A DNA stretch of 64,000 bases from Lentinula raphanica (lineage: Eukaryota; Basidiomycota; Agaricomycetes; Agaricales; Omphalotaceae), in NCBI GenBank assembly GCA_027919835.1, contig JANVFP010000020.1:992001-1056000 (forward strand), written 5' to 3'. Positions 1 to 64,000 of this stretch are shown one piece after another. Within the stretch, counting starts at the first letter, position 1; the number at the start of each line of letters is the position of its first letter. The notes below the pieces were generated by a model. The model worked only from the letters and a program-made list of their open reading frames with translations, was not told the DNA's origin and did no database searches. The position numbers were made by a program, and so were the translations under genes.

Positions 1-1
1 T

Positions 2-1255
2 CTTGCTTTAGCCGCCCTAGAAGACTGGGAAATCCAGGCTCTTGACGTCAAACAGGCTTTTTTATATGGCAAGCTTGATGAAGAAATCTATATGGAACAA
101 CCCGAAGGCTTCGTTAAGGACAAAACCAAAGTTTGGAGGTTACACCGAGCGCTTTACGGTCTAAAACAAGCAAGCTTATCCTGGTGGAAGGAATGTAATG
201 CTTCCATGGGAAAACTAGGATTCAAGCGCTGTGTTTCTGACGCTGGTGTATATGTCTTCAAAGAGAATGGGCAAACCGTAATTGCTGTAATCTATGTTGA
301 TGATGCTTTATTTATGGGATCAGACAAAGATCTCATTATGAAGAAGAAGCATGAGTTCATGAATGTATGGGAATGTCGTGATTTGGGAGAACCAAAAGAA
401 TTTCTTGGTATACGCATATTCCGCGACCGTAAAAAGAAAATCTTAAAATTGGATCAAGGAGCTTATCTTGATAAAGTCATATCTCGTTTTGGCATGACAA
501 ATGCTAAAAAAGCTCAAACTCCTCTTCCTACATCATGGGTTCCTCATGCAAATACTAAACCAGTAAATGCTGAACTTCGTCGACGCTTTCAAAGTGTCAT
601 TGGATCTTTGTTATATCTAATGCTTGGCACACGTCCTGATATTGCTTATGCAGTAATCAAGTTAAGTCAGTATTCTGCTAATCCTAGCAAAGATCATCTT
701 GCAAAAGCGCTATACATAATCCGATATCTTTTATACACTCAGGATTATGCGCTTGTCTATGATGGATCTTCGCAAGAAGGATTTATTGCATATTCTGATT
801 CTGACTGGGCATCTGATTCAAATGATCGTAAATCCCATACTGGGATGATTGTGACATTTGCAACAGGTTCAGTAAGCTGGACAAGTCACAAACAAAAAAC
901 TGTTGCGTTATCATCCACTGAAGCTGAATATATGGCTGCTTCTGACACTAGTCGACAGTTGATGTGGATCAAAACCTTATTTAGTGAAATAGGTTTTAAA
1001 CTCGGATCAATGCCTTTGATGGTTGATAATCAAGGTTCTTCATTCCTTGCGTCAAATCCTGTGCAGGAACGTCGAACTAAACATATTGATATTCGCTATC
1101 ATTTTATTCGAGAAAAAGTAGAAGCTGGAATAATCGATCTCTACTATATTCAAACTGAGGACAATGTTGCAGATCTTCTTACAAAGAATCTAGCACTTGT
1201 CAAGTTTGTAAAGCTAAGAAATCGTTTAGGCTTATTTTTTAAACACATCCATTAA
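2..1255 (+). CDS. Copia pol polyprotein, C-terminal reverse transcriptase and RNase H (5' partial)
   Basis: The product copies retrotransposon RNA into DNA and degrades the RNA strand. The visible part starts inside the reverse transcriptase palm (DVKQAFLYGKL, about residue 15), then LYGLKQASLSW, the catalytic YVDD motif in an intact form, and the connection region. RNase H follows with YSDSDWASD and the LSSTEAEYMA block, and the family-typical end EDNVADLLTKNL. No stop or frameshift interrupts about 417 codons, so this copy looks coding-competent in the visible part. It differs from the second copia in the window (56.4-58.9 kb), which is internally deleted and has a stop codon, so the two belong to different lineages or ages. 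The stop codon is 36 bases before the polypurine tract. Confidence 0.93.
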   Translation, partial: LALAALEDWEIQALDVKQAFLYGKLDEEIYMEQPEGFVKDKTKVWRLHRALYGLKQASLSWWKECNASMGKLGFKRCVSDAGVYVFKENGQTVIAVIYVDDALFMGSDKDLIMKKKHEFMNVWECRDLGEPKEFLGIRIFRDRKKKILKLDQGAYLDKVISRFGMTNAKKAQTPLPTSWVPHANTKPVNAELRRRFQSVIGSLLYLMLGTRPDIAYAVIKLSQYSANPSKDHLAKALYIIRYLLYTQDYALVYDGSSQEGFIAYSDSDWASDSNDRKSHTGMIVTFATGSVSWTSHKQKTVALSSTEAEYMAASDTSRQLMWIKTLFSEIGFKLGSMPLMVDNQGSSFLASNPVQERRTKHIDIRYHFIREKVEAGIIDLYYIQTEDNVADLLTKNLALVKFVKLRNRLGLFFKHIH

Positions 1256-1299
1256 TCTATCATGATTCAATGATTCGCTAGGTCTTTAGCGAAGGGGAG

Positions 1300-1725
1300 T
1301 GTTGAAATTAGATTAGCGCTTAAGTCTATCTAATCATGATATCATGTGCGCTTATTTACTAAGCATAGCACTGACTATTAATGAGTGATCGACATGCAGC
1401 TATCATGTATTTCTTAGCCCTTTAACAATATTCTATTGTTATTTCTCATGCAACATACAGCCTTACTGCTGTATTTCATTTCAGCTTTATGCTCTCTTAA
1501 TGCTATTCGCTCTACAGCTTTTGCAGTGTGCTAGACGAACTACATACACATGTTATATGTATTATTCTTTACACCTATGATCGTACTTTACTCATCTTAC
1601 ATGCTGTATACATGATTCATTATTATTCATCATTGTCATAGGGTGTTAACTCTTCTAGTATAAATACTGTAGATGTTCCTCTGTAACAATAAGCCTCTTA
1701 TTCAAGAGTTTCTATCATCTCAACT
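1300..1725 (+). repeat. 3' LTR of the copia element
   Basis: Begins TGTTG directly after the polypurine tract. It is AT-rich, with a TATAAATA-like box near 1660. The 3' end is estimated. Confidence 0.65.
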
Positions 1726-4220
1726 TCGCTATCTGAAGTCTCCTCAGCAAGTTTATACTCGGTGAGTAAAAGCATCAACCTGTCGTAAGATTGATTGCTG
1801 TTTAAACAGAGTACAGACAGGAGGATGTATGGGATAGCAGGAAAACTCAGAACGTCGGCCAGAAGGAAATGGGGGAGAAGATCAGGGCGAGGTTCAACTT
1901 GTTTCCGAGTCGACCTTTCACAACCAAGCACAACCAGACTTTACGTTGACTCAAAGATCGCAATTTGGCAGGATACATGATTACTGTGTCTCGCATGCGA
2001 TAGAAGATGTGGTGATGGCTATAGAGACGCAATAGGCCTGGGATAGATCTCTTGAGGAATTCGACTATGGTCATTTTCGAAGTAGTTTCCACCGAATCAA
2101 GTAAGTTTCCTCCTTTTCTTCTCTCTCTCCCTCTCTCGCGTCCACCGCCACCTCTCCGTCTCCCCGTTTGCTGAAACTCTTTTCCAAAGCCGACTCTCCA
2201 ACGTTAAACTGGAAGCCCATTTGGGACCCATCTTCCATTACTCGCCCAGAACGATTCCAACGGGTCACAACATTCGAACTCTGGAGCTCAACTCTCATGA
2301 CCAATGACCGCGCCGTCTCTCCAACATCGTCCGTGCGACAACCGTCAATGAAGTGAAGACCATATGTATCCGCTGTTTCTCCTTCGGCAACGAAACGAGT
2401 CGAATCCTTTGAGAGGACGATCACCGGATGAATATCGACAGTCATCTATCTTCGAGGACCTAGGAACCTAGTCTCCCTAGTCAGACTCGTAGATTGACTA
2501 TCCTTACAGGACCACGCATGACAATCGATGCTGTACTAGGAACCCTACTCCACAATATGGTTGCTCGTTTCACTCGTTTCTAACTCGCGGGATCGCTGGG
2601 CCGCGCAGTATGAAATTGAGATGCAGGTGTGGGCTATAGAACTGAGTTAAAGGTTGAAGGTGTCGTGGCTGGGTTGAACGTCGAATGGAGGGATAGGACT
2701 GTTCAGGCTACCCCGCTGTAGCTCCCGGAGTTGTTCGTCGTTGGGTCGTTGGAGAGAAACGCCGAACCTTTCTATTCACCTTTTAATTTTCTAACCCCGA
2801 CGCATCTCCTCTCTCTCCTCTCTCTCTCCTCCTTCTCGTTCGCCCTTGGTCACCAATTACCGGCTCCGTTCAAAATCATATGAAGACGGAATGAAATCTC
2901 CCAGAAGTTCAGATCCCGCTCTTCCTCGCTCGCTCCTCTGCCTTTTCACCTCCCTTCTCCTTCGTCCGTTCCCCAACGAACATCGCTTCACCGAAGTAGG
3001 CTTGGTGCGGCGCCAGACCTACCTCGGTGAAGCGTTCTTTCTAGCGCAGCAGGGAACGATTACGAACGGGACTTATCGTTGCATAGGCATGACCGGTACA
3101 CGATAGTCGTGTGGAAGTGGGCACTCGGTTTCTTGGAAGTGCGGGTCTAAGGAGTTTGGAGGGGTGTATAGGGTATGCGTGAAGGTGAGTGCGGTGTCTT
3201 CAAACCATCAATCCCATGCTTAATTGTTCTCGCAGAAACTATAGATATCATCGACCTTCGGACCACTCAACAAACTCGTTAACGCGCTCAACACCCCAAA
3301 GCAACTTCCGTCATCAAGTTCATGCTCAACTCGAGGCTGGCGCTGAGTGCTGAGCGAACAGCTTCTTCGCGTTTTAACGAAGTTCGATGGGGATATGTAC
3401 TTGGAGGAGATCTCTTCGAATTCAAATCGGACGATGCCGAGATCTGGGAGGAGACGCTCATGTCTATTTACTCTCTCTCTCTTTTTGCTCTGCTCCGCGC
3501 TTTGGTCAGAACAGAGTCTAATATTGGGTTGATGGTGGATCTGGCGACGATGAAGAGAATGACGAAATTGTCGAATAAGGTGAGGGAGTTTCTTTGCTTG
3601 ACTCGGATACTATTGACTCGGTTAGTATATACATAATATCTATCGCTTCATTCCTCAATCCCTCTGTCCCTCCATCCAGCTCACCCGTTTATTCTTTTTT
3701 CTGATCATCTTTCACATACAGCTTGAAATACCTTACATAGCCTTTAGGAATCCGAATATATGATATCGATCAAAGTGCACTGCTATGGAAAATACCTCAA
3801 GTACAAGACAATCAGTGTCCGTCTGCTCGTCCAAAATTCCATTCGTTTTCGAACCCCTGCGTGGAGATCTCTGTGATCTCTTGCATCAAGGCTTTCAACC
3901 ATTCTGGGACGTTCATATGCTATCGTCTTGCGTCCTTCAAGTGATTCTTGGGATATATCCCTCATTCGGCTTAATCCTCATTGGATGACCACGACGATGC
4001 GATCAGATCATCGGTAACCTTGCACAGGTTGTGTCGTCTCAGCTTCTCAGGCTCGCCAAGGTCGATTTTCATATCATACATAAAGCCTCAGAACATACGA
4101 TCACGTTCTCTTCCCTCAGAGCTGGTCTCCCCCTCACAGTCAACATTTCAACGCACTCTTCTTCTTCAACAACGTCCATCGCCCGTTGTCATCTTCTTGA
4201 AAACAAAACTTACTGCAGCT
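1726..4220. other. Region without a clear gene
   Basis: Several ORFs of 60-125 codons occur on both strands but none has a recognisable domain or a convincing exon chain. The minus-strand ORF ending at 1698 and the one at 2071-2445 have a protein-like composition, but I cannot connect them. CT-rich tracts lie near 2110-2160 and 2800-2840. A BAG-like remnant is listed separately. From about 3700 the sequence is part of the tandem duplication shared with 9.3-13.7 kb. Confidence 0.5.
3250..3440 (+). pseudogene. Possible degenerate BAG-domain fragment
   Basis: One frame reads a helix-like stretch that starts FGPLNKLVNALNTPKQLP, has an in-frame stop near 3345, and continues SEQLLRVLTKFDGD. The LLxxLxKLDG pattern followed by an acidic and basic helix is reminiscent of fungal BAG (Hsp70 nucleotide-exchange) domains. 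The match is short, broken by a stop, and read by eye only. It may be a remnant of a duplicated host gene or chance. Confidence 0.22.
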
Positions 4221-5851
4221 ATGACTCGTTCTACCGCATTTCGAGCTCGAGTGCTAGCGCTCTTGTGTCTCGGAGCAGCCATCTCTTCGAGCGTTCTTGC
4301 TGTGCCTGTTCAATCGGCACCTCTTCACATCAGCTCTGACCCGACCCTCAACGGAGCTGAGCCTCTCATAGGATCTTCTCGGCCCATGGGCAAGACATCG
4401 GAACTCGCTACACCCCTTGAACGGCGGGCTGATTTTGATCCTCATCGAGTAGTATGTCTCTTTTCTTCGCTCGGTGCTCTTACTGTAATTCCAGTATTTC
4501 TTTAGGATAGTGGTGTCCTTACTGTCGACAAGTCGGAGCACGATCGAGTTGGGAACGATAGGGCTGTAAGTGACTGGCCTTTTTTCTGTCGTTTTTGCTG
4601 ATTTTGTGCTACTCCTTTAGCCCAGCACTTCAATCTCTCCCAACTTGGACTTTCTCTCGAAATATTGTGGCGGTGATGATTCGAAAGCTACACCACGTGA
4701 CCCAATCAACCCGTTCGAAGTTCAAAAGGTCTGCAAACTTCAATCGAACAATTCCTGCTTTTGATCAATTTCTTTCTTTCTCTTCACGCTTTGGATGCCT
4801 AGATTTATGATAGACTTCAAAAAGGTCTGGATTATCTTAAAAGATATGTTGACTTAACCGGGAAGAAGAAGAACCTCCCAAAGGCCAACCCCGATAGAGT
4901 GAAGGAGATTCTACACTATGCGAACGAAATTTCGAAGTCAATAGAGGCCACTCCAAGTCCGCCTCAGTCTTCTCAAAAGAACGACTTGACCGTCCTCGAT
5001 AACCACACGCTGTTGACTCGCTTCTACTGCTACCAAATACACAAATTGGATGATAGAGCAATGCCGGTGTGTACTAACCTCTGATCTTCTTTTTGCACTT
5101 TTTCTGATCGCCACTGCTTAGGAATGCCAGATAACCTCTTCAGTGATTCAAGAAGAGGATAAACTCGAGACGCTGCCCTCACGGAACCCGGATCAACATC
5201 GCACTAAAGGCAGAAATTCCTGGGCCAAACCATTTCGAGAGCTTGTACAACGAATGAAAGCCATCCCCAAAGATCATGCTGATCACCCCAATGACAATCT
5301 TCAACGTCCGAAGGACTCGAATGTCATCAAATCTGCTGAGCAACTTCGCTTATCTGAGAAAGACCAGCAGCAAGCTGAGAGCTCGACGGAGAGTGCGTAT
5401 CAGATTCTGATGTGATTGATAATCGAGTTTCTTTATCATATTTGTACTAGAAAGCACTCAAGGCGGGATTCCAGGACGCCCCTCTCGAGGTGGCATGTAT
5501 GCAGGAGGCCCATCGAGTGAAGGCAAGTATACAGGAGGCGCCTCGCGAGATGGCACGTATACAGGAGACACCTTTCGAGACGAGGATTTGGGGGGTCCAT
5601 CGAGTCCGAGAAGCAGGTATACAGGAGGCTCTTTTCGAGATGGCGGTGATACAGGAGGCCCTTCGAGTCAAGGCATTTATACAGAAGACCCCTCTCGACG
5701 CGGGGATACAGGAGGCTGGCACTCTCCGCGACAAACAGAATGGTACAGCTGGCTTGAAGCGGTGTGTATTGAATCTTGCTGTGACTGTGTTATTCCTCCG
5801 CCTCCATTAATATCAGTCATCGCACCAGGAACACAACACTATACGTGTTGA
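4221..5851 (+). CDS. Secreted protein of unknown function, copy 1, with a C-terminal Tyr-Thr-Gly-Gly repeat tail
   Basis: Six exons fit canonical splice sites: 4221-4451, 4506-4565, 4621-4728, 4803-5066, 5122-5392 and 5451-5851, giving 444 codons in one frame. The first 30 residues form a signal peptide (RVLALLCLGAAISSSVLA, cleavage probably after VLA), so the product is probably secreted. The middle is hydrophilic and predicted helical, ending in a Gln/Glu-rich stretch (KDQQQAESST). The paralogue at 9870 has the same exon pattern, and the third intron of both starts with an unusual GTCTGC. The last exon differs completely from the paralogue: it encodes a Gly-rich low-complexity tail with repeats such as YTGG, GGPSS and SRDG. 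That exon lies in sequence absent from copy 2, so the C-terminus was probably replaced by an insertion. A further intron at the end cannot be excluded. Function unknown. Confidence 0.68.
5495..5725 (+). repeat. Imperfect repeats of TATACAGGAGGC type
   Basis: About nine degenerate copies of a unit containing ATACAGGAGGC, alternating with CGAGATGGC or CGAGT. They encode the Thr-Gly-Gly tail of the secreted protein in one frame and an Ile-Gln-Glu-Ala pattern in another. Confidence 0.7.
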
Positions 5852-6479
5852 CCACCGCATCGACCTGCTTCTCACTGGACTGGAGGATCAAATCGCACGA
5901 GAAGTTGATCGCAGGGTTGGTGTTGCAATGACGACAGTCTGTGCACAGCTAAAAGAAGACCTCCTGCGCAACATCACACATTCCACTACAGATGTCCACG
6001 CACACCAGCCTAGTCCTCCTCCTCCATCCTTGTCATTGTCATCATCTACTACACGCGCACTACTACCTCCGTTGACCCACTCCCTTCCCAAACGACCTTC
6101 ATATCCGGTCCCTCTCCATGCCACAAAACATATGGTATCCAGAACTACCCGTACCAGATCCCAACCGTTGTTGGGTGAACCTCACTCTGTCATGGTCACG
6201 CTATCACCAGAATGCCCCGCATTCTCAACGACCATTGATTTCCTTTTGATATGACCCGTGACTGGTCATCCGAGGTTGAACGACACACCAATTCTTATGC
6301 ACGTCTTCCCATACCCTCGCGTATCATGCGTGTTGACTCTCATCACCTACAACTCACATTCAATGCTTTTGGGATTGAGGCTTTCCTCTCCACCTGGAAT
6401 ACCTTCCATGATGCCATTGCTCGCCTCTCGCACTTATCAGTATCCCGTTCCATTTGAATCCCTTGCTTACTCTATTCCT
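5852..6479 (+). other. Insertion-specific sequence with an open frame of unknown nature
   Basis: This stretch has no counterpart in the second copy of the tandem duplication. A frame running from about 5818 through an ATG at 5928 to 6254 reads a charged helical segment (RIDLLLTGLEDQIAREVDRR) followed by a Pro/Ser-rich region. It could be a fragment of an element-encoded protein or a chance ORF. No catalytic motif is visible. Confidence 0.35.
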
Positions 6480-6962
6480 TTTTCGCTCTAACTCTTGCTC
6501 CCTTCTCTTCCTCTATCACTAACTCCTATCCTTCTACTCTGCCTAACTCTTGATCTTATACTCTTCATCTCTTCCTACTTCTCATTCTTGCAATCTCCCT
6601 TACTCTTACTCTCCCTATCTCCAACTCTTACATTATCCACTCTTCTCACCCTCCCACTCTCCCTAACTCTGACTCTCCTGACTCTCTCACTCTCTCACTC
6701 TCTCACTCTCCCTAACTCTGACTCTTCTCACTCACACTCTCTCCCTAAATCTGACTCTCTAACTCTAACTCTTCTCACTCACCCACCCTCCATAATTCTG
6801 ACTCCCTAACTCTAACTCTTATGCTCTCCCTAACTCTGACTCTCTCCCTCTCCCTAACTCTAACTCTCTCCCACTCCTTCTCTCTAACTCTTATGCTCTC
6901 CCTAACTCTGACTCTCTCCCTCTCCCTAACTCTAACTCTCTCCCACTCCTTCTAACTCTGCT
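6480..6962 (+). repeat. CT-rich minisatellite
   Basis: Tandem array of variants of CCTAACTCTGACTCTCT and CCTAACTCTAACTCT. Toward the 3' end (about 6813-6955) a longer unit of roughly 70 bases that includes TTATGCTCTCCCTAACTCTG occurs twice in direct tandem. It is not a telomere repeat because the unit is longer and irregular. Confidence 0.85.
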
Positions 6963-7115
6963 TCTCCAGTTACACATATTTGATGACAAGGATGAGGATA
7001 GCTGATGGCATATATGACCTACATGTAGACCTACTACTACTGATACTCATTGTATCCCCCTCCGCTTTCATCCCCCCTGCAGTCTACCTTCCTCTTTGCG
7101 GGTTGAGATCGCTGC

Positions 7116-7201
7116 AGACGGGGCTGTTAGTGCCGGCTGTTCCTATTTGGGATCCCACCAGTGTGGTGGAGCCGTGTATAATTCATTCATTCATTCATTC
7201 C
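7116..7201 (+). repeat. Dispersed repeat with (ATTC)n tail, copy 1
   Basis: Holds GGCTGTTCCTATTTGGGATCCCACC, then about 30 further bases and ATTC repeated five times. Related sequences occur on the minus strand at about 50999-51075 (with the same tail) and 51251-51315. A simple-repeat 3' tail is typical of non-LTR retroelements or SINEs. Here it marks the 3' boundary of the insertion into copy 1 of the tandem duplication, because paralogous sequence resumes directly after it. Confidence 0.7.
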
Positions 7202-9869
7202 AGGAGCCTGAAGAAATGGATGAAAACGATCCAAAAGGAAAGAGTATGTATCGAACTTGCACTCTTGAGGATTTGACCCGTCCTCATTCTTCGTACTAGA
7301 ACCCGCACGCCGGTTCTGAAGAAGAAGAAAATTCGTCGAGAGAGGAAAGATGGAGATACAGTGTTATTGGTGCCGTCGAGGAGAGGCTGGTTCATTGCCT
7401 TGAATCAAGAATTCGCTGCTTTCCGAGTCTTACGAATTCTAGAGACCGTTGTCGTTCTCTAGTCATAGTACTACTATTTTCATCGGCTGTTTTTGAAGGA
7501 ATGAAGACTTGTCTTGACTCTCGTTCGTACATCTGGGTCGTCGACGATCAGAGTGATCATTCTAATTGGCATTGTTTTGAGAATCGTTGATGAGCGAAGT
7601 CATTGTGTAAGTTGCTTTTAGCATCATCGAATTTCTTCAATGCATTGTGTAAAGTCCGTACTGAGGAAGAGTTACTGAGAGCATGGGCTCAGCGGAAAAG
7701 AACGTGTAAGTGATTACCGATCGAGCTCGATGAAGTTGAAATCGAGGGACTCGGTGGAGTGCTTAATTGAGGAAGGAGCTCTAGGGATCGAGTGTATCAT
7801 CGCATAGAAGCAAATCAAACTCGAGAAGCTTGGAAGTTGTGGCTCGAAGTTGTGGATAAGGAGTCGAACTCGAAAACGTGGTTAGGGCTTCCTCTCGGAC
7901 CGGGACATCCGTTCGTAGCGACTCTCAGTCTCTCACCACTCTCACCATCCTCAAACTCTCACCATCCTCAAACTCTCACCATCCTCAAACTCTCACCATC
8001 CTCAAACTCTCACCATCCTCAAACTCTCACCGCACCACAAGATCATGTAGAATGCTCCAGAAGCTTCAGAGTAGTGCTCATGCTTGCAGCTCTTCAAGGC
8101 ATCAGATTGGGCTCAGAAGCGGTGCTTGGCAGACAGCAATCTCACTGAACCTCGTATCTGGAGTGGTGGATCTAATGGCAGTAATTGCCTTTGAGGACTT
8201 CTGGAGTGGTTTAAGTTTGCTATAAAACTCCGACAAGTAACGTCTCTTGGTAAGCACTCCTCTCTCATTGATCGATAAATGCTAACCTAGACGATAATAG
8301 CCCGGGTTAAGTGATGTCGACGAACGTACCCTCGCTGTTCCCGTTGAAGGAAAACGACAGTCATCAGCTATACTCGTATCTCTCCCCTCTCATCACGCCC
8401 GCCCCTCGGTATCCTCCTTGCTCACCTAATGCAAACTTCACTCAAAATCGAGCGCGTAACGCTAGATTGAACCTCCCCCAAACCTCACCCCATCTCCTCC
8501 CCTCACGCGATAGCTTATACATGAAGACAAAGAAGATCTATCACAATCATCCCTAGCGTCGTGAGGAACGTTGGAATATAATAGAGTATTGATGAGGTTC
8601 TCGACCGATTCGTGTGGTTGTGGGTCTGAAGAGTATGTGAATTAGTCCAATTGATCAACGAGCGAGGGTGGTATGTAACTCTCATATACTCTGTAGCGAG
8701 GCTTATATCTTGTGCAGGCATGATCAATATTCACGACCGTCGAACGAAGTTACAAACACCTTTTATCGATGCACCTGTTCATCTCTTCCTGCCATTTCAC
8801 GCTCATTCCATTGAGAGAACCTCCGCGTAGGTCTCATGCCTAACATCCCATATCCCTTCTCTAATCAAATACCAACATCCTTCTACAGTAGCCATCGTCA
8901 AAACACCCTTCCATTATCAAATGGGTCTCTAGGCGGAACCCCACCGGTGCCTGCACTTCTCCACTTCTGTGTCCGAAAGTCCTTCTATACCTAGCCTAGT
9001 TGCTACTGTATGTCTCCAGTGGCGCAGGGATTCATATGTGGTGTCTGCGAAGATGTTCAAAGATCCTGACCTCGATACTGCCTCGTATTTGAAACGTCCC
9101 CCACTTTTATCGCAGTGATTTGAACAACATTGGCGGCGAGCAGCCTTGTGCGTCTCTTTCGCGCTGCGTCCTCATCTACCCTCATCAAGATGAGGCTTGA
9201 TGGCCCTTCAGTGATGCGGACAGAGTCATCTCTCAGTGGAATCTTTTCCTGTCTGTTCCCTCATGTGCGTAGACTCTGATAAATAGGTGTCCTGGCCCTT
9301 GACGTGTCATGCTACAAGCTTCTAAAAACCAGACATCTCTCACTGAGGCTGAGTTCCCAAGACTTTACGGGCATAGGCCTCGCCGGGAATGAATCAACGA
9401 GACAGCATATCGACATATATGATACTGATACAACTGGTATGACGAATACCTCAAGTATAAGGCAATAAGCGTCCATCTTTCTGACTCTTCTCATTCTAGG
9501 TTCCACTTATTTTCCAGTTCTCTGTAATGAATAACCCCTGCATGGCGATCTCTGTAAACCCCCACTTCCGTGGCTCTACCGCATGTATAGGGAATATGCT
9601 ATTGTCTTTCATCCTGGTGATTGTAAGGACAAATCCCTCATGCGACAACTTGACAATGTGATCAGATTATCGATAACCTTGCACGGGTTTGCACATGGTA
9701 CCACTGGGTCATATCGTTTCAGGCTCGCTAAAGTCTAGTTTCTTATCATACATAAAGCCTCAAGAAATTCGATCCATTTCTCTTCCCTTAGAGCTGGTCT
9801 CCCCCTCACAATTACATTTTGACGCACTTTTCTTCTTCAACAACATCTACCGCCTGTTGTGCTGCAGCT
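7202..9869. other. 3' remainder of unit 1 and spacer to the second secreted-protein gene
   Basis: 7202-7330 matches a short exon-like block of unit 2 with conserved GTATGT and TACTAG signals, so it may once have encoded small 3' exons. The rest has no convincing ORF. 9540-9868 is the promoter of copy 2 and matches the region upstream of copy 1. Confidence 0.5.
7943..8032 (+). repeat. 17-bp tandem repeat, about five copies
   Basis: Unit CATCCTCAAACTCTCAC repeated five times without interruption. It is absent from the paralogous position of unit 2 (about 12700), so it expanded after the duplication. Confidence 0.9.
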
Positions 9870-12800
9870 ATGACTCGTTTAACCGCATCTCGAGCTCGAG
9901 CGCTAGCTCTCTTGTGTCTCGGAGCAGCCATCTCTTCGAGTGTTCTTGCTGTGCCTGTTCAACCAGCACCTCTTCTCATTAGCTCCGACCCATCCCTCAA
10001 CGGAGCTACGCCTCTCGTACGATCTTCTCAACTTATGGGCCAGACCTCGGAAGTCGCTACACCCCAACGTCAGGCTGATCTTGGTCCTCATCGAGTATGT
10101 CTCTTATTCTTCGCTCGGTGCTCCGATTGTAATGCCAGGAACTTTTTAGGACAGTGGTGACCTTGCTACTGTCGATGATCTGGAGCACGATCTAGGTGGG
10201 ATGAGTGATAGGCCTGTAAGTGGCTGGCCTCCTCTTCCTGTCATTCAAGTTGCTGATTGTTGACATGACTTGTGCGCATTTTTGCTACTCATTTTAGCCC
10301 CACACCTCAATCGATATCTCTGTCAACTTAGACCATCGAGCTGATCTCTCGAAACGTGGCGATGATGATTTGAAAGCTAAGAAACCAATAACATTCAGTG
10401 ATGTCTGCATTGTACTTCAATTGAACAATTCCATCCTTTAACCGATTTCTTTCTTTCACGCTCTTCATCCTTTAGGTCCTTGATAGGCTCCAGGCAGATT
10501 ACAAACTACTTGTTCAATATGGTGTCCACTCATCAGAGATTTTGAAACTGTCGAACGGGGAATCTGAGCCTCAAATGGAGAAGCTCTTTCAGGAGTGGAT
10601 ACCTACGCTCCGCAATATCCTGGACTACGCAAACAAAGTTCCAAAGTTGCAGGTTATTTCGGATTCGACTCCCATCCCTGAACGGGAACTCCAACACCAA
10701 GCTCTGGAGAATTTGGCCGCGTGGAATGGCTTTATCAGCGAAAAGGCGCTTGCTGAATTGCAGAACAGTCAGAATGTGATAGTGGAGGTGTGTACTTTGA
10801 TACTGCGATTTGTATGTCTTCCTCTACTCAGTGCACGGAAATCACAGGCCACTTTGAAAAAATATCAGAAAACCTTGTCTGAAATGTATCAAAAGGAGCA
10901 ACGACTACTACGTGTCCAGAGCTCAGATAAGTATCCGACTAAACTCAAAAAGTTCGTTGAGGAATATCGCCCTCGGCTTGGGGCCATGTTAAGTTTTGCA
11001 CGACAAATCAAGGCTCATCCCGATGGTGAAGTGTTCCCTAGTGCTGATCTTCGAAGTCAAGCCTCAGATATGATCAAATCTGCTGAGGAGAATCTTCGCT
11101 TGCTCCAGGAAGATCAACAGCGAGCTGAGAGTTTGAATCAGGGTGAGCATCAGATTTCGATGTGATTGTTTTCGTCCTCCATTGATTCTGTACTAGGAAC
11201 CAATCTCGAAAAGACAGAAGGAAGCAGAGGAAAGACATGAGGCTTGCACTCGGAGAAAGGGTGTGTAGCAAGTCTATGATGTGACTTTTTCGTTCATCCT
11301 TCAGAACTTAATTATTTACAGGGCAGTAAGGATCGTAAAGCAAAGAGTATGTATCGAATTTGCACTTCATGAGTATCCAAGTTTAATCCTTCCTCATTCT
11401 TCGCATTAGGACCTTCGTCGCATCAGGAGCCTGCCAAAGACTTGAATACGGATAAAATGGATATAGACGACCCTAAAGGAAAGAGTATGTATCGAATTTG
11501 CACTCTCTTGAGTATTTGATCCATCCTCATCCATCGTACTAGAACCCGAAAGCTGGTCCTGAAGAAGAAGAAATATCTGTCGAGTGAGGAAAGATGGTGA
11601 GACAGTGGCATTGGTGTTGTCGGGGAGATGCTGGTTCATTGCCTCTTACCAAGAACTTGCTGCTTTCCCATTCTTCCGAGTCCGAGAAACGGTTGGCGTT
11701 CTCTGATGATGATAGTATTTGTTCACCCACTGTTATCCAAAGGAACGAAGATCTGTCTTTGACTCTCGTTCGTACATCTCCGTTTGAACGGTGAAAATTC
11801 TAGCCCCCTTTTTCTTCGAGGGTCGGAAATCAGTGAAGTCGTTGCGTGAGTTGTGTTTATTATCAAAGTCTTTAATCAATGATATAGCTCGATAGCCTGT
11901 CAGCCCGCTGTGAGGTCTGAGTATCATAATACGATATAGCTTCAGGCGAAATATCATACCAAACAGTGACCTAGTCAACCGCCGTGTTGACCCTTTCCGC
12001 CATTCATGTCTTTTTGATCCCACTTGACTGTGAGTACTGGTTCATCTAGGCTGACCTCCAGTTCGAGACAATGAAAGGCTAAGCGTACTCAGTACGGTCA
12101 ATTTTCGCAGCTGATTGTTCTCCTCTCACCTGGCCTCTTGTTGAAGATACTACAACATACCCCTTCACTCGCTGAGCTTCGACAAACGGCGGATTTCGTG
12201 ACAATGTTGCCCAGCCTCAGGCGTGGTCCTACCATCCCTTCATCCGTTTGATTTTTTGGATCTTCACAGTGCGCAGGGTCTTGTTCGTGCATTGGATGAG
12301 TGTAGCAGTTTTGCGAGGTGGAAGGTTGATCGTGAGTAACGAGGACTCGGTCTGAGACAGGCAAAGTAAGTAAACATAAATTCAGCGGAAGAGACGTACA
12401 AGGTTGACTATCAGCTGAAGTTTCCAAGCTCGAGAGCAGGAGTAGTACTGAAGCGTTATAGAGAGAACAAATTAGAACTTACAACGCTGTTCAGACCATC
12501 ATCGGGGTAGGCGATGTTGACATCGAAGAATTCGTCACGCCGGCGTCGGTGTATTCGATGAAGGTGGGAGCTTCAGGTATCTCGTACTAGAAGCAGATCG
12601 AACTCGAAAGAGAATTGGAACTTCAGCACAAAACAGTTGAACTCGGAACCGTGGTTAGGGTTTCCTCTCGGACCGGGAAATCCGTTCATTGCGACTGAGC
12701 GCGACTCACACCAAACTCACCACTTCAAGACTACGGATCCATGTATCGCCCATTCCTCTAGCTCCTCAAGGCCTCAAACTTGTCTCACCTGAGAGATAGA

Positions 12801-13650
12801 AATCTTGCTGAACCTCGTATTTGGAGTAGATCTTGTGGCAGTAGTTGCTCTTGGGCAGTCGAGGAAGAATTCTGGTCTCTAGAGTGGTTAGAGCTTACAA
12901 TGAGGTCCGATAAAATCTAAAAGGGTGATGAATTCACCAAGTTCACCTTTTAGGTGAGTAAACCAATGCTTCCTCTCGTGTTCATCTCGATAGTAAATCC
13001 TCGAAGAAAGATCACTGCCGTATCGTAACAACGCCAAAGAAATCATCTGTATACACCACTGACGGACATGTCTTGCTTATGAAAATTTCTTGAGAAGGCA
13101 GAGACGCGTAGAAAAGTCTCAGTCACAGGATCCTAGGACAACTGTGGAGACAGAAACCTGCACATCTGCACAGCAGAAAGGTGTCGGATGGACATCCGAC
13201 GTCCCAGTGGGATGATCGATGATCTCCTAGCTGTTCTCGTTGAGAAGAAGCAACGATTGTCACCTCTACTCTCATCTCCCCCTCTCGTCACCCCATCCCT
13301 CGGTTTCCTCCCTTATCCACCTATTGAAGGACCTTATTCAAACTCGGCTTCGTAACGCTGGAATAGAACTCCCCCAAGCTCACCCCTTACCCTCCCCATC
13401 ACCGATGTGAACCCCAGGAACATAATCCTGCTACGTTCGCCCATACACAAGCACACTGCGCGTCATCCTTAGTACCGCTGGGAACGTTGGATTGAGATCA
13501 GGGTGTTGACGAACTTCAACCGATTCGTGGATTCGCGGGTTGGGCGAGTATGTGACTTAGTGCATCTGATAAACACGCGAGAGTGGTATTGACTTATAGA
13601 CCATAGCCTTGATTCAAGCTCATCTATCTCGCAGGAAAGATCGATTCATG
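9300..13650 (+). repeat. Tandem segmental duplication, unit 2
   Basis: Partner of 3700-8760 and without the 5.45-7.2 kb insertion. See the entry for unit 1 for matched blocks. Confidence 0.8.
9870..11240 (+). CDS. Secreted protein of unknown function, copy 2
   Basis: Exons 9870-10094, 10150-10215, 10298-10402, 10476-10787, 10848-11142 and 11197-11240 join in frame. The N-terminus is nearly the same signal peptide as in copy 1 (RALALLCLGAAISSSVLA), so export is likely. The mature part is hydrophilic and helical; two segments are alike (RNILDYANKVPKL in exon 4, AMLSFARQIKAHP in exon 5), which suggests an internal duplication of a helical unit. The end carries a Gln/Glu-rich helix (EDQQRAESLN). 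With the donor GTGAGC and acceptor TACTAG the last exon stops after 14 codons. Small exon-like blocks with GTATGT donors follow to about 11600 and may belong to an alternative 3' end. No domain is recognised. Cysteines are scarce, which argues against a classical cysteine-rich effector. Confidence 0.7.
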
Positions 13651-15431
13651 TCCGTCTGGCATCGACATATTGGGTGCTGCAAGGAAAGGTTGTTCCACCT
13701 ACTGTTTCATGCGCATCCCGGGTTGAGGCCTGAGGAGACATCCACATACTAGGCTTCATGTCATTCTCCACTGGCGATGTCTCTTCCGCCATCCACGACC
13801 TATAGCCAGGACGAATCCCACCATCGATTCAGCCTTCTGCAGTTTCCGTCGTCAACGCACCATTCCATACCCGAACGGTCATATCGACAAAACATGACCG
13901 TTACTCCTTCGTCGTTCTGTCTTCCGTACACCAAGACAACATCAACAGAACAGCGAAAGCATAGCGATATCGACGATGCTCGTGCAGTAAACGGGAAGAC
14001 TTCAATGGGGGAAAGGTGTAGGATGCTTTGTTGTGCTTTCATCTGCACAAACGACGTATACCAAGACTGCGTGTGGTCGCACGGGTATGGGTATAGGAGG
14101 GGAAGGGAGGGGAGCTCACGCCGCTCGGTCTCTCGTTTTTGAAAGAGTTCGCGACCGACTGCGTGTAGTTGCGATGAAGGAGAAGAGCTGTATGAAGAAG
14201 GTCAGAACGGTTTCCTCTTCCGTATAATACATCCACTCACCAACTGCCTTACACCCCCCCTTTCTCCCTCCATCCGTCCTCCCACATCCCTCTTGTCCTC
14301 ACTCCAAAATTTCATTTGCTCTTTTCCCTTCCCCTATGTCCTTAGATGCAGCCCGAGAGCAAGGTAGGCAAGAAAAAAGGGAAGGAAACCGCACGAGTAC
14401 GGGGATGTGGGGATAGAAAAAGGAGGGCTGGACGGTCGTCGTTATCCTCGTACTTCCTTGTTGAGCAAAAGAATCCGACGATCAGTCTTGGGTTGAAGGA
14501 GTGCAAATCGATGTCAAGTGGTGTATGCGTCCGTGTCTTGTAAGCCGTCGTTGTTTTTTGAAGCTGTTGAGTGACGCTGAAGGGTGCTTGATAGAATCAC
14601 ATCTGGTTCGACCCTTGAGGTCGCTCGCTATCGCAGGAGAAATCAACTACTCAAGACTGTTGACGCAAGTAGTGAATGGAAAAGGCGTAGACTGAACGAT
14701 GGTAGCGGGCGTATACGTATAAAGTATGGTCATCAACGATGCCAAGGAATGTTCACATACACCATGTAGCAGGACGTACGTTACTATTTCCTCAATGTGT
14801 ACACTATCGAACATCAAATGTTATTCTATAGTTTCAGACTAAGAAAGAGACTGTCCCCCGAGCCTCGATCTACAACCGGAGAAACCTGTCATTGATGAAA
14901 AAGATCCAGCCTGTATATTTTCGCATCGTGATTCCAAGTTCCCGCAACTTAATCTGAAGAGATTCTCTACAAGATCTAACGATCGAGATGAAAGGAGTTT
15001 AGTCGAGGATAGTAAGAAGGATCAAAATGGAGGGCAGATAAATATTTTCAGAGGATTAACGATAAGTAGTCTGATGGGAACAAAGCATCAGCAACGAGAA
15101 TTCGAATGTAGAAGTGGTTGGGCTTGGGGTTAGTGCTCTGTTGTATTTCCCTCGTTGCGACGAATGGTGCTGAAGTATGGAGAAAGTATTCGTTTGTCAG
15201 ATATACTATCAAATCACAGAACCAAAAAACACGCGTGGGCGTCGAGGAAGGTTTTGGCGAGCAGGAAGGCCGAGTAATGTTAGTGTATACATAACTCTCT
15301 GTGAGTGGATATGTATCTTGGTCATGAGTTTTTGCATGGTCGTCAGCATTCATCGACGTTCAGCTTACAGATAGAAGTCTAATCCCATTTTCAAGTACAT
15401 ATTACGCTCCAATGGTACTAAGGCATAGTAA
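11241..15431. other. Long stretch without a supported gene
   Basis: 11320-13650 is the 3' part of duplication unit 2. 13650-15431 holds only unconnected ORFs of 60-120 codons on both strands (for example 13777-14142 plus and 15048-15353 minus) with no domain, signal peptide or exon chain that I can support. A basic Lys/Arg-rich ORF at 14346-14543 was not accepted. Confidence 0.45.
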
Positions 15432-16479
15432 TTACTCTTGAGTGTAGGTTTCATCAGCCAACTCCTTCAACTTGGAGACGACATCAGCAGTGATCTCCTT
15501 CCATTCTCCTTCATTGTCATGCTCTTGTTTATGAACGGGGACGAGTATTATGTCAAGCCTATCTCCTGCCCAATGACCTTGTGCAAGCCACTCGCCATCA
15601 TACATAGTAGAAACCGGCGAATCAACTTCTTCGGATCGACCAATGAGAGCATACCTGCGTCATACTGTCCAGCTTCGCGAGAGTCACGCACTCTCGTTTC
15701 GACAGGTTGCGAAGCATCCAACGGTCCCCGTGTTGTTGAACAGGCATGAAATTTAACAGAGAAATGCGACGGATCCAAGGCTGTTGCTCATCGCGACAAG
15801 AGGCATTCAGGAGTTCTTTCCGGAGGTCACTGTTCTTCTCCACTCTTTCATCCCTGAAGATGAGAGATTCCTCTGGAGAGAGTGGCTTGCGGAAATAAGC
15901 TCCGGCGATGTAGTAAAGTGCCATCCCAAGCTTGTCGCGCACTAGTTCGCACTTGAACTTTTTGATGTCTTTCTCGGTGAGCATGTTTTCCGGCAAGGTA
16001 TACACATAGTCTCCGAGGAGGATGACACGACTCCCGGCCCAGCTCTGATATTTGAGTTTGCCGCACAGGGAGTGATAACGAACCTGTTCAGTGACCTCCC
16101 ACAAGAGCGTGCAAGTGAGAGAAAAGCAGAGCAAGTGGATGTAATCCTTGCGAAGGTATTCGGCAATGAGTATGAGAAGTTCAGCAGGAAGCTGGCACCG
16201 ACCCGGAGGTGGTGATTGATTGTAGCCTATTCACAAATCCAAGGTCAGCAAGAATACTTCATACTTTGAATCAGTCAGCGATAAGACCCACTTTGAGACC
16301 ATTTTCCGACTTCTGGAGTTCGTTGCACGACCGCGGTTTTCAAGGTATGTCGAAGGAACAACAGGGGCGATGAGATAGTTGACTATGGGACTGGAACACC
16401 AGAAAAATTCCCCGAGTTCTCCTAGATTACCCGTGGCTTGCCTTTTAGCGACGCTAATGATGTTCCAGTACTGTCCCAT
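15432..16479 (-). pseudogene. F-box-like family, copy A, frameshifted pseudogene
   Basis: The N-terminus MGQYWNIISVAKRQATGNL matches the other four copies. Two lesions show when it is compared with copy B. Near 16180-16200 about 2 bases are missing just before the F-box core (AELLILIAEYL). Near 15641-15660 about 5 bases are missing before the GRSDDP block, so the frame ends early at 15622. The old C-terminus can still be read in the next frame (DGEWLAQGHWAGDRLDI) down to a stop at 15432. The family intron after the first exon has a weakened donor (GTGGGT). The rest is well conserved, which suggests recent inactivation. It lies at the 3' end of the array. Confidence 0.85.
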
Positions 16480-16855
16480 TGCGACTATGGAAGTGAAAGA
16501 CAGGAAGAACTTATTATGATTTCCGTATGAAATGGCGTTGAAATTTCGTATTAAAGGAGTGAGTAAACCGGTGAGTCAACCTGAGTCAACCAAGATATTG
16601 ATGTAGCGACCACGTTGCTATTCAATCTCTTTTCACGCGACGCGACGCGGGTAGCAGGACACCCTGGTGACATGTTCACTGAGTAACAGACTGGTCTACA
16701 CACTCGATCAAAAGTTCTACCAGCAAGACCCCAACCTCAGCTGAAGAGTTCAAGTGCACAAAACGGACTGCATTGCTGTCTCTAGTAGAAAATCAAGGAC
16801 ACTGAGTACATTTTACGCTCAAGTAAGAGAGAGGCCTATTGAGGATTCTCGAGTG

Positions 16856-17930
16856 TCAATCCAAATACAATTTCCCCCTATAATCATCTTCAACGGCCAG
16901 CGCTTTCAACTTCGACACCACACCAGCAGTGATTTCCTTCCAATCTCCTTCATCACCGTTTTCTTTTTCATGAGCCGAGACGAGTGTTATGTCAATCCTA
17001 TCTCCTGCCCAAGGTCCCTTGACAAGCCAATCACCTCCACGCATGGAAACAGAAGGATCATCGGATCGAGCAATAAGAGTATAGATGACCTGATCCATGT
17101 CCCTCGTCCAGGCGAGAGTCACATACTCGCGTTTCGAAAGGTTGCGAAGCATCCAGCGGTCCCCGGGCTGTGGGACAGGCATGAACTCTGACCGACGAGG
17201 TTCCACCCAACGCCTGAATCTGGTCTGATCATAGCATACAGCTTCCAAGAGTTCTTCCCAGAGATCCCTGTTCTCCTTGACTCTGATATCATTGAAAATG
17301 AAATCTGTTCTTGGACTGAGCGGCTCTGGGAAGTAACGGTACGCGATGTGGTAGAATGCGGTTCCGAGCTCGTCGCAACTGACTTCATTGAGCGTTAATT
17401 TTTCTTTGTCTTGCTCAGTAAGGACAGTCTCTGGCAAGGACCCAGCATAATCTCCGAGGAGAATGATACGGCTCCCAGCCCAGCTATCATGTTCCAATTT
17501 GGAGCAGAGAGAGCGGTAACGACTCTGTCCACTGACCTCCCACAAGAGTGTGCAAGTGAGAGAGAAGCAGAGCAGATGCAGATAATCTTTGCCAAGGTCT
17601 TCGGCGATAATTATCAGGAGCTCAACAGGGAGTGCGAGAAGAGCCGCCGAGGTGGTATTTGATTGCAGCCTATTCACAGCTTCAGCGTCAGCAAGACTAC
17701 TCTTCAAATGTTGTATCGATTAATGACGAGACTCACCTTGAGACCAGTTTATGAATTTTAGTGCTCGTTTCGTGGCAACTGCTTTCGGGTTTGTATGTCG
17801 AAGGAACGACAGGAGCGATGAGATAGGGGACCAGTATGGGACTTGAATACCAAAAAAATTCGCCGAATTTTCCTAGATGACCTGTGGATTGGCAGTTATC
17901 AATGCTGATCAGATTCCAGTACTGTCCCAT
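16856..17930 (-). CDS. F-box-like domain protein, copy B
   Basis: Two exons, 17930-17737 and 17669-16856, give 335 residues. The family has a conserved start (MGQYWN, then GKFGEFFW), a segment LLALPVELLIIIAEDLGKDY around residue 80 that fits an F-box-like Skp1-binding helix, a region WAGSRIILLGDY, then GDRWMLRNLSKREYVTL and GPWAGDRIDITLVS near the C-terminus. By analogy it may act as an adaptor of an SCF ubiquitin ligase, but the target-binding part has no recognised repeat, so this is only inference. I chose the start at MGQYW because all five copies share it. The intron (67 nt) sits between the N-terminal motif and the F-box-like helix, as in copy C, while copies D and E have no intron there. 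Alternative: a fungal expansion of unknown role. Confidence 0.72.
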
Positions 17931-18652
17931 TGCGGATTTGGTGGTGAAAGAAATATGGACGAGTGGGAAACAGGAAGTGGCACCGGGGTGGCACTCAAGT
18001 TGGCGGCAGGAGTCAACGAAGACGTTTATGTAAGCACGATTGGTCATCATCTTCTCACGATGTGTATCATTGATGGACAAGTGTCCCTGGTCTTTCGCGG
18101 TTCACTCAAGGTTCACTTGTGCGAGGATCCTGCTTAAGTATCGTGTTACTTCGATTATTACGATCCAAGGTACGGGCAGCCAAAGTCTGAACGTCAAAGA
18201 AGAGATCGGAGGAACGAGCTGAAGAGGTTACGATACGCTACTTCTCGCTCAACGACCAGTATGTTCAACAAAAGGTCGGTTCTACTGGTACTCGGAAACA
18301 ATCCTGGAGAACAGAGAGATTGACGAACTGTTGCATGCACATTCAACGCGGTGAGCATCCCGCGATTGTGAACATTCCTCGCCACTTCCTTTCCTCTTCC
18401 TGTTCATGGCCCAAGTAAAAACTTCGTCACCGCAGAACCTCTGTGGCGCTCTCCTTATTTGCATCGAACATACCAAGAATGTGCTGCGTCAAAAGTTGAT
18501 CAACCCATGTTGTTCATAGTATGTTGATATATTGTCCTTTGAGTGCACGAAACGCACTGCATTGCGGTCTCTAGTATAGAAAAATCAAGATTACACAATG
18601 AGTACATTTGACGTTCGAAAAGTAAGACGGGCCTAATAAGTATTCTTGAGTG

Positions 18653-19748
18653 TCAATCCAGGTATAATCCTTCCCTATAATCATCTTCAACAGCCAGCGC
18701 CTTCAACTTCGACACAACACCAGCAGTAATCTCCTTCCAATCTTCCTCGTCGCCGCGTTCTTTTTCATGAGTCGAGACGAGTGTGATATCAATCCTATCT
18801 CCTGCCCAAGGTCCTTCTATAAGCCAATCACCTCCATGCATATCCACAGATGGATCATCAGATCGACCGATAAGAGTATAGATGACCTGCTCCATATTGT
18901 CTATCCAGGCGAGAGTCACATACTCTCGTTTCGAAAGGTTGCGAAGCATCCAGCGGTCCCCGGGTTGTGGGACAGGTATGAAATCACATGGACGAGCTAA
19001 GATCCAACGCCTGAATCGTTCGTCTTCATAAGGGGGACTGGTGAGTTCTCTCCAAAAGTTTCTATCCTCCTTGACTCTTCTATCATCCAAGACCAGGAAT
19101 CGCTCTGGAGGGGGTAGCACTCTATAATAACCGAGCACGGCGTTGTAAAATGCTCTTCCGCTCTTGGGATCATCGAGAACGTCTCGCTCAGGTTTTATCT
19201 CTTGTAGATATTTTATGTCTTCCTCGGTGAGCAGGCCTTCCGGCAAGGTCTCAAGATAGTCTCCGAGGAGGATGACACGACTCCCGGCCCAGCTCTCGTG
19301 TTTCAGTTTAGAGTACAGAGAGCGATGACGAGTCTGTCCGGTGACCTCCCACAGGAGCGTACAGGTGAGGGAAAAGCAGAGCAAGTGCAAGTAATCTTGT
19401 TCGAGGTCTTCGGCAATGATTAGGAGGAGCTCGACAGGAAGCGCGAGGAGAGCCACCGAGGTGGCATTTGATCGTACTCTATACAAGTTCACAAGTTGGA
19501 CGTCAACAAGAAGTTGAATCGATTAACGATAAAACCTACTTCGAGACCATCTCTTGAGACTTGGAGTTCTTTCCACAATGACTGTTTTCGGGTTTGGATG
19601 TTAATGGCATGGTGGGAGCGATGAGATAGTCGAGCAGTATAGGATGAGGATCCCAGAAAAATTTCCCGAGTAGTCCTAGATCATCTGTGGACTGCTTTTT
19701 GTCAATACTGATAATATTCCAGAACTGTCCTGGTTGCCAAGATGGCAT
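18653..19748 (-). CDS. F-box-like domain protein, copy C
   Basis: Exons 19748-19540 and 19478-18653 give 344 residues. The start is slightly different (MPSWQPGQFWNIISIDKKQ), but the following family blocks are all present: LGKFFWDPHP, LPVELLLIIAEDL, LLCFSLTCTLLWEV, WAGSRVILLGDY, GDRWMLRNLSKREYVTLAW, GRSDDPS and GPWAGDRIDITLVS. The donor is GTAGGT and the acceptor GTATAG, with phase 2 as in copy B. It is closest to copy B over the C-terminal 250 residues (SKLKALAVEDDYR is shared), so B and C are probably a recent pair. The middle (around residues 160-220) is the most variable part, which could be the target-binding region. Confidence 0.72.
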
Positions 19749-20093
19749 TTTATTTGAGTTGGGTGGGTGAATGTGGTAGTGAAAGAAAGATATAGTTGAA
19801 GTGAAGCGCTTGAATTCCACCAAGTGGCAAGACGGTTATATAAGCACAATAGGTAGCCACGTTGTTAGAAACAGAATGGAATTTCAGCGGAACGAGCTAC
19901 TGAGTTAGTGGAGAATGAGTTCGAGATTTGGTAGGCACTTGAATACTTTGAAAATGTGAGCGTGAATCGTGGTAGAGAATCGGTATAAAAACAAGCAGAG
20001 AATATACCGGAAATTTGAGACAAGCCCAAAACTTGACAACCGCCAATAAGTTGATACGCCGAACCTTCCACGGTTGGGCTGTAAATTTCCCCC

Positions 20094-21128
20094 TCAATCC
20101 GAAAATTCATCCTCGCGATCTTCTTCATCTGAAACGTCCCTCAATTTCTGCATGACACCATCCGTGATATCCTTCCACTGATCCTTTTCATTCCCATGTT
20201 CCTCTTCGTGGATCGAGACCAGCGTGATATCGATTCTATCCCCTGCCCAAGGTCCTCTGATGAGCCAGTCGCCTCCAGGCATGGAAACACTGGGATCGTC
20301 CGAGCGTCCTATGAGGCAGTAGATCATCTGCGTGAGATAACGCTTGCTGGACTTGGTCATGTATTGGCGTTTGGAGAGATTACGGACCATCCAGCGATCT
20401 CCCTCTGGTTTGGGAAGGATGAAATTTTCCCAGGTGAAGCAAATCCAATGGCCGAAGTGTAATGTGTATGCATCTCGTTCGAGTTCTTTTCGGAGTTTCA
20501 TGTTGGCTCGAACTTTTTCGTTTGCGAACAACGGGGAGACTTGGTTTAGGGAGGGCTCATCGAAATCACGAGCGGCTTCGTAGAGAGCTGATCCGATTTC
20601 CTGATTTTGGCTGTCACCGAGCCCAAGTTCTTCGATGTCTTGAGCGGAAAGCATCGATGGAGGCAAGGTCCCAGCGTAGTCTCCGAGAAGAATGATACGA
20701 CAGCCAGCCCAGCGATGTCGGTCGAGTTCGGAGGAGAGAGAGTCGTACCGAGCTTTTCCGGATAGTTCCCATAGCAGCGTACAAGTCATAGAGAAGCAGA
20801 GGAGATTGAGATAATCCTTCCCGAGGTCTTCGATGATAAGAAGTAAGAGCTCGATGGGCAGTGTAAGGAGTGCTGAAGTGGATGAATCTCTGTTTTTCGG
20901 TAGTACCGTCAGATTATGGATTTGGAAGTCGCGATCGACTAACCCTGTAACAGCTTTTCTTTTAATCTCTTCGAGACTGCCGATATCCGACTCGTATTTT
21001 TCGGAAAGACGCAGAGGCATGAGGCGATCCACGAGACGGGATGCATACCAGAAAAACTCTCCAAGCTTCCCCATATTTCCCATGGCTTCCCGGTGGTCGA
21101 TGTTAATCAAGTTCCAGTATTGCCCCAT
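20094..21128 (-). CDS. F-box-like domain protein, copy D
   Basis: A single exon of 344 codons from MGQYWNLINIDHREAMGNM. The F-box-like helix LPIELLLLIIEDLGKDYLNL is at about residues 90-110, followed by SMTCTLLWELSGKARY, WAGCRIILLGDYAGTLPPSML and the C-terminal GPWAGDRIDITLVSIHEEEH. Copies B and C have an intron just before the F-box. Here that position is bridged by coding sequence (KRKAVTGLVDRDFQIHNL), so the gene structures differ between the B/C and D/E branches. An upstream in-frame ATG exists at 21266, but the family start is at 21128. The 3' flank of this gene (19862-20090) is repeated behind copy E (21870-22090). Confidence 0.76.
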   Translation of the reverse strand: MGQYWNLINIDHREAMGNMGKLGEFFWYASRLVDRLMPLRLSEKYESDIGSLEEIKRKAVTGLVDRDFQIHNLTVLPKNRDSSTSALLTLPIELLLLIIEDLGKDYLNLLCFSMTCTLLWELSGKARYDSLSSELDRHRWAGCRIILLGDYAGTLPPSMLSAQDIEELGLGDSQNQEIGSALYEAARDFDEPSLNQVSPLFANEKVRANMKLRKELERDAYTLHFGHWICFTWENFILPKPEGDRWMVRNLSKRQYMTKSSKRYLTQMIYCLIGRSDDPSVSMPGGDWLIRGPWAGDRIDITLVSIHEEEHGNEKDQWKDITDGVMQKLRDVSDEEDREDEFSD

Positions 21129-21714
21129 GTTTTGTTGAGAGGTGGTAGGTGGGTGGGTAGACTGAGAAAAGAAGCGGCAAGGATTAGTGTTTTTATGTAT
21201 ACGCTTGAGCCAGGCGCGCTTACTTATCGAATTATCGATGGTAATCGTAAATCTACACGAGTTCATACTAACCGAGTGATATACATGCCGAAGCGCTGAA
21301 GCTGAAGTTCAAGGTTTCTTTGGAGCAGGAACTGGGTGTTATGGATGTTACATGAATAACATGAATAGTGTTCGAGCAGGCTGCACCCACGATACCTGGT
21401 TTTTTTTTCTGCAGAGATCACAGAACAGACTCCGTGAAAAAGAAGTATCCATTTCATCGTAGAGAAAGCTTTTAAAAAAGTCGTTCCACTGGCACTGGCT
21501 GCATGTTCTCCAAGATCACCAAGCTTTCGCACTCGGTCCACACGAGGCTATGTAGATGGGTTCAGCCTTCAGGAGAGCGCAAAGGTCCTACGCAACCGGT
21601 ACGTACCATTTCACCCAGATCTTCGTCGACCTTGGTTTGCAAGCATTCCAACAGTTCGATTATCATAGGTTGTGCTGGGGCTCAAAAGAGAGAAAGAGAA
21701 GGTAGTCATCAGAG

Positions 21715-22090
21715 TGAATCGTGTGAGCATCCCACGTAAGCCCGATCAACTCGATAATCCAAACGTTTTTTCTTTTCACCTCTTGTCGTCCTCCGTCGTT
21801 CGTCGGTCAAGGTTCTTAAGTGAAGAAGCATTAACTTGCTTCTTTCGTGCCTTCTCTTCTCGCTGCTTACTCCGTTGTTAGAAACAGAATGATTTTCAGC
21901 GGAACGAGCTACTGAGTTAGTGGAGAATGAGTTCGAGATTTGGTTTAGACCTGGGGCCACCCTTGGATACATTGAAAAGGCGAACGTCAATAGTGGTAGA
22001 GAATATCCGAGAAGTTTGAGACAAGCAGCGTAACACTTGCCCGCCCGCCCATTCGTTGCGCTGAACCCTTTTACGGTTGAGCTGCAGTTT
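21715..22090. repeat. Duplicated flank of the F-box-like genes
   Basis: 21715-21890 matches 23188-23360 (upstream of copy E), and 21870-22090 matches 19862-20090 (downstream of copy D). Together they show the borders of the tandem unit that produced copies D and E. The shared block contains GAGCATCCCACGTAAGCCCG. Confidence 0.8.
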
Positions 22091-22095
22091 TCCCG

Positions 22096-23121
22096 TCATT
22101 CCGACAACTCAGCGTCCCAACCTTCTTTATCCTCAATTTCCCTCAACTTCTGCATAACATCAGCCGTGATATCCTTCCACTGATCCTTTTCATTCCCATG
22201 TTCCTCTTCGTGGATCGAGACCAGCGTGATATCGATTCTATCCCCTGCCCAAGGTCCTCTAATGAGCCACTCGCCTCCAGCCATGGAAACAGTAGGATCG
22301 TCCGAGCGTCCGATGACGCAGTAGATCATCTGTGTGAGATGACGCTTGCTGGACCTGGTCATGTATTCGCGTTTAGAGAGATTACGAACCATCCAGCCAT
22401 CTCCTTCTGGTTTGTGAAGGATGAAATCTTTCCAGGTGAAGCAAATCCAATGTCGGAAGCGTGATGTCCTTGCACCTCGTTTAAGTTCTTTTCGGAGCTT
22501 CTTATTGGCTTCAACTCGTTCGTTTACGAACAAGGGGGAGACTTGGTTTAGGAAGGGTTCCGAATCGAAATCTTCAGCGGCTTCGTAGAGAGCTTGTCCG
22601 ATATCTTGATTTTGGGTGTCGAGTCCTAGTTCTTCGATGTCTTGAGCGGAAAGCATAGATGGAGGCAAGGTCCAAGCGTAGTCTCCGAGAAGAATGATAC
22701 GACAACCGGCCCAGCGGTGTTGGTTGAGTTCGGAGGAGAGAGAGGAGTATCGAGCTTTGCTGGATAGATTCCACAGGAGCGTACAAGTCATAGAGAAGCA
22801 GAGGAGATTGAGATAATCGTCCGCTAAGTCTTCGATGATGAGGAGTAAGAGCTCGATGGGGAGTGTGAGGAGAGCTGAAGTGGATGCTCTGTGTTTCGGT
22901 AGCAACATCAGATTATGGACTCGGAATTCGACTAGCCCTGGAATAGCTTTTCTTTTAGTCTTTTTGAAACTGACGATATCCGACTCGTATTCTTTGGAAA
23001 GACGGAGAGGCATGAGACGATCCACGAGAGGGGATGAATCCCAGAAAAACTCTCCAAGCTTCCCCATAACTCCCATGGCTTCCCGGTGGTCGATGTTGAT
23101 GATGTTCCAGTATTGCCCCAT
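22096..23121 (-). CDS. F-box-like domain protein, copy E
   Basis: A single exon of 341 codons starting MGQYWNIINIDHREAMGVM, very close to copy D throughout (LPIELLLLIIEDLADDY, WAGCRIILLGDYAWTLPPS, NLSKREYMTRSSKR, GPWAGDRIDITLVS). D and E with their flanks form a tandem duplication of roughly 2 kb. The region upstream of E (23188-23360) is repeated at 21715-21890. Copy E is the first of the array and faces the divergent gene eIF2A, whose start is about 330 bases away. Differences from D are mainly substitutions in the acidic middle and the C-terminal tail. Confidence 0.76.
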   Translation of the reverse strand: MGQYWNIINIDHREAMGVMGKLGEFFWDSSPLVDRLMPLRLSKEYESDIVSFKKTKRKAIPGLVEFRVHNLMLLPKHRASTSALLTLPIELLLLIIEDLADDYLNLLCFSMTCTLLWNLSSKARYSSLSSELNQHRWAGCRIILLGDYAWTLPPSMLSAQDIEELGLDTQNQDIGQALYEAAEDFDSEPFLNQVSPLFVNERVEANKKLRKELKRGARTSRFRHWICFTWKDFILHKPEGDGWMVRNLSKREYMTRSSKRHLTQMIYCVIGRSDDPTVSMAGGEWLIRGPWAGDRIDITLVSIHEEEHGNEKDQWKDITADVMQKLREIEDKEGWDAELSE

Positions 23122-23454
23122 TTTTTGCTTGAAAAGTGGTGGTAGACTGACAAAAGAAGCGGCAAGCAACTTTGTGCTAGTCATGGAATCGTGTGAGCAT
23201 CCCACGTAAGCCCGATCAACTCGATAATCCAGTGCCACACGTTTTTTTCTTTTTGCACCTCTTGTCCGTCCTCCGTCGTTCGTCGTTCAGGGTTTTTCAA
23301 GTCAAGAAGCATTAACTTGCTTCTTTTCTGCCTTCTCTCCTCGCTGCTTTACTCGTTCCTCCTTCGGGTTCCTCTTCTTGGCCTGGCTTTCGCGAAACAA
23401 AAACATACAAAAAAGAAGGAAATCGATTTTTGAATCAAAGAAAAGTCGAAGGAA

Positions 23455-25833
23455 ATGGCATCGCAGATATCTCAACAGTATGCCTGTGAGTTCTTGATAT
23501 CTTCCGAAATTCGATTAGCTTTACTGAGACGGCAAACGTTAGACCGCGCACAAAAATCGCTGGCTCTAATTGGCCCTTCGCCAACTTACGAGTCTGTACC
23601 GGGTTTCATACCGCCTGGACCTGAAGTTGCGGCGAGAACGTACGCGTATAGCGTTGATGGAAGATTATACGCTTACGCACTGCCAACTTGGTGAGTGGCT
23701 CTGCTTGTTACTGTTTTCAGTTGAAACTAAACGATTGTCCCTCTCAGCGTGCGTATCTTCCAAGCTGAAGGTGCTCAGCTCCTCACAGAGCTTGAACTTC
23801 CCAACATCATCGAACTTTCCTTCTCCCCTCGAGGAACGTACCTATCTACCTGGGAACGCCCCATGAAGATCGAACCCCCAAAGACGCCTCTGCTCCTCAG
23901 CAACAACACAAAAACCTCCGCATCTTCTCTGTCTCCACCGCCGAGGAACTCGTCTCGTTCAGCCAAAAGTCGCAAGATGGCTGGGATGTCCAATACACGA
24001 TTACCGAATCCCATGCGATCAGACTGGTGGGGCAGGAGGTTCAGGTGTGGAGGCCTACGCAGTGGAAGGAGGGGGTGGTGGCTAGGTTAAAAGTAGAAGG
24101 AGCGACAAAAGCTTCGGTTAGCCCGGGTTTGATGAATCCTGCTGTGGCCGTTTTTGTCGGAGAGAAGAAGGGGGCACCGGCGAGCATCAAAGTTTACGCT
24201 CTCCTCTCCCTTTCTCTTTCTCCTACTCCTCCTCTGCCCACTTGTCAAAAATCCTTCTTCAAAGCCGACAGATGTACTCTCAAATGGAACCCTCTTGGCA
24301 CTCAGCTCCTCCTCCTCACCCAGACCGACGTCGACAACACCAACAAATCCTACTACGGCGAAACGTCCTTGTACGTCCTCAGTGCCGCCGGGAACTTTGA
24401 CTGTAGGGTAACGTTGGACAAGGAAGGACCGATCCATGATTTCGCATGGAGTCCCAACTCGAAAGAGTTTGGTGTCGTGTACGGGTACATGCCTGCAAAA
24501 GCTGTGCTGTTCGACCAACGGGTCAGAGCTGTACACGATTTCGGCTCTGGACCACAGAACTACATCTCATTCAACCCCCAAGGCAGGCTCCTCGTTCTCG
24601 CTGGCTTCGGTAACCTCGCAGGCAAGACCGACGTCTACGACCGTCGGACACTGAGCAAACTCTGCACCATCGACGCCCCGAACACCTCCCACTGCGAATG
24701 GAGCCCAGACGGCCGCTTCCTCCTCACCGCCACGCTCAGCCCACGACTCAGAGTCGACAACGGGATCAAGATCTGGTACTGTACCGGCCAACTCGTCCAT
24801 GTCCAGCTCATCGAGGAGCTATACCAAGTTTCGTGGAGACCTATCCCCGTCGACAACGTTCCTTCGTTCCACGCCCAAGGTCCCGTGGGTGGACTCGCAC
24901 CCCAGCCGCATTCGTCCGTAGCAGAGTACTACCAGAACCAAAAAGGCGGATCGGCCACGCCTGGGGCGGGGATGGACGGGACACCGGTGAAGCCTGCAGG
25001 GGCGTATAGACCGCCTGGGGCACGAGGGAACGCGACCCCGGCGATATTCAAACGCGAGGACGAGGGTGGGACGCCATCTGGGGGGAACACACCGTCGAGA
25101 GGGTATAGTCGGAGTCCGGCTCCGCCTGGGTCTGCGTCGTCGGTGAATGCGCCCCAGTTGGGGTATGGACAGGGCAGAGGAGGGAGGTATGTTCCTGGGG
25201 CTCCGCCACCGCAGAAGAATGGGAATGAGACTCCGTCCAGGCCTGGGTCAGGATCTTTGGGTAGGCAGGGGAGTCAAGGTCAAGAGGGTCAGCAAGGACA
25301 GGGAGGGAGAAAGAGGAACAAGGGTGGGAAGAATAAGGATAGGGAGAATAAGGGCGCTGGGAAGGAGAAGGAAATGGAGAAGCAGGAGGAAAAGAAGGGA
25401 AAGAGAGGAACGGACAAGGACGACAACAACAGCCCAAAAATCAAAATACCCATGCGAATGGAAAGAAACCCGGTTCGATTGATCTCAACGGAGTGAATAA
25501 CGGTAAAATGGCCTCTGTGAATGGCAAGACGACTCCGGGGCTTACACCGATCGATACTTCGACGTTGACTCCGGTCACACCTGGATTGGATAGTGCATTG
25601 GATCCGATTGCGAAGAAGGTTCGGAATTTGAACAAGAAGGTAAGGTCTTTTGATGGTCTATCTATCTACGTGAAATATTTACTTGTTTCTCGTTACAGAT
25701 CAAGGCAATTGAGGAGCTCAAAGAGAAAGCGAAGCGGGGAGAGAGACTCGAGGCGACACAGATGAAGAAAATTGAGGGCGAGGTGGAGATCAGGAAGGAG
25801 CTTGCGGCGCTAGGTCAATCTGCTCCTTTGTAA
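23455..25833 (+). CDS. eIF2A: Eukaryotic translation initiation factor 2A (WD-repeat type), with two apparent frameshifts
   Basis: eIF2A is a cytosolic beta-propeller protein that can deliver initiator tRNA to 40S ribosomes. Exons 23455-23485, 23543-23690 and 23748 onward give the N-terminal propeller (RAQKSLALIGPSPTYE, YAYSVDGRLYAYALPT). The core is well conserved: KSFFKADRCTLKWNP, SYYGETSLYVL, FGVVYGYMPAKAVLFD, LVLAGFGNLAGKTDVYD and ATLSPRLRVDNGIKIW. A Gly/Lys-rich linker follows, and after a last intron (25640-25699) the conserved helical tail IKAIEELKEKAKRGERLE ends at 25833. The frame breaks twice: at the C5 run 23875-23879, and probably at the A5 run near 25435-25440. Each fits one missing base. 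Either the assembly has homopolymer errors or this copy is damaged. I favour errors because the protein is otherwise intact. Confidence 0.9.
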
Positions 25834-26924
25834 GATCTACTCCTCACACACACACGAATGTCCTTTGTGTTTGGCACCCTTCAAGTTCGTACACACTCAA
25901 GGGACTTGATTAATGAAAGAGATGACCTATAGATTTTCCTTGAATAATATATCTCTAATCTCCAATACCTCCCTCGCTTTGACTACTTGCCCCTCCGCTG
26001 TGCTTCTGTATCCTTGCTGTCTTCTGTCTACGCTATCTCTATTCGAACCTTTTTCTCATCTACCGTTCGCGATTGTACGCGGCTCAAAAGCGCGTATGTA
26101 TTGCTACAGCCCAGCTCATCATCATCTAGACAACCACTGAACTCACTCAGGTCACAGCGATAGCGGTGAGTTTCGACATGATTATACGTTCAAGAGCGCG
26201 CTACGCAGTGAAAATAGCGACGTTTGTCTCCTGCGAGACACTGAGGTACTATTATGATTTCTCTATAAATTGTACTACAGGTTCGAATAATGGCGTCTCT
26301 GCTGTAGACAAAGTAGTAGGAGATTCGATCGGTGTTGCGACAGATGCAGGATCTGTAAATGCGATAAATGGAGGTGGAGGCGGGTATAACGGATAATGTA
26401 TACTTTCGAGGATGGTTGCAATAAGACTAACGTACCGTAATGCAAATACAAGCCTCAGATAAAGGCCTAGAGAGAGAGTACTTCAGAATACAGCCACAAT
26501 CAGCAGGGTAAGACCGACATCGGAAACCGTAGAGAGCGAGTCATGGATCTGGAGCTGAAACGCCTGATAGTATAACCGACGAGAGAAGAAAGTTTGGAAC
26601 TTGGAAGACCACTGGCGAAAGTCCTCAAAAGCGAGGTAGGACCAAGGTCAAAAGGCTCTGCAGAAGAACAAGGAACTTGGGAAGCGAGGTGAGAAGTCTC
26701 GGAGCGGAGGATCGAATGTCATTTTCGTTAGATGGTTGGACACGAAAGGACTTGTAAGAAGGTAGTTGACGTTGAAGTTGAAGACGAGGAAGGTATTGAG
26801 AGATAGTCAAGGGTTGCCATTCCTCGAGTCAAGGGTTGCCATTCCTCCTGCATTCCTCGAACAATCGGAAAACAAAAGCGCTCAACTGACATAATTCTGA
26901 TTTCTAATACTTTCCCACGTCTAT
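25834..26924. other. Intergenic region
   Basis: Between the convergent genes eIF2A and the OYE gene. Short ORFs only. A 17-base direct repeat (CAAGGGTTGCCATTCCT) lies at about 26808-26845. No gene seen. Confidence 0.5.
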
Positions 26925-28185
26925 CTACGCTGACGCGAAAGGATAATCGATGTATCCCTTTCCACTCTCGTCTCCTCCATAGAACGTATTTCTATCATAT
27001 TCAGACAATTCAATTTTATCCTTCAGCCGTAAAGGTAGATCAGGCTACAGATTAATCAATCAGTATCTTGAACTACGAGGTCCATTGTCAAAACACTCAC
27101 GTTCGATATAAACTGCCTTCCAAACGCAACCAGCAAGCCCTCTTTCTCAGCCAGCTTCAAAGCTGAATCGCGCGTAAACCCATCTGCGGCAACCACTGGT
27201 CGTGGGAACCAAGCATCCAGGAAAACCTCGTTAGATTCTTTAGGATCATCGAGAGCCCGCGATTGGATAAAGTGAAGGTACGCGAGATTAGGATGCTTCT
27301 CTTTCAACTGGGAAATGAGGTATGCAAACGTTGGAATGGGGTCTTTCATGCCCATATCTTCAATACCTTATTAGCAAACAGATCACATCTTCAACGAAAT
27401 CCTCACCTTGGTCTTTGCTCCACGGACTCAAACGAATCGCAGTCTTTTCCTCACCAACTACTCTTGCAACCGCATCTACAACTTCCAATGCATATCGTAC
27501 CCGATTCTTTATACTTCCCCCATATTCATCCGTACGATTGTTCGAAACATCTTCAATGAACTGATCAATCAAGAATCCATTCGCACCATGCAGTTCCACC
27601 CCATCGAAACCTGCTCTATGTACTGCGTTCGCTGCAGCCTGTGCGAATTGCTCTATACTGGCTTGGATCTCCTCAATGGACATCTGTCGTGGGACTTCGC
27701 CTCCTGCCATGGGTATGTCTCCGGCACCAACGACGTCGTATGTCGCATCATAGGATTTTATGACAGATAATTGCGCCGCGCGTCCCATTGCTGCTATCTG
27801 GAGATAGATATAACTTCCCTTTGCGTGCACCGCGCCCACTACCTGATGAACCAATCAAAATGAAATCATTAACCATTTGTCGGATACAATGAACGAGGCA
27901 AAATCGTACCTCTTTCCACGCAGCTATCTGCTCATCAGACCAAATGCCTGGCAGGCCAGGAAATCCCGTAGCCCTAGGACTGATCACGGCGCCCTCAGAA
28001 ATCAAGAACGTTCCGGGAGTACTCGCGCGCTGGGAATAATATTCTTTCACTACTTTGAGTATCGAAGATGTCTTCGTCGTTCGGAGTCTCGTCATAGGGG
28101 CCATTACCACCCGATGTTCGAGTTGCATGTTGCCAACTCTGATTGGGGAGAAGAGTTTGGATGCACTGAGGGGTGTAGTAGACAT
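26925..28185 (-). CDS. Old yellow enzyme family NADPH:flavin oxidoreductase
   Basis: An FMN-dependent TIM-barrel ene-reductase that reduces activated C=C bonds with NAD(P)H. Exons 28185-27910, 27842-27407, 27357-27101 and 27044-26925 sum to exactly 363 codons including the stop, a normal length for the family. The N-terminus [25 protein letters not shown] is the classic FMN-binding start. [20 protein letters not shown] and [14 protein letters not shown] are the central substrate- and flavin-binding signatures. VVAADGF and [17 protein letters not shown] near the end bind the FMN phosphate. The family-typical end with GYIDYPF is present. Of the His/Asn pair that holds the phenolic substrate, the HGAN segment is intact. 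No signal peptide, so it is probably cytosolic. The physiological substrate cannot be deduced. Confidence 0.93.
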
Positions 28186-28511
28186 CTCTGATCTCGAGTG
28201 GTTGTGTTTGAAAAGGCTGGAGAATATGCTGGGTAACTGGTGCGGTTTAATTCTAGTGTCCGCCTTTTATAGACATTTGCTAGTAGAGGGACGAGTCTTC
28301 GTGGCTTCCAGGTCTACGCTTACCAACCCAACATGAAGAGCCTGACAACTGTTTCCTGCTCACTAAGCCTAATATTTGTTTGTCGAAATATTCGCGATAG
28401 TTTCGGGATATGGACCATGGTTATGATTTGTAAGTCGAATCGTGGAGACTCGATACCGTTGAAGACGAGCTACTTCTGCACTTCTCTCCAGGGGCTCGAA
28501 TTCAAAAAGCC
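28186..28511. other. Promoter side of the OYE gene up to the transposon
   Basis: No gene. Ends at the TAA target duplication of the Harbinger element (28512-28514). Confidence 0.6.
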
Positions 28512-28749
28512 TAAGGGCCTATTCGGATGCCCGAGGTTTTTTAAAAACCGTCAAATATTTCCATTTTAGGTAGCATTTTCACGACCTTAGTTACCGTTAA
28601 TAAAATTATTTGACCGACGAAAAACCTTGACTGTTCGGATGGTCCGTCGCATCAAAATGCCATCGATAGCAGTATGTGGGCATTTCGGCGCAGATTTTGC
28701 TCATTTTTTTGCTTTCTTTCTTCATTTCCCCCATCTTCTTTCATTCCCA

Positions 28750-30246
28750 ATGGCTGCTTCTGCTCCTTCAGGCCCTGCTCCAGTCTCTAATGCAGTTGTT
28801 CTCACATCTGAGACTCCTGATCTTGGTGCTCAATGTGTTTGGACTCAACAAGTTGATGATTCCATCACTAATTACCTTGATCAAGTCAAGAAGGAGCAGA
28901 ACCGCACCCGGAATGTCTTTCCTGCAGCTGTGTGGACTTCTCTTGGGCAACATCTTGTAGCTCTTGGACATCAGAGCTATACAAATGAGCAGCTCAGAGA
29001 TCGTTTGCGCTTTGTGAGTATATTCTCTTGTAATTTTTGCATGTACTGAATTGATCACAGATTATGAAGCACAACCGTAGCCTCAGTCATACCACAGTGA
29101 TACCAGCAGCCCCAGTTCCAGATAGTTCCCTATCTTCTACTCAAACTGATATCATTCCTCTCTCTACCTTCACATCTTCTGCTGTCTCTGCTTCTCCTAT
29201 GTTGTCTGTCCCAGATCGTGCTGCTTGGAATTTTTCTTCTGAGGCAGCTCTTATTGCCTTTCTTGTAAAGTCCAAGGAGGATGGTCTCATGTCAGAGAAC
29301 AATTTTAAGAACAAGGTCTACACACAGGCAGCTACTCATCTTGTGACATTGGGATTTAACTTCAAGAGTGCTCAAGTGAAGTCCCGATGGACCCGTGTAT
29401 GTTTTTTTGTTCCAATAAAATTTATTGAGCCTCACATATTATCAAATCCGATCTAGTTCAAAGCTGAGTTCAAGATCGTCGCGAAGCTTCGAACTTTGTC
29501 AGGTTTTGGTTGGGATCATGCCCGCAGTATGGTGATCGCAACTGATCAAGTTTGGGAAGCCTATCTTCAGGTTAGTGTCAACTATAGCTATTTGTTAATA
29601 TTTTTAATTTGATTTGTAATTAGGGACATTCGAAAGCTCGCCCTTTTCGCAAAAGCCCTTTCCCTCATTATGATGATATTGCTGCTATGGTCGGGCACAG
29701 TGCCGCCACGGGAGTGATGGCTTTGTCTTCTGAAAACTCAGCACAGAATCTTCAGCATGAGGATTCCGAGTCTTCAGGTGACAATGATGAGGAGGATAAG
29801 TCGGATTCGGACTCTCCTGATCCCAATCCCAAAGCCTCCAAGGTATGTAATATTTTTCACAGTCAATGCTATATTAATTCCAAAATATTTCAATACAGAA
29901 ACGTCATGCTATTCCTCCCGTTACACCTGCTCGAAAGCGGGTTCGCACTTCTGCTAGCGCTCAGGCCCTTGAAAGCATGTCTTCTGCAGTCACTACGTTG
30001 ACAGATGGACTTGCGAGTGGTTCATTGCTCGCACTTCCTAGTACTGACTCGCCAGCCAAGAAGCGAGAGGCCTTTGATGTTGTACGTGCTGAAGAAGGTC
30101 TGTCTCCGTATTCTCTTGCCAAGGCTCGTCGTGTTTTCCGTGGAAGTGGTGAACTTGCACGGGAATATCTGAGCTTTGATTCCACAAAAGAAGCAGAGAT
30201 CTCTGCTCGTCATCTTTGGCTTGTGGATGAAATGGAAAGGGTTTAG
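28750..30246 (+). CDS. Myb/SANT-like DNA-binding protein of the Harbinger transposon
   Basis: Five exons, 28750-29013, 29061-29396, 29457-29570, 29624-29842 and 29899-30246, give 426 residues without interruption. In PIF/Harbinger elements the second protein helps the transposase enter the nucleus and bind the ends. Two related trihelix-like segments can be seen: around residues 35-90 (QVDDSITNYLDQVKKEQ, then TSLGQHLVALGHQSYTNEQL) and around residues 135-200 (AALIAFLVKSKEDGLMSENN, then HLVTLGFNFKSAQVKSRW). A linker GFGWDHARSMVIATDQVWEAYL follows, as in fungal Myb/SANT-like proteins of transposons, then an acidic Ser/Asp stretch and a basic patch (ARKRVR). All exons keep the frame, so this gene could be functional even though the partner transposase has a stop. 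Confidence 0.85.
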
Positions 30247-30458
30247 TTCATATTCACTCCTTTTGATATCATTGATCATTTTTAATATAGGCTCATTTAA
30301 TTAACTACATAATAGTCGCTCTTTACCGTATATACTTGGGAAAGTTTAAAGTTGTTACTGTGTTTTGGAATAACATGTTTATTCAATCAAAGAAAGTGGG
30401 TAAAAATGAAAGTAAGTTTTAAGAAAAGGAAAGGTATATGGCAAGTATTCAAACTTGA

Positions 30459-31855
30459 TCAAACAAGTCCACGCCGATGGATTTCCTCCAAGTAATCCGA
30501 CCACATCTTCTCTGCAATTTGATCACGAACTGCAGAGGCATGTGCAATCTCCTGTCTAGAAATCCCAGATGCAGCCTGGGGACCATCTTCATGGGAATTG
30601 GATACCAGGAGTTCACGTACTGTTGGAAGTTGGAGTGGAGTCGTAGGAGGATCATTAAAAATGATGAAGTTATGGAGAACAGCAATAGCCAATGGAATAA
30701 GGCTCTGAGTCTTGAGAGTGTACTCAGAACATTCCCGTACGATCCGCCACCGTCTTTTGATAACTCCAAATATCCGTTCAATAACATTTCGGAGCTGTGC
30801 ATGACGCAAGTTGAATAGCTCTTCTTTGTTACATGGACTGATAAATATTGAAAATATCACATGAATATCCATGGAGATAGCTATGATCATGACATACCGA
30901 ACAGCAGCAGCTTCCCATTCCTTCAAATGATAACGGATATTTCGATATGGCACAAGAAGTTTATCGCAAAGTGGAAAACCTGCATCAGCAACATAAAACT
31001 TGCCATCAGGAATATTGAAACCTTTGCTAGTGGCCTCCTCGAATAGATAACCATCAGCAACACTACCTTCCCATCCAGAGAGCACATATGTGAAAACCAT
31101 ATCCCAATCACATGCTGCAAGAACATTCTGGGACAAATTTCCAGAGCGATCACGATAGGGAAACCGCATAGAGGCAGGAGGTCGGATGTGGATATGACTA
31201 CCATCAAGAGCTCCCAGGCAGTCCTTGAAATATGGAAAGAACTTTGGGTTCTCGGAAATTACTCAATGCACAGTATCTGGTTTGGGAAGGCATATGTATC
31301 TGGCACGGAATGTGTCAGAGACCAATGCATTGAGAACATCATGAAAGTTTCTACAAAATGAATGATCATCAATTACCAGTTATTTAGGAGTAAAGAAACA
31401 CACCGAGAAACTGTTTCAAGGCTTCGCTGAAATCTCTCTGCAACTTTACGGACAGAGAGATTGGTGACAGATTGAAAAAGAAATGTAGCAACCATTTCCT
31501 TGATGTCAACAAAGCGACGCCCCTTTAATCCACCTTCTTTCTGAAGTTCTCTCTTCAACTTCCGGAATACATGCTGCTGAACTCCCAAAGTGTACAACAT
31601 GCGCTCCGAGTGCCCCTGTTCAAGCTCTGCAACCCATTGAGCACCAGTGAGACTAGAGGTATGATAAGGCTCAGGATTTAATTGCTTGTACATCACTGAA
31701 TGAGCACCTGCAACAGCAGTTACAGTAGTGATCACAGCAGCAATCAGAGCACATCGACGACGAGTTTGAGCTTGAGAATGAGAAAGAGAATGAGGAGGTT
31801 GATTGGGAGGTGCTCGGGACCTTACCATCGATGGTGGTAGCACGGTTACAAGCAC
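30459..31855 (-). pseudogene. PIF/Harbinger DDE transposase with one in-frame stop
   Basis: Three exons fit: 31855 (or ATG 31828) to 31404, 31350-30898 and 30837-30459. The first exon holds a helix-turn-helix-like region (MVATFLFQSVTNLSVRKVAERF). The nuclease part has the first acidic residue in CLGALDGSHIHI, the second in YVADAGFPLCDKLL, and the Glu in LRNVIERIFGVIKRRWRI, followed by the family-typical LHNFIIFND. A TGA at 31265-31263 interrupts the frame 28 codons into exon 2, just before the first catalytic Asp. Related proteins have a charged residue there, and CGA to TGA is a single CpG transition. The rest is intact. The stop probably makes this copy non-autonomous unless a sequencing error is involved. 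Confidence 0.85.
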
Positions 31856-32027
31856 TGTGCAGCCTCATGTACTGTGCATGTATATTTGCCGGAGTTCCGG
31901 CATTCTCGCGGCACTTTCAAAGTTGACGGTTTTCAGAAATCGGTATATTCTCACACTCGGCTAATTCTCTACTAGTAAAAAAGTTAACCGTTACATAAAA
32001 AACCTGTGGCATCCGAATGGAACCTAA

Positions 32028-33134
32028 AATGGGAAACAAACTGCGTTGTTGCGAGACGTAGACTGAATAAGTAAGCGAAACCAAATTTTCCAATCTAATG
32101 AGTTCAATCAGATTTTTCATAGATAGAGGTCCAGCGATGGGGGAAGTGATAGCTCTGAGACAAAAGAGGGACGCTATGAGGGTTGCCTAGTCACTACTGA
32201 GCTACACGGTCGCTCACTCTCTTTACTTGAAAGCCAAGTCAACGGAATTTGAGCTATATTCGCACCTTTCTCTTTTGCCTGATCTATGAATCACTCAAGT
32301 CTCTCTCTCTCTTTTAATATACTTAGTGATATTGAAGATCACTGACCGCCCAATTATCTTTCGATCTCTCGGTCTCGTATCCTTTCAGCTGCAGCTTTCT
32401 GTGTCGAAAAAGCTGCAGCACGCAGTTAGCGGACCCCAATCATACACTGGATGTTACATACTTAGATTAGTTTTGCATCGACTCAGGCAGGGGAAAGGTT
32501 GTCAGATTCAGAAAAGGAGGAACAGGATTGTGGCTTACATTGAAGCACGTCGATACTCTAGCTGTAAACGCTCAAGCTCAAGCTCAAGGCTGGCTTTCAC
32601 GCTGGCAAAAATATGCTACATATCAGCTAAAAGCTAAGTAAGATCTGGAACCTAGAGTGTGTAGCCTAGTACAAACCTTCCGACTTCCATAGAGTTGAGT
32701 TTGAGTAATCAGACAAGGTGATCGAAGATACTGAGCTTGCAGAGATGCCAGTTATGTTGTGTAAGAATGCAAGATTTGACTGTGTAAATACGATCGCAAG
32801 TCCCAAGCATGCACAGTACGCGGTACACAACGCTGTCAAGCGTATGGCATTGTGCAGAATTTTGTTGGACTTTGACAATCGCAGTGTTCAGCGCATTCAG
32901 TCTTATACCAATTATATGCATCGCTGACGATGCTAAAAAATCTTCTGCAGTGTCGTTTACTCGAAGAGTTCTTGTAGGCAACGCACGATCATGAAGTTTG
33001 AACTCTACTGGACGGTGTATTCTAAATCGACCTTCAATACACAGATGAATACTAGAAGAATGCTACGATGACCCCAACATCATCCCTAGCATATACGGTT
33101 AGAAGTAGCATCGCTGGTCATGGAAGAAAAGACC
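32028..33134. other. Intergenic region
   Basis: No supported gene. A short inverted repeat around CTGCAGCTTTC / GAAAAAGCTGCAG lies at 32386-32420, and a small AGCTCA repeat near 32570-32590. Confidence 0.5.
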
Positions 33135-34924
33135 CTACCTATACCTCCTTGCTCTCGGATACCCTAAACTGAGTAAAGCTTCTGTCAGATCCCCATCCGC
33201 ACCTCCAAGCGCGTTTCTCGTCAGATGCGCCGCGGCACTATCGTCTTTGTTAACAAATCGTTTTTGAGCATGCCACCAAGGATAATAAGGCGTCTTATCG
33301 TTCTTGTCCGCGGCAGAATCCTTAGGAAGAGATATCTTGAGAGGAAGCTGGTCGCGAGTATAGACTCTTTCACCGCCGCTGAGATCTTGTGAGCGGGAAC
33401 TGATGGATTTGTTTTGGATCTTGGGGAAATCCTTTGATGGATTATCGGTGTACACCACATTCGAATTGGTGGAGAGCCACAGCCCTACGAGGCCTACAGC
33501 TTCTTCGGAGGTGAGACAGTCCCAAAGACCGTCAGATGCCATGATGAGAAAGTCACCCTTTTGTATTTTGGTAGCGGTTATTTCGGGTTCGGCTGTAGAA
33601 CAAGCACTTGATTTGACATTGACTGTAGTAGAGCGAGAGACAAGCGTACCGGTCAGATACGGCGGAGTCTTCATGTTTTCCCTTACCCTATCTCCGAGAT
33701 ATTTTTCGTATAACTTTTCCTGAACTTCGATACTCCACTTGTATGCAGCATCTCCAAATGCTCTCGCCATTCCCCATCCCATCACTCGTCCGTTCTTCAC
33801 CACCTCTTCTCCAGGGTGTTCGTTTTCCAAACGTCTCACCTCGTGAGGATTATGAGCATTCTGGTCGTGAGATAGAATTTGGACCTCGTATTTCACCGTC
33901 ATTCCATTGTCGCTGCCGTTGAGAGTATGGATTTTGCGTCCTAGGACAGCTCGTGAGTCCCCTGTGAGCGCCACACGCAGGACCTTGGTATCAAGATCGT
34001 ATATAGACATAAGAGCGCAGGAGCCGGAGTATGCATACCGGAGAGAACGAACGGCATTGGTTTTGGACTCGTTAGGGGAAGACAAGACTTCGGTCGGGTC
34101 AATGAGAGCGTCATCGAATTCTTTGAATGCTTGTTTGATGGTGTCAGTGATGATATCGTCTGCTGGATTCGAGCTATGAGTTGTTGAAATAGAAGGAGTG
34201 ATGTTGTTCGAGGGAGCGTTGTCACTGTAGGAGTCGTGTAGATCGATGAACCCAGAAATGTCTGAAGTGTCTTCGTACTGAGAAGGAAGCTCAGATAAGG
34301 CTCTTGCGACATACTCGATGAGATTATCACAGAGGATATCACTCATTGCTGGTCCGTTATGGCCGTCGAACAAAGCAAGGTAAGAACGTCGGTCGTCTGG
34401 GGAATCGGAAGAGTCTGGGAAGTATACAGCGATTGAGTCTTCGGACTCTGGATTTCTAGTCAACGTGGGGAATAGGTGAGTATTGGACAGTAAATGAATC
34501 AAGACGTTGGAAATCACGGAGGAAACGTCACTCACGCGCTCACAATTAACGCATCGCACCTCTTGATTCCTGTCCTGTTCGCCGGGAACCAGATTGGCCC
34601 AGAAGATAGAACTTTTTCAGAGATACATTCTTCGTCTGTCCATCGTGGCCTCTTGAACTTTCCCGATCCTCCAAGACCTTTCCCGTCCAAATTTTCTTCA
34701 TCGTCGAGGCCGGAATCGCAGAGAATAACACTTAGACTGGTTTTCGATGAACAGGCATAGTCGATTCCGCTGCGGGCCACGGCTAAGCTTGTCACAAAAA
34801 TTAGCGTGGTGGAAATGCCTACTGCTGTCAGAGTTCGGGTCGTCGCTAACGATGGTGATGAGGAAAACCTCCGTTTCTTGGGTAGTAATTGGCGGCATAA
34901 AGCTGCACGAACAAATTGCTGCAT
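33135..34924 (-). CDS. PP2C-type protein phosphatase, probable mitochondrial pyruvate dehydrogenase phosphatase
   Basis: A metal-dependent Ser/Thr phosphatase. Exons 34924-34536 and 34455-33135 join in phase (intron 80 nt, GTGAGT...CTAG). The N-terminus is basic and hydroxylated without early acids (VRAALCRQLLPKKRRFSSSPS) and is followed by a hydrophobic segment (TAVGISTTLIFVTSLAVA), which fits a mitochondrial presequence and inner-membrane anchor as in yeast Ptc5-like enzymes. PP2C motifs in order: NPESEDSIAVYF, LALFDGHNG (metal-binding DGH), VALTGDSRAVLG, GWGMARAFGDAAYK and FLIMASDGLWDCLT. The C-terminal part HLTRNALGG is also usual for the PDP/Ptc5 branch, which has a longer spacer between motifs than generic PP2Cs. 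An upstream in-frame ATG at 35026 would add 34 residues without a targeting character, so I prefer 34924. Substrate assignment is inference. Confidence 0.88.
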
Positions 34925-35131
34925 GCAGCTCAGCTCGGTAGAACAAGATAACAGAACTTCGGAGATTTTTGGGGCGTGATGCGATTTGTGGTCAAGAACA
35001 AGTAGTGTTTCGGGGCTCGGCTGCAATGGTCCGGAAACCCTGAATCAGCGCTCAGCCTGCGCTTGCCAACAGCGCTGATTTTCGAACTTCTTCGACTTGA
35101 GATTATGTGTCGCAGTGTATATGAACGCACC

Positions 35132-35555
35132 AGGACCTCGGAAGCTCCTGCAGAACCCCGCCCGGCTGAAGCGTCTGAAGTACGCTATGTTTTCGCCCCA
35201 AAGTACGCTAATTCGGAGAAGGATAGTCACGTGAAAGCCAAAAATCGCTACAAATTCGCCAAAAAATGGTGAAAAAATCGCCGACAGCATTTTCGATGTG
35301 AATTCCAGTGCAAGAAGCGATAGAAGAATCGCTGGCTGGCATGACATCGGAGAACCTACGTCCACATCTGGTATAGAGAGGCCTAGATCTCAGAAATTTT
35401 GACCTCGAAGTACAGTACGCTAAATCGGACAAGGACTGACCTCTTTCCGGTCTCAAGTACGCTAATTCTGGCCATTTCCGGACAAGGAAAATGCCAAAAT
35501 CGGGCCCTCAAGTACGCTAATTCGGGCGGGGTTCTGCAGGAGCTTCCGAGGTCCT
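35132..35555. mobile_element. MITE-like element with perfect 33-bp terminal inverted repeats
   Basis: 424 bp. The ends 35132-35164 and 35523-35555 are exact inverse copies, beginning AGGACCTCGGAAGCTCC. A 4-bp CACC flanks both sides (35128-35131 and 35556-35559) and may be the target duplication. It has no coding capacity. Five copies of a motif close to AGTACGCTAATTCGG occur inside, all in the same orientation, at about 35180, 35203, 35417, 35456 and 35512. Superfamily not recognised. Confidence 0.85.
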
Positions 35556-35704
35556 CACCTTCAAAGCGATGAAGCCTGTCACCTTTTACAGTGTATGTGC
35601 TTGAACCTCAGAACCTCTCCTCAATGAAAGGTGAATGTAGTAGCAACTTGGGCAATTGAAATTTCAGGCCTCAGGATGTGACTTCAGTCTCAACTTGATC
35701 AGTC

Positions 35705-35740
35705 AGTCCGCACCTGTGATGTGCAATCATTGCACAGCCA
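35705..35740 (+). repeat. MULE left terminal inverted repeat with internal palindrome
   Basis: Matches 43774-43810 in inverse orientation with one internal mismatch. It contains TGTGCAATCATTGCACA, a 7-bp perfect hairpin stem with a 3-base loop. Confidence 0.85.
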
Positions 35741-35862
35741 TCTGAGCATGTTATCGTGAGAGAGTACACTTTTCGGCCGAAACGTCCTGAGCGACTTTCT
35801 GGCTCTTGTTGCAATCTCGATCTTCGCTCTCTTCCACTCTCAACGTTTGACGGACAAATGAC

Positions 35863-36715
35863 ATGACGACGACTTCAGTAGAAAAGAACTACATATACTC
35901 CACTGTCACTCAGGATCTTCGTATGATCTTCATCTTCCTTGTTTGGCCACCATGTGCAGACATAAAGGGCACATTCGTCAAGGCGCACTTCTCTTCAACA
36001 CTCCCCATTCCATCCGTTTACAACATGCTTACGTGCAACCCCGCTCCTCGTCCCAACTTTATTGCGTCGTGTGCCGATGGAGAGGTTGTGTTTTTGGCCT
36101 AGTATGTCTTTCTCTCTGAACATGAATTCATACTCACCGGTGTTCTCAGCCCGCGTTTCGAGTCTACCATCCGTGTACCACCTAACCAGATATTCAGATT
36201 GATCAGGACCGGGGCGCTCAACATTCGCTGTTTTTGCGATAGGACAGCATCTGCGTTTCAAGTGACCAACAAGGATAGTGTGCTGTATGAGCAATTCGTC
36301 ACGATGTGCAAGCGAAAAGATTGTAAATACTTCGGTGCGTTGTGTCTAAATTCGTTGTTGGCATTCTTGCTCACTGCTGTTCTCTAGTAAACCTGTCTGA
36401 AGCGTATCATGATGCCTCCTACCTTAGACCTGAAGGCACCCATCGTTTGACTGACCCAGCTCTGCACGTCACACCTCCTGACAACAATCCTTTGACTTCT
36501 TCGAACCGCAACACTCGTTCGTCGAAACTGCAACGCGTCAAGAAGACAACTCGCTCCTCACGACCAGCGGTGAGGGGAGTGGCCGCGTTCTCTGGGTACG
36601 GTACAAAGAGTAACCCAATCAATTTGGAACAACGTAAGTTCTACATGCTATTCTGTATAGTCTAAGGTCCTAATTTTTTGTAGCCATTCGTGACCTCGGC
36701 ACCATCGAATTGTAA
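35863..36715 (+). CDS. GRF-like zinc-finger protein 1, carried by the MULE
   Basis: Four exons, 35863-36101, 36150-36334, 36388-36633 and 36684-36715, give 233 residues. The second exon has IRCFCDRTASAFQV and then YEQFVTMCKRKDCKYF, that is C-x-C, then C-x4-C followed by an aromatic residue. This spacing resembles GRF zinc fingers, which bind single-stranded nucleic acids in topoisomerase III, APE2 and NEIL3; the Gly-Arg-Phe itself is replaced by Glu-Gln-Phe. After it comes a basic, Ser/Thr/Arg-rich linker (RSSKLQRVKKTTRSSRP) suited to nucleic-acid or nuclear targeting. Gene 2 shares the exon pattern and the phase of the two introns around the finger, so both derive from one duplication. It is the first gene inside the left end of the element. 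A role in transposition is possible but unproven, and the first exon is less certain. Confidence 0.62.
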
Positions 36716-36963
36716 TGCTCACCTCGTCTCTTACAAAACTCCATAGATGTAAATTAGGATTGGGAAGGAATCAGGAAGCTTGTAAATATTGCTGTAGATA
36801 GAATCTGCGTGTACTTCTCCGAAGGAATTCAAAAGTTGCTTGATTTATTCCGGTGTCGTTGAGATCTCACATCAATCGGATAAGAATGCCTCTTTGGTTC
36901 GCTTTCTCTACTGCTCCTTTATTACAGCCTTCCCTCGATGCAGAGCTATGTAGAGTCTCTAGA

Positions 36964-38103
36964 ATGGCCCTACCTGTAAACCGTGGTGACCTCAAGAAAC
37001 TCAAGAGGAGAGATGCATTGTACACTTTCCAAGATGGCATGCTTAATGCCATTCCTTAGTACGTACCTTCATAAAATTACAGGAGTGATATCATTCGAGC
37101 ATCTTTCTAGTCCTCGAAGAATAGATGGCACACTGGAATTGCCCTCGGAAGTCTGGACAGTACTTACAGATGGCACAATCACCCTGCGCTGCTTTCATCG
37201 CAAGCGCGTCCTTGTGAAACCCAAGGGGGGAAACATGAAAGGACAGGTTTGCGTAAAGTGTCCTCTCAACTTGTTCGAACAGTGCAAATACAAATGTAGG
37301 GTTATCCCTGATTATTTTCTATTGGTACTTCTCACAACATAAAACGATAGTAAACATTAATGCAGTTCACTCACACCTCTCTTCACTTGAACCGCTTCTG
37401 AGCCATTCTCTTCCATCTCCTGCTTCATCTCCAGTTTCAAATTTTTCCCCCTCTTTTGATGAAAACCTGTTCTTCGTTCCTCATTTCCACAACTTCTCCC
37501 CACCTCTACACCGAGATTGCACTAACAAAGGCAAGTCAAACCTTTGCTTTTGTCATATGTGCTCAAATTTCCATCTTAGAACTGATCGATTGGGTCAAAA
37601 ACTTGAGTGACGGTGTTATTGATGAAGATGGAACACTTGATTATGATGAAAACGGTGTGTACCTTGTCATGATCTTAAATGCCTTTTGGATTCAAGAGAT
37701 TCTGTTCCATAGAAACAAGTCTTCGTGTCTTCACTCGTTCATTCAAAGAGACTGCACTGCTTGTACACCGGGCAAGAGCAAGGCTTTTCCCTGTTGACGG
37801 ACGCGGCCCACTGGGTATGTTTGTCATTCTCTAGCAAGTACAACCTACCAGAACATGTTTTCTAGTTGCGCAAAGATATCGTAGCAGTGCTTTTACACTG
37901 GCTACTCGTCTTATTGCTGAACGACGCGCAGATATGAACATGTTTGATTGTGAGTCCCTAAACCATCTCTGTACATCATTGGCTCACTGAAAGACTTACA
38001 AGATCTGCTCACTTATTTTGAGACCCACAAGGATCAAGTATATATGGGACCAAACAATCAGATTTCATTTCCCTTGCCACCCGTTTCACTTGTCAGTACA
38101 TAG
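36964..38103 (+). CDS. GRF-like zinc-finger protein 2, carried by the MULE
   Basis: Seven exons fit in frame to a total of 273 residues: 36964-37058, 37111-37295, 37351-37530, 37580-37654, 37713-37814, 37866-37949 and 38003-38103. The intron after 37530 uses a GC donor (GCAAGT). The finger reads LRCFHRKRVLVKPKG and then KGQVCVKCPLNLFEQCKYK, giving C-x-H, then C and C, close to the GRF ligand pattern. The second intron-bounded unit starts PRRIDGTLELP, like PRFESTIRVPP in gene 1. After a Ser/Pro-rich linker come an acidic segment (DGVIDEDGTLDYDEN) and a basic helical part (RSFKETALLVHRARARLF, then LATRLIAERRADMN) that gene 1 lacks. ATG 36886 is an alternative start. Function unknown. Confidence 0.65.
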
Positions 38104-39574
38104 AGTAGGATACGAATCAAAATAACAATGCTCATTTTGCTATTGAGAGGGACCAGTTGAACATCATGAGACACTGCGAGACTGAACAATAAGGTTGTAT
38201 GAGTGCATAAACCATTGACCGGAGTGAGTACGAACACAGACGTTGGGACCAGAACCGAGACCAAGCCCCATAAACTGTCTAACGTTGGAAAAGTCGATTT
38301 TGTAAAGGGACGTGTCTCCTTCTCCTTCCTCTCCTTCCTCTTTTGCTTCTGCTGCTTCTTCCCTTGCTGGTTCGACGTGGCGTTCTTCAACGGTACAGCT
38401 ACGAGTGGATTCAGAGGCGGGGGTCGATGTCAACATCGAGTTGGAGGCATTGGGGACAGGCTGTTCAGAGAGGAACGTGATTGTTTTGAAGTTGTCCCGG
38501 CGGATGAGGATCTCATCTCGGACTGGGGGAAACCTTTATCAGTAAGTAAGGACGGACGGACGGACTCCCCCCGAGAAGAGAAAAGAAAAGAAAAGAATGG
38601 GGGATGGTTGGTGTATCGAGGACAGATAATTCGGAACAGACGGGTTGGGCGACGAGGTTGAGGTTGAGGCGGAGGATGACGCGAGCAGACTGCCAGCTGT
38701 GGGTTTGACTAGTCCTTTTCAAGGTATAGCGGCAGTAGACAGAGATCTAGAATGACCGATATACATTGCCGGAGGTGAATGAGATGACGAGCGCGTGGAG
38801 GTTGATGAGTCCCTACGCGACTTTGAGAACGGGCTCGGCGAGGAGACATCCTTCCGAGGGCCCAAGACAGGAAACCCGTTAGGAGGAGAAGCAGGAGGTG
38901 AGAACGATGAGGAGGCTGTCGCATCATCTTGAACAGGGTGAGGTTCCGGGAGTGCGGTGACAGCTAGGAATGTTTGGACAAGGCGAGAGCTGATGATGTT
39001 TTCCAAGCCAGTCTGGGAGTAGTCATCTTCAAGTAGAGACGGTGTTTTATATGGTGGCTCGAGGTTGCTTGCTTCTGAAAGATGAGTTGGAGGAGTAAAG
39101 ATGGAAGCCAAAGACGTCGTTCTGTTTCGTTGAGGTCTCAATGTGGGTGCAGAACGACCGACGGTGGCCGACTTTTCCTTTTCCTTTTCACTGAATCTCG
39201 AGCTGGCTCTCTTTCTTCCCTCATGAATGTCAGGTACACCGTTGAACTCGCCATCCTCTGACCTGGAGGTTCGGACAGTGACGACGGAAGCGGTGGAGAT
39301 CCTCCTGGTGCATTTACGGGTGGGTATTGTGTCTAAATCGTCTGCTGCATGACCGTTTGTGAGATTGGAGAACTCGGTTGGTTTAGAAAGAGCAGAGGTT
39401 AATGTGTCGCGAGCGGGAAAGGGAGTGAGGTTTCGAATTTGGATTGAAGATATGTGGGCGATGCGACGCTAGGGGATGAATGAGTTGGAAATGAGGTAGG
39501 GCATGTTGAGAGAGTACCTGAGGTAAATTATAGTCGAAACGATCTCTAAACGGAACTGGTTTCTCGAAAGACAT
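38100..39574 (-). pseudogene. Ser/Pro-rich protein gene inside the MULE, interrupted by a stop
   Basis: Exon 1 (39574-39518) encodes MSFEKPVPFRDRFDYNLPQ and joins exon 2 at 39468, which reads on as a Ser-rich protein with blocks such as LENIISSRLVQTFLAV and NGFPVLGPRKD. A TGA at 38721-38719 stops the frame after SRSLSTAAIP. The same frame continues beyond it with GLVKPTAGSLLASSS, and a further exon around 38530-38160 (RDEILIRRDNFKTITFLSEQ, later SLYKIDFSNVRQFMGLG) looks like the real C-terminal part. The protein is not a known transposon component. It may be a captured host gene, now damaged, or the stop may be bypassed by an intron I cannot see. No domain is recognised. Confidence 0.5.
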
Positions 39575-40352
39575 TTAAGAATGGAACCTAGTACGGTAAA
39601 CAACACAACGCATGCAACTTGTAATGGAGGCTGAGGTTGCGTTTGAGGATCTGGCACGGTTGAGCTCGTCGAGGCTTCCTCGAGATCAGTGATGTTAGCA
39701 GCTGATGTCGTCGTGGGTGGTAGACTCCAGTAGGAAATCAGTGGACAAACGAAGGAACAATGACCCAAGAACAGAGCCGATGCGTCGCTGGAGTCATGCT
39801 CTGCGCCTCTAGGACGGTGTGCGTATCTGCTCTGTGAGGGTCAAGCACAACGTTCCCAAAAGAATTCCTCCAGTCTTTGCAAACGCATCGTTCTGGTGAA
39901 GGTGCGTTAGTCAGCGCAGGCGACAAAAAACCTGGATTCAAGAACGCACCATTTCAGATAACTTGCACCTCAAATCTTGAGCTTGCTCGCCAACAGACAG
40001 ACATCGTAAAGCTCAGCCCGAACTTGGTGTCAGCCGAAACCCTTGATGGGTGGGTTTATGATTTTGGGACACGTATCGCTTTGATGAGTTTCGAAGTTTC
40101 AAATGACATGCTCTATTGGTCGACACCCGGGAGCGAGCGCGCAAAACCAGAGCATGTCAAATGAACAGTGGAGGCAAACACGGGAAAAGCATTGATGGCC
40201 CATGGGCGTCGTGAACAAAGATCGAGTTCCCGGGTAAACTAACATAACTGCAAAATTTCACACCAGCTCAGGGAAAGGCAACTGTCAATTCAGTCAATAG
40301 AATAGAAAGTATGTACAGAAATCTGTCAGTAACATCACCGAACGAGTACAAT

Positions 40353-43300
40353 TTACAGCGTCCCGTTAGAAGACTTTCGAACTTGTGTTTTCTCTGGTGA
40401 GGGTTGAAGTAGAGTTCGACGCTGTCGTTTTGGAGGTGGAGTTCTGCATTCCCTATTCTCCAAGCCATTGAGAAGACAAGCAAGAGATGACGATTCGGCA
40501 CTTTGCACGTTCGAAGAATTTTCGTCAGACATATGGGCCCGAACTGTTGAAATGCGCTGCGTAATGCTCTGCGTGACAGTGTAGAGTTCGTCGAGTTGTG
40601 ATGAGTCTGTAGGGAGGCTAAGGATGTCAGAGAGGAGATTGTCGATCCCATGGAAGCGCGGTAAGAGTGAACCAAGCTCTATGTGAAGCTTGCTATGTCT
40701 TTGTTGCTCTACAGACGCTTGCTGGTTTGCTTGAGTGTGTAGAGCTATAGCAGCCTCTACAAGATGAGCGCGAGACTGTAGCATGTAAGAAAATGTTAGT
40801 ACAAGAACATCAACGCTAGCAAAACTTACCATGACAAGTCCCATTGAAAGGTTTTCTTCTTCATGAACATCTTCAAACTCGCCGCCCTCGTCTTTGACCC
40901 CATCTCCGTTATCCAACATCTCACTCAAATCGACACCTAAGGCACCGTCTCCCAGTCGATCCCCCAACGTAGTGTTGTCGGCACCCATGGCTTGCAAGGC
41001 AGGAAGGTCAAGTGGAAAATGGTCTGGGAACGAATGAGGATTTCCAACGGCTTCAATCTGTGAGGCCTCCAGCTGGTTCGCAGGAAAGAAAAATGCCTGT
41101 TCATGGCCAGCAACAACCAATGCTTCGACAACAAGTCGGAGAGCGCAAAGGTGCTTGCAAGCTCTTCCATTTTTCAGGAAATCGGGACAGGAGCAGCTTG
41201 CGTGTCCTGAACGTTGAATGGAGACTGCGTATAAGACATCGGAGTTTCTGGAAGAGGTGCAGGATGCTTGATAGCTGTTCGCATCGGGTCGTGTAAGAGA
41301 GACTAAAGCTCCCTTTGATGCAAGATCTAGTGCTGAATTTTGGCGGTCATCATCTGAAGGCCACCATGCAACAACGTGCTGATCAGTACTAGAAGTAAGC
41401 GCTCCGGAGTTCCTTTGCAGATTCTTGACCAAGTCTGCTCCATGTGCAGGTTGTCTGAATCGATCAGCGAGCCAAACTCTATGTTGTAGCCTGGTGTGAT
41501 GACGGGCAAATATGTTAGGAAGAATTCGAGTGACAAGGATAAAGATGAGGAGGTCGATTCGAAGTCGTTTCCCAGACCGAAGCCAAGAGCCAATGAATTT
41601 GCGTTTGAGGATGCAGTTGAAAGATTCGAGATGGTTGGTGGTAGGGATCATGTTTTGAACAGGTGCACCTATCTTGACAGCAGCTGCTCGACGACCCCAT
41701 TCCGACCAACTCTGCCACAAGTTTTCTGGCATCCAGTGATCAAGGAGATACTGCGTATGTTTGAGTGCTGCCTCTGCAATGCTGCGAGTCTCTTCGTTTC
41801 CTGTTAGAGTAGTGAAGAACTCTTGCTCTGCTTGAATTGAAACCAAGGCGGAAGCATATTCTGTGCTTGAAATAAGCCTGTGTGACATGAGCTATTGAGT
41901 AAAGAAGAGGTAGAATTGCTAGACATACCGGTTTTCCAACTCGAACAACCTCAGTGTTATACTCCCCTTCGCTCCATCCGATCCTTGACATCTTAGTCTC
42001 CTGCGGTTGTTCGTCCAGCACTGCCGAAGATGGAATTTGCAGAGAAGAAGATTCATGGAGGGCCAGACAGTGAGGATGGCACCATGCTCCTTGGTATCTG
42101 TATCAGTGAGGGTAGAGTAGGGCTCGAACGCAATCTTGAACTTGTTTGTGAGGTGATGGTTCCATGCGAAGAAAAGCTCGGCAAGAATTTCGGTGTTATA
42201 CCCTGCGTGAGTTGCCCGGTTACCAGTAGGGGCCGAAAACAGAAAGAATGCTACGGGAAGACCTTTGTTATCTTCATCGACCCCCATGGCAATGAACAAG
42301 AGTAGACGGCGTGAGCAAACTCCAAATGTTCCATCAAGAATAAGCTGCGAGTGATGAATGTACTTCACGGCAGCTTCGTCCATTTCATGAGTGGCAAGGC
42401 AGACTTTAAAATGCTCGTTCTTCTCCGCACGGGCTCGATAGTAGAATATAGCATCGTGAATTGCAGGTTTGAAGTCCTTGTGCTTGGGATCAAGCCAGTC
42501 GTCTACGTTATATTGTGGTTCCTTTCGGGTGTTGACACCAAGGCGTCGACTGAATTTGTGGTAGAGTGTAGCATTGTCAGAGGTCTGTAAATTATAACGA
42601 TGATTTGCTGTATGAGGGATATAGGCAGCCATCCCGCGATAGCTTTTTGCCACTATCATCTCTTGATTACGCTCCTGGACCGCCGTAAGACTGGAACAGG
42701 AATCAGCATAACGAATTGAAGTTTGAAAAACACTGTAACTTACCTCGCACCACTCTCAAGCTGGTCCAAGGCAACCTCGTAAACATGTTCATGAAGTGGC
42801 ACAGCTGGGAGACGGCTCATAGCAGCCTCTTCACAACCTGAGTTATGCTCGAACATTCCACTTATCTTCAATACCTTGTCATCGGCCACTCGAGTTGTGA
42901 CCTCAACATGTGCCAAGCATCCTGTGAAAGGGTATGGCATTCGACGATCTGAAGAAGTGGCGGAAGTGGCCCTTGTGCCCCCGAAAGACTGAGAGCGTGC
43001 AAACTCTCTTCCGTTCGAGTTTAGGACAGTACGGCCAACATGGCCACAAGTACTATGAAGAATAATTCAATGTTGACATCAGTAATACATCTAACATTTG
43101 AGCCTACCATTGATATAATGTCTGCTTCTTGGCAGAAGCGGCGGACTTTCCCCAGGTCTGTGAATGTTGAGAAGACCATTTGCTTTCTAACATTGGAAGC
43201 GACATAAGATTGAGCTTGAGGCTGACGAGTTTTTCTTGTGCTTGCTGCTGCTGCTCCTTGCTGCTGGCATCAAACATGAGCTCTTCATACCGACGTTCCT

Positions 43301-43475
43301 CATAGCAGATACGGATGGCTTCTCGTTGCTTGTCACTGAGCTGAAGATGATTACTGACAACCTACTCCGGAATAGTTGCAGATGTGTATTGTTATAGTTC
43401 AAAAACACACACCTTCTCTCTTGTAAACACAAACCTAGGAGTCTTTTCACTCCTTGAGCTCGAACTCAGATTCAT
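40353..43475 (-). CDS. MULE transposase with SWIM zinc finger
   Basis: Exons run from MNLSSSSRSEK at 43475 to the stop at 40353, with introns at about 43420-43370, 43115-43060, 42740-42690, 41935-41880 and 40830-40770. The central exon has the Mutator DDE core: first Asp in LILDGTFGVCSRRLLLFIAM, second in YSTLTDTDTKEHGAI, a following LCKFHLRQCW, and the Glu in TTNHLESFNCILKRKF in the next exon. A SWIM zinc finger follows (HASCSCPDFLKNGRACKHLC), as usual for MULE transposases. The C-terminal 130 residues are helical and end with a basic patch (PPPKRQRRTLL), probably a nuclear signal. No stop or frameshift was noticed, so it may be active. It starts close to the right end and points inward. Confidence 0.88.
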
Positions 43476-43773
43476 TGTGAACGAACAAGACAGCTTTTGC
43501 AGCTGAAGATTTGGTGTCTAGAGTCCTTCGCATTTGGTATGCTTCTTTACTCTCTAAAGACATTACATATTTGTCATTTGTGAGCTGCCAGAAAGATCGT
43601 CGTGCACTGTGACGCGTTTGACAGATGAAGAGAATGATATTCTTGCATCTTGACGCGTTTGAACTTGATCGCGATTTGATCGCTGGGCGCTATCTTTCCC
43701 AAATGGTTTTTTCAGTTGCCTGCCGCTTACTCATACAGGCGCTTAAACTTAAATCCGAACACCACCTGACTGA

Positions 43774-43810
43774 GAGGCTGTGCAACGATTGCACATCACA
43801 GGTGCGGACT
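43774..43810 (-). repeat. MULE right terminal inverted repeat
   Basis: Inverse copy of the left repeat. The palindrome is conserved, with the single mismatch falling in its loop (TCG instead of TCA). Confidence 0.85.
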
Positions 43811-43818
43811 AACCGTCC

Positions 43819-44148
43819 TCTCAACTTCCAGCTTAAGTTCAAGTTTCAACTCGACTGATCACTGTCGAAATAAGAGCATTTTAAGTATCGCTACACACTG
43901 CTAATGTATAGAGGCTATTCAGCTCTGCTGCTATCCCAGATCTCCCATCTCAATCCCTCTGTTACGTTCCTCGCTCGTTCTCAGCTCATTGGCTAGCCCG
44001 TCTTGTAGTTCACAAAAATAAACGGTAACCTTGTTTGTGATTTCAAGAAATCGTTACTTCAACTGTCTTGTGATTGCTCACATCGAGAGCTCAGTCAAAG
44101 AGACATCCACTGCTGATCATCAATATTAAGTACCTAATCATAGCAGCG
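43819..44148. other. Spacer between MULE and polyketide synthase gene
   Basis: Nine-base target duplication at 43819-43827. The remainder is the 3' flank of the polyketide synthase gene. Confidence 0.6.
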
Positions 44149-47100
44149 CTACAGTGTTCCATATATCCGTGCCAGGTCGCACAAATCCTGTACAGTTGTT
44201 CCCTTCCTCCACTTGGGCCATTTGTGGCAGACTTCATTATTTCCAAGGCATATCCTGTCGCGCAACAGATGCCACATGATAGAGTCAACTCCAACATCTT
44301 CGACTAGATCGGTTAACTTGATACCGTATTCGGGCACATTGAGTTCCTGCGAGAGAATGCGAGTAACTGAATCATGTGTTGACGGATTCATGACTGCACT
44401 AGTGTTGACCTCATGTTGGTGCTGCACATTGAACCAGACGGGAGTTTGGACTGTATGATTATGAGAGGTCGAGCGTGTTGATTTGACTGCAGCCTGAGGG
44501 TGGTCGGATTTCTCTGGAAGAACAGAGGAAGAGGAGGGGCGGTGTGAGTAAGCAACCCAATGCTCGTTCCGAGTGAAAGGGTATGATGGTAAAGTCACTA
44601 TCTTGACCGGATAAGGATCATGGTACTTTGCCCATTTGATGGGAGCATGAGCTTCGTAAAGCCGCGCAAGGGACTTCGTAATAGAGCCCCAACAATCAAC
44701 TGTTGGACCGTTCAGAGTTGCTAGTAGTTGTGACTTGGTCGATATGAATGGTCGCAAAAGAGGGGTGAGTATAGCTTTCGCACTCAGTTCGATCCAAATG
44801 TCTATATCTTGGGCAAAGGGATGCGTTGCGCACAAATCAAACCGTACTGTGCTAACCATTTGTTTGGAGAGATAGGTTGAAACTGGAATCGATCCTTTTT
44901 CAAGCAAAGACCCGTCGGTGTTTAACAATATAGGCACTTCCGCCTTCCTGAATTGAATCAGTGCCGTGTCATGTTCGAAAACACCTGCTGCTCGAGCCAG
45001 AGAAGGTGTATGCCATGCGATAGAACCAGGGAGGAATTTCATTAAAGGAGGTTCAGCTACGTTTTTCAGGTACACATGGAGCTTCATCAGTTCTGAGTGC
45101 GCACCGCCCACGACCGTTTGGGAAGTCCCGTTAATGCATGAAATGGCAATACCACTGCATCCACTGTCGAGAATCATCTTTTCGACATTCTGCGCGGGAA
45201 CGCCTATGGCCAGCATTCCACCGGAGAGGGAACCAGTCGGATCAGAGTGGGTAGAGCGTAGCTTGGCTACAAGCAACTTCATAGAATCTTGAATGGAGAT
45301 ACAACCGGACAAGGCCAACGCCACATATTCACCTAAGCTATGCCCAAGCAGTAGATGGGGCTCAATACCCCAGGCCTTCCACATCATCCCGGCAGCATAT
45401 CCAACAGAAAATATGCCTACTGTGACGGCTAGCGCTGATGTAAGGTCATCGGAACGGGGGTTTACGGCACCATTTATCAGCCCAATCAGATTATGAACAC
45501 CAGCCGCCTCGGCCGCGGCATTGCAATCATCAATGTGTGCTTGAAATACAGGCGAACTTTGATATAATATCTTCCCCATTCCCTTGTATTGGGAGCCGTT
45601 TCCTCCAATAAGGAACCCTATTCTTGGGGCAGAGTCCTTTCCTTGAATTGCGCTCGGAAGGGGCCCAGATAGCAGTTGACGTTCAAGCTCTTCGATGCTT
45701 GATACACTCAAAGCGATCCGAGATGGATAGTCCATCCTACGAGCCGTGGTAGTATAACTCAGATCGGGAAGCGAGATCGGAACAGTCGATCTAATACGTG
45801 CAAGTAGTCGCTCAACGATCAACGAGAAATTGGTATGGGACTTGGCTGAAAGAACGACTACGTGAGACGAACGAGGGTCGCTCATGAGGGCATTCGTAGC
45901 GGTAGGGTTTGTTTGTGCTATTGGTGGTTCTTGAATGATGACTGCAGCATTTCCGCCTGGAATGATGCCAAATAAGTAGAATGTATCAGAGGCAGATGTG
46001 ATTCGACTCACCATGGGCTCCGAAATTATGGATCGCTGTGTAAATGTTTTTTTCCCCGGTGACTGGTTTCAGCGGCTGCTGGGTACTAGGAATCCGTATG
46101 CCGCATGCCTCTAAATCACCGAGACGAGAATTTGTCTGCGTAGTGATACCGATGTGGGCTGGTATCTGTCGATGTTTCGCCATGAGGGCACCTTTAATCA
46201 AGCTAGCCATCCCAGCTGCACTCTCCGAGTGTCCCACATTCGCTTTGAGTGAACCGACGAACAATTCCGAATATTGTCCCACTTTCCGATTTGTGCAATA
46301 GGCAGTCTTGATTGCTTCCATCTCTGCATAGTCGCCAGCTCGAGTACCCGTCCCGTGAGCCTCAACAACTCGAATCGCAAGAGGAGATATACCAGCTCGT
46401 TTACAGTTCGAAATGAATAAAGCTGCTTGAGTTTCTGAATGAGGAGTGGTTAAAGATTCTGATGGCCCGGACTGATTGACTCCAGATGCAATGATAACCG
46501 CGTCGATTTTGTCTTTGTCTCGTAGTGCATCTTCAAGACGCTATTCATAGTACGGATGAGCCTGAGAGCAGGAAAGCAGAAGATATATGTAAGCACCTTC
46601 AATACAACAACACCTACACCTTCTGCGCGGCAATATCCATCGGCACTTTCATCGAAAGTCCTACAATCTCCAGTGCTCGAGATAAAATAACCTTTACTAA
46701 GCCCCGAATACATTTCGGGGGAAGTCAACATGTTCGCAGCTCCGGCAACGGCAGCATCGCATTCGTGGAGAACCAGAGACTGGCAAGCGGAATGAACTGC
46801 CACCAATGACGACGAACAAGCAGTATCGTACACGATACAAGGTCCCTGCCAGCCAAGATAGTGGCTGATACGACCGCCGGCAAAGGCACGAATGGTTCCA
46901 GGGCAGAAGAAGGCATCTATTGGCTGACTTGCGAGATTGCTTTCTTGAAGGATGAGGACTCTCAGGTAACTCAATCTCGGAAGTCAACGTACTTTTGGTA
47001 ACTGTCCGTCGCACTACCGATGAATACACCCATCATTGCTTTGTTCCAGCCAAATTCGCCTCCTTCTCCAGGTTCTTTGTATCCAGCATCATCGAGTGCA

Positions 47101-47531
47101 TCCACAACAGTCTCAAGTAAGAGCCGATGTTGAGGCTGACACAGAATGCTGATAAGTGATTTGTAGTTAATATGAGCCTTCAAATACAAACATCGGTATT
47201 CATGGCTTCTCGAGGTGATATATTGAAGAACGCTTCATCGAACAATTTGCCGTCCTGAAGGAAATGGCCTTTTCGCGCTGGCATCTTGTTGGGTCCTCCA
47301 GACTGATCCGACAAGTAAATTTCAAGATTGAACCGTGATGGTGGTATCTAATCGAAGAATGTACGTCTTAGAGAACGTGTCTGTTTACAAACGTCAACTT
47401 GAAGGACTCACATCTTCCATCGTGTTTTTTGTCTCTAGGAGGAGATCCCAAAACTTTTCGGGAGTGTGAGCCCCTCCGGGAAAACGACAAGCCATGCCGA
47501 CGATTGCGATCTTATCACGACTGGAGGCCAT
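44149..47531 (-). CDS. Short iterative polyketide synthase, KS-AT-ACP
   Basis: Builds a polyketide chain from malonyl units. It starts directly with the ketosynthase ([15 protein letters not shown]). The KS triad is complete: [12 protein letters not shown] (Cys), VVEAHGTGT (His) and [15 protein letters not shown] (His). The linker [14 protein letters not shown] is typical of the non-reducing type. The acyltransferase has [16 protein letters not shown] (active Ser) and IAWHTPSLA. The last part contains the carrier motif [10 protein letters not shown] (phosphopantetheine Ser). No starter-unit SAT, product-template, reductive or thioesterase domain is visible, so at about 1030 residues it is far shorter than normal fungal type I synthases. 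Introns fit at 47415, 47197, 46994, 46609, 46553 and 46011 (GTGAGT...CCAG), among others. The neighbours (transporter, methyltransferase, halogenase) support secondary metabolism. A missing domain may be supplied elsewhere, or the gene may be a shortened relative. Confidence 0.86.
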
Positions 47532-48332
47532 GTCGACTGCACGTTTCAGAGAAGAAGAGGAAAGTACGAAGCTCCAAATTTCCGCCCACGCATTTATCAA
47601 GTTTTCGTCTCATACCTTGGATGTAGATACTCAATCCGCCTTGAGCGGAAATTCTGTTCACACAGAGAAAGAAATTCAAAGAACGCGAGGTCAGATGACA
47701 GAGTCCATCGTCCGATAATAGTACTTATAAGTTACATTACTACTGGCCACCATACTGGGCGGAGAACTGTGATTCAACATTAATAGTGGTCCGACCTTGA
47801 AGGTTCTGCATGTCTGTATCGATTAGAAGGACAGATAGGGACAACTAGGGCCTGTGAATAGTTAGATGACAGAACAGAACATCAGTGACAGTCGCCGATT
47901 GCACCGAACTCCACTAGACTCCACTCCTACGAAGGATTTATCATTTCATAACGCCGCCTCCTATTATAATACCATGATCTATCCTAAACAGAGAAGTTCG
48001 GAATCATGTTCAACAGTGCAAATGGGAGCAAATGGGGTAGTCGAATGGAGGTAAGCAGATCGATGACAGTGACATGGGCCATTTGTTGATATTGAAGCAG
48101 TTTCAACGCTTTTCAACGACCCCCGGATGGGCAATGATCTTAGTGACTCGGCAATCCCAGCCCTCGGTGGTTTGGTCAAAAATTATTGTCATCATCAGAT
48201 ACGGATACTAGTAAAGACAGTGATCTGAATTCTTTAGCTGCACCGATACAGTCCCTTCAAGCCCACAGATACCATTCATACTACCCATCCCGAGACCGAG
48301 TCTTTCCTAGTCAAAAGGCTCCGCGTGATAAA
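47532..48332. other. Intergenic region between synthase and transporter
   Basis: Upstream region of the polyketide synthase. No gene supported; a 62-codon ORF at 47866 was not accepted. Confidence 0.5.
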
Positions 48333-50689
48333 CTACAGGTTATAGAGAGTGAGCAAAAAAGTCAGCCACCGCCGGGTCACATTGAAGCCGAAAAGAGCAT
48401 AGAGGTTCAATTGACTCACAAGCATGAACGATCCGAAAGCAAGCATCACCCCTGAGAAGATTTGTGCGCTTTTGAACCCGTTAAAAGCAATGAGCCAACC
48501 GCTGATGGGAGGTCCGAGAAGTGCTCCGAACGCGCTGAGAGAGAGAGGAGGAATAGTGAGTTAAAATTTCCATGAACATTCATATCCTGATGTTGATGCC
48601 TAGTTAGCTAGTTATCGATCAGACATACCTCACGCTTAGCATTTGTCCAATACCTATACCGATCTTTCGTGGGTCATCCTATACAAGGGAGTTAGACCCA
48701 ATCGGCAGTAGTCGCTCAGCTACGAGTAAGTTTCCTCTAACCGCCTCAAGGATCTCAAAATAAAGAGGGATTTTTTGCGAGGAATCACAGGACATTTACG
48801 AAGTTATGATGAAAGTTGGTCGAAGAACGCAGCGTACCAGTAACGGAGGAACACAAGCCCCTTGTAGGCTGAGTACATTTCCCGAAGTGAATCCATAGAG
48901 AGCTTGTGATCGAGAGAACAAGAACGAGACGAGTAAGAGTAGGGTTTGGAAAGGGACGGCCCAATCAGTACAAGGGTTATGTCAGTCAAACCCTCAAAAG
49001 CGGACACTAACCTCCAACAACGAGAATACTACCTGTATTCCTCGCGGCTATACTCACGAAGACCAACATCGCAGAAAGGAGGCCCGTGATAATCATGATA
49101 TTATATCTCCCCCACGAATCTGCAGCCATTCCTGGAAGTATTCGGCCAAACTAGGTAGTACATTTCAAGATAAGGTGAAGCGTCTACGAGTAAATGAAGT
49201 TGACGTACGAAAGATGCGGCGTTCAAGATAGAAACAGAGTAGAAAATCATGTTGGAGGAAAAACCATTGACGGCCCCATAACTAGAAAGGAAGAAGAGGA
49301 GGAAGAATATGCCTATGAGCAGATTTAGTCAGTTGCTTGAAACATGATGAAAGATATTTTGATCCTTACCGAGAACTATGAAGAACATAGCGATGCTTCG
49401 TGGGACACGATGAGCACGCAGAAGAAACTGAGACCAGTCCAATCTTTGAGCACAGTCAACTCACCAGAAAGTCGAATACGCAGCCGACCGAAATAAGCCA
49501 AAGGCGAAGAACTCCGAACCCATTCGTCTTGGTAATCGTCCCTTGACCAACAATGCGGCAATCGACGTGAGTACAAACGACATAAAACCACATGTTCGTA
49601 GGGCCCAGCCGAAGCCAACCTGAAGATAGATCAGAATAGGCGACGAAATTGGGAAAGACTTTCATCAACATGCCTCTCCAATCAACCGATTGATGGCAAT
49701 TGGCCAAATGACACCCCCAACTGAAGATCCAGAGGTGACGATGCCTAGTGCGAGACCTCTTCGCTTGAAGAACCAGTGGTTGATGCTGATAGAATAATTA
49801 GTGAATATCTCAAATATCTCAAATCACTGCTCATTGTTACCTAGCAAACGAAGGTGAAAACAAGGCGGAAAGACAAAAACCTTGAAGTAATCCTTGGGCC
49901 AGGAAGAATTCCCAGAATTCTTTGCTAAATGGAGCGTCAGTAGGAAGTCAGTCGGATCGAAGAAGAAGCAGGGAATTGACCATAGACTCTGCATCATACA
50001 AGATACTGAAAAACCTAGGCCTCCCATGAAGATCAAGGGCTTTTTTTGACCCACAGACAACCGTCAGTGATCAGTTTCGAACAATATGGTGAAGGAGAGA
50101 GAGTGCGGATTGCGGCGGCTTACCCCGGCACCGAACTTATCGAATATCGAGCCAAAGATGGAGCCCATGAAGTATATGCTACGGGCGAGTCAGTGTCGAT
50201 GAATGTGATATGATGAATAGTCACCTCACCAGAACGTTTGAAAAGCGCCGATCCAGGCGATGTCGCTCTCGGATTTATGAGAGAGCTGATTCTGCTTGTA
50301 GTACGCTTGAAAACTGTACATCCGCACATAGCGTTCTGAGTCGAGTAGCGCGGAGAGAAAATGAGAAGTTACAACGCACACTGGGTCGGATTAGACAGGA
50401 GATATCCTGGAATGGTGTCGATGCTCACCTCCGAAGGCATTAAGAAACCCAAACGAGACAAACACAGCGAGCCATGCGCCGGTGACGACCTACTCGACAC
50501 CATGAGGACCGGTGGAAGGGTGGAATGCTGGCATAGTCAACTCACAGCCCATGCTTCCTTACCGCCGTCAGGAAAAGAAGGAGAAGGATTCGAAGGAGGT
50601 ACAGTGTCTGTGACTTCGTCTAAGTTTGCCGATGGCGATTTTACGGGCTCATTGTCGAGCTTGTTGAGGGTATACGAGGATTGGGACAT
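48333..50689 (-). CDS. MFS transporter, monocarboxylate-transporter-like
   Basis: A multi-exon minus-strand gene of about eight exons. The N-terminal exon from [15 protein letters not shown] is acidic and ends PDGGKEAWA, the usual fungal MCT-family entry (PDGG-x2-AW) to helix 1. Later exons give [30 protein letters not shown] (the loop between helices 2 and 3), [32 protein letters not shown] followed by [19 protein letters not shown], and [19 protein letters not shown] for the second half. It ends around [22 protein letters not shown]. About 12 membrane segments are expected. Its position between synthase and methyltransferase suggests export of the product, although MCT-like proteins also import carboxylates or riboflavin. 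The start at 50689 is chosen over 50869 because the extra N-terminus crosses the divergent promoter. Exon borders are approximate. Confidence 0.82.
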
Positions 50690-50998
50690 TGCAGACAGAG
50701 GGGTGGGGTCAATGAAAGGTTGAAAGAGTCGAAGACTGGGAATTTGTGCAAGATTTGTGGAAGCCGACTTGGAAGGAGCTTCTGTTCGGCCGCGATCCTG
50801 GTTCGATCTCGGTATCTGATGATTTGTAACCAAAAAATCGAAGGACTCACCTTTACTTGCACGGCTCATTGATTGAACACCGGCTGTTCATCGAACAGTG
50901 CCAACCTGTGCCACCTTCAACAACGGAGTCAAGAATCAAGAGCCCATGATGGATTGATCGAAACCCTGGGAAAGATTTGAAACTCCTGTCGATTTCAT

Positions 50999-51075
50999 GT
51001 ACTTTATTCGTGAATGAATGAATGAATGAATTTTTCACGACTCCACACAAGGTGGGGTCCCAAGTATGATCTTCT
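50999..51075 (-). repeat. Dispersed repeat with (ATTC)n tail, copy 2
   Basis: On the minus strand it reads ACTTGGGACCCCACCTTGTG, then about 20 bases, then ATTC repeated five times, matching 7150-7200. Confidence 0.7.
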
Positions 51076-51250
51076 GATTCTGTCCCGACGTCTTCGTCTT
51101 TGAAATTTGGCCTTAGTGGGTTGTCTAGACTCCGAGGTCTCCGTTCAAATCTAACGCAGCACTCATTGGAAGTTTTCGAGCGTGACTGATAGATTCAAAG
51201 GCCCTGCTTACAGCGATCATCATCCTTCAGCTCGAGAATCCAATTCGTCG

Positions 51251-51315
51251 TTCATGTTATACAGTTCCATCCGGAAATGGGGTCCCACAAGGGAACAGCC
51301 GGGCACAACCTCCAT
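51251..51315 (-). repeat. Dispersed repeat, copy 3 (tail lost)
   Basis: Minus strand carries GCCCGGCTGTTCCCTTGTGG and GACCCCATTTCCGGATGGA, matching the part before the tail of copy 1 (7130-7175). Confidence 0.55.
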
Positions 51316-51451
51316 CGCTGCGAATGCTCAATCAATCCCTGTTCTTCGGTTCGAGATATGTAATTCCTCAGAACCATTTTAGTAACCTCAGCCACGGCTT
51401 CCTGTTCTCTCTGTCCCAAATCCCATTCACAGTCGATAATCACCTCACGAA

Positions 51452-53299
51452 ATGCCAATGCACACTGCCACTGCTGCTCTCGAAACCCTTACTGAACTCC
51501 TCGACTCCATCGAATCTTCAGCTGCTATCCTTCGTCTGTCTCTCGAGGAACAATTGCTTCAAATTCGAACCAATGTCCTCAATAGCAACACCAAAGAGGA
51601 GGGTATGGCCTCAGCTCCCGACCTTCCATTTCACATCTCGGCCTCTCTCGCCTCTCACGCATCAAAAGTGCGCGTGGCGGCCGAGAAGTTGGCTCAGCTT
51701 GTAACCCCTCCAAGACACATAGTGTTCGAAGCTGCGGGATCGGTGAGTAATTACGCTCTGTCCATGATTTTATCTCTCAATATCCGTGCATATGTATTTG
51801 GGAACGTTAGTTCTACATCACAGCTGCCCTTGATATCATCGTCAAATCAGACATCGCTTCTGTTATCCATGACAAGGGGACCAGGGATGCGAAAAAGGTA
51901 GGTATACCGGTGGAAGTGCTAGCTCAAGAAACTCGATTGGACTCGGATCTACTAGGTACCCGTGCACTCCTTTTGTTTTGCAAGGAAATATACTGAACCA
52001 ACCCCTTCGTATATGTCATTGGTTAGCCCGTCTATTGCGTCACCTAGTTGCTAATGGGATTTTTGAAGAGATAACCGTAAACAAGTTTGCGAACAATGCC
52101 GCTAGTCAAACGTTGGTTCACGATCCTGAGTTCAGAGCACACCTTGACCTTGTGTACGTGTCATTTTGAGTTTGCCCTGAGTCGGAAATGATCTCCTGTA
52201 TACGTTCTGAAACCATCTCTCAAGCATGCACGAAGGCCGCGCCGCAATCTCTTTCTTTCCTGAGCTTATCTCCAAGCGATTCGAGAACACTGCTTCCGCG
52301 GCGTCCTTGTCAGGCACCCCTGCCACCACTACTCATCCTCTCCCACCATCAGCATTTTTTCTATACAGCCACGGTCAACGATTTTATGACTGGCTCCATT
52401 CTCCCGAGCATTCAGACCGGAATACCAACTTCAACGTGGCCATGCGAGGTATGGCTCTCACCGAAGGGTTGGCCTTTCTTCCCGCTGGTATGTTGCTCAT
52501 CTTCCTTTTACACCATTTGACATCTCGGTTGAATGAAGTTCTGATCTCAGACTATCCTTTCTACGCGCTTCCACCTTCGAGGCTCATTGTAGATGTTGGC
52601 GGGGGACTAGGCTCATTGCCTGCTTTGCTTCTACCATCCCTTCAAGCCCAAGATTTGACTCATACATTCATTGTACAAGATCTTGAGCCTGTTATCCGTC
52701 AGGCAACCTTAGCTCTCAAACATAGCATGGACCCAATCTCCATCAATACAGAGAATATGGCCATTGACATGGAACATTGGATGGCCCAAGGGAGAATCCA
52801 ATTCTGCATCCAGGATTGCTTTCAACTTCAACCTCCGGAGTTAGAAGGATCAACTTTCATTTTGAAGAATATGATGTATGGTGTTTGGCACACTCTTTGG
52901 AAACCTGCTCATATTTCTGATTGTCATCTTGTTTTTCTCATGCTTTCAAGTCATAACTACCCAGACTCTCAAGCTCTCTGCATTCTTCTCAACCTGCGAA
53001 AATCCCATCCATATAAACTTCTCATAATTGATCGACTTGTGCTTCCCCAGCTCAAATCAGAGGCATCTAATATGACATGCTCTGATGAGTTGTTGATGAG
53101 TCTTGGTATGCCAGACTTTCAACCCTCCCAACGTGCCCCAACATTTTATGATCTTGTTATGGCCTCACTTCATGGGGGGAAAAACCGGACAGTCCATGAC
53201 TGGTGCAAGCTGCTTGCTTCGGCTGGATTTCAGCTAGAACAAATTTGGTATCTCAGAGCATCTACGGGGCAGGCTGTGATTGAATGTACTTGTGTCTAG
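51452..53299 (+). CDS. SAM-dependent O-methyltransferase
   Basis: Transfers a methyl group from S-adenosylmethionine to a hydroxyl, most likely on the polyketide. Exons 51452-51742, 51811-51954, 52028-52155, about 52225-52486, about 52550-52874 and 52951-53299 join in frame. The N-terminal helices (ETLTELLDSIESSAAILRLS, FYITAALDIIVKSDIASVI) form the dimerisation part usual in fungal OMTs. The SAM-binding loop is SRLIVDVGGGLGSLPALLLP. Motifs TFIVQDLEPVIRQA, RIQFCIQDCFQLQP and TFILKNMIHNYPDSQA follow; the last is read across an intron (GTATGG...CAAG) and contains the His of the catalytic region. The C-terminus KLLASAGFQLEQIWYLR is typical. Divergent from the transporter and upstream of the membrane-protein and halogenase genes, it fits the cluster. 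ATG 51458 is an alternative start. Confidence 0.88.
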
Positions 53300-53817
53300 T
53301 GATCCGCTGCAGTACCTGTGCATAGTGTTTCATTGACAATTTAAATCCATTGAATTGATTACCATGCAAAGTCCATCAAAGGGTTAGCCTGGCTTGTTGA
53401 GTTGTCATCTTCTAAGCTCATCCAAAAAAAACTCAAACTCTTAGCTGAGTTAAGTTACCTTGTTGATCAATGATCCAGTGCAAGATGTTGATCCTGCATT
53501 GCACTGTCAAGTCAGTGCCCGAGAAGGACCTCTGAATATGCCTTCAAACTCCATTCACTTTCTAAATCTGCTCACATGTGTTTCACTGAAACCAATATCA
53601 CTTTGACATAATTGATACATGTGTCACCCTTTGCTTGATCTGCTTTGTAGAATTGACCCAGAATTGACCTACTGTGTATTCATAAATTTCTCATATAATC
53701 CCCCAAGTTTTGTGCATATGCTTTCCATACAAGCTTTTCAGCGGGTTGAGCAGACCTCAGTCATAAATCATTTATCCAGAATATTCTAGAACAAGAATCC
53801 GTTCTCTTGAACTCTCA
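53300..53817. other. Intergenic region
   Basis: AT-rich spacer between the methyltransferase and the DUF6534-type gene. No gene seen. Confidence 0.55.
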
Positions 53818-56176
53818 ATGTCTTCAAGTACAGCTCCAACTTCAGTGCCTCAAACTCCAAGCCTCAATAATACATATGGTGCAATGTTAATTGGAGGTAT
53901 GTTTGGATTATTCAATTTCCAAGTACTGGTAGCTCCTTTCTTTTTCCTTTGTCTGTGCTTTCAGCTGTATTAGATGCTGACTGCTACTACTACCCTCTAT
54001 CTAGTTCTTTTTGCTACATTGTGATTGTTATTCTTATTTGACAAAGTTGGCTCTATCTTCTGATGCATGCTCTGTTACCTCTCCTCTGGTACTGGTAATT
54101 ATAATTGCACTATTGTCTAGCTTGCAAGGTTGCTTGACATTACAAACAATTATGTATTATGATTCTTATCCCAAAGATCCAATTTCAACAAAGCTAGTGG
54201 TATGTTCTTTCTTTCTTATAATTGAAAACTGCTGCCTCAAATATTTCTTCTATCTTTTTCCCATTAGGTTGCCATAGTCTGGTATGTTAACAAAAGCCTG
54301 ACATGACTCAGTGAAGACTGGCAGTACTGAAAAACTACTCATAGGTGTCTTGATACTTTCCACCTTGTCCTCATTGCTCAGTCTACATATCATTATCTGA
54401 TTGACAACTGGGGTGTATTGGAGGCACTGGGATTCTCAACCTGGGAACTTGACTTGAACGTAGTGTTCATTGGGTTGTCCAGTTTTGTCTGTCAAGTTTT
54501 TTTTTTGAAAAGGTCTGTAGTTTATATATGGCACAGTCATTTTTATGAGGAATTCTGATTTCATTTCATCCTGTTCATATGATCCACATGATATTTCAAA
54601 TAGGATTTGGGTCTTTAGCAAAAAAAATATTTTCCTGGTTGCTTTTTTGGCTACATTATGTGCCACCACTCTTGTTCTTGATGTTGTTGTCACAGTGCAA
54701 ATCACTCAAAATAGGTCAGTTACGGAGTTTGGAAAAAGAAAGGGAGAGATCATTGCTGTGTTCACCTCTGGTGCCATAGGTGAGTTGGGCTCATATAACT
54801 GCTTTACAAACTCTGATCTTGATGATTATTGTATTTTGTGCACCATTCTATTTGCAAGCCGATGTTGCACTAACATCAGTGCTATGCTATTATATCCAGA
54901 GAAGTGGGAGGGGTGGTTTTGGAAGGTAAGTCCAACATGATCTTTCAATGCTGGTCTCAACTTTTGGTATTCATCATTGACAATACCAGAACCAACTCTT
55001 TGATTGGTTTTGTCATCAAATATGCAGTCACAACAGGCCTCTTAACAAGGTATGTACATCTTTATCGAAATAATTGCCATGTTATGCTGATAGGTATATA
55101 CCTTGATTCTAGCTTATTAGGAGTTTTCACCCTAATTGCTGTTTGTGATATAATATCTTTCATCTCTATTATGTGTAACTAACTTACTTTGGCTAACAGT
55201 ATTTTGCTTCACCTGCTGGTTTCATATTTATTGTAAGTTTAAATCTTCATCCAGGTTAAATACACCAAGCTCAACCCTTTTATACACTGCTCATTCCTCT
55301 TTAATAATTATATAGGCCTGTAAGAATGAAAATAAACCGGCCAAGCCAGGGATTGAACCTGGGCCTCCTGCCTTTCCGGTGCAGTGCTCTACCACTGAGC
55401 TACTGGGCCATATTCCAATGGATGTTGGATTCACAATCCTAACACTCCCCCTGAAACCAACATCTACAGCAACTTTCTGTGCTTCCATGTCAATTTCAGG
55501 ACCCCTTGATTGCTCAGCAGGCTTATCTCATCAAACTGGCAGAAATCGCTGCTCTGACTGCGAATCTGTAAGAATGAAAATAAACCGGCCAAGCCAGGGA
55601 TTGAACCTGGGCCTCCTGCCTTTCCGGTGCAGTGCTCTACCACTGAGCTACTGGGCCATATTCCAATGGATGTTGGATTCACAATCCTAACAAGGCCATG
55701 CATTTTTCCTTGGGACGCTTGTATACCAATGCTCTTCTTGCCACGTACGTTAGGATCTTGAATTCAAGGAGTATTCAACATTACATTATCATGGCTGATG
55801 AGTTGAGTTTGTTCTACAGGTTGAACTCTCGCTCCAAAATTCGTGCTGCAATTCTGAAGCCCATAGAACTTAATGGTAATCTACCCAATTCAAGAGACAA
55901 ACAGACAAGGACAGGAGTTGGTTCCATGTCAATTCCTTTATCTAATTCTGAGGCAAGTTGACTCATGATGGTCTTTGATTGGTATTATGAAAAGGATAAC
56001 CTCTTATTATTATTACATATTAGGTCCAAAATGCTCAGCACACTCATGTACAAGTTCATACAGTAACGGAAACTGTTCAGTCAGGATATTCCTACAATCT
56101 GGAGCTCTCAGAAGGGCATGGCCCAATTCACAGCCATGCAGATATGAAATGCTCCTCAGATTTGGGTGATGTATGA
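53818..56176 (+). CDS. DUF6534-type multi-pass membrane protein, with a miniature LTR element at one splice site
   Basis: The exon series reads the typical plan of this fungal seven-helix-like family: a short N-terminus (PQTPSLNNTYGAMLIGG), TLQTIMYYDSYPKDPISTKLV, CLDTFHLVLIAQSTYHYL, VVFIGLSSFVCQVFFLKR, then NIFLVAFLATLCATTLVLDV, IKYAVTTGLLT, FASPAGFIF, LGRLYTNALLAT and LNSRSKIRAAIL, and a hydrophilic tail ending at 56176. Exons at the 3' end are 55695-55744, 55820-55952 and 56024-56176; the last intron has a GC donor (GCAAGT). The 374-bp element at 55319-55692 lies in the intron before 55695 and supplies a copied acceptor AG. Borders near 53.9-54.2 kb are unclear. Function of the family is unknown; members occur widely in mushroom genomes. 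It may be an unrelated resident of the cluster. Confidence 0.72.
55339..55409 (-). promoter_or_regulatory. tRNA-like sequence in LTR 1 with A and B boxes of a Pol III promoter
   Basis: 71 nt on the minus strand fold as a tRNA: acceptor stem with one mismatch, D arm with TAGCTCAGTGG (A box), anticodon arm with one A-G mismatch, five-base variable loop, and a perfect T arm around GGTTCAATCCC (B box). The loop CCGGAAA has C instead of the invariant U at position 33, so it is probably not a working tRNA. Confidence 0.85.
55587..55657 (-). promoter_or_regulatory. tRNA-like sequence in LTR 2
   Basis: Same 71-nt sequence as in LTR 1, 248 bases further on. Confidence 0.85.
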
Positions 56177-56365
56177 AATCCAAGGGATCATATCATGTCT
56201 TGCAATACTACTTGCCCTCTTTCCCTACATAGCTTGCCTTGTGATGGGCTGAAATTCAATAGTTACTGTGTAGCATTGTACACATGAATCCTGCTTAATA
56301 GTCATTTTCTCAGAGTTGTATGTTACTGACCAGCAAATTATGCAAATGCCACCGGGATAGAAAGA

Positions 56366-56689
56366 TGTTAGGAATTCAGCATAACAGTGGCGACGACACG
56401 TTAGTCTCATACGCGGTGTGGTGACATAGGTATGGACAAGATCGATGTATTGGTTTGTTTGGATTCTTGATTTGTATATTTAAGACGTATTTCTGTATAA
56501 TCACTCTTCAACTCGTATTACTACGTTGAAGAGTGAGTATCTTATATTCCATTGCTATATGCTACCTTACTTACACTTCATTACTAGCTCACTTTGTACT
56601 CATATAGGTATATATCAATAGAACTTGTATTACCACGTTGAAAACTCACTTTGTACTCGTATAGACGGTGGCTAGCAAATCTTTAAGAG
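56366..56689 (+). repeat. 5' LTR of second copia element
   Basis: 324 bp; pairs with 58618-58947. Contains an internal near-repeat (CACTTCATTACTAGCTCAC region and the later TATTACCACGTTGAA). Confidence 0.88.
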
Positions 56690-56767
56690 ATTTGCAGTCA
56701 GAAACACAAACACTGCCATTTCATCGTAACATAATTCTACTGAACTCGCCTTTAGCAATCATCTGTT

Positions 56768-58585
56768 TTGAAGATGTCGGCCATGAACACACTCCTGCCT
56801 ATCCAAACGTTTCCCAAAAATCATCAATTGGATAGTGTTTCGAACTTTCTTTTGTTCAGCAACTCTATTGTGAGTATTACCCGTGGGTACAGGCTCGAAG
56901 GCTATATCAATGGGTCCATTCCTCGCCCAGCTGCAAATATCGCTCCTTCTGTCCTTGCCACTGGCGCTACGCCTGGCCAGCCAGTCATCGCAACTTCTAC
57001 TGCCAATAACTTGAACTCGCCCACCGAAAATCCTGTACCTAAGCAATATGACCAGGCAATGACTGAGCCTGAGTTGTGGAAACCGCCAATGCAAAAGGAG
57101 TTCGATTCATTGGAGGGGCAAGGATGTTGGGAACTTGTTGACAGACCGGCTGATGCTAAAGTTCTCAAGGGGATGTGGGTCTACGACCTCAAAGTTGACG
57201 GTAGTGGTGAGATTCTTGCTTGCAAAGCACGTTGGGTCGCACGCGGAGATATGCAGTGGCCTGGTCTGAATTTTGACAAGACCTGGTCAATGGTCGCACG
57301 TATGGAGTCCTCCAGGTTTCTCATTGCCTGTTCTGCCGCTCTGGGCTGGTCAACCCGACAATGGGACTTCTCCGTGGCGTATCTCAATGGTACTCTTCCT
57401 GATCATCCAAAAATCTTCATGAACCAAGTTACTGGCTTCTCCAAGCAAGGGGAGGAGAACAAAGTTTGTTTGATGAAAAAGCCACTTTATGGGCTTGCTC
57501 AAGCTGGTCACATATGGTTCAAGGAGCTCAAGAATGAAGCTCATCGCATTGGATTCAAATCTTCTCGAGCAGATCCTTGCATCCATTTTCATAAAGACCC
57601 CGTCACCGGATCACATTCAATTCATTTGGTGCATACAGATGATATATGGTCAGCCGCCATGGATGATGAAGAAGCAGATAAGTCAATGAAGGACTTCAAC
57701 AGATGGGACTGGAAGGATGTCAAAGACAAAAAATTCCTTGTCGGCCTAACACTGGAATACTTCAAAGATGGAGGCATCGGAATCTCGCAAGCTCCCTTCA
57801 TCGAAAACTCCCTGAAATATTTCGGGCTCTGGGACTCACTCTACCCAATCAATACACCTCTACCTCCGAAGTACCACATTATCCCTCCAAAGTACTATTC
57901 CAAAGAGGACTCGGACTTCATGAAAGATAAACCTTACCGGCAAATTCTTGGCTGTTGTTGGTGGATCGCGTTGTCTACTTGTCCCAATATCGTCTTTGCA
58001 TGCTCAAGCCTATCTCCAGTTCAGAACCAACCTACTCGCAAACACTGGGAACTGCTGATCAAACTCTGTCAGTACATCAAAAGCACTATCAATGGAATCA
58101 TTTATTGAAAACTCAATGGCGCAGATACCCTCAAGCCGATCAGGTATGTCGATTCAGATTGGGCAAGTAACCTGCACACCCAACGTTCGGTATCTGGTTA
58201 CATGTTCTTGATCAACGGTTCTCTGGTGTCGTGGTCTTCGAAGCCTCAATCAATAACCACATTACTATCTTCCATGGAAGCAGAATATGTGGCCCTGGCT
58301 CACAGAGTACAGCAGGCGGTATGGCTCAATAGCTGGTTGTCGGAGGTAGAACTTGGTGGGAAGGTTCCGATGTGGATACTTAGCAACAGCTTAGGAGCAA
58401 TCAGTCTTTTGGAAATGACCCGCAAACATGGAGTTTCAAAGGCTATTGATGTTCGCTATCACTTTATTCGGGACGAAGTTGAGGATAACAAAGTTGAAAT
58501 CTATCCAGTTGCCTCCGAAGACAACGTTGCCGACATTATGACAAAGTCACGAAGGAGCTCCATCAACAATTTGTTCATGCGCTAG
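56768..58585 (+). pseudogene. Copia gag-RT-RNase H remnant with an in-frame stop
   Basis: The first 60 residues resemble the start of copia gag (LEGYINGSIPRP), then after a Thr/Ala/Pro-rich junction the frame runs straight into the reverse transcriptase (ELWKPPMQKEFDSLE, ARWVARGDMQWPG, YGLAQAGHIWFKEL). So a deletion has joined gag to RT and removed protease and integrase. The usual YVDD is HTDD here: the two Asp are kept but the Tyr-Val is lost. A TGA at 58106-58108 interrupts the frame before RNase H, which continues in the same frame (RYVDSDWASNLHTQRSVSGY, SSMEAEYVAL) to 58585. The element cannot encode its own integration and is probably dead. Confidence 0.88.
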
Positions 58586-58617
58586 GACTTGATTGGTGGT
58601 ATCGTCGCCAGGGGGAG

Positions 58618-58947
58618 TGTTAGGAATTCAGCATAACAATGGCGACGACGCGTTAGTCTCATACGCGGTGTGGTGACATAGGTATGGACGAGATCGGTGT
58701 ATTGGTTTGTTTGGATTCTCAATTTGTATATTTAAGACGTATTTCTGTATAATCACTCTTCAACTCATATTACCACATTGAAGAGTGAGTATCTTATATT
58801 CCATCGCTATATGCTACCTTACTTTAATACTTACACTTCATTACTAGCTCACTTCATACTCGTATAGGTATATATCAATAGAACTCGTATTACCACATTG
58901 AAGACTCACTTCGTACTCGTATAGACGGCGGCTAGCAAATCTTAAGA
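58618..58947 (+). repeat. 3' LTR of second copia element
   Basis: 330 bp; about as long as the 5' LTR, with scattered substitutions and short indels. Confidence 0.88.
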
Positions 58948-58952
58948 AAAGA

Positions 58953-59362
58953 ATGTGGTGATATTTCTGAATTTTACTCTATCCACTTTGAAAACTTTGG
59001 AAACCTTAGATGGGAGCCGGACAGGAAGGATCATGGGACAGGACCAGGCAGGATGGTCGGATGTTGATTCTGCCGCAAGTGCCATTTTCATCAATCAGAA
59101 AGCCTTCATTTGTACTTACATTTTTTTGATCTTCTTTGACTCCTTCAACTTTGCTCTGATGCATCAACAGTAGATCATCGGCGTCTCAGTATGACAGATG
59201 TATGCCTTTCGGATCTTCAAGATTCATGAAGATTTCATACGAGGCCATCGAAGATTGTGCATATTTTGAACCTTATTGGATTGAGCAACAAAATCAGTGA
59301 CAAATAAGAGCACTACTTAACAGGAGCAACCTGACATCCTGTACGTTAACTTCCTATTGACC
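58953..59362. other. Intergenic region upstream of the halogenase
   Basis: Promoter side of the halogenase. A short ORF at 58955-59173 is not supported. Confidence 0.55.
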
Positions 59363-61220
59363 ATGACTCCTTCTATCATTCCTGTAAAGGCCACTGTTCT
59401 GGTAGTGGGTGGTGGACCAGCTGGCTCTTACGCTGCTAGCGTTCTTGCTCGCCGCCAGATAGACGTCGTTGTCCTGGAAGCTTCCAGATTCCCACGTTAC
59501 CACATTGGTGAATCCTTATTGGCGTCCACAAACTACTTTCTCGAATATATTGGTGCTCGCGAGAAAGTCCTTGCTCATGGCTTTATACGCAAACCGGGAG
59601 GTGCATTCAAGTTGCGCAAAGACTTTCCTGCAGCCTATACCAATTTTGTACGTGTTCAATGTCCGGGTAGATGCTTCTCGTTGAAATTGAGCCCATCCGG
59701 CTCTGCCCCTTGAATAGGTTGATCATAACACTGGAAACCATGCACTGAACGTAGTCAGTAATAACCCCCACTTTGTCGCGTGCTCATATGCCACTAACAG
59801 ATAAAAATTTCTTTCAGAATCGTGCTGAATATGATGACCTTCTTTTTCGTCACGCCGGTGAACAGGGAGCGAAAGTGTTTGATGAACACAAAGTTACTCT
59901 GCTCAATTTCTCGGCGCAAGATTCTAGTCGTCCAGTATCAGCAGAATGGGAGTGCAAGGCCAATGGAACGAAAGGAACGATCGAGTTTGACTACCTCATC
60001 GACGCTGCCGGCCGTCAGGGTCTCCTATCCACAAAATATCACAAGGATCGCGAGTATACAAAAAGTTTGAAGGTAGTGTTTCTTCTGGTCTTACCGTGTC
60101 AGTGTCGTGACAGTTTCCACAGAATTCTGCTACATGGGCTTACTGGAAAGGAAGCAAATTGTACGGTGAAGGCACTGAAAGATTCGGGGCTCCATTCATT
60201 GAAGCTCTTCATGGTATGCTCAATTCACCAACTTTTGCGCACAACTATCCTCATACTTGCTGTAGATAATACTGGGTGGTGCTGGTACATTCCAATCAAC
60301 GACGACACCATATCCATAGGTTTCGTCATTCATGAGGAATTCGTCAAGGAAAAGAAAGCGGGGAAAACACTTGAGGAATTCTACATGTCGCAATTCGATC
60401 TTCTCACAGATGCCCCAAAATACCGAGCCGGAGGGGAGATGGTACCTAACAAGGAAGGCGGAAACAGTCCTGTTTACATGGCTAGCGATTACAGCTACAC
60501 ATCGAAAGATGTCGGTCGCCTCAACTACCGTCTGGTTGGCGATTCCGCGGCCTTTATCGATCCTTTCTTCTCTTCTGGTGTTCATCTAGCCTTTGTTGGC
60601 AGTCTTTCCGCTGCGCTCTCAATCATTTCAGTCATTGACGGGAAGACCGACGAAGAAAGCGCTGCTGCGTTTCACGATGCAGAACTTAAAGTTGCATTCA
60701 TGAGGTTTGTGCGCTCTTCTTTCTATTGACTGATAACTGTGCTCATCGATCTATTCTGAGATTCTTCATTGTGGTTATGGCAGGCTACAAGCAGATGCGA
60801 GGTGGACTACAGGCAAATGTATTGAATGACCTTGATGAGCAGAGCTTTGATAGAGCATTTGATATTATTCGCCCTGTGATCCAGGGAACAGGAGACATCG
60901 GAGTGGACAAAGCGAGCACGGGTAATGTGAAGCTGAGCGAGGAGGAAGTAAGGGGCGCAATGGACTTCATTTTCCGACTATTCTCGCATCCTTCCCCTGG
61001 AGCGAAGGTTGTAGAGCACGAAGATGATGGACTTCATGGGAATGTTGATGACTTGGATAAAGATGCCCGGGCTCGACTGAAGGCATTTTCACAGTATGTC
61101 CCTCACCTCATGGGCCACGACGGCGTCATGCATATCCTGGATGCAGCACAAGAGAAGATGAGACTTTCAGTCAATGGCTCTACTGCTATTAAGCTGAAGC
61201 CGCTGGGTGTCTCTGTTTGA
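59363..61220 (+). CDS. Flavin-dependent halogenase
   Basis: Uses FADH2, oxygen and a halide (usually chloride) to halogenate an electron-rich ring. The first exon holds the dinucleotide-binding motif LVVGGGPAGSYAASVLARR and the ESLLASTN segment. Further exons: 59817 onward (NRAEYDDLLFRHAGEQGAKV, then FDYLIDAAGRQGLLST), the region SATWAYWKGSKLYGEGTERF read in another frame after an intron at about 60072, then DNTGWCWYIPINDDTISIG from about 60267. WCWYIP is the W-x-W-x-I-P motif that marks halogenases within the flavin monooxygenases. RLVGDSAAFIDPFFSSGVHLA binds the FAD ribityl side. An intron with GTTTGT donor at about 60704 joins to FFIVVMAGYKQMRG and the C-terminal helical part up to the stop at 61220. 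Basidiomycete relatives chlorinate aromatic polyketide moieties, which agrees with the neighbouring synthase. Length and motifs look complete. Confidence 0.91.
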
Positions 61221-61547
61221 ATATTCAAACTTACTTCGAAAAAGACTTTGAAGATATGTGTGTATATACATGTGTTCATGGTTTCTACTATATGTTCCTA
61301 GAATCGCTGTCAATCGAACCAACTCAGAGACTCCTCAGATTGTAAATCCCGACTGCATCTCGTTCGATGATATAGATCGATATAACTTTGAAATTTTGTC
61401 CAATCATCGATATAGTATAGCTCGATTAACGACACGAGAATCTGGACTCATGGGTGAGGGTGGTTCTGGTTGGTTCAACGCAAGAACTAGATTCACTTTC
61501 ATGGTCGTCGGAATGAGTAATGGAGCTATTACCCTTACAATCCTATA
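61221..61547. other. Spacer between convergent halogenase and KH-domain genes
   Basis: 3' ends of both genes. No gene seen. Confidence 0.6.
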
Positions 61548-63057
61548 TCACGCAGGTGGAGGAGGCGGAGGCGGAGCCTGACCATCAGGGGGTGGCGGGG
61601 GCGGTCCAGATGGCTGAGGGGCTGGAGCAGAAGGATCGTAACCCTGATAGTTGGGATATCCAGGATATCCGCCTGGAGCTTGAGCACCTTGGATGCCTGG
61701 AGCCTGACCCTGACCCTGACCCTGAGGTTGTTGACCTTGCTGGGCGTAGTACTGTTCAGCCTGTTTGGCTTGTTCTGCAGCCCAAGCTTTGAATTCCGGA
61801 GAATTGACATCATATCCGTATGCAGCCCTGGATAATGGAAAAGGTCAGAACGAAAGTAATAGGAGGGACTTCCGAATTTGAAGGCACACATGAATAAGGA
61901 GAGAAAAGACATAAAGATCAACTAGTAAAAGAAAACTCACCAATACGCAGCATACTGCTCCTGTGTCGACCCGGTAGCTCCTCCTGCACCAGCACCAGCA
62001 GCAGGATCAGCACCCCCGGGCGGCGGGGGAGGAGCTTCGCCCGGTGGCGGAGGTGCGTATCCTCCAGGTGCACCTCCAGGATACCCACCCTGCATAGACG
62101 CAGCATATGCAGCATACTGCTGTTGAGCTTGGTGCAGCTCCATTTGCTGGGCTTGTACTATAGCAGCCATTTTTGCATGTTCGGCGCGGACGACGAGGAG
62201 AAGATCTTCGGTGAGTACTTTTGCTCGGGCTACTTGAGATTCTTCAGGGCCACTGGAAGGAGGAAATGAAGACGAGGTGTAAAATGAATAACAAAACACA
62301 TCGACTCACGTTATATGTATATACAGCGGTTCTTCACTCTCTCTTCCAGTCTCCTGCTCGACGAAGCCTGAGCCGACACCCTTGATTTGTACACGTGTTC
62401 CTGTTTCTTGCTGGATATACTTGACGAACGAACCCTTTGGTCATCTTTCAGCAACCTCGTTATCACGGGATACTAAAGCACTCACACTTGGCCCAACAAC
62501 CTTCGCCCTCAAGTTGAAGTTCCTGATACTTTCGAGCCCCACCGGTAGTTTCTCCTCTGGCCACTTTCTTCTCCCGCCCATTTTGTCCTTCTTATCCTCT
62601 ACCAAACTTCCCATGTCAATCGCTAGCAGTTCTTCGACCTTTTTAATGGCTTTATCGAGGATCTCGCGGGTAGGAGCCATGATGTGTAGATATAGTGGTG
62701 GATCTCTTTCGGTAGCCTTCGAACGCTGAGGATGCCAAGTTCCTTTGGTTGATATCGAGGCTCCAGTTTCTTCTTGGATCTAATGAACGTAAATGATGAC
62801 AAATGCTGGAGAAAGAGACTGCAACTCACTTCCTGCTGAGTTGAGCTTTTACAAAGCATATACCTATTCCTTGCATCGTTGATATCGATATCATGAGTAT
62901 ACGCTGCATCGTTCAGCCCTCCTCCTCCTAATGCGCCTGCCCCACCTGCAGCAAACTGTGCGGCGATCTTGGCGGCTATTGCTGCTGCTGCTGCCGCTGC
63001 TTCCGACGCCTGTTTCGAAGAGCTTCCTGGGGCGTTAGACGGTGAAGCTGTGGACAT
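61548..63057 (-). CDS. KH-domain RNA-binding protein, KHDC4 (BLOM7)-like
   Basis: A probable nuclear RNA-binding protein linked to splicing in animals. The start codon at 63057 gives a Ser/Ala-rich N-terminus (ASEAAAAAAAIAAKIAAQF), then HDIDINDARNRYMLCKSSTQQE joined over an intron to IQEETGASISTKGTWHP, the hallmark start of the first KH domain of this family, and DPPLYLHIMAPTREILDKAI. The second KH domain starts ESIRNFNLRAKVVGP and continues after an intron with FVKYIQQETGTRVQIKGVGS (GXXG-type loop) and EEPLYIHITGPEESQVARAK. The C-terminal third is low complexity: Gln/Ala/Tyr-rich (HQAQQQYAAYAASMQGGYPG) and Pro/Gly-rich with polyproline runs to the stop at 61548. About five exons with 50-70 nt introns. 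A conserved housekeeping gene and probably a border of the metabolite cluster. Confidence 0.9.
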
Positions 63058-63231
63058 AGCTGAACGATGGAATCGAAAGAGATGAAGGCGATGAAGGCGA
63101 AGAAGAAAAATCAGAGGCTTGAATCGAACTTTCCCACACTGATTAGATTAGGATTTGTAATCATTTTCAAAATCTCTCCTTGAAGTTGAGCGCGGAGCGC
63201 CCAAGAGACGCTTGCTTTACTCTTGACTCCC

Positions 63232-64000
63232 ATGTCTACTTCTCATGAACGAGAACCATTACTATCTCGCAATGCAACTGGAACCCGAAAGACGCGCTTG
63301 GGACCTCATGAAATATCAAAAACCATGAGATATGGGATATTAGCCGGAGTGTGGATGGCTACCTTTCTCTCGGTACGTGAATCAACTAGCTCTTCTGTTT
63401 TCGATGCCTTTACCACTCAAAAGTATAGAGCGTGAACAGTAAGTAGCCCCACCAGAAATATCTTCTGCAAGGAAGCTTAGATCTCATTCAGTGACGCTTG
63501 TACCTACAAGTATATTCTTAATATCCTTTCTTTCGACATCTCATGGAAAACAGTGCTTCCTTCCATATCGTCCGAATTTCAGAAATCGCATCAGGCAAGC
63601 TGGCTTGGTACAGCGTGCGTTAAGGCATACCGCTTGCTTCTGTGCACATAATCTCTTCCACTTACGCTGACTACAGTTACTTACTCGCAACATCGACATT
63701 CACACCGTTATACGGCCGTTTAGCAAATGTATTGGGGAGACGTGGAGCGTCTCAGGTTGCAGTTCTTTTCACCGGACTAGGAACTATCGCATGTGGGCTT
63801 TCGACGAACATGGAAATGTTGATAGCCTCTCGGTTTGTAAGTTCTACATTTCCGTTATAGGCCGTTCTAATATTCACTTGTTCCGGCAACCAATCCTGGA
63901 TTAGCTCGCGGGTATCGGGGGTGGTGGTGTTAACACCATAGCCACGTAAGCACATCTATGGCAATCTGAAGTCCATGCTAATACTTCTCGAATCCCAGAA
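63232..64000 (+). CDS. MFS transporter, DHA2/vacuolar amino-acid-like (3' partial)
   Basis: Starts at ATG 63232 (STSHEREPLLSRNATG), with an acidic dileucine-like EREPLL typical of vacuolar MFS transporters, then the first helix (MRYGILAGVWMATFLS). After one or more introns come VLPSISSEFQKSHQASWLGTA, YLLATSTFTPLYGRLANVLGRR (the GRLxxxxGRR loop between helices 2 and 3) and LFTGLGTIACGLSTNMEMLIASR, then LAGIGGGGVNT at the window edge. The pattern fits the 14-helix DHA2 branch, including vacuolar basic amino-acid transporters. Continues beyond the window. It is separated from the cluster by the KH gene, so it probably does not belong to it. Confidence 0.85.

Follow-up and report, generated by a model that had tools for sequence, protein, structure and literature searches.

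A Helenus-type TRIM of Lentinula raphanica with a tRNA-like unit in each LTR and a primer site complementary to part of tRNA-Arg

Structure and setting of the element

The stretch of DNA analysed here (the window; 64,000 nucleotides) lies on contig C20 of the mushroom Lentinula raphanica and carries, on its minus strand, a 374-bp element whose borders are exact (Table 1). Read in the element's own sense, a 126-bp LTR is followed by a 122-bp interior and a second 126-bp LTR, with 0/126 differences between the two LTRs; the ends are TG and CA, and AGGCC (GGCCT in the element's sense) stands on both flanks. An earlier note on this DNA had described a repeat-spacer-repeat structure with TG...CA ends, a 5-bp AGGCC duplication, a primer-site position and a polypurine tract (PPT), and all of this stands, down to the coordinates of the element, the presence of both copies of the target duplication (TSD) and the placement of the primer site (PBS) and the tract at the proper interior ends. 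That note gave no strand; the minus-strand reading follows from the PPT AGGGGGAG directly before the 3′ LTR and the PBS directly after the 5′ LTR. Likewise, its broader claim, that this is a TRIM-type LTR element each of whose LTRs holds a tRNA-like unit, is supported by the TSDs, the borders, the PBS and the PPT.

No Pfam family at E≤1 was found in three reading frames across the element, and there is no RVT_2 match within the 374 bp. A 124-codon open frame on the plus strand (window 55316-55690) runs antisense through nearly the whole element; it has no Pfam match and is probably due to chance.

Table 1. Features of the element and its flanks, with positions in the window
Feature	Position	Strand	Remarks
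TSD AGGCC, beside 3′ LTR	55314..55318	.	sequence
3′ LTR, 126 bp, TGTTAGG...TTACA in element sense	55319..55444	-	
TTTATTTT in 3′ LTR, weak run resembling a Pol III terminator, immediately behind tRNA-like unit	55329..55336	-	putative function
tRNA-like unit, 3′ LTR	55338..55409	-	Rfam tRNA, 56.2 bits
B box GGTTCAATCCC, 3′ LTR	55349..55359	-	
A box TAGCTCAGTGG, 3′ LTR	55392..55402	-	
PPT AGGGGGAG, directly before 3′ LTR	55445..55452	-	same tract before TGTTAG LTRs of the genome's Copia elements
Internal region, 122 bp	55445..55566	-	no Pfam match at E≤1 in three frames
PBS GATTCGCAGTCAGA	55553..55566	-	complement of tRNA-Arg(ACG) nt 27-40, C opposite position 34 (inosine expected)
5′ LTR, 126 bp	55567..55692	-	
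TTTATTTT in 5′ LTR	55577..55584	-	putative function; would need read-through
tRNA-like unit, 5′ LTR	55586..55657	-	Rfam tRNA, 56.2 bits
B box GGTTCAATCCC, 5′ LTR	55597..55607	-	
A box TAGCTCAGTGG, 5′ LTR	55640..55650	-	
TSD AGGCC, beside 5′ LTR	55693..55697	.	sequence

The insertion (window 55050-55960) sits at an apparent intron 3′ splice site (TATATAG/GCC) of a plus-strand gene; the duplicated AGGCC repeats the AG of this site, and the exon after the insertion weakly resembles DUF6534 (15.2 bits, cut-off 28.2). Elsewhere in the window, a span of about 17 kb contains a polyketide-synthase acyltransferase, an O-methyltransferase and a tryptophan-halogenase-like protein (44149-46014, 52226-53299, 59773-60729), a set that could possibly represent a halogenated-polyketide gene cluster. 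The surroundings also contain Copia sequences. About 1.4 kb from the TRIM, on the other strand, a Copia reverse transcriptase match falls in a 450-aa open frame at 57125-57862, and a PPT stands before TGTTAGGA at 58606-58625. Just before the start of the window, two further Copia reverse transcriptase matches of equal score, in equal 1633-aa frames, lie 6 kb apart (C20:985732 and C20:991816).

A family of insertions in the genome

The earlier note proposed a search of the genome for the 126-bp LTR, with a count of its forms and target duplications. In 49.06 Mb on 75 contigs, where search counts are lower bounds, the LTR is found whole or in part at at least 12 places (C20, C10 at 198794 or C10a, C6, C25, C10 at 1465108 or C10b, C3, C2, C1, C4, C46, C24 and C9), plus two small scraps on C30 and C27, giving at least 21 LTR copies, and this recurrence is far above chance. 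Because the copies on C46, C24 and C9 share 1128 bp at 99.9% identity, they are counted as one insertion, which leaves at least 10 independent insertions in full, tandem, solo-LTR and interrupted forms. Eight of these 10 (C20, C10a, C6, C25, C3, C2, C1 and the C46 group) have a perfect 5-bp TSD, around whole elements and solo LTRs; the C4 TSD matches at 4/5 bases, and C10b, which is 3′-truncated, diverged and begins with TA, has none. Two insertions are tandem arrays inside a single duplication, with the order LTR-interior-LTR-interior-LTR at C6 and LTR-interior-LTR-partial interior-LTR at C25.

The copies also differ in apparent age. LTR-LTR differences number 0/126 at C20 and at C10a, 1/127 at C3, 0 to 2 of 126-127 within the C6 and C25 arrays, and 6/101 at C10b, which marks some of the copies as young and a single one as old. 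Furthermore, the C46 group has an empty relative at C6:712581-712757, 92% identical, in which a single ACATC runs through the insertion point. The TSDs together with this pre-insertion site point to integration by an LTR-type integrase, a reading of the sequences that we regard as well supported.

These data bear directly on the idea that the locus is not an LTR element at all but a tRNA-derived SINE or a tRNA relic duplicated in two copies. The unit is indeed tRNA-like in the element's sense, and single units exist. SINEs are not known to have a PBS and a PPT; the element has LTRs with TG/CA ends, and a PBS and PPT at the right interior ends, and in each of two copies the LTRs show 0/126 differences. 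The earlier note had named, as the finding that would overturn the LTR reading, units standing mostly alone, with neither borders nor target duplications; what is found instead is 5-bp TSDs at the exact LTR borders, perfect in 8 of 10 insertions, with one at 4/5 and one absent. The SINE or relic explanation is refuted in practice, and we consider it extremely improbable.

At C3, a 1.68-kb insert, TGTTAGG...CATAACA, with TSD AGATT, interrupts the copy where LTR and PBS meet (L014, about 729-2407); the insert has no direct terminal repeats of 20 or more bases and may be a large solo LTR or another element.

Genome searches with the LTR and with the interior yielded no autonomous element with the same LTR among the best candidates scored. 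In these searches the interior matched a single site that does not belong to the family (C30:27701-27755, 87%). This 55-nt remnant adjoins an inverted scrap of the LTR, and frames some 1.5 kb away have a Gypsy-like look by eye; it was rejected as a helper.

The tRNA-like unit and its probable transcription

As the earlier note had claimed, each LTR holds a tRNA-like sequence with A and B boxes. In both LTRs the unit scores 56.2 bits against the Rfam tRNA model (gathering score 29) and is called Ser-GGA by ARAGORN, in each case on the minus strand and hence, given the PPT and primer site, in the element's own sense; the A box lies at LTR positions 43-53 and the B box at 86-96. The C at position 33 and the stem mismatches that had been pointed out earlier can both be read from the sequence, with a single mismatch in the acceptor stem and another in the anticodon stem, and the unit has a Ser anticodon yet no long variable arm. 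The unit thus departs from a tRNA gene in each of its marks, namely U33, paired stems and a variable arm fitting the isotype. In addition, the best fold predicted for the unit is not that of a tRNA, and this best fold is no more stable than those of shuffled sequences (z 0.25; 119/200 shuffles at least as stable).

The score and the ARAGORN call would suit a family of functional tRNA genes spread by retrotransposition, but the C33, the two stem mismatches, the isotype without its arm and the predicted folding all speak against this. So does the comparison with the 40 tRNAs examined, which are 40 of the 47 non-LTR matches among the best 63 of 1902 candidates (the other 16 of the 63 being LTR copies): the closest of them, Ile-AAT, is just 75% identical and was not accepted as the source gene of the unit. 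We therefore hold a functional tRNA gene family to be highly improbable. A second Helenus family was also sought with the unit; all 21 of 21 matches, and 19 of 19 pattern matches, belong to the same 126-bp-LTR family.

Of the 21 LTR copies, 19 have an exact A box; the other two are a diverged copy with a 3-base insert in the box and a copy in which the box is cut off. The B box is exact in 16, and the five changed copies come from two insertions (the C46 group and C10b); the TTTATTTT T run is exact in 19. With insertions not counted, variable columns number 0/11 in the A box, 3/11 in the B box, 8/49 in the rest of the unit and 8/55 outside it. The box columns are thus not clearly less variable than the rest, and conservation does not decide what is being kept. 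The proposal of the earlier note that the promoter is maintained rather than the tRNA fares accordingly in part: it agrees with a tRNA fold that is not the best predicted one and draws no help from the box columns. That the promoter is the kept part seems plausible from these sequences.

Within the element, four T in a row occur nowhere but in the TTTT of TTTATTTT, which stands right after the tRNA-like unit once per LTR, whereas 38/40 of the tRNA genes examined have a run of at least five T within 40 nt downstream. This difference makes partial read-through plausible. Two results weigh against termination and read-through of this kind. No run of five T is found within 150 nt downstream of the 3′ LTR in 4/4 copies checked, so the 3′ end of the RNA would rest on the weak run, and the element's own lack of T5 has no significance, being shared by 3582/5000 shuffles. 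Our literature search on Pol III terminators returned nothing useful.

Taken from sequence features, transcription of the TRIM by RNA polymerase III appears rather more probable than not. The polymerase would start from the A and B boxes of the 5′ LTR, pass the weak TTTATTTT there and stop at its counterpart in the 3′ LTR, producing an RNA with repeated ends. If the stop probability at each run is p, transcripts of the kind that the life cycle would require, reading past the first LTR and terminating in the second, would form with probability (1-p)p, which is highest at p near one half.

It is also worth considering an ordinary Pol II-transcribed TRIM derived from Copia and carrying the tRNA-like unit as a passenger. 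The Copia-type PBS and PPT fit such an element, as does the lack of visibly stronger constraint on the promoter boxes. However, the boxes are exact in most copies, the T run sits right after the unit, and the LTR extends no more than about 20-35 nt upstream of the point where Pol III would be expected to start, which would leave little room for a Pol II promoter. Moreover, many Helenus families share this design, as described in PMC10886601. On balance, a passenger role is unlikely, and Pol III transcription is the reading that we carry forward.

Probable primer and helper, and relation to known elements

The first 14 bases of the interior, GATTCGCAGTCAGA, are the complement of nucleotides 27-40 of tRNA-Arg(ACG), except for a C where A34 of the gene asks for a T. 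The corresponding tRNA-Arg arm (TCTGACTACGA..ATCAG) occurs seven times in the genome, six times with 21-28 bases between its two parts and once with none. For five of the seven occurrences a complete tRNA-Arg body was seen, intron-bearing in four and intronless in one, so that the PBS matches the spliced tRNA. In eukaryotes, A34 of tRNA-Arg(ACG) is converted to inosine, which pairs with C and is copied as if pairing with C.

A genome search with position 34 of the 14-mer left open returned 35 matches, comprising 29 with C, 3 with G, 2 with A and 1 with T. The sole T match is the intronless tRNA-Arg gene, and a reversed-pattern control gave 0 matches. Six of the 29 C sites belong to the 126-bp-LTR family; the other 23 lie outside it. 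A control search built on tRNA-Ile(AAT) returned six matches, five T and one C (reversed pattern, three), and its five T matches sit at tRNA hits, two typed as Ile. Since this control yields mostly T, the excess of C is specific to Arg. Furthermore, the base after the 14-mer in the 23 outside C sites is mixed (A in 11, G in 9, C in 3, with C expected if pairing reached G26), which indicates that the shared block ends at nucleotide 27; a methylated G26 may be the stop for copying. The 29 C against 0 T outside the tRNA gene amount to a clean genomic signature of a mature, edited and spliced tRNA primer, and half-tRNA-Arg(ICG) is very probably the primer of the TRIM. Specifically, the 5′ half of the spliced tRNA, with A34 edited to inosine, would pair with the 14-nt primer site.

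A more far-reaching possibility, which we put at somewhat below an even chance, is that the PBS is rewritten at each transposition off the inosine-34 tRNA-Arg half and that the leak at the run of four T serves the cycle. Reverse transcriptase would take I as G and place C in the DNA, copying would halt at nucleotide 26, and the weak terminator would allow read-through in the first LTR and a stop in the second, the mix that the cycle needs.

The C sites outside the family also suggest where the proteins come from. For 20 of these 23, a same-strand Copia reverse transcriptase match (PF07727) follows 0-8 kb downstream, in 18 cases at 2.97-3.52 kb; the sites on C5, at C17:735110 and on C27 have no Copia reverse transcriptase match in reach. 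The Copia elements with this PBS resemble the TRIM in the identical 14 nucleotides, in CAGGGGGAG before TGTTAG and in a 5-bp TSD, and differ from it in coding for proteins; an example at C9:1125915 has 306-bp LTRs, 99.7% identical, and TSD ATGCT. No similarity between such elements and the 126-bp LTR was detected in the loci compared, and at the four loci that matched the TRIM interior, similarity ends 21-36 nt past the LTR. This fading names a helper clade and not a single helper: the Copia clade with PBS GATTCGCAGTCAGA is, judged from these matches, the likely one. That the TRIM is moved by Copia we regard as almost certain.

Two other leads were dropped. The Copia at C1:2076474 has the exact PPT-LTR junction in common with the TRIM, but its PBS is GGTTATGGGCCC, and its primer thus disqualifies it as the helper. 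The other lead was to read the final codons ahead of the PPT as the C-terminus of a Copia pol, but by eye they are unlike the two Copia 3′ ends seen. We take GGTTATGGGCCC to be probably half-tRNA-iMet. A Copia at C1:2073084-2079771, with LTRs of about 390 bp that are 99% identical, has this primer site, so that Copia elements of this genome may use two or more half-tRNA primers. At C27:165395, a PBS with an LTR-like end (...CTTTACA) matches the TRIM at 83% over 36 nt with no reverse transcriptase match in reach; it is maybe another non-autonomous element.

The LTR-interior-LTR organization, the 5-bp target duplication, the Copia-type PPT and the PBS common to the Copia set are read directly from the DNA. 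The best overall explanation, and one that we consider likely, is a TRIM read by Pol III, primed by half-tRNA-Arg and mobilised by Copia proteins; the proteins of Copia elements with the same primer site would copy the RNA and integrate the DNA.

Elements of this design are known. Helenus (TRIMp3), described by Kojima in 2024 (PMC10886601), comprises TRIMs with a tRNA-like unit in the LTR; its fungal hosts include Pucciniales and some Agaricomycetes (Agaricus bisporus, Coprinopsis cinerea and Amylostereum areolatum), where 5-bp TSDs, primer sites mostly on the anticodon loop and Copia as the likely helper are reported. By these defining features, the element is a Helenus-type TRIM: it is smaller than 1000 bp, has two LTRs and no mobilisation proteins, carries a tRNA-derived sequence with both boxes in each LTR, has its PBS after the 5′ LTR and its PPT before the 3′ LTR, and is flanked by the 5-bp TSD of the fungal families. 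It is also like Helenus in a PBS on the anticodon loop and not at the tRNA 3′ end, as in most fungal families, in LTRs unlike those of its likely Copia helper, in solo LTRs, and in tandem arrays, which PMC10886601 reports for a zebrafish family. The differences are that copy number is low here, that Lentinula is absent from the species table of that paper, and that half-tRNA-Arg(ICG) is not among the fungal primers named in the accessible part of its text (Tyr, Ile, Asp, Asn, iMet); Arg primers are named there for insects only, at the tRNA 3′ end. Pol III transcription is left open there.

The earlier note had raised the idea of a fungal counterpart of the plant element Cassandra. Such a counterpart does exist but is not new, having been published as Helenus (PMC10886601, accessible part). 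Cassandra resembles the TRIM in being a small LTR element whose LTR contains a Pol III gene unit; it differs in being a plant element of 565-860 bp with a 5S rRNA unit (PMC10886601). Likewise, priming by an edited half-tRNA is not new. In plant Bianca Copia elements the PBS is the complement of a half-tRNA whose first anticodon position is inosine (Neumann 2019; PMC6317226, in the part accessible), a feature shared with the TRIM; these elements differ in being protein-coding and in using tRNA-Ile rather than tRNA-Arg. The accessible part of a review (PMC13191261) contains nothing on point about inosine in primer sites. A literature search for the name Helenus, with most subscription journals outside its scope, found Kojima 2024 only, and among the Lentinula matches listed no title concerns such elements, which is no proof of absence. 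What is new here is the host and the primer, half-tRNA-Arg not being named for fungal Helenus in the accessible text of PMC10886601.

These observations add a Lentinula mushroom, a relative of shiitake, to the hosts of Helenus and provide a concrete helper clade in the same genome, with TRIM and clade tied to one edited half-tRNA. If the PBS is in fact rewritten off the inosine-bearing tRNA, the 29 sites would amount to a record of tRNA editing kept in the DNA, one common to a Copia clade and to a Pol III-driven parasite of it. The young copies offer a bench system for the questions that the TRIMp3 proposal raises, namely whether Pol III transcribes these elements, which helper moves them and how their transcription terminates.
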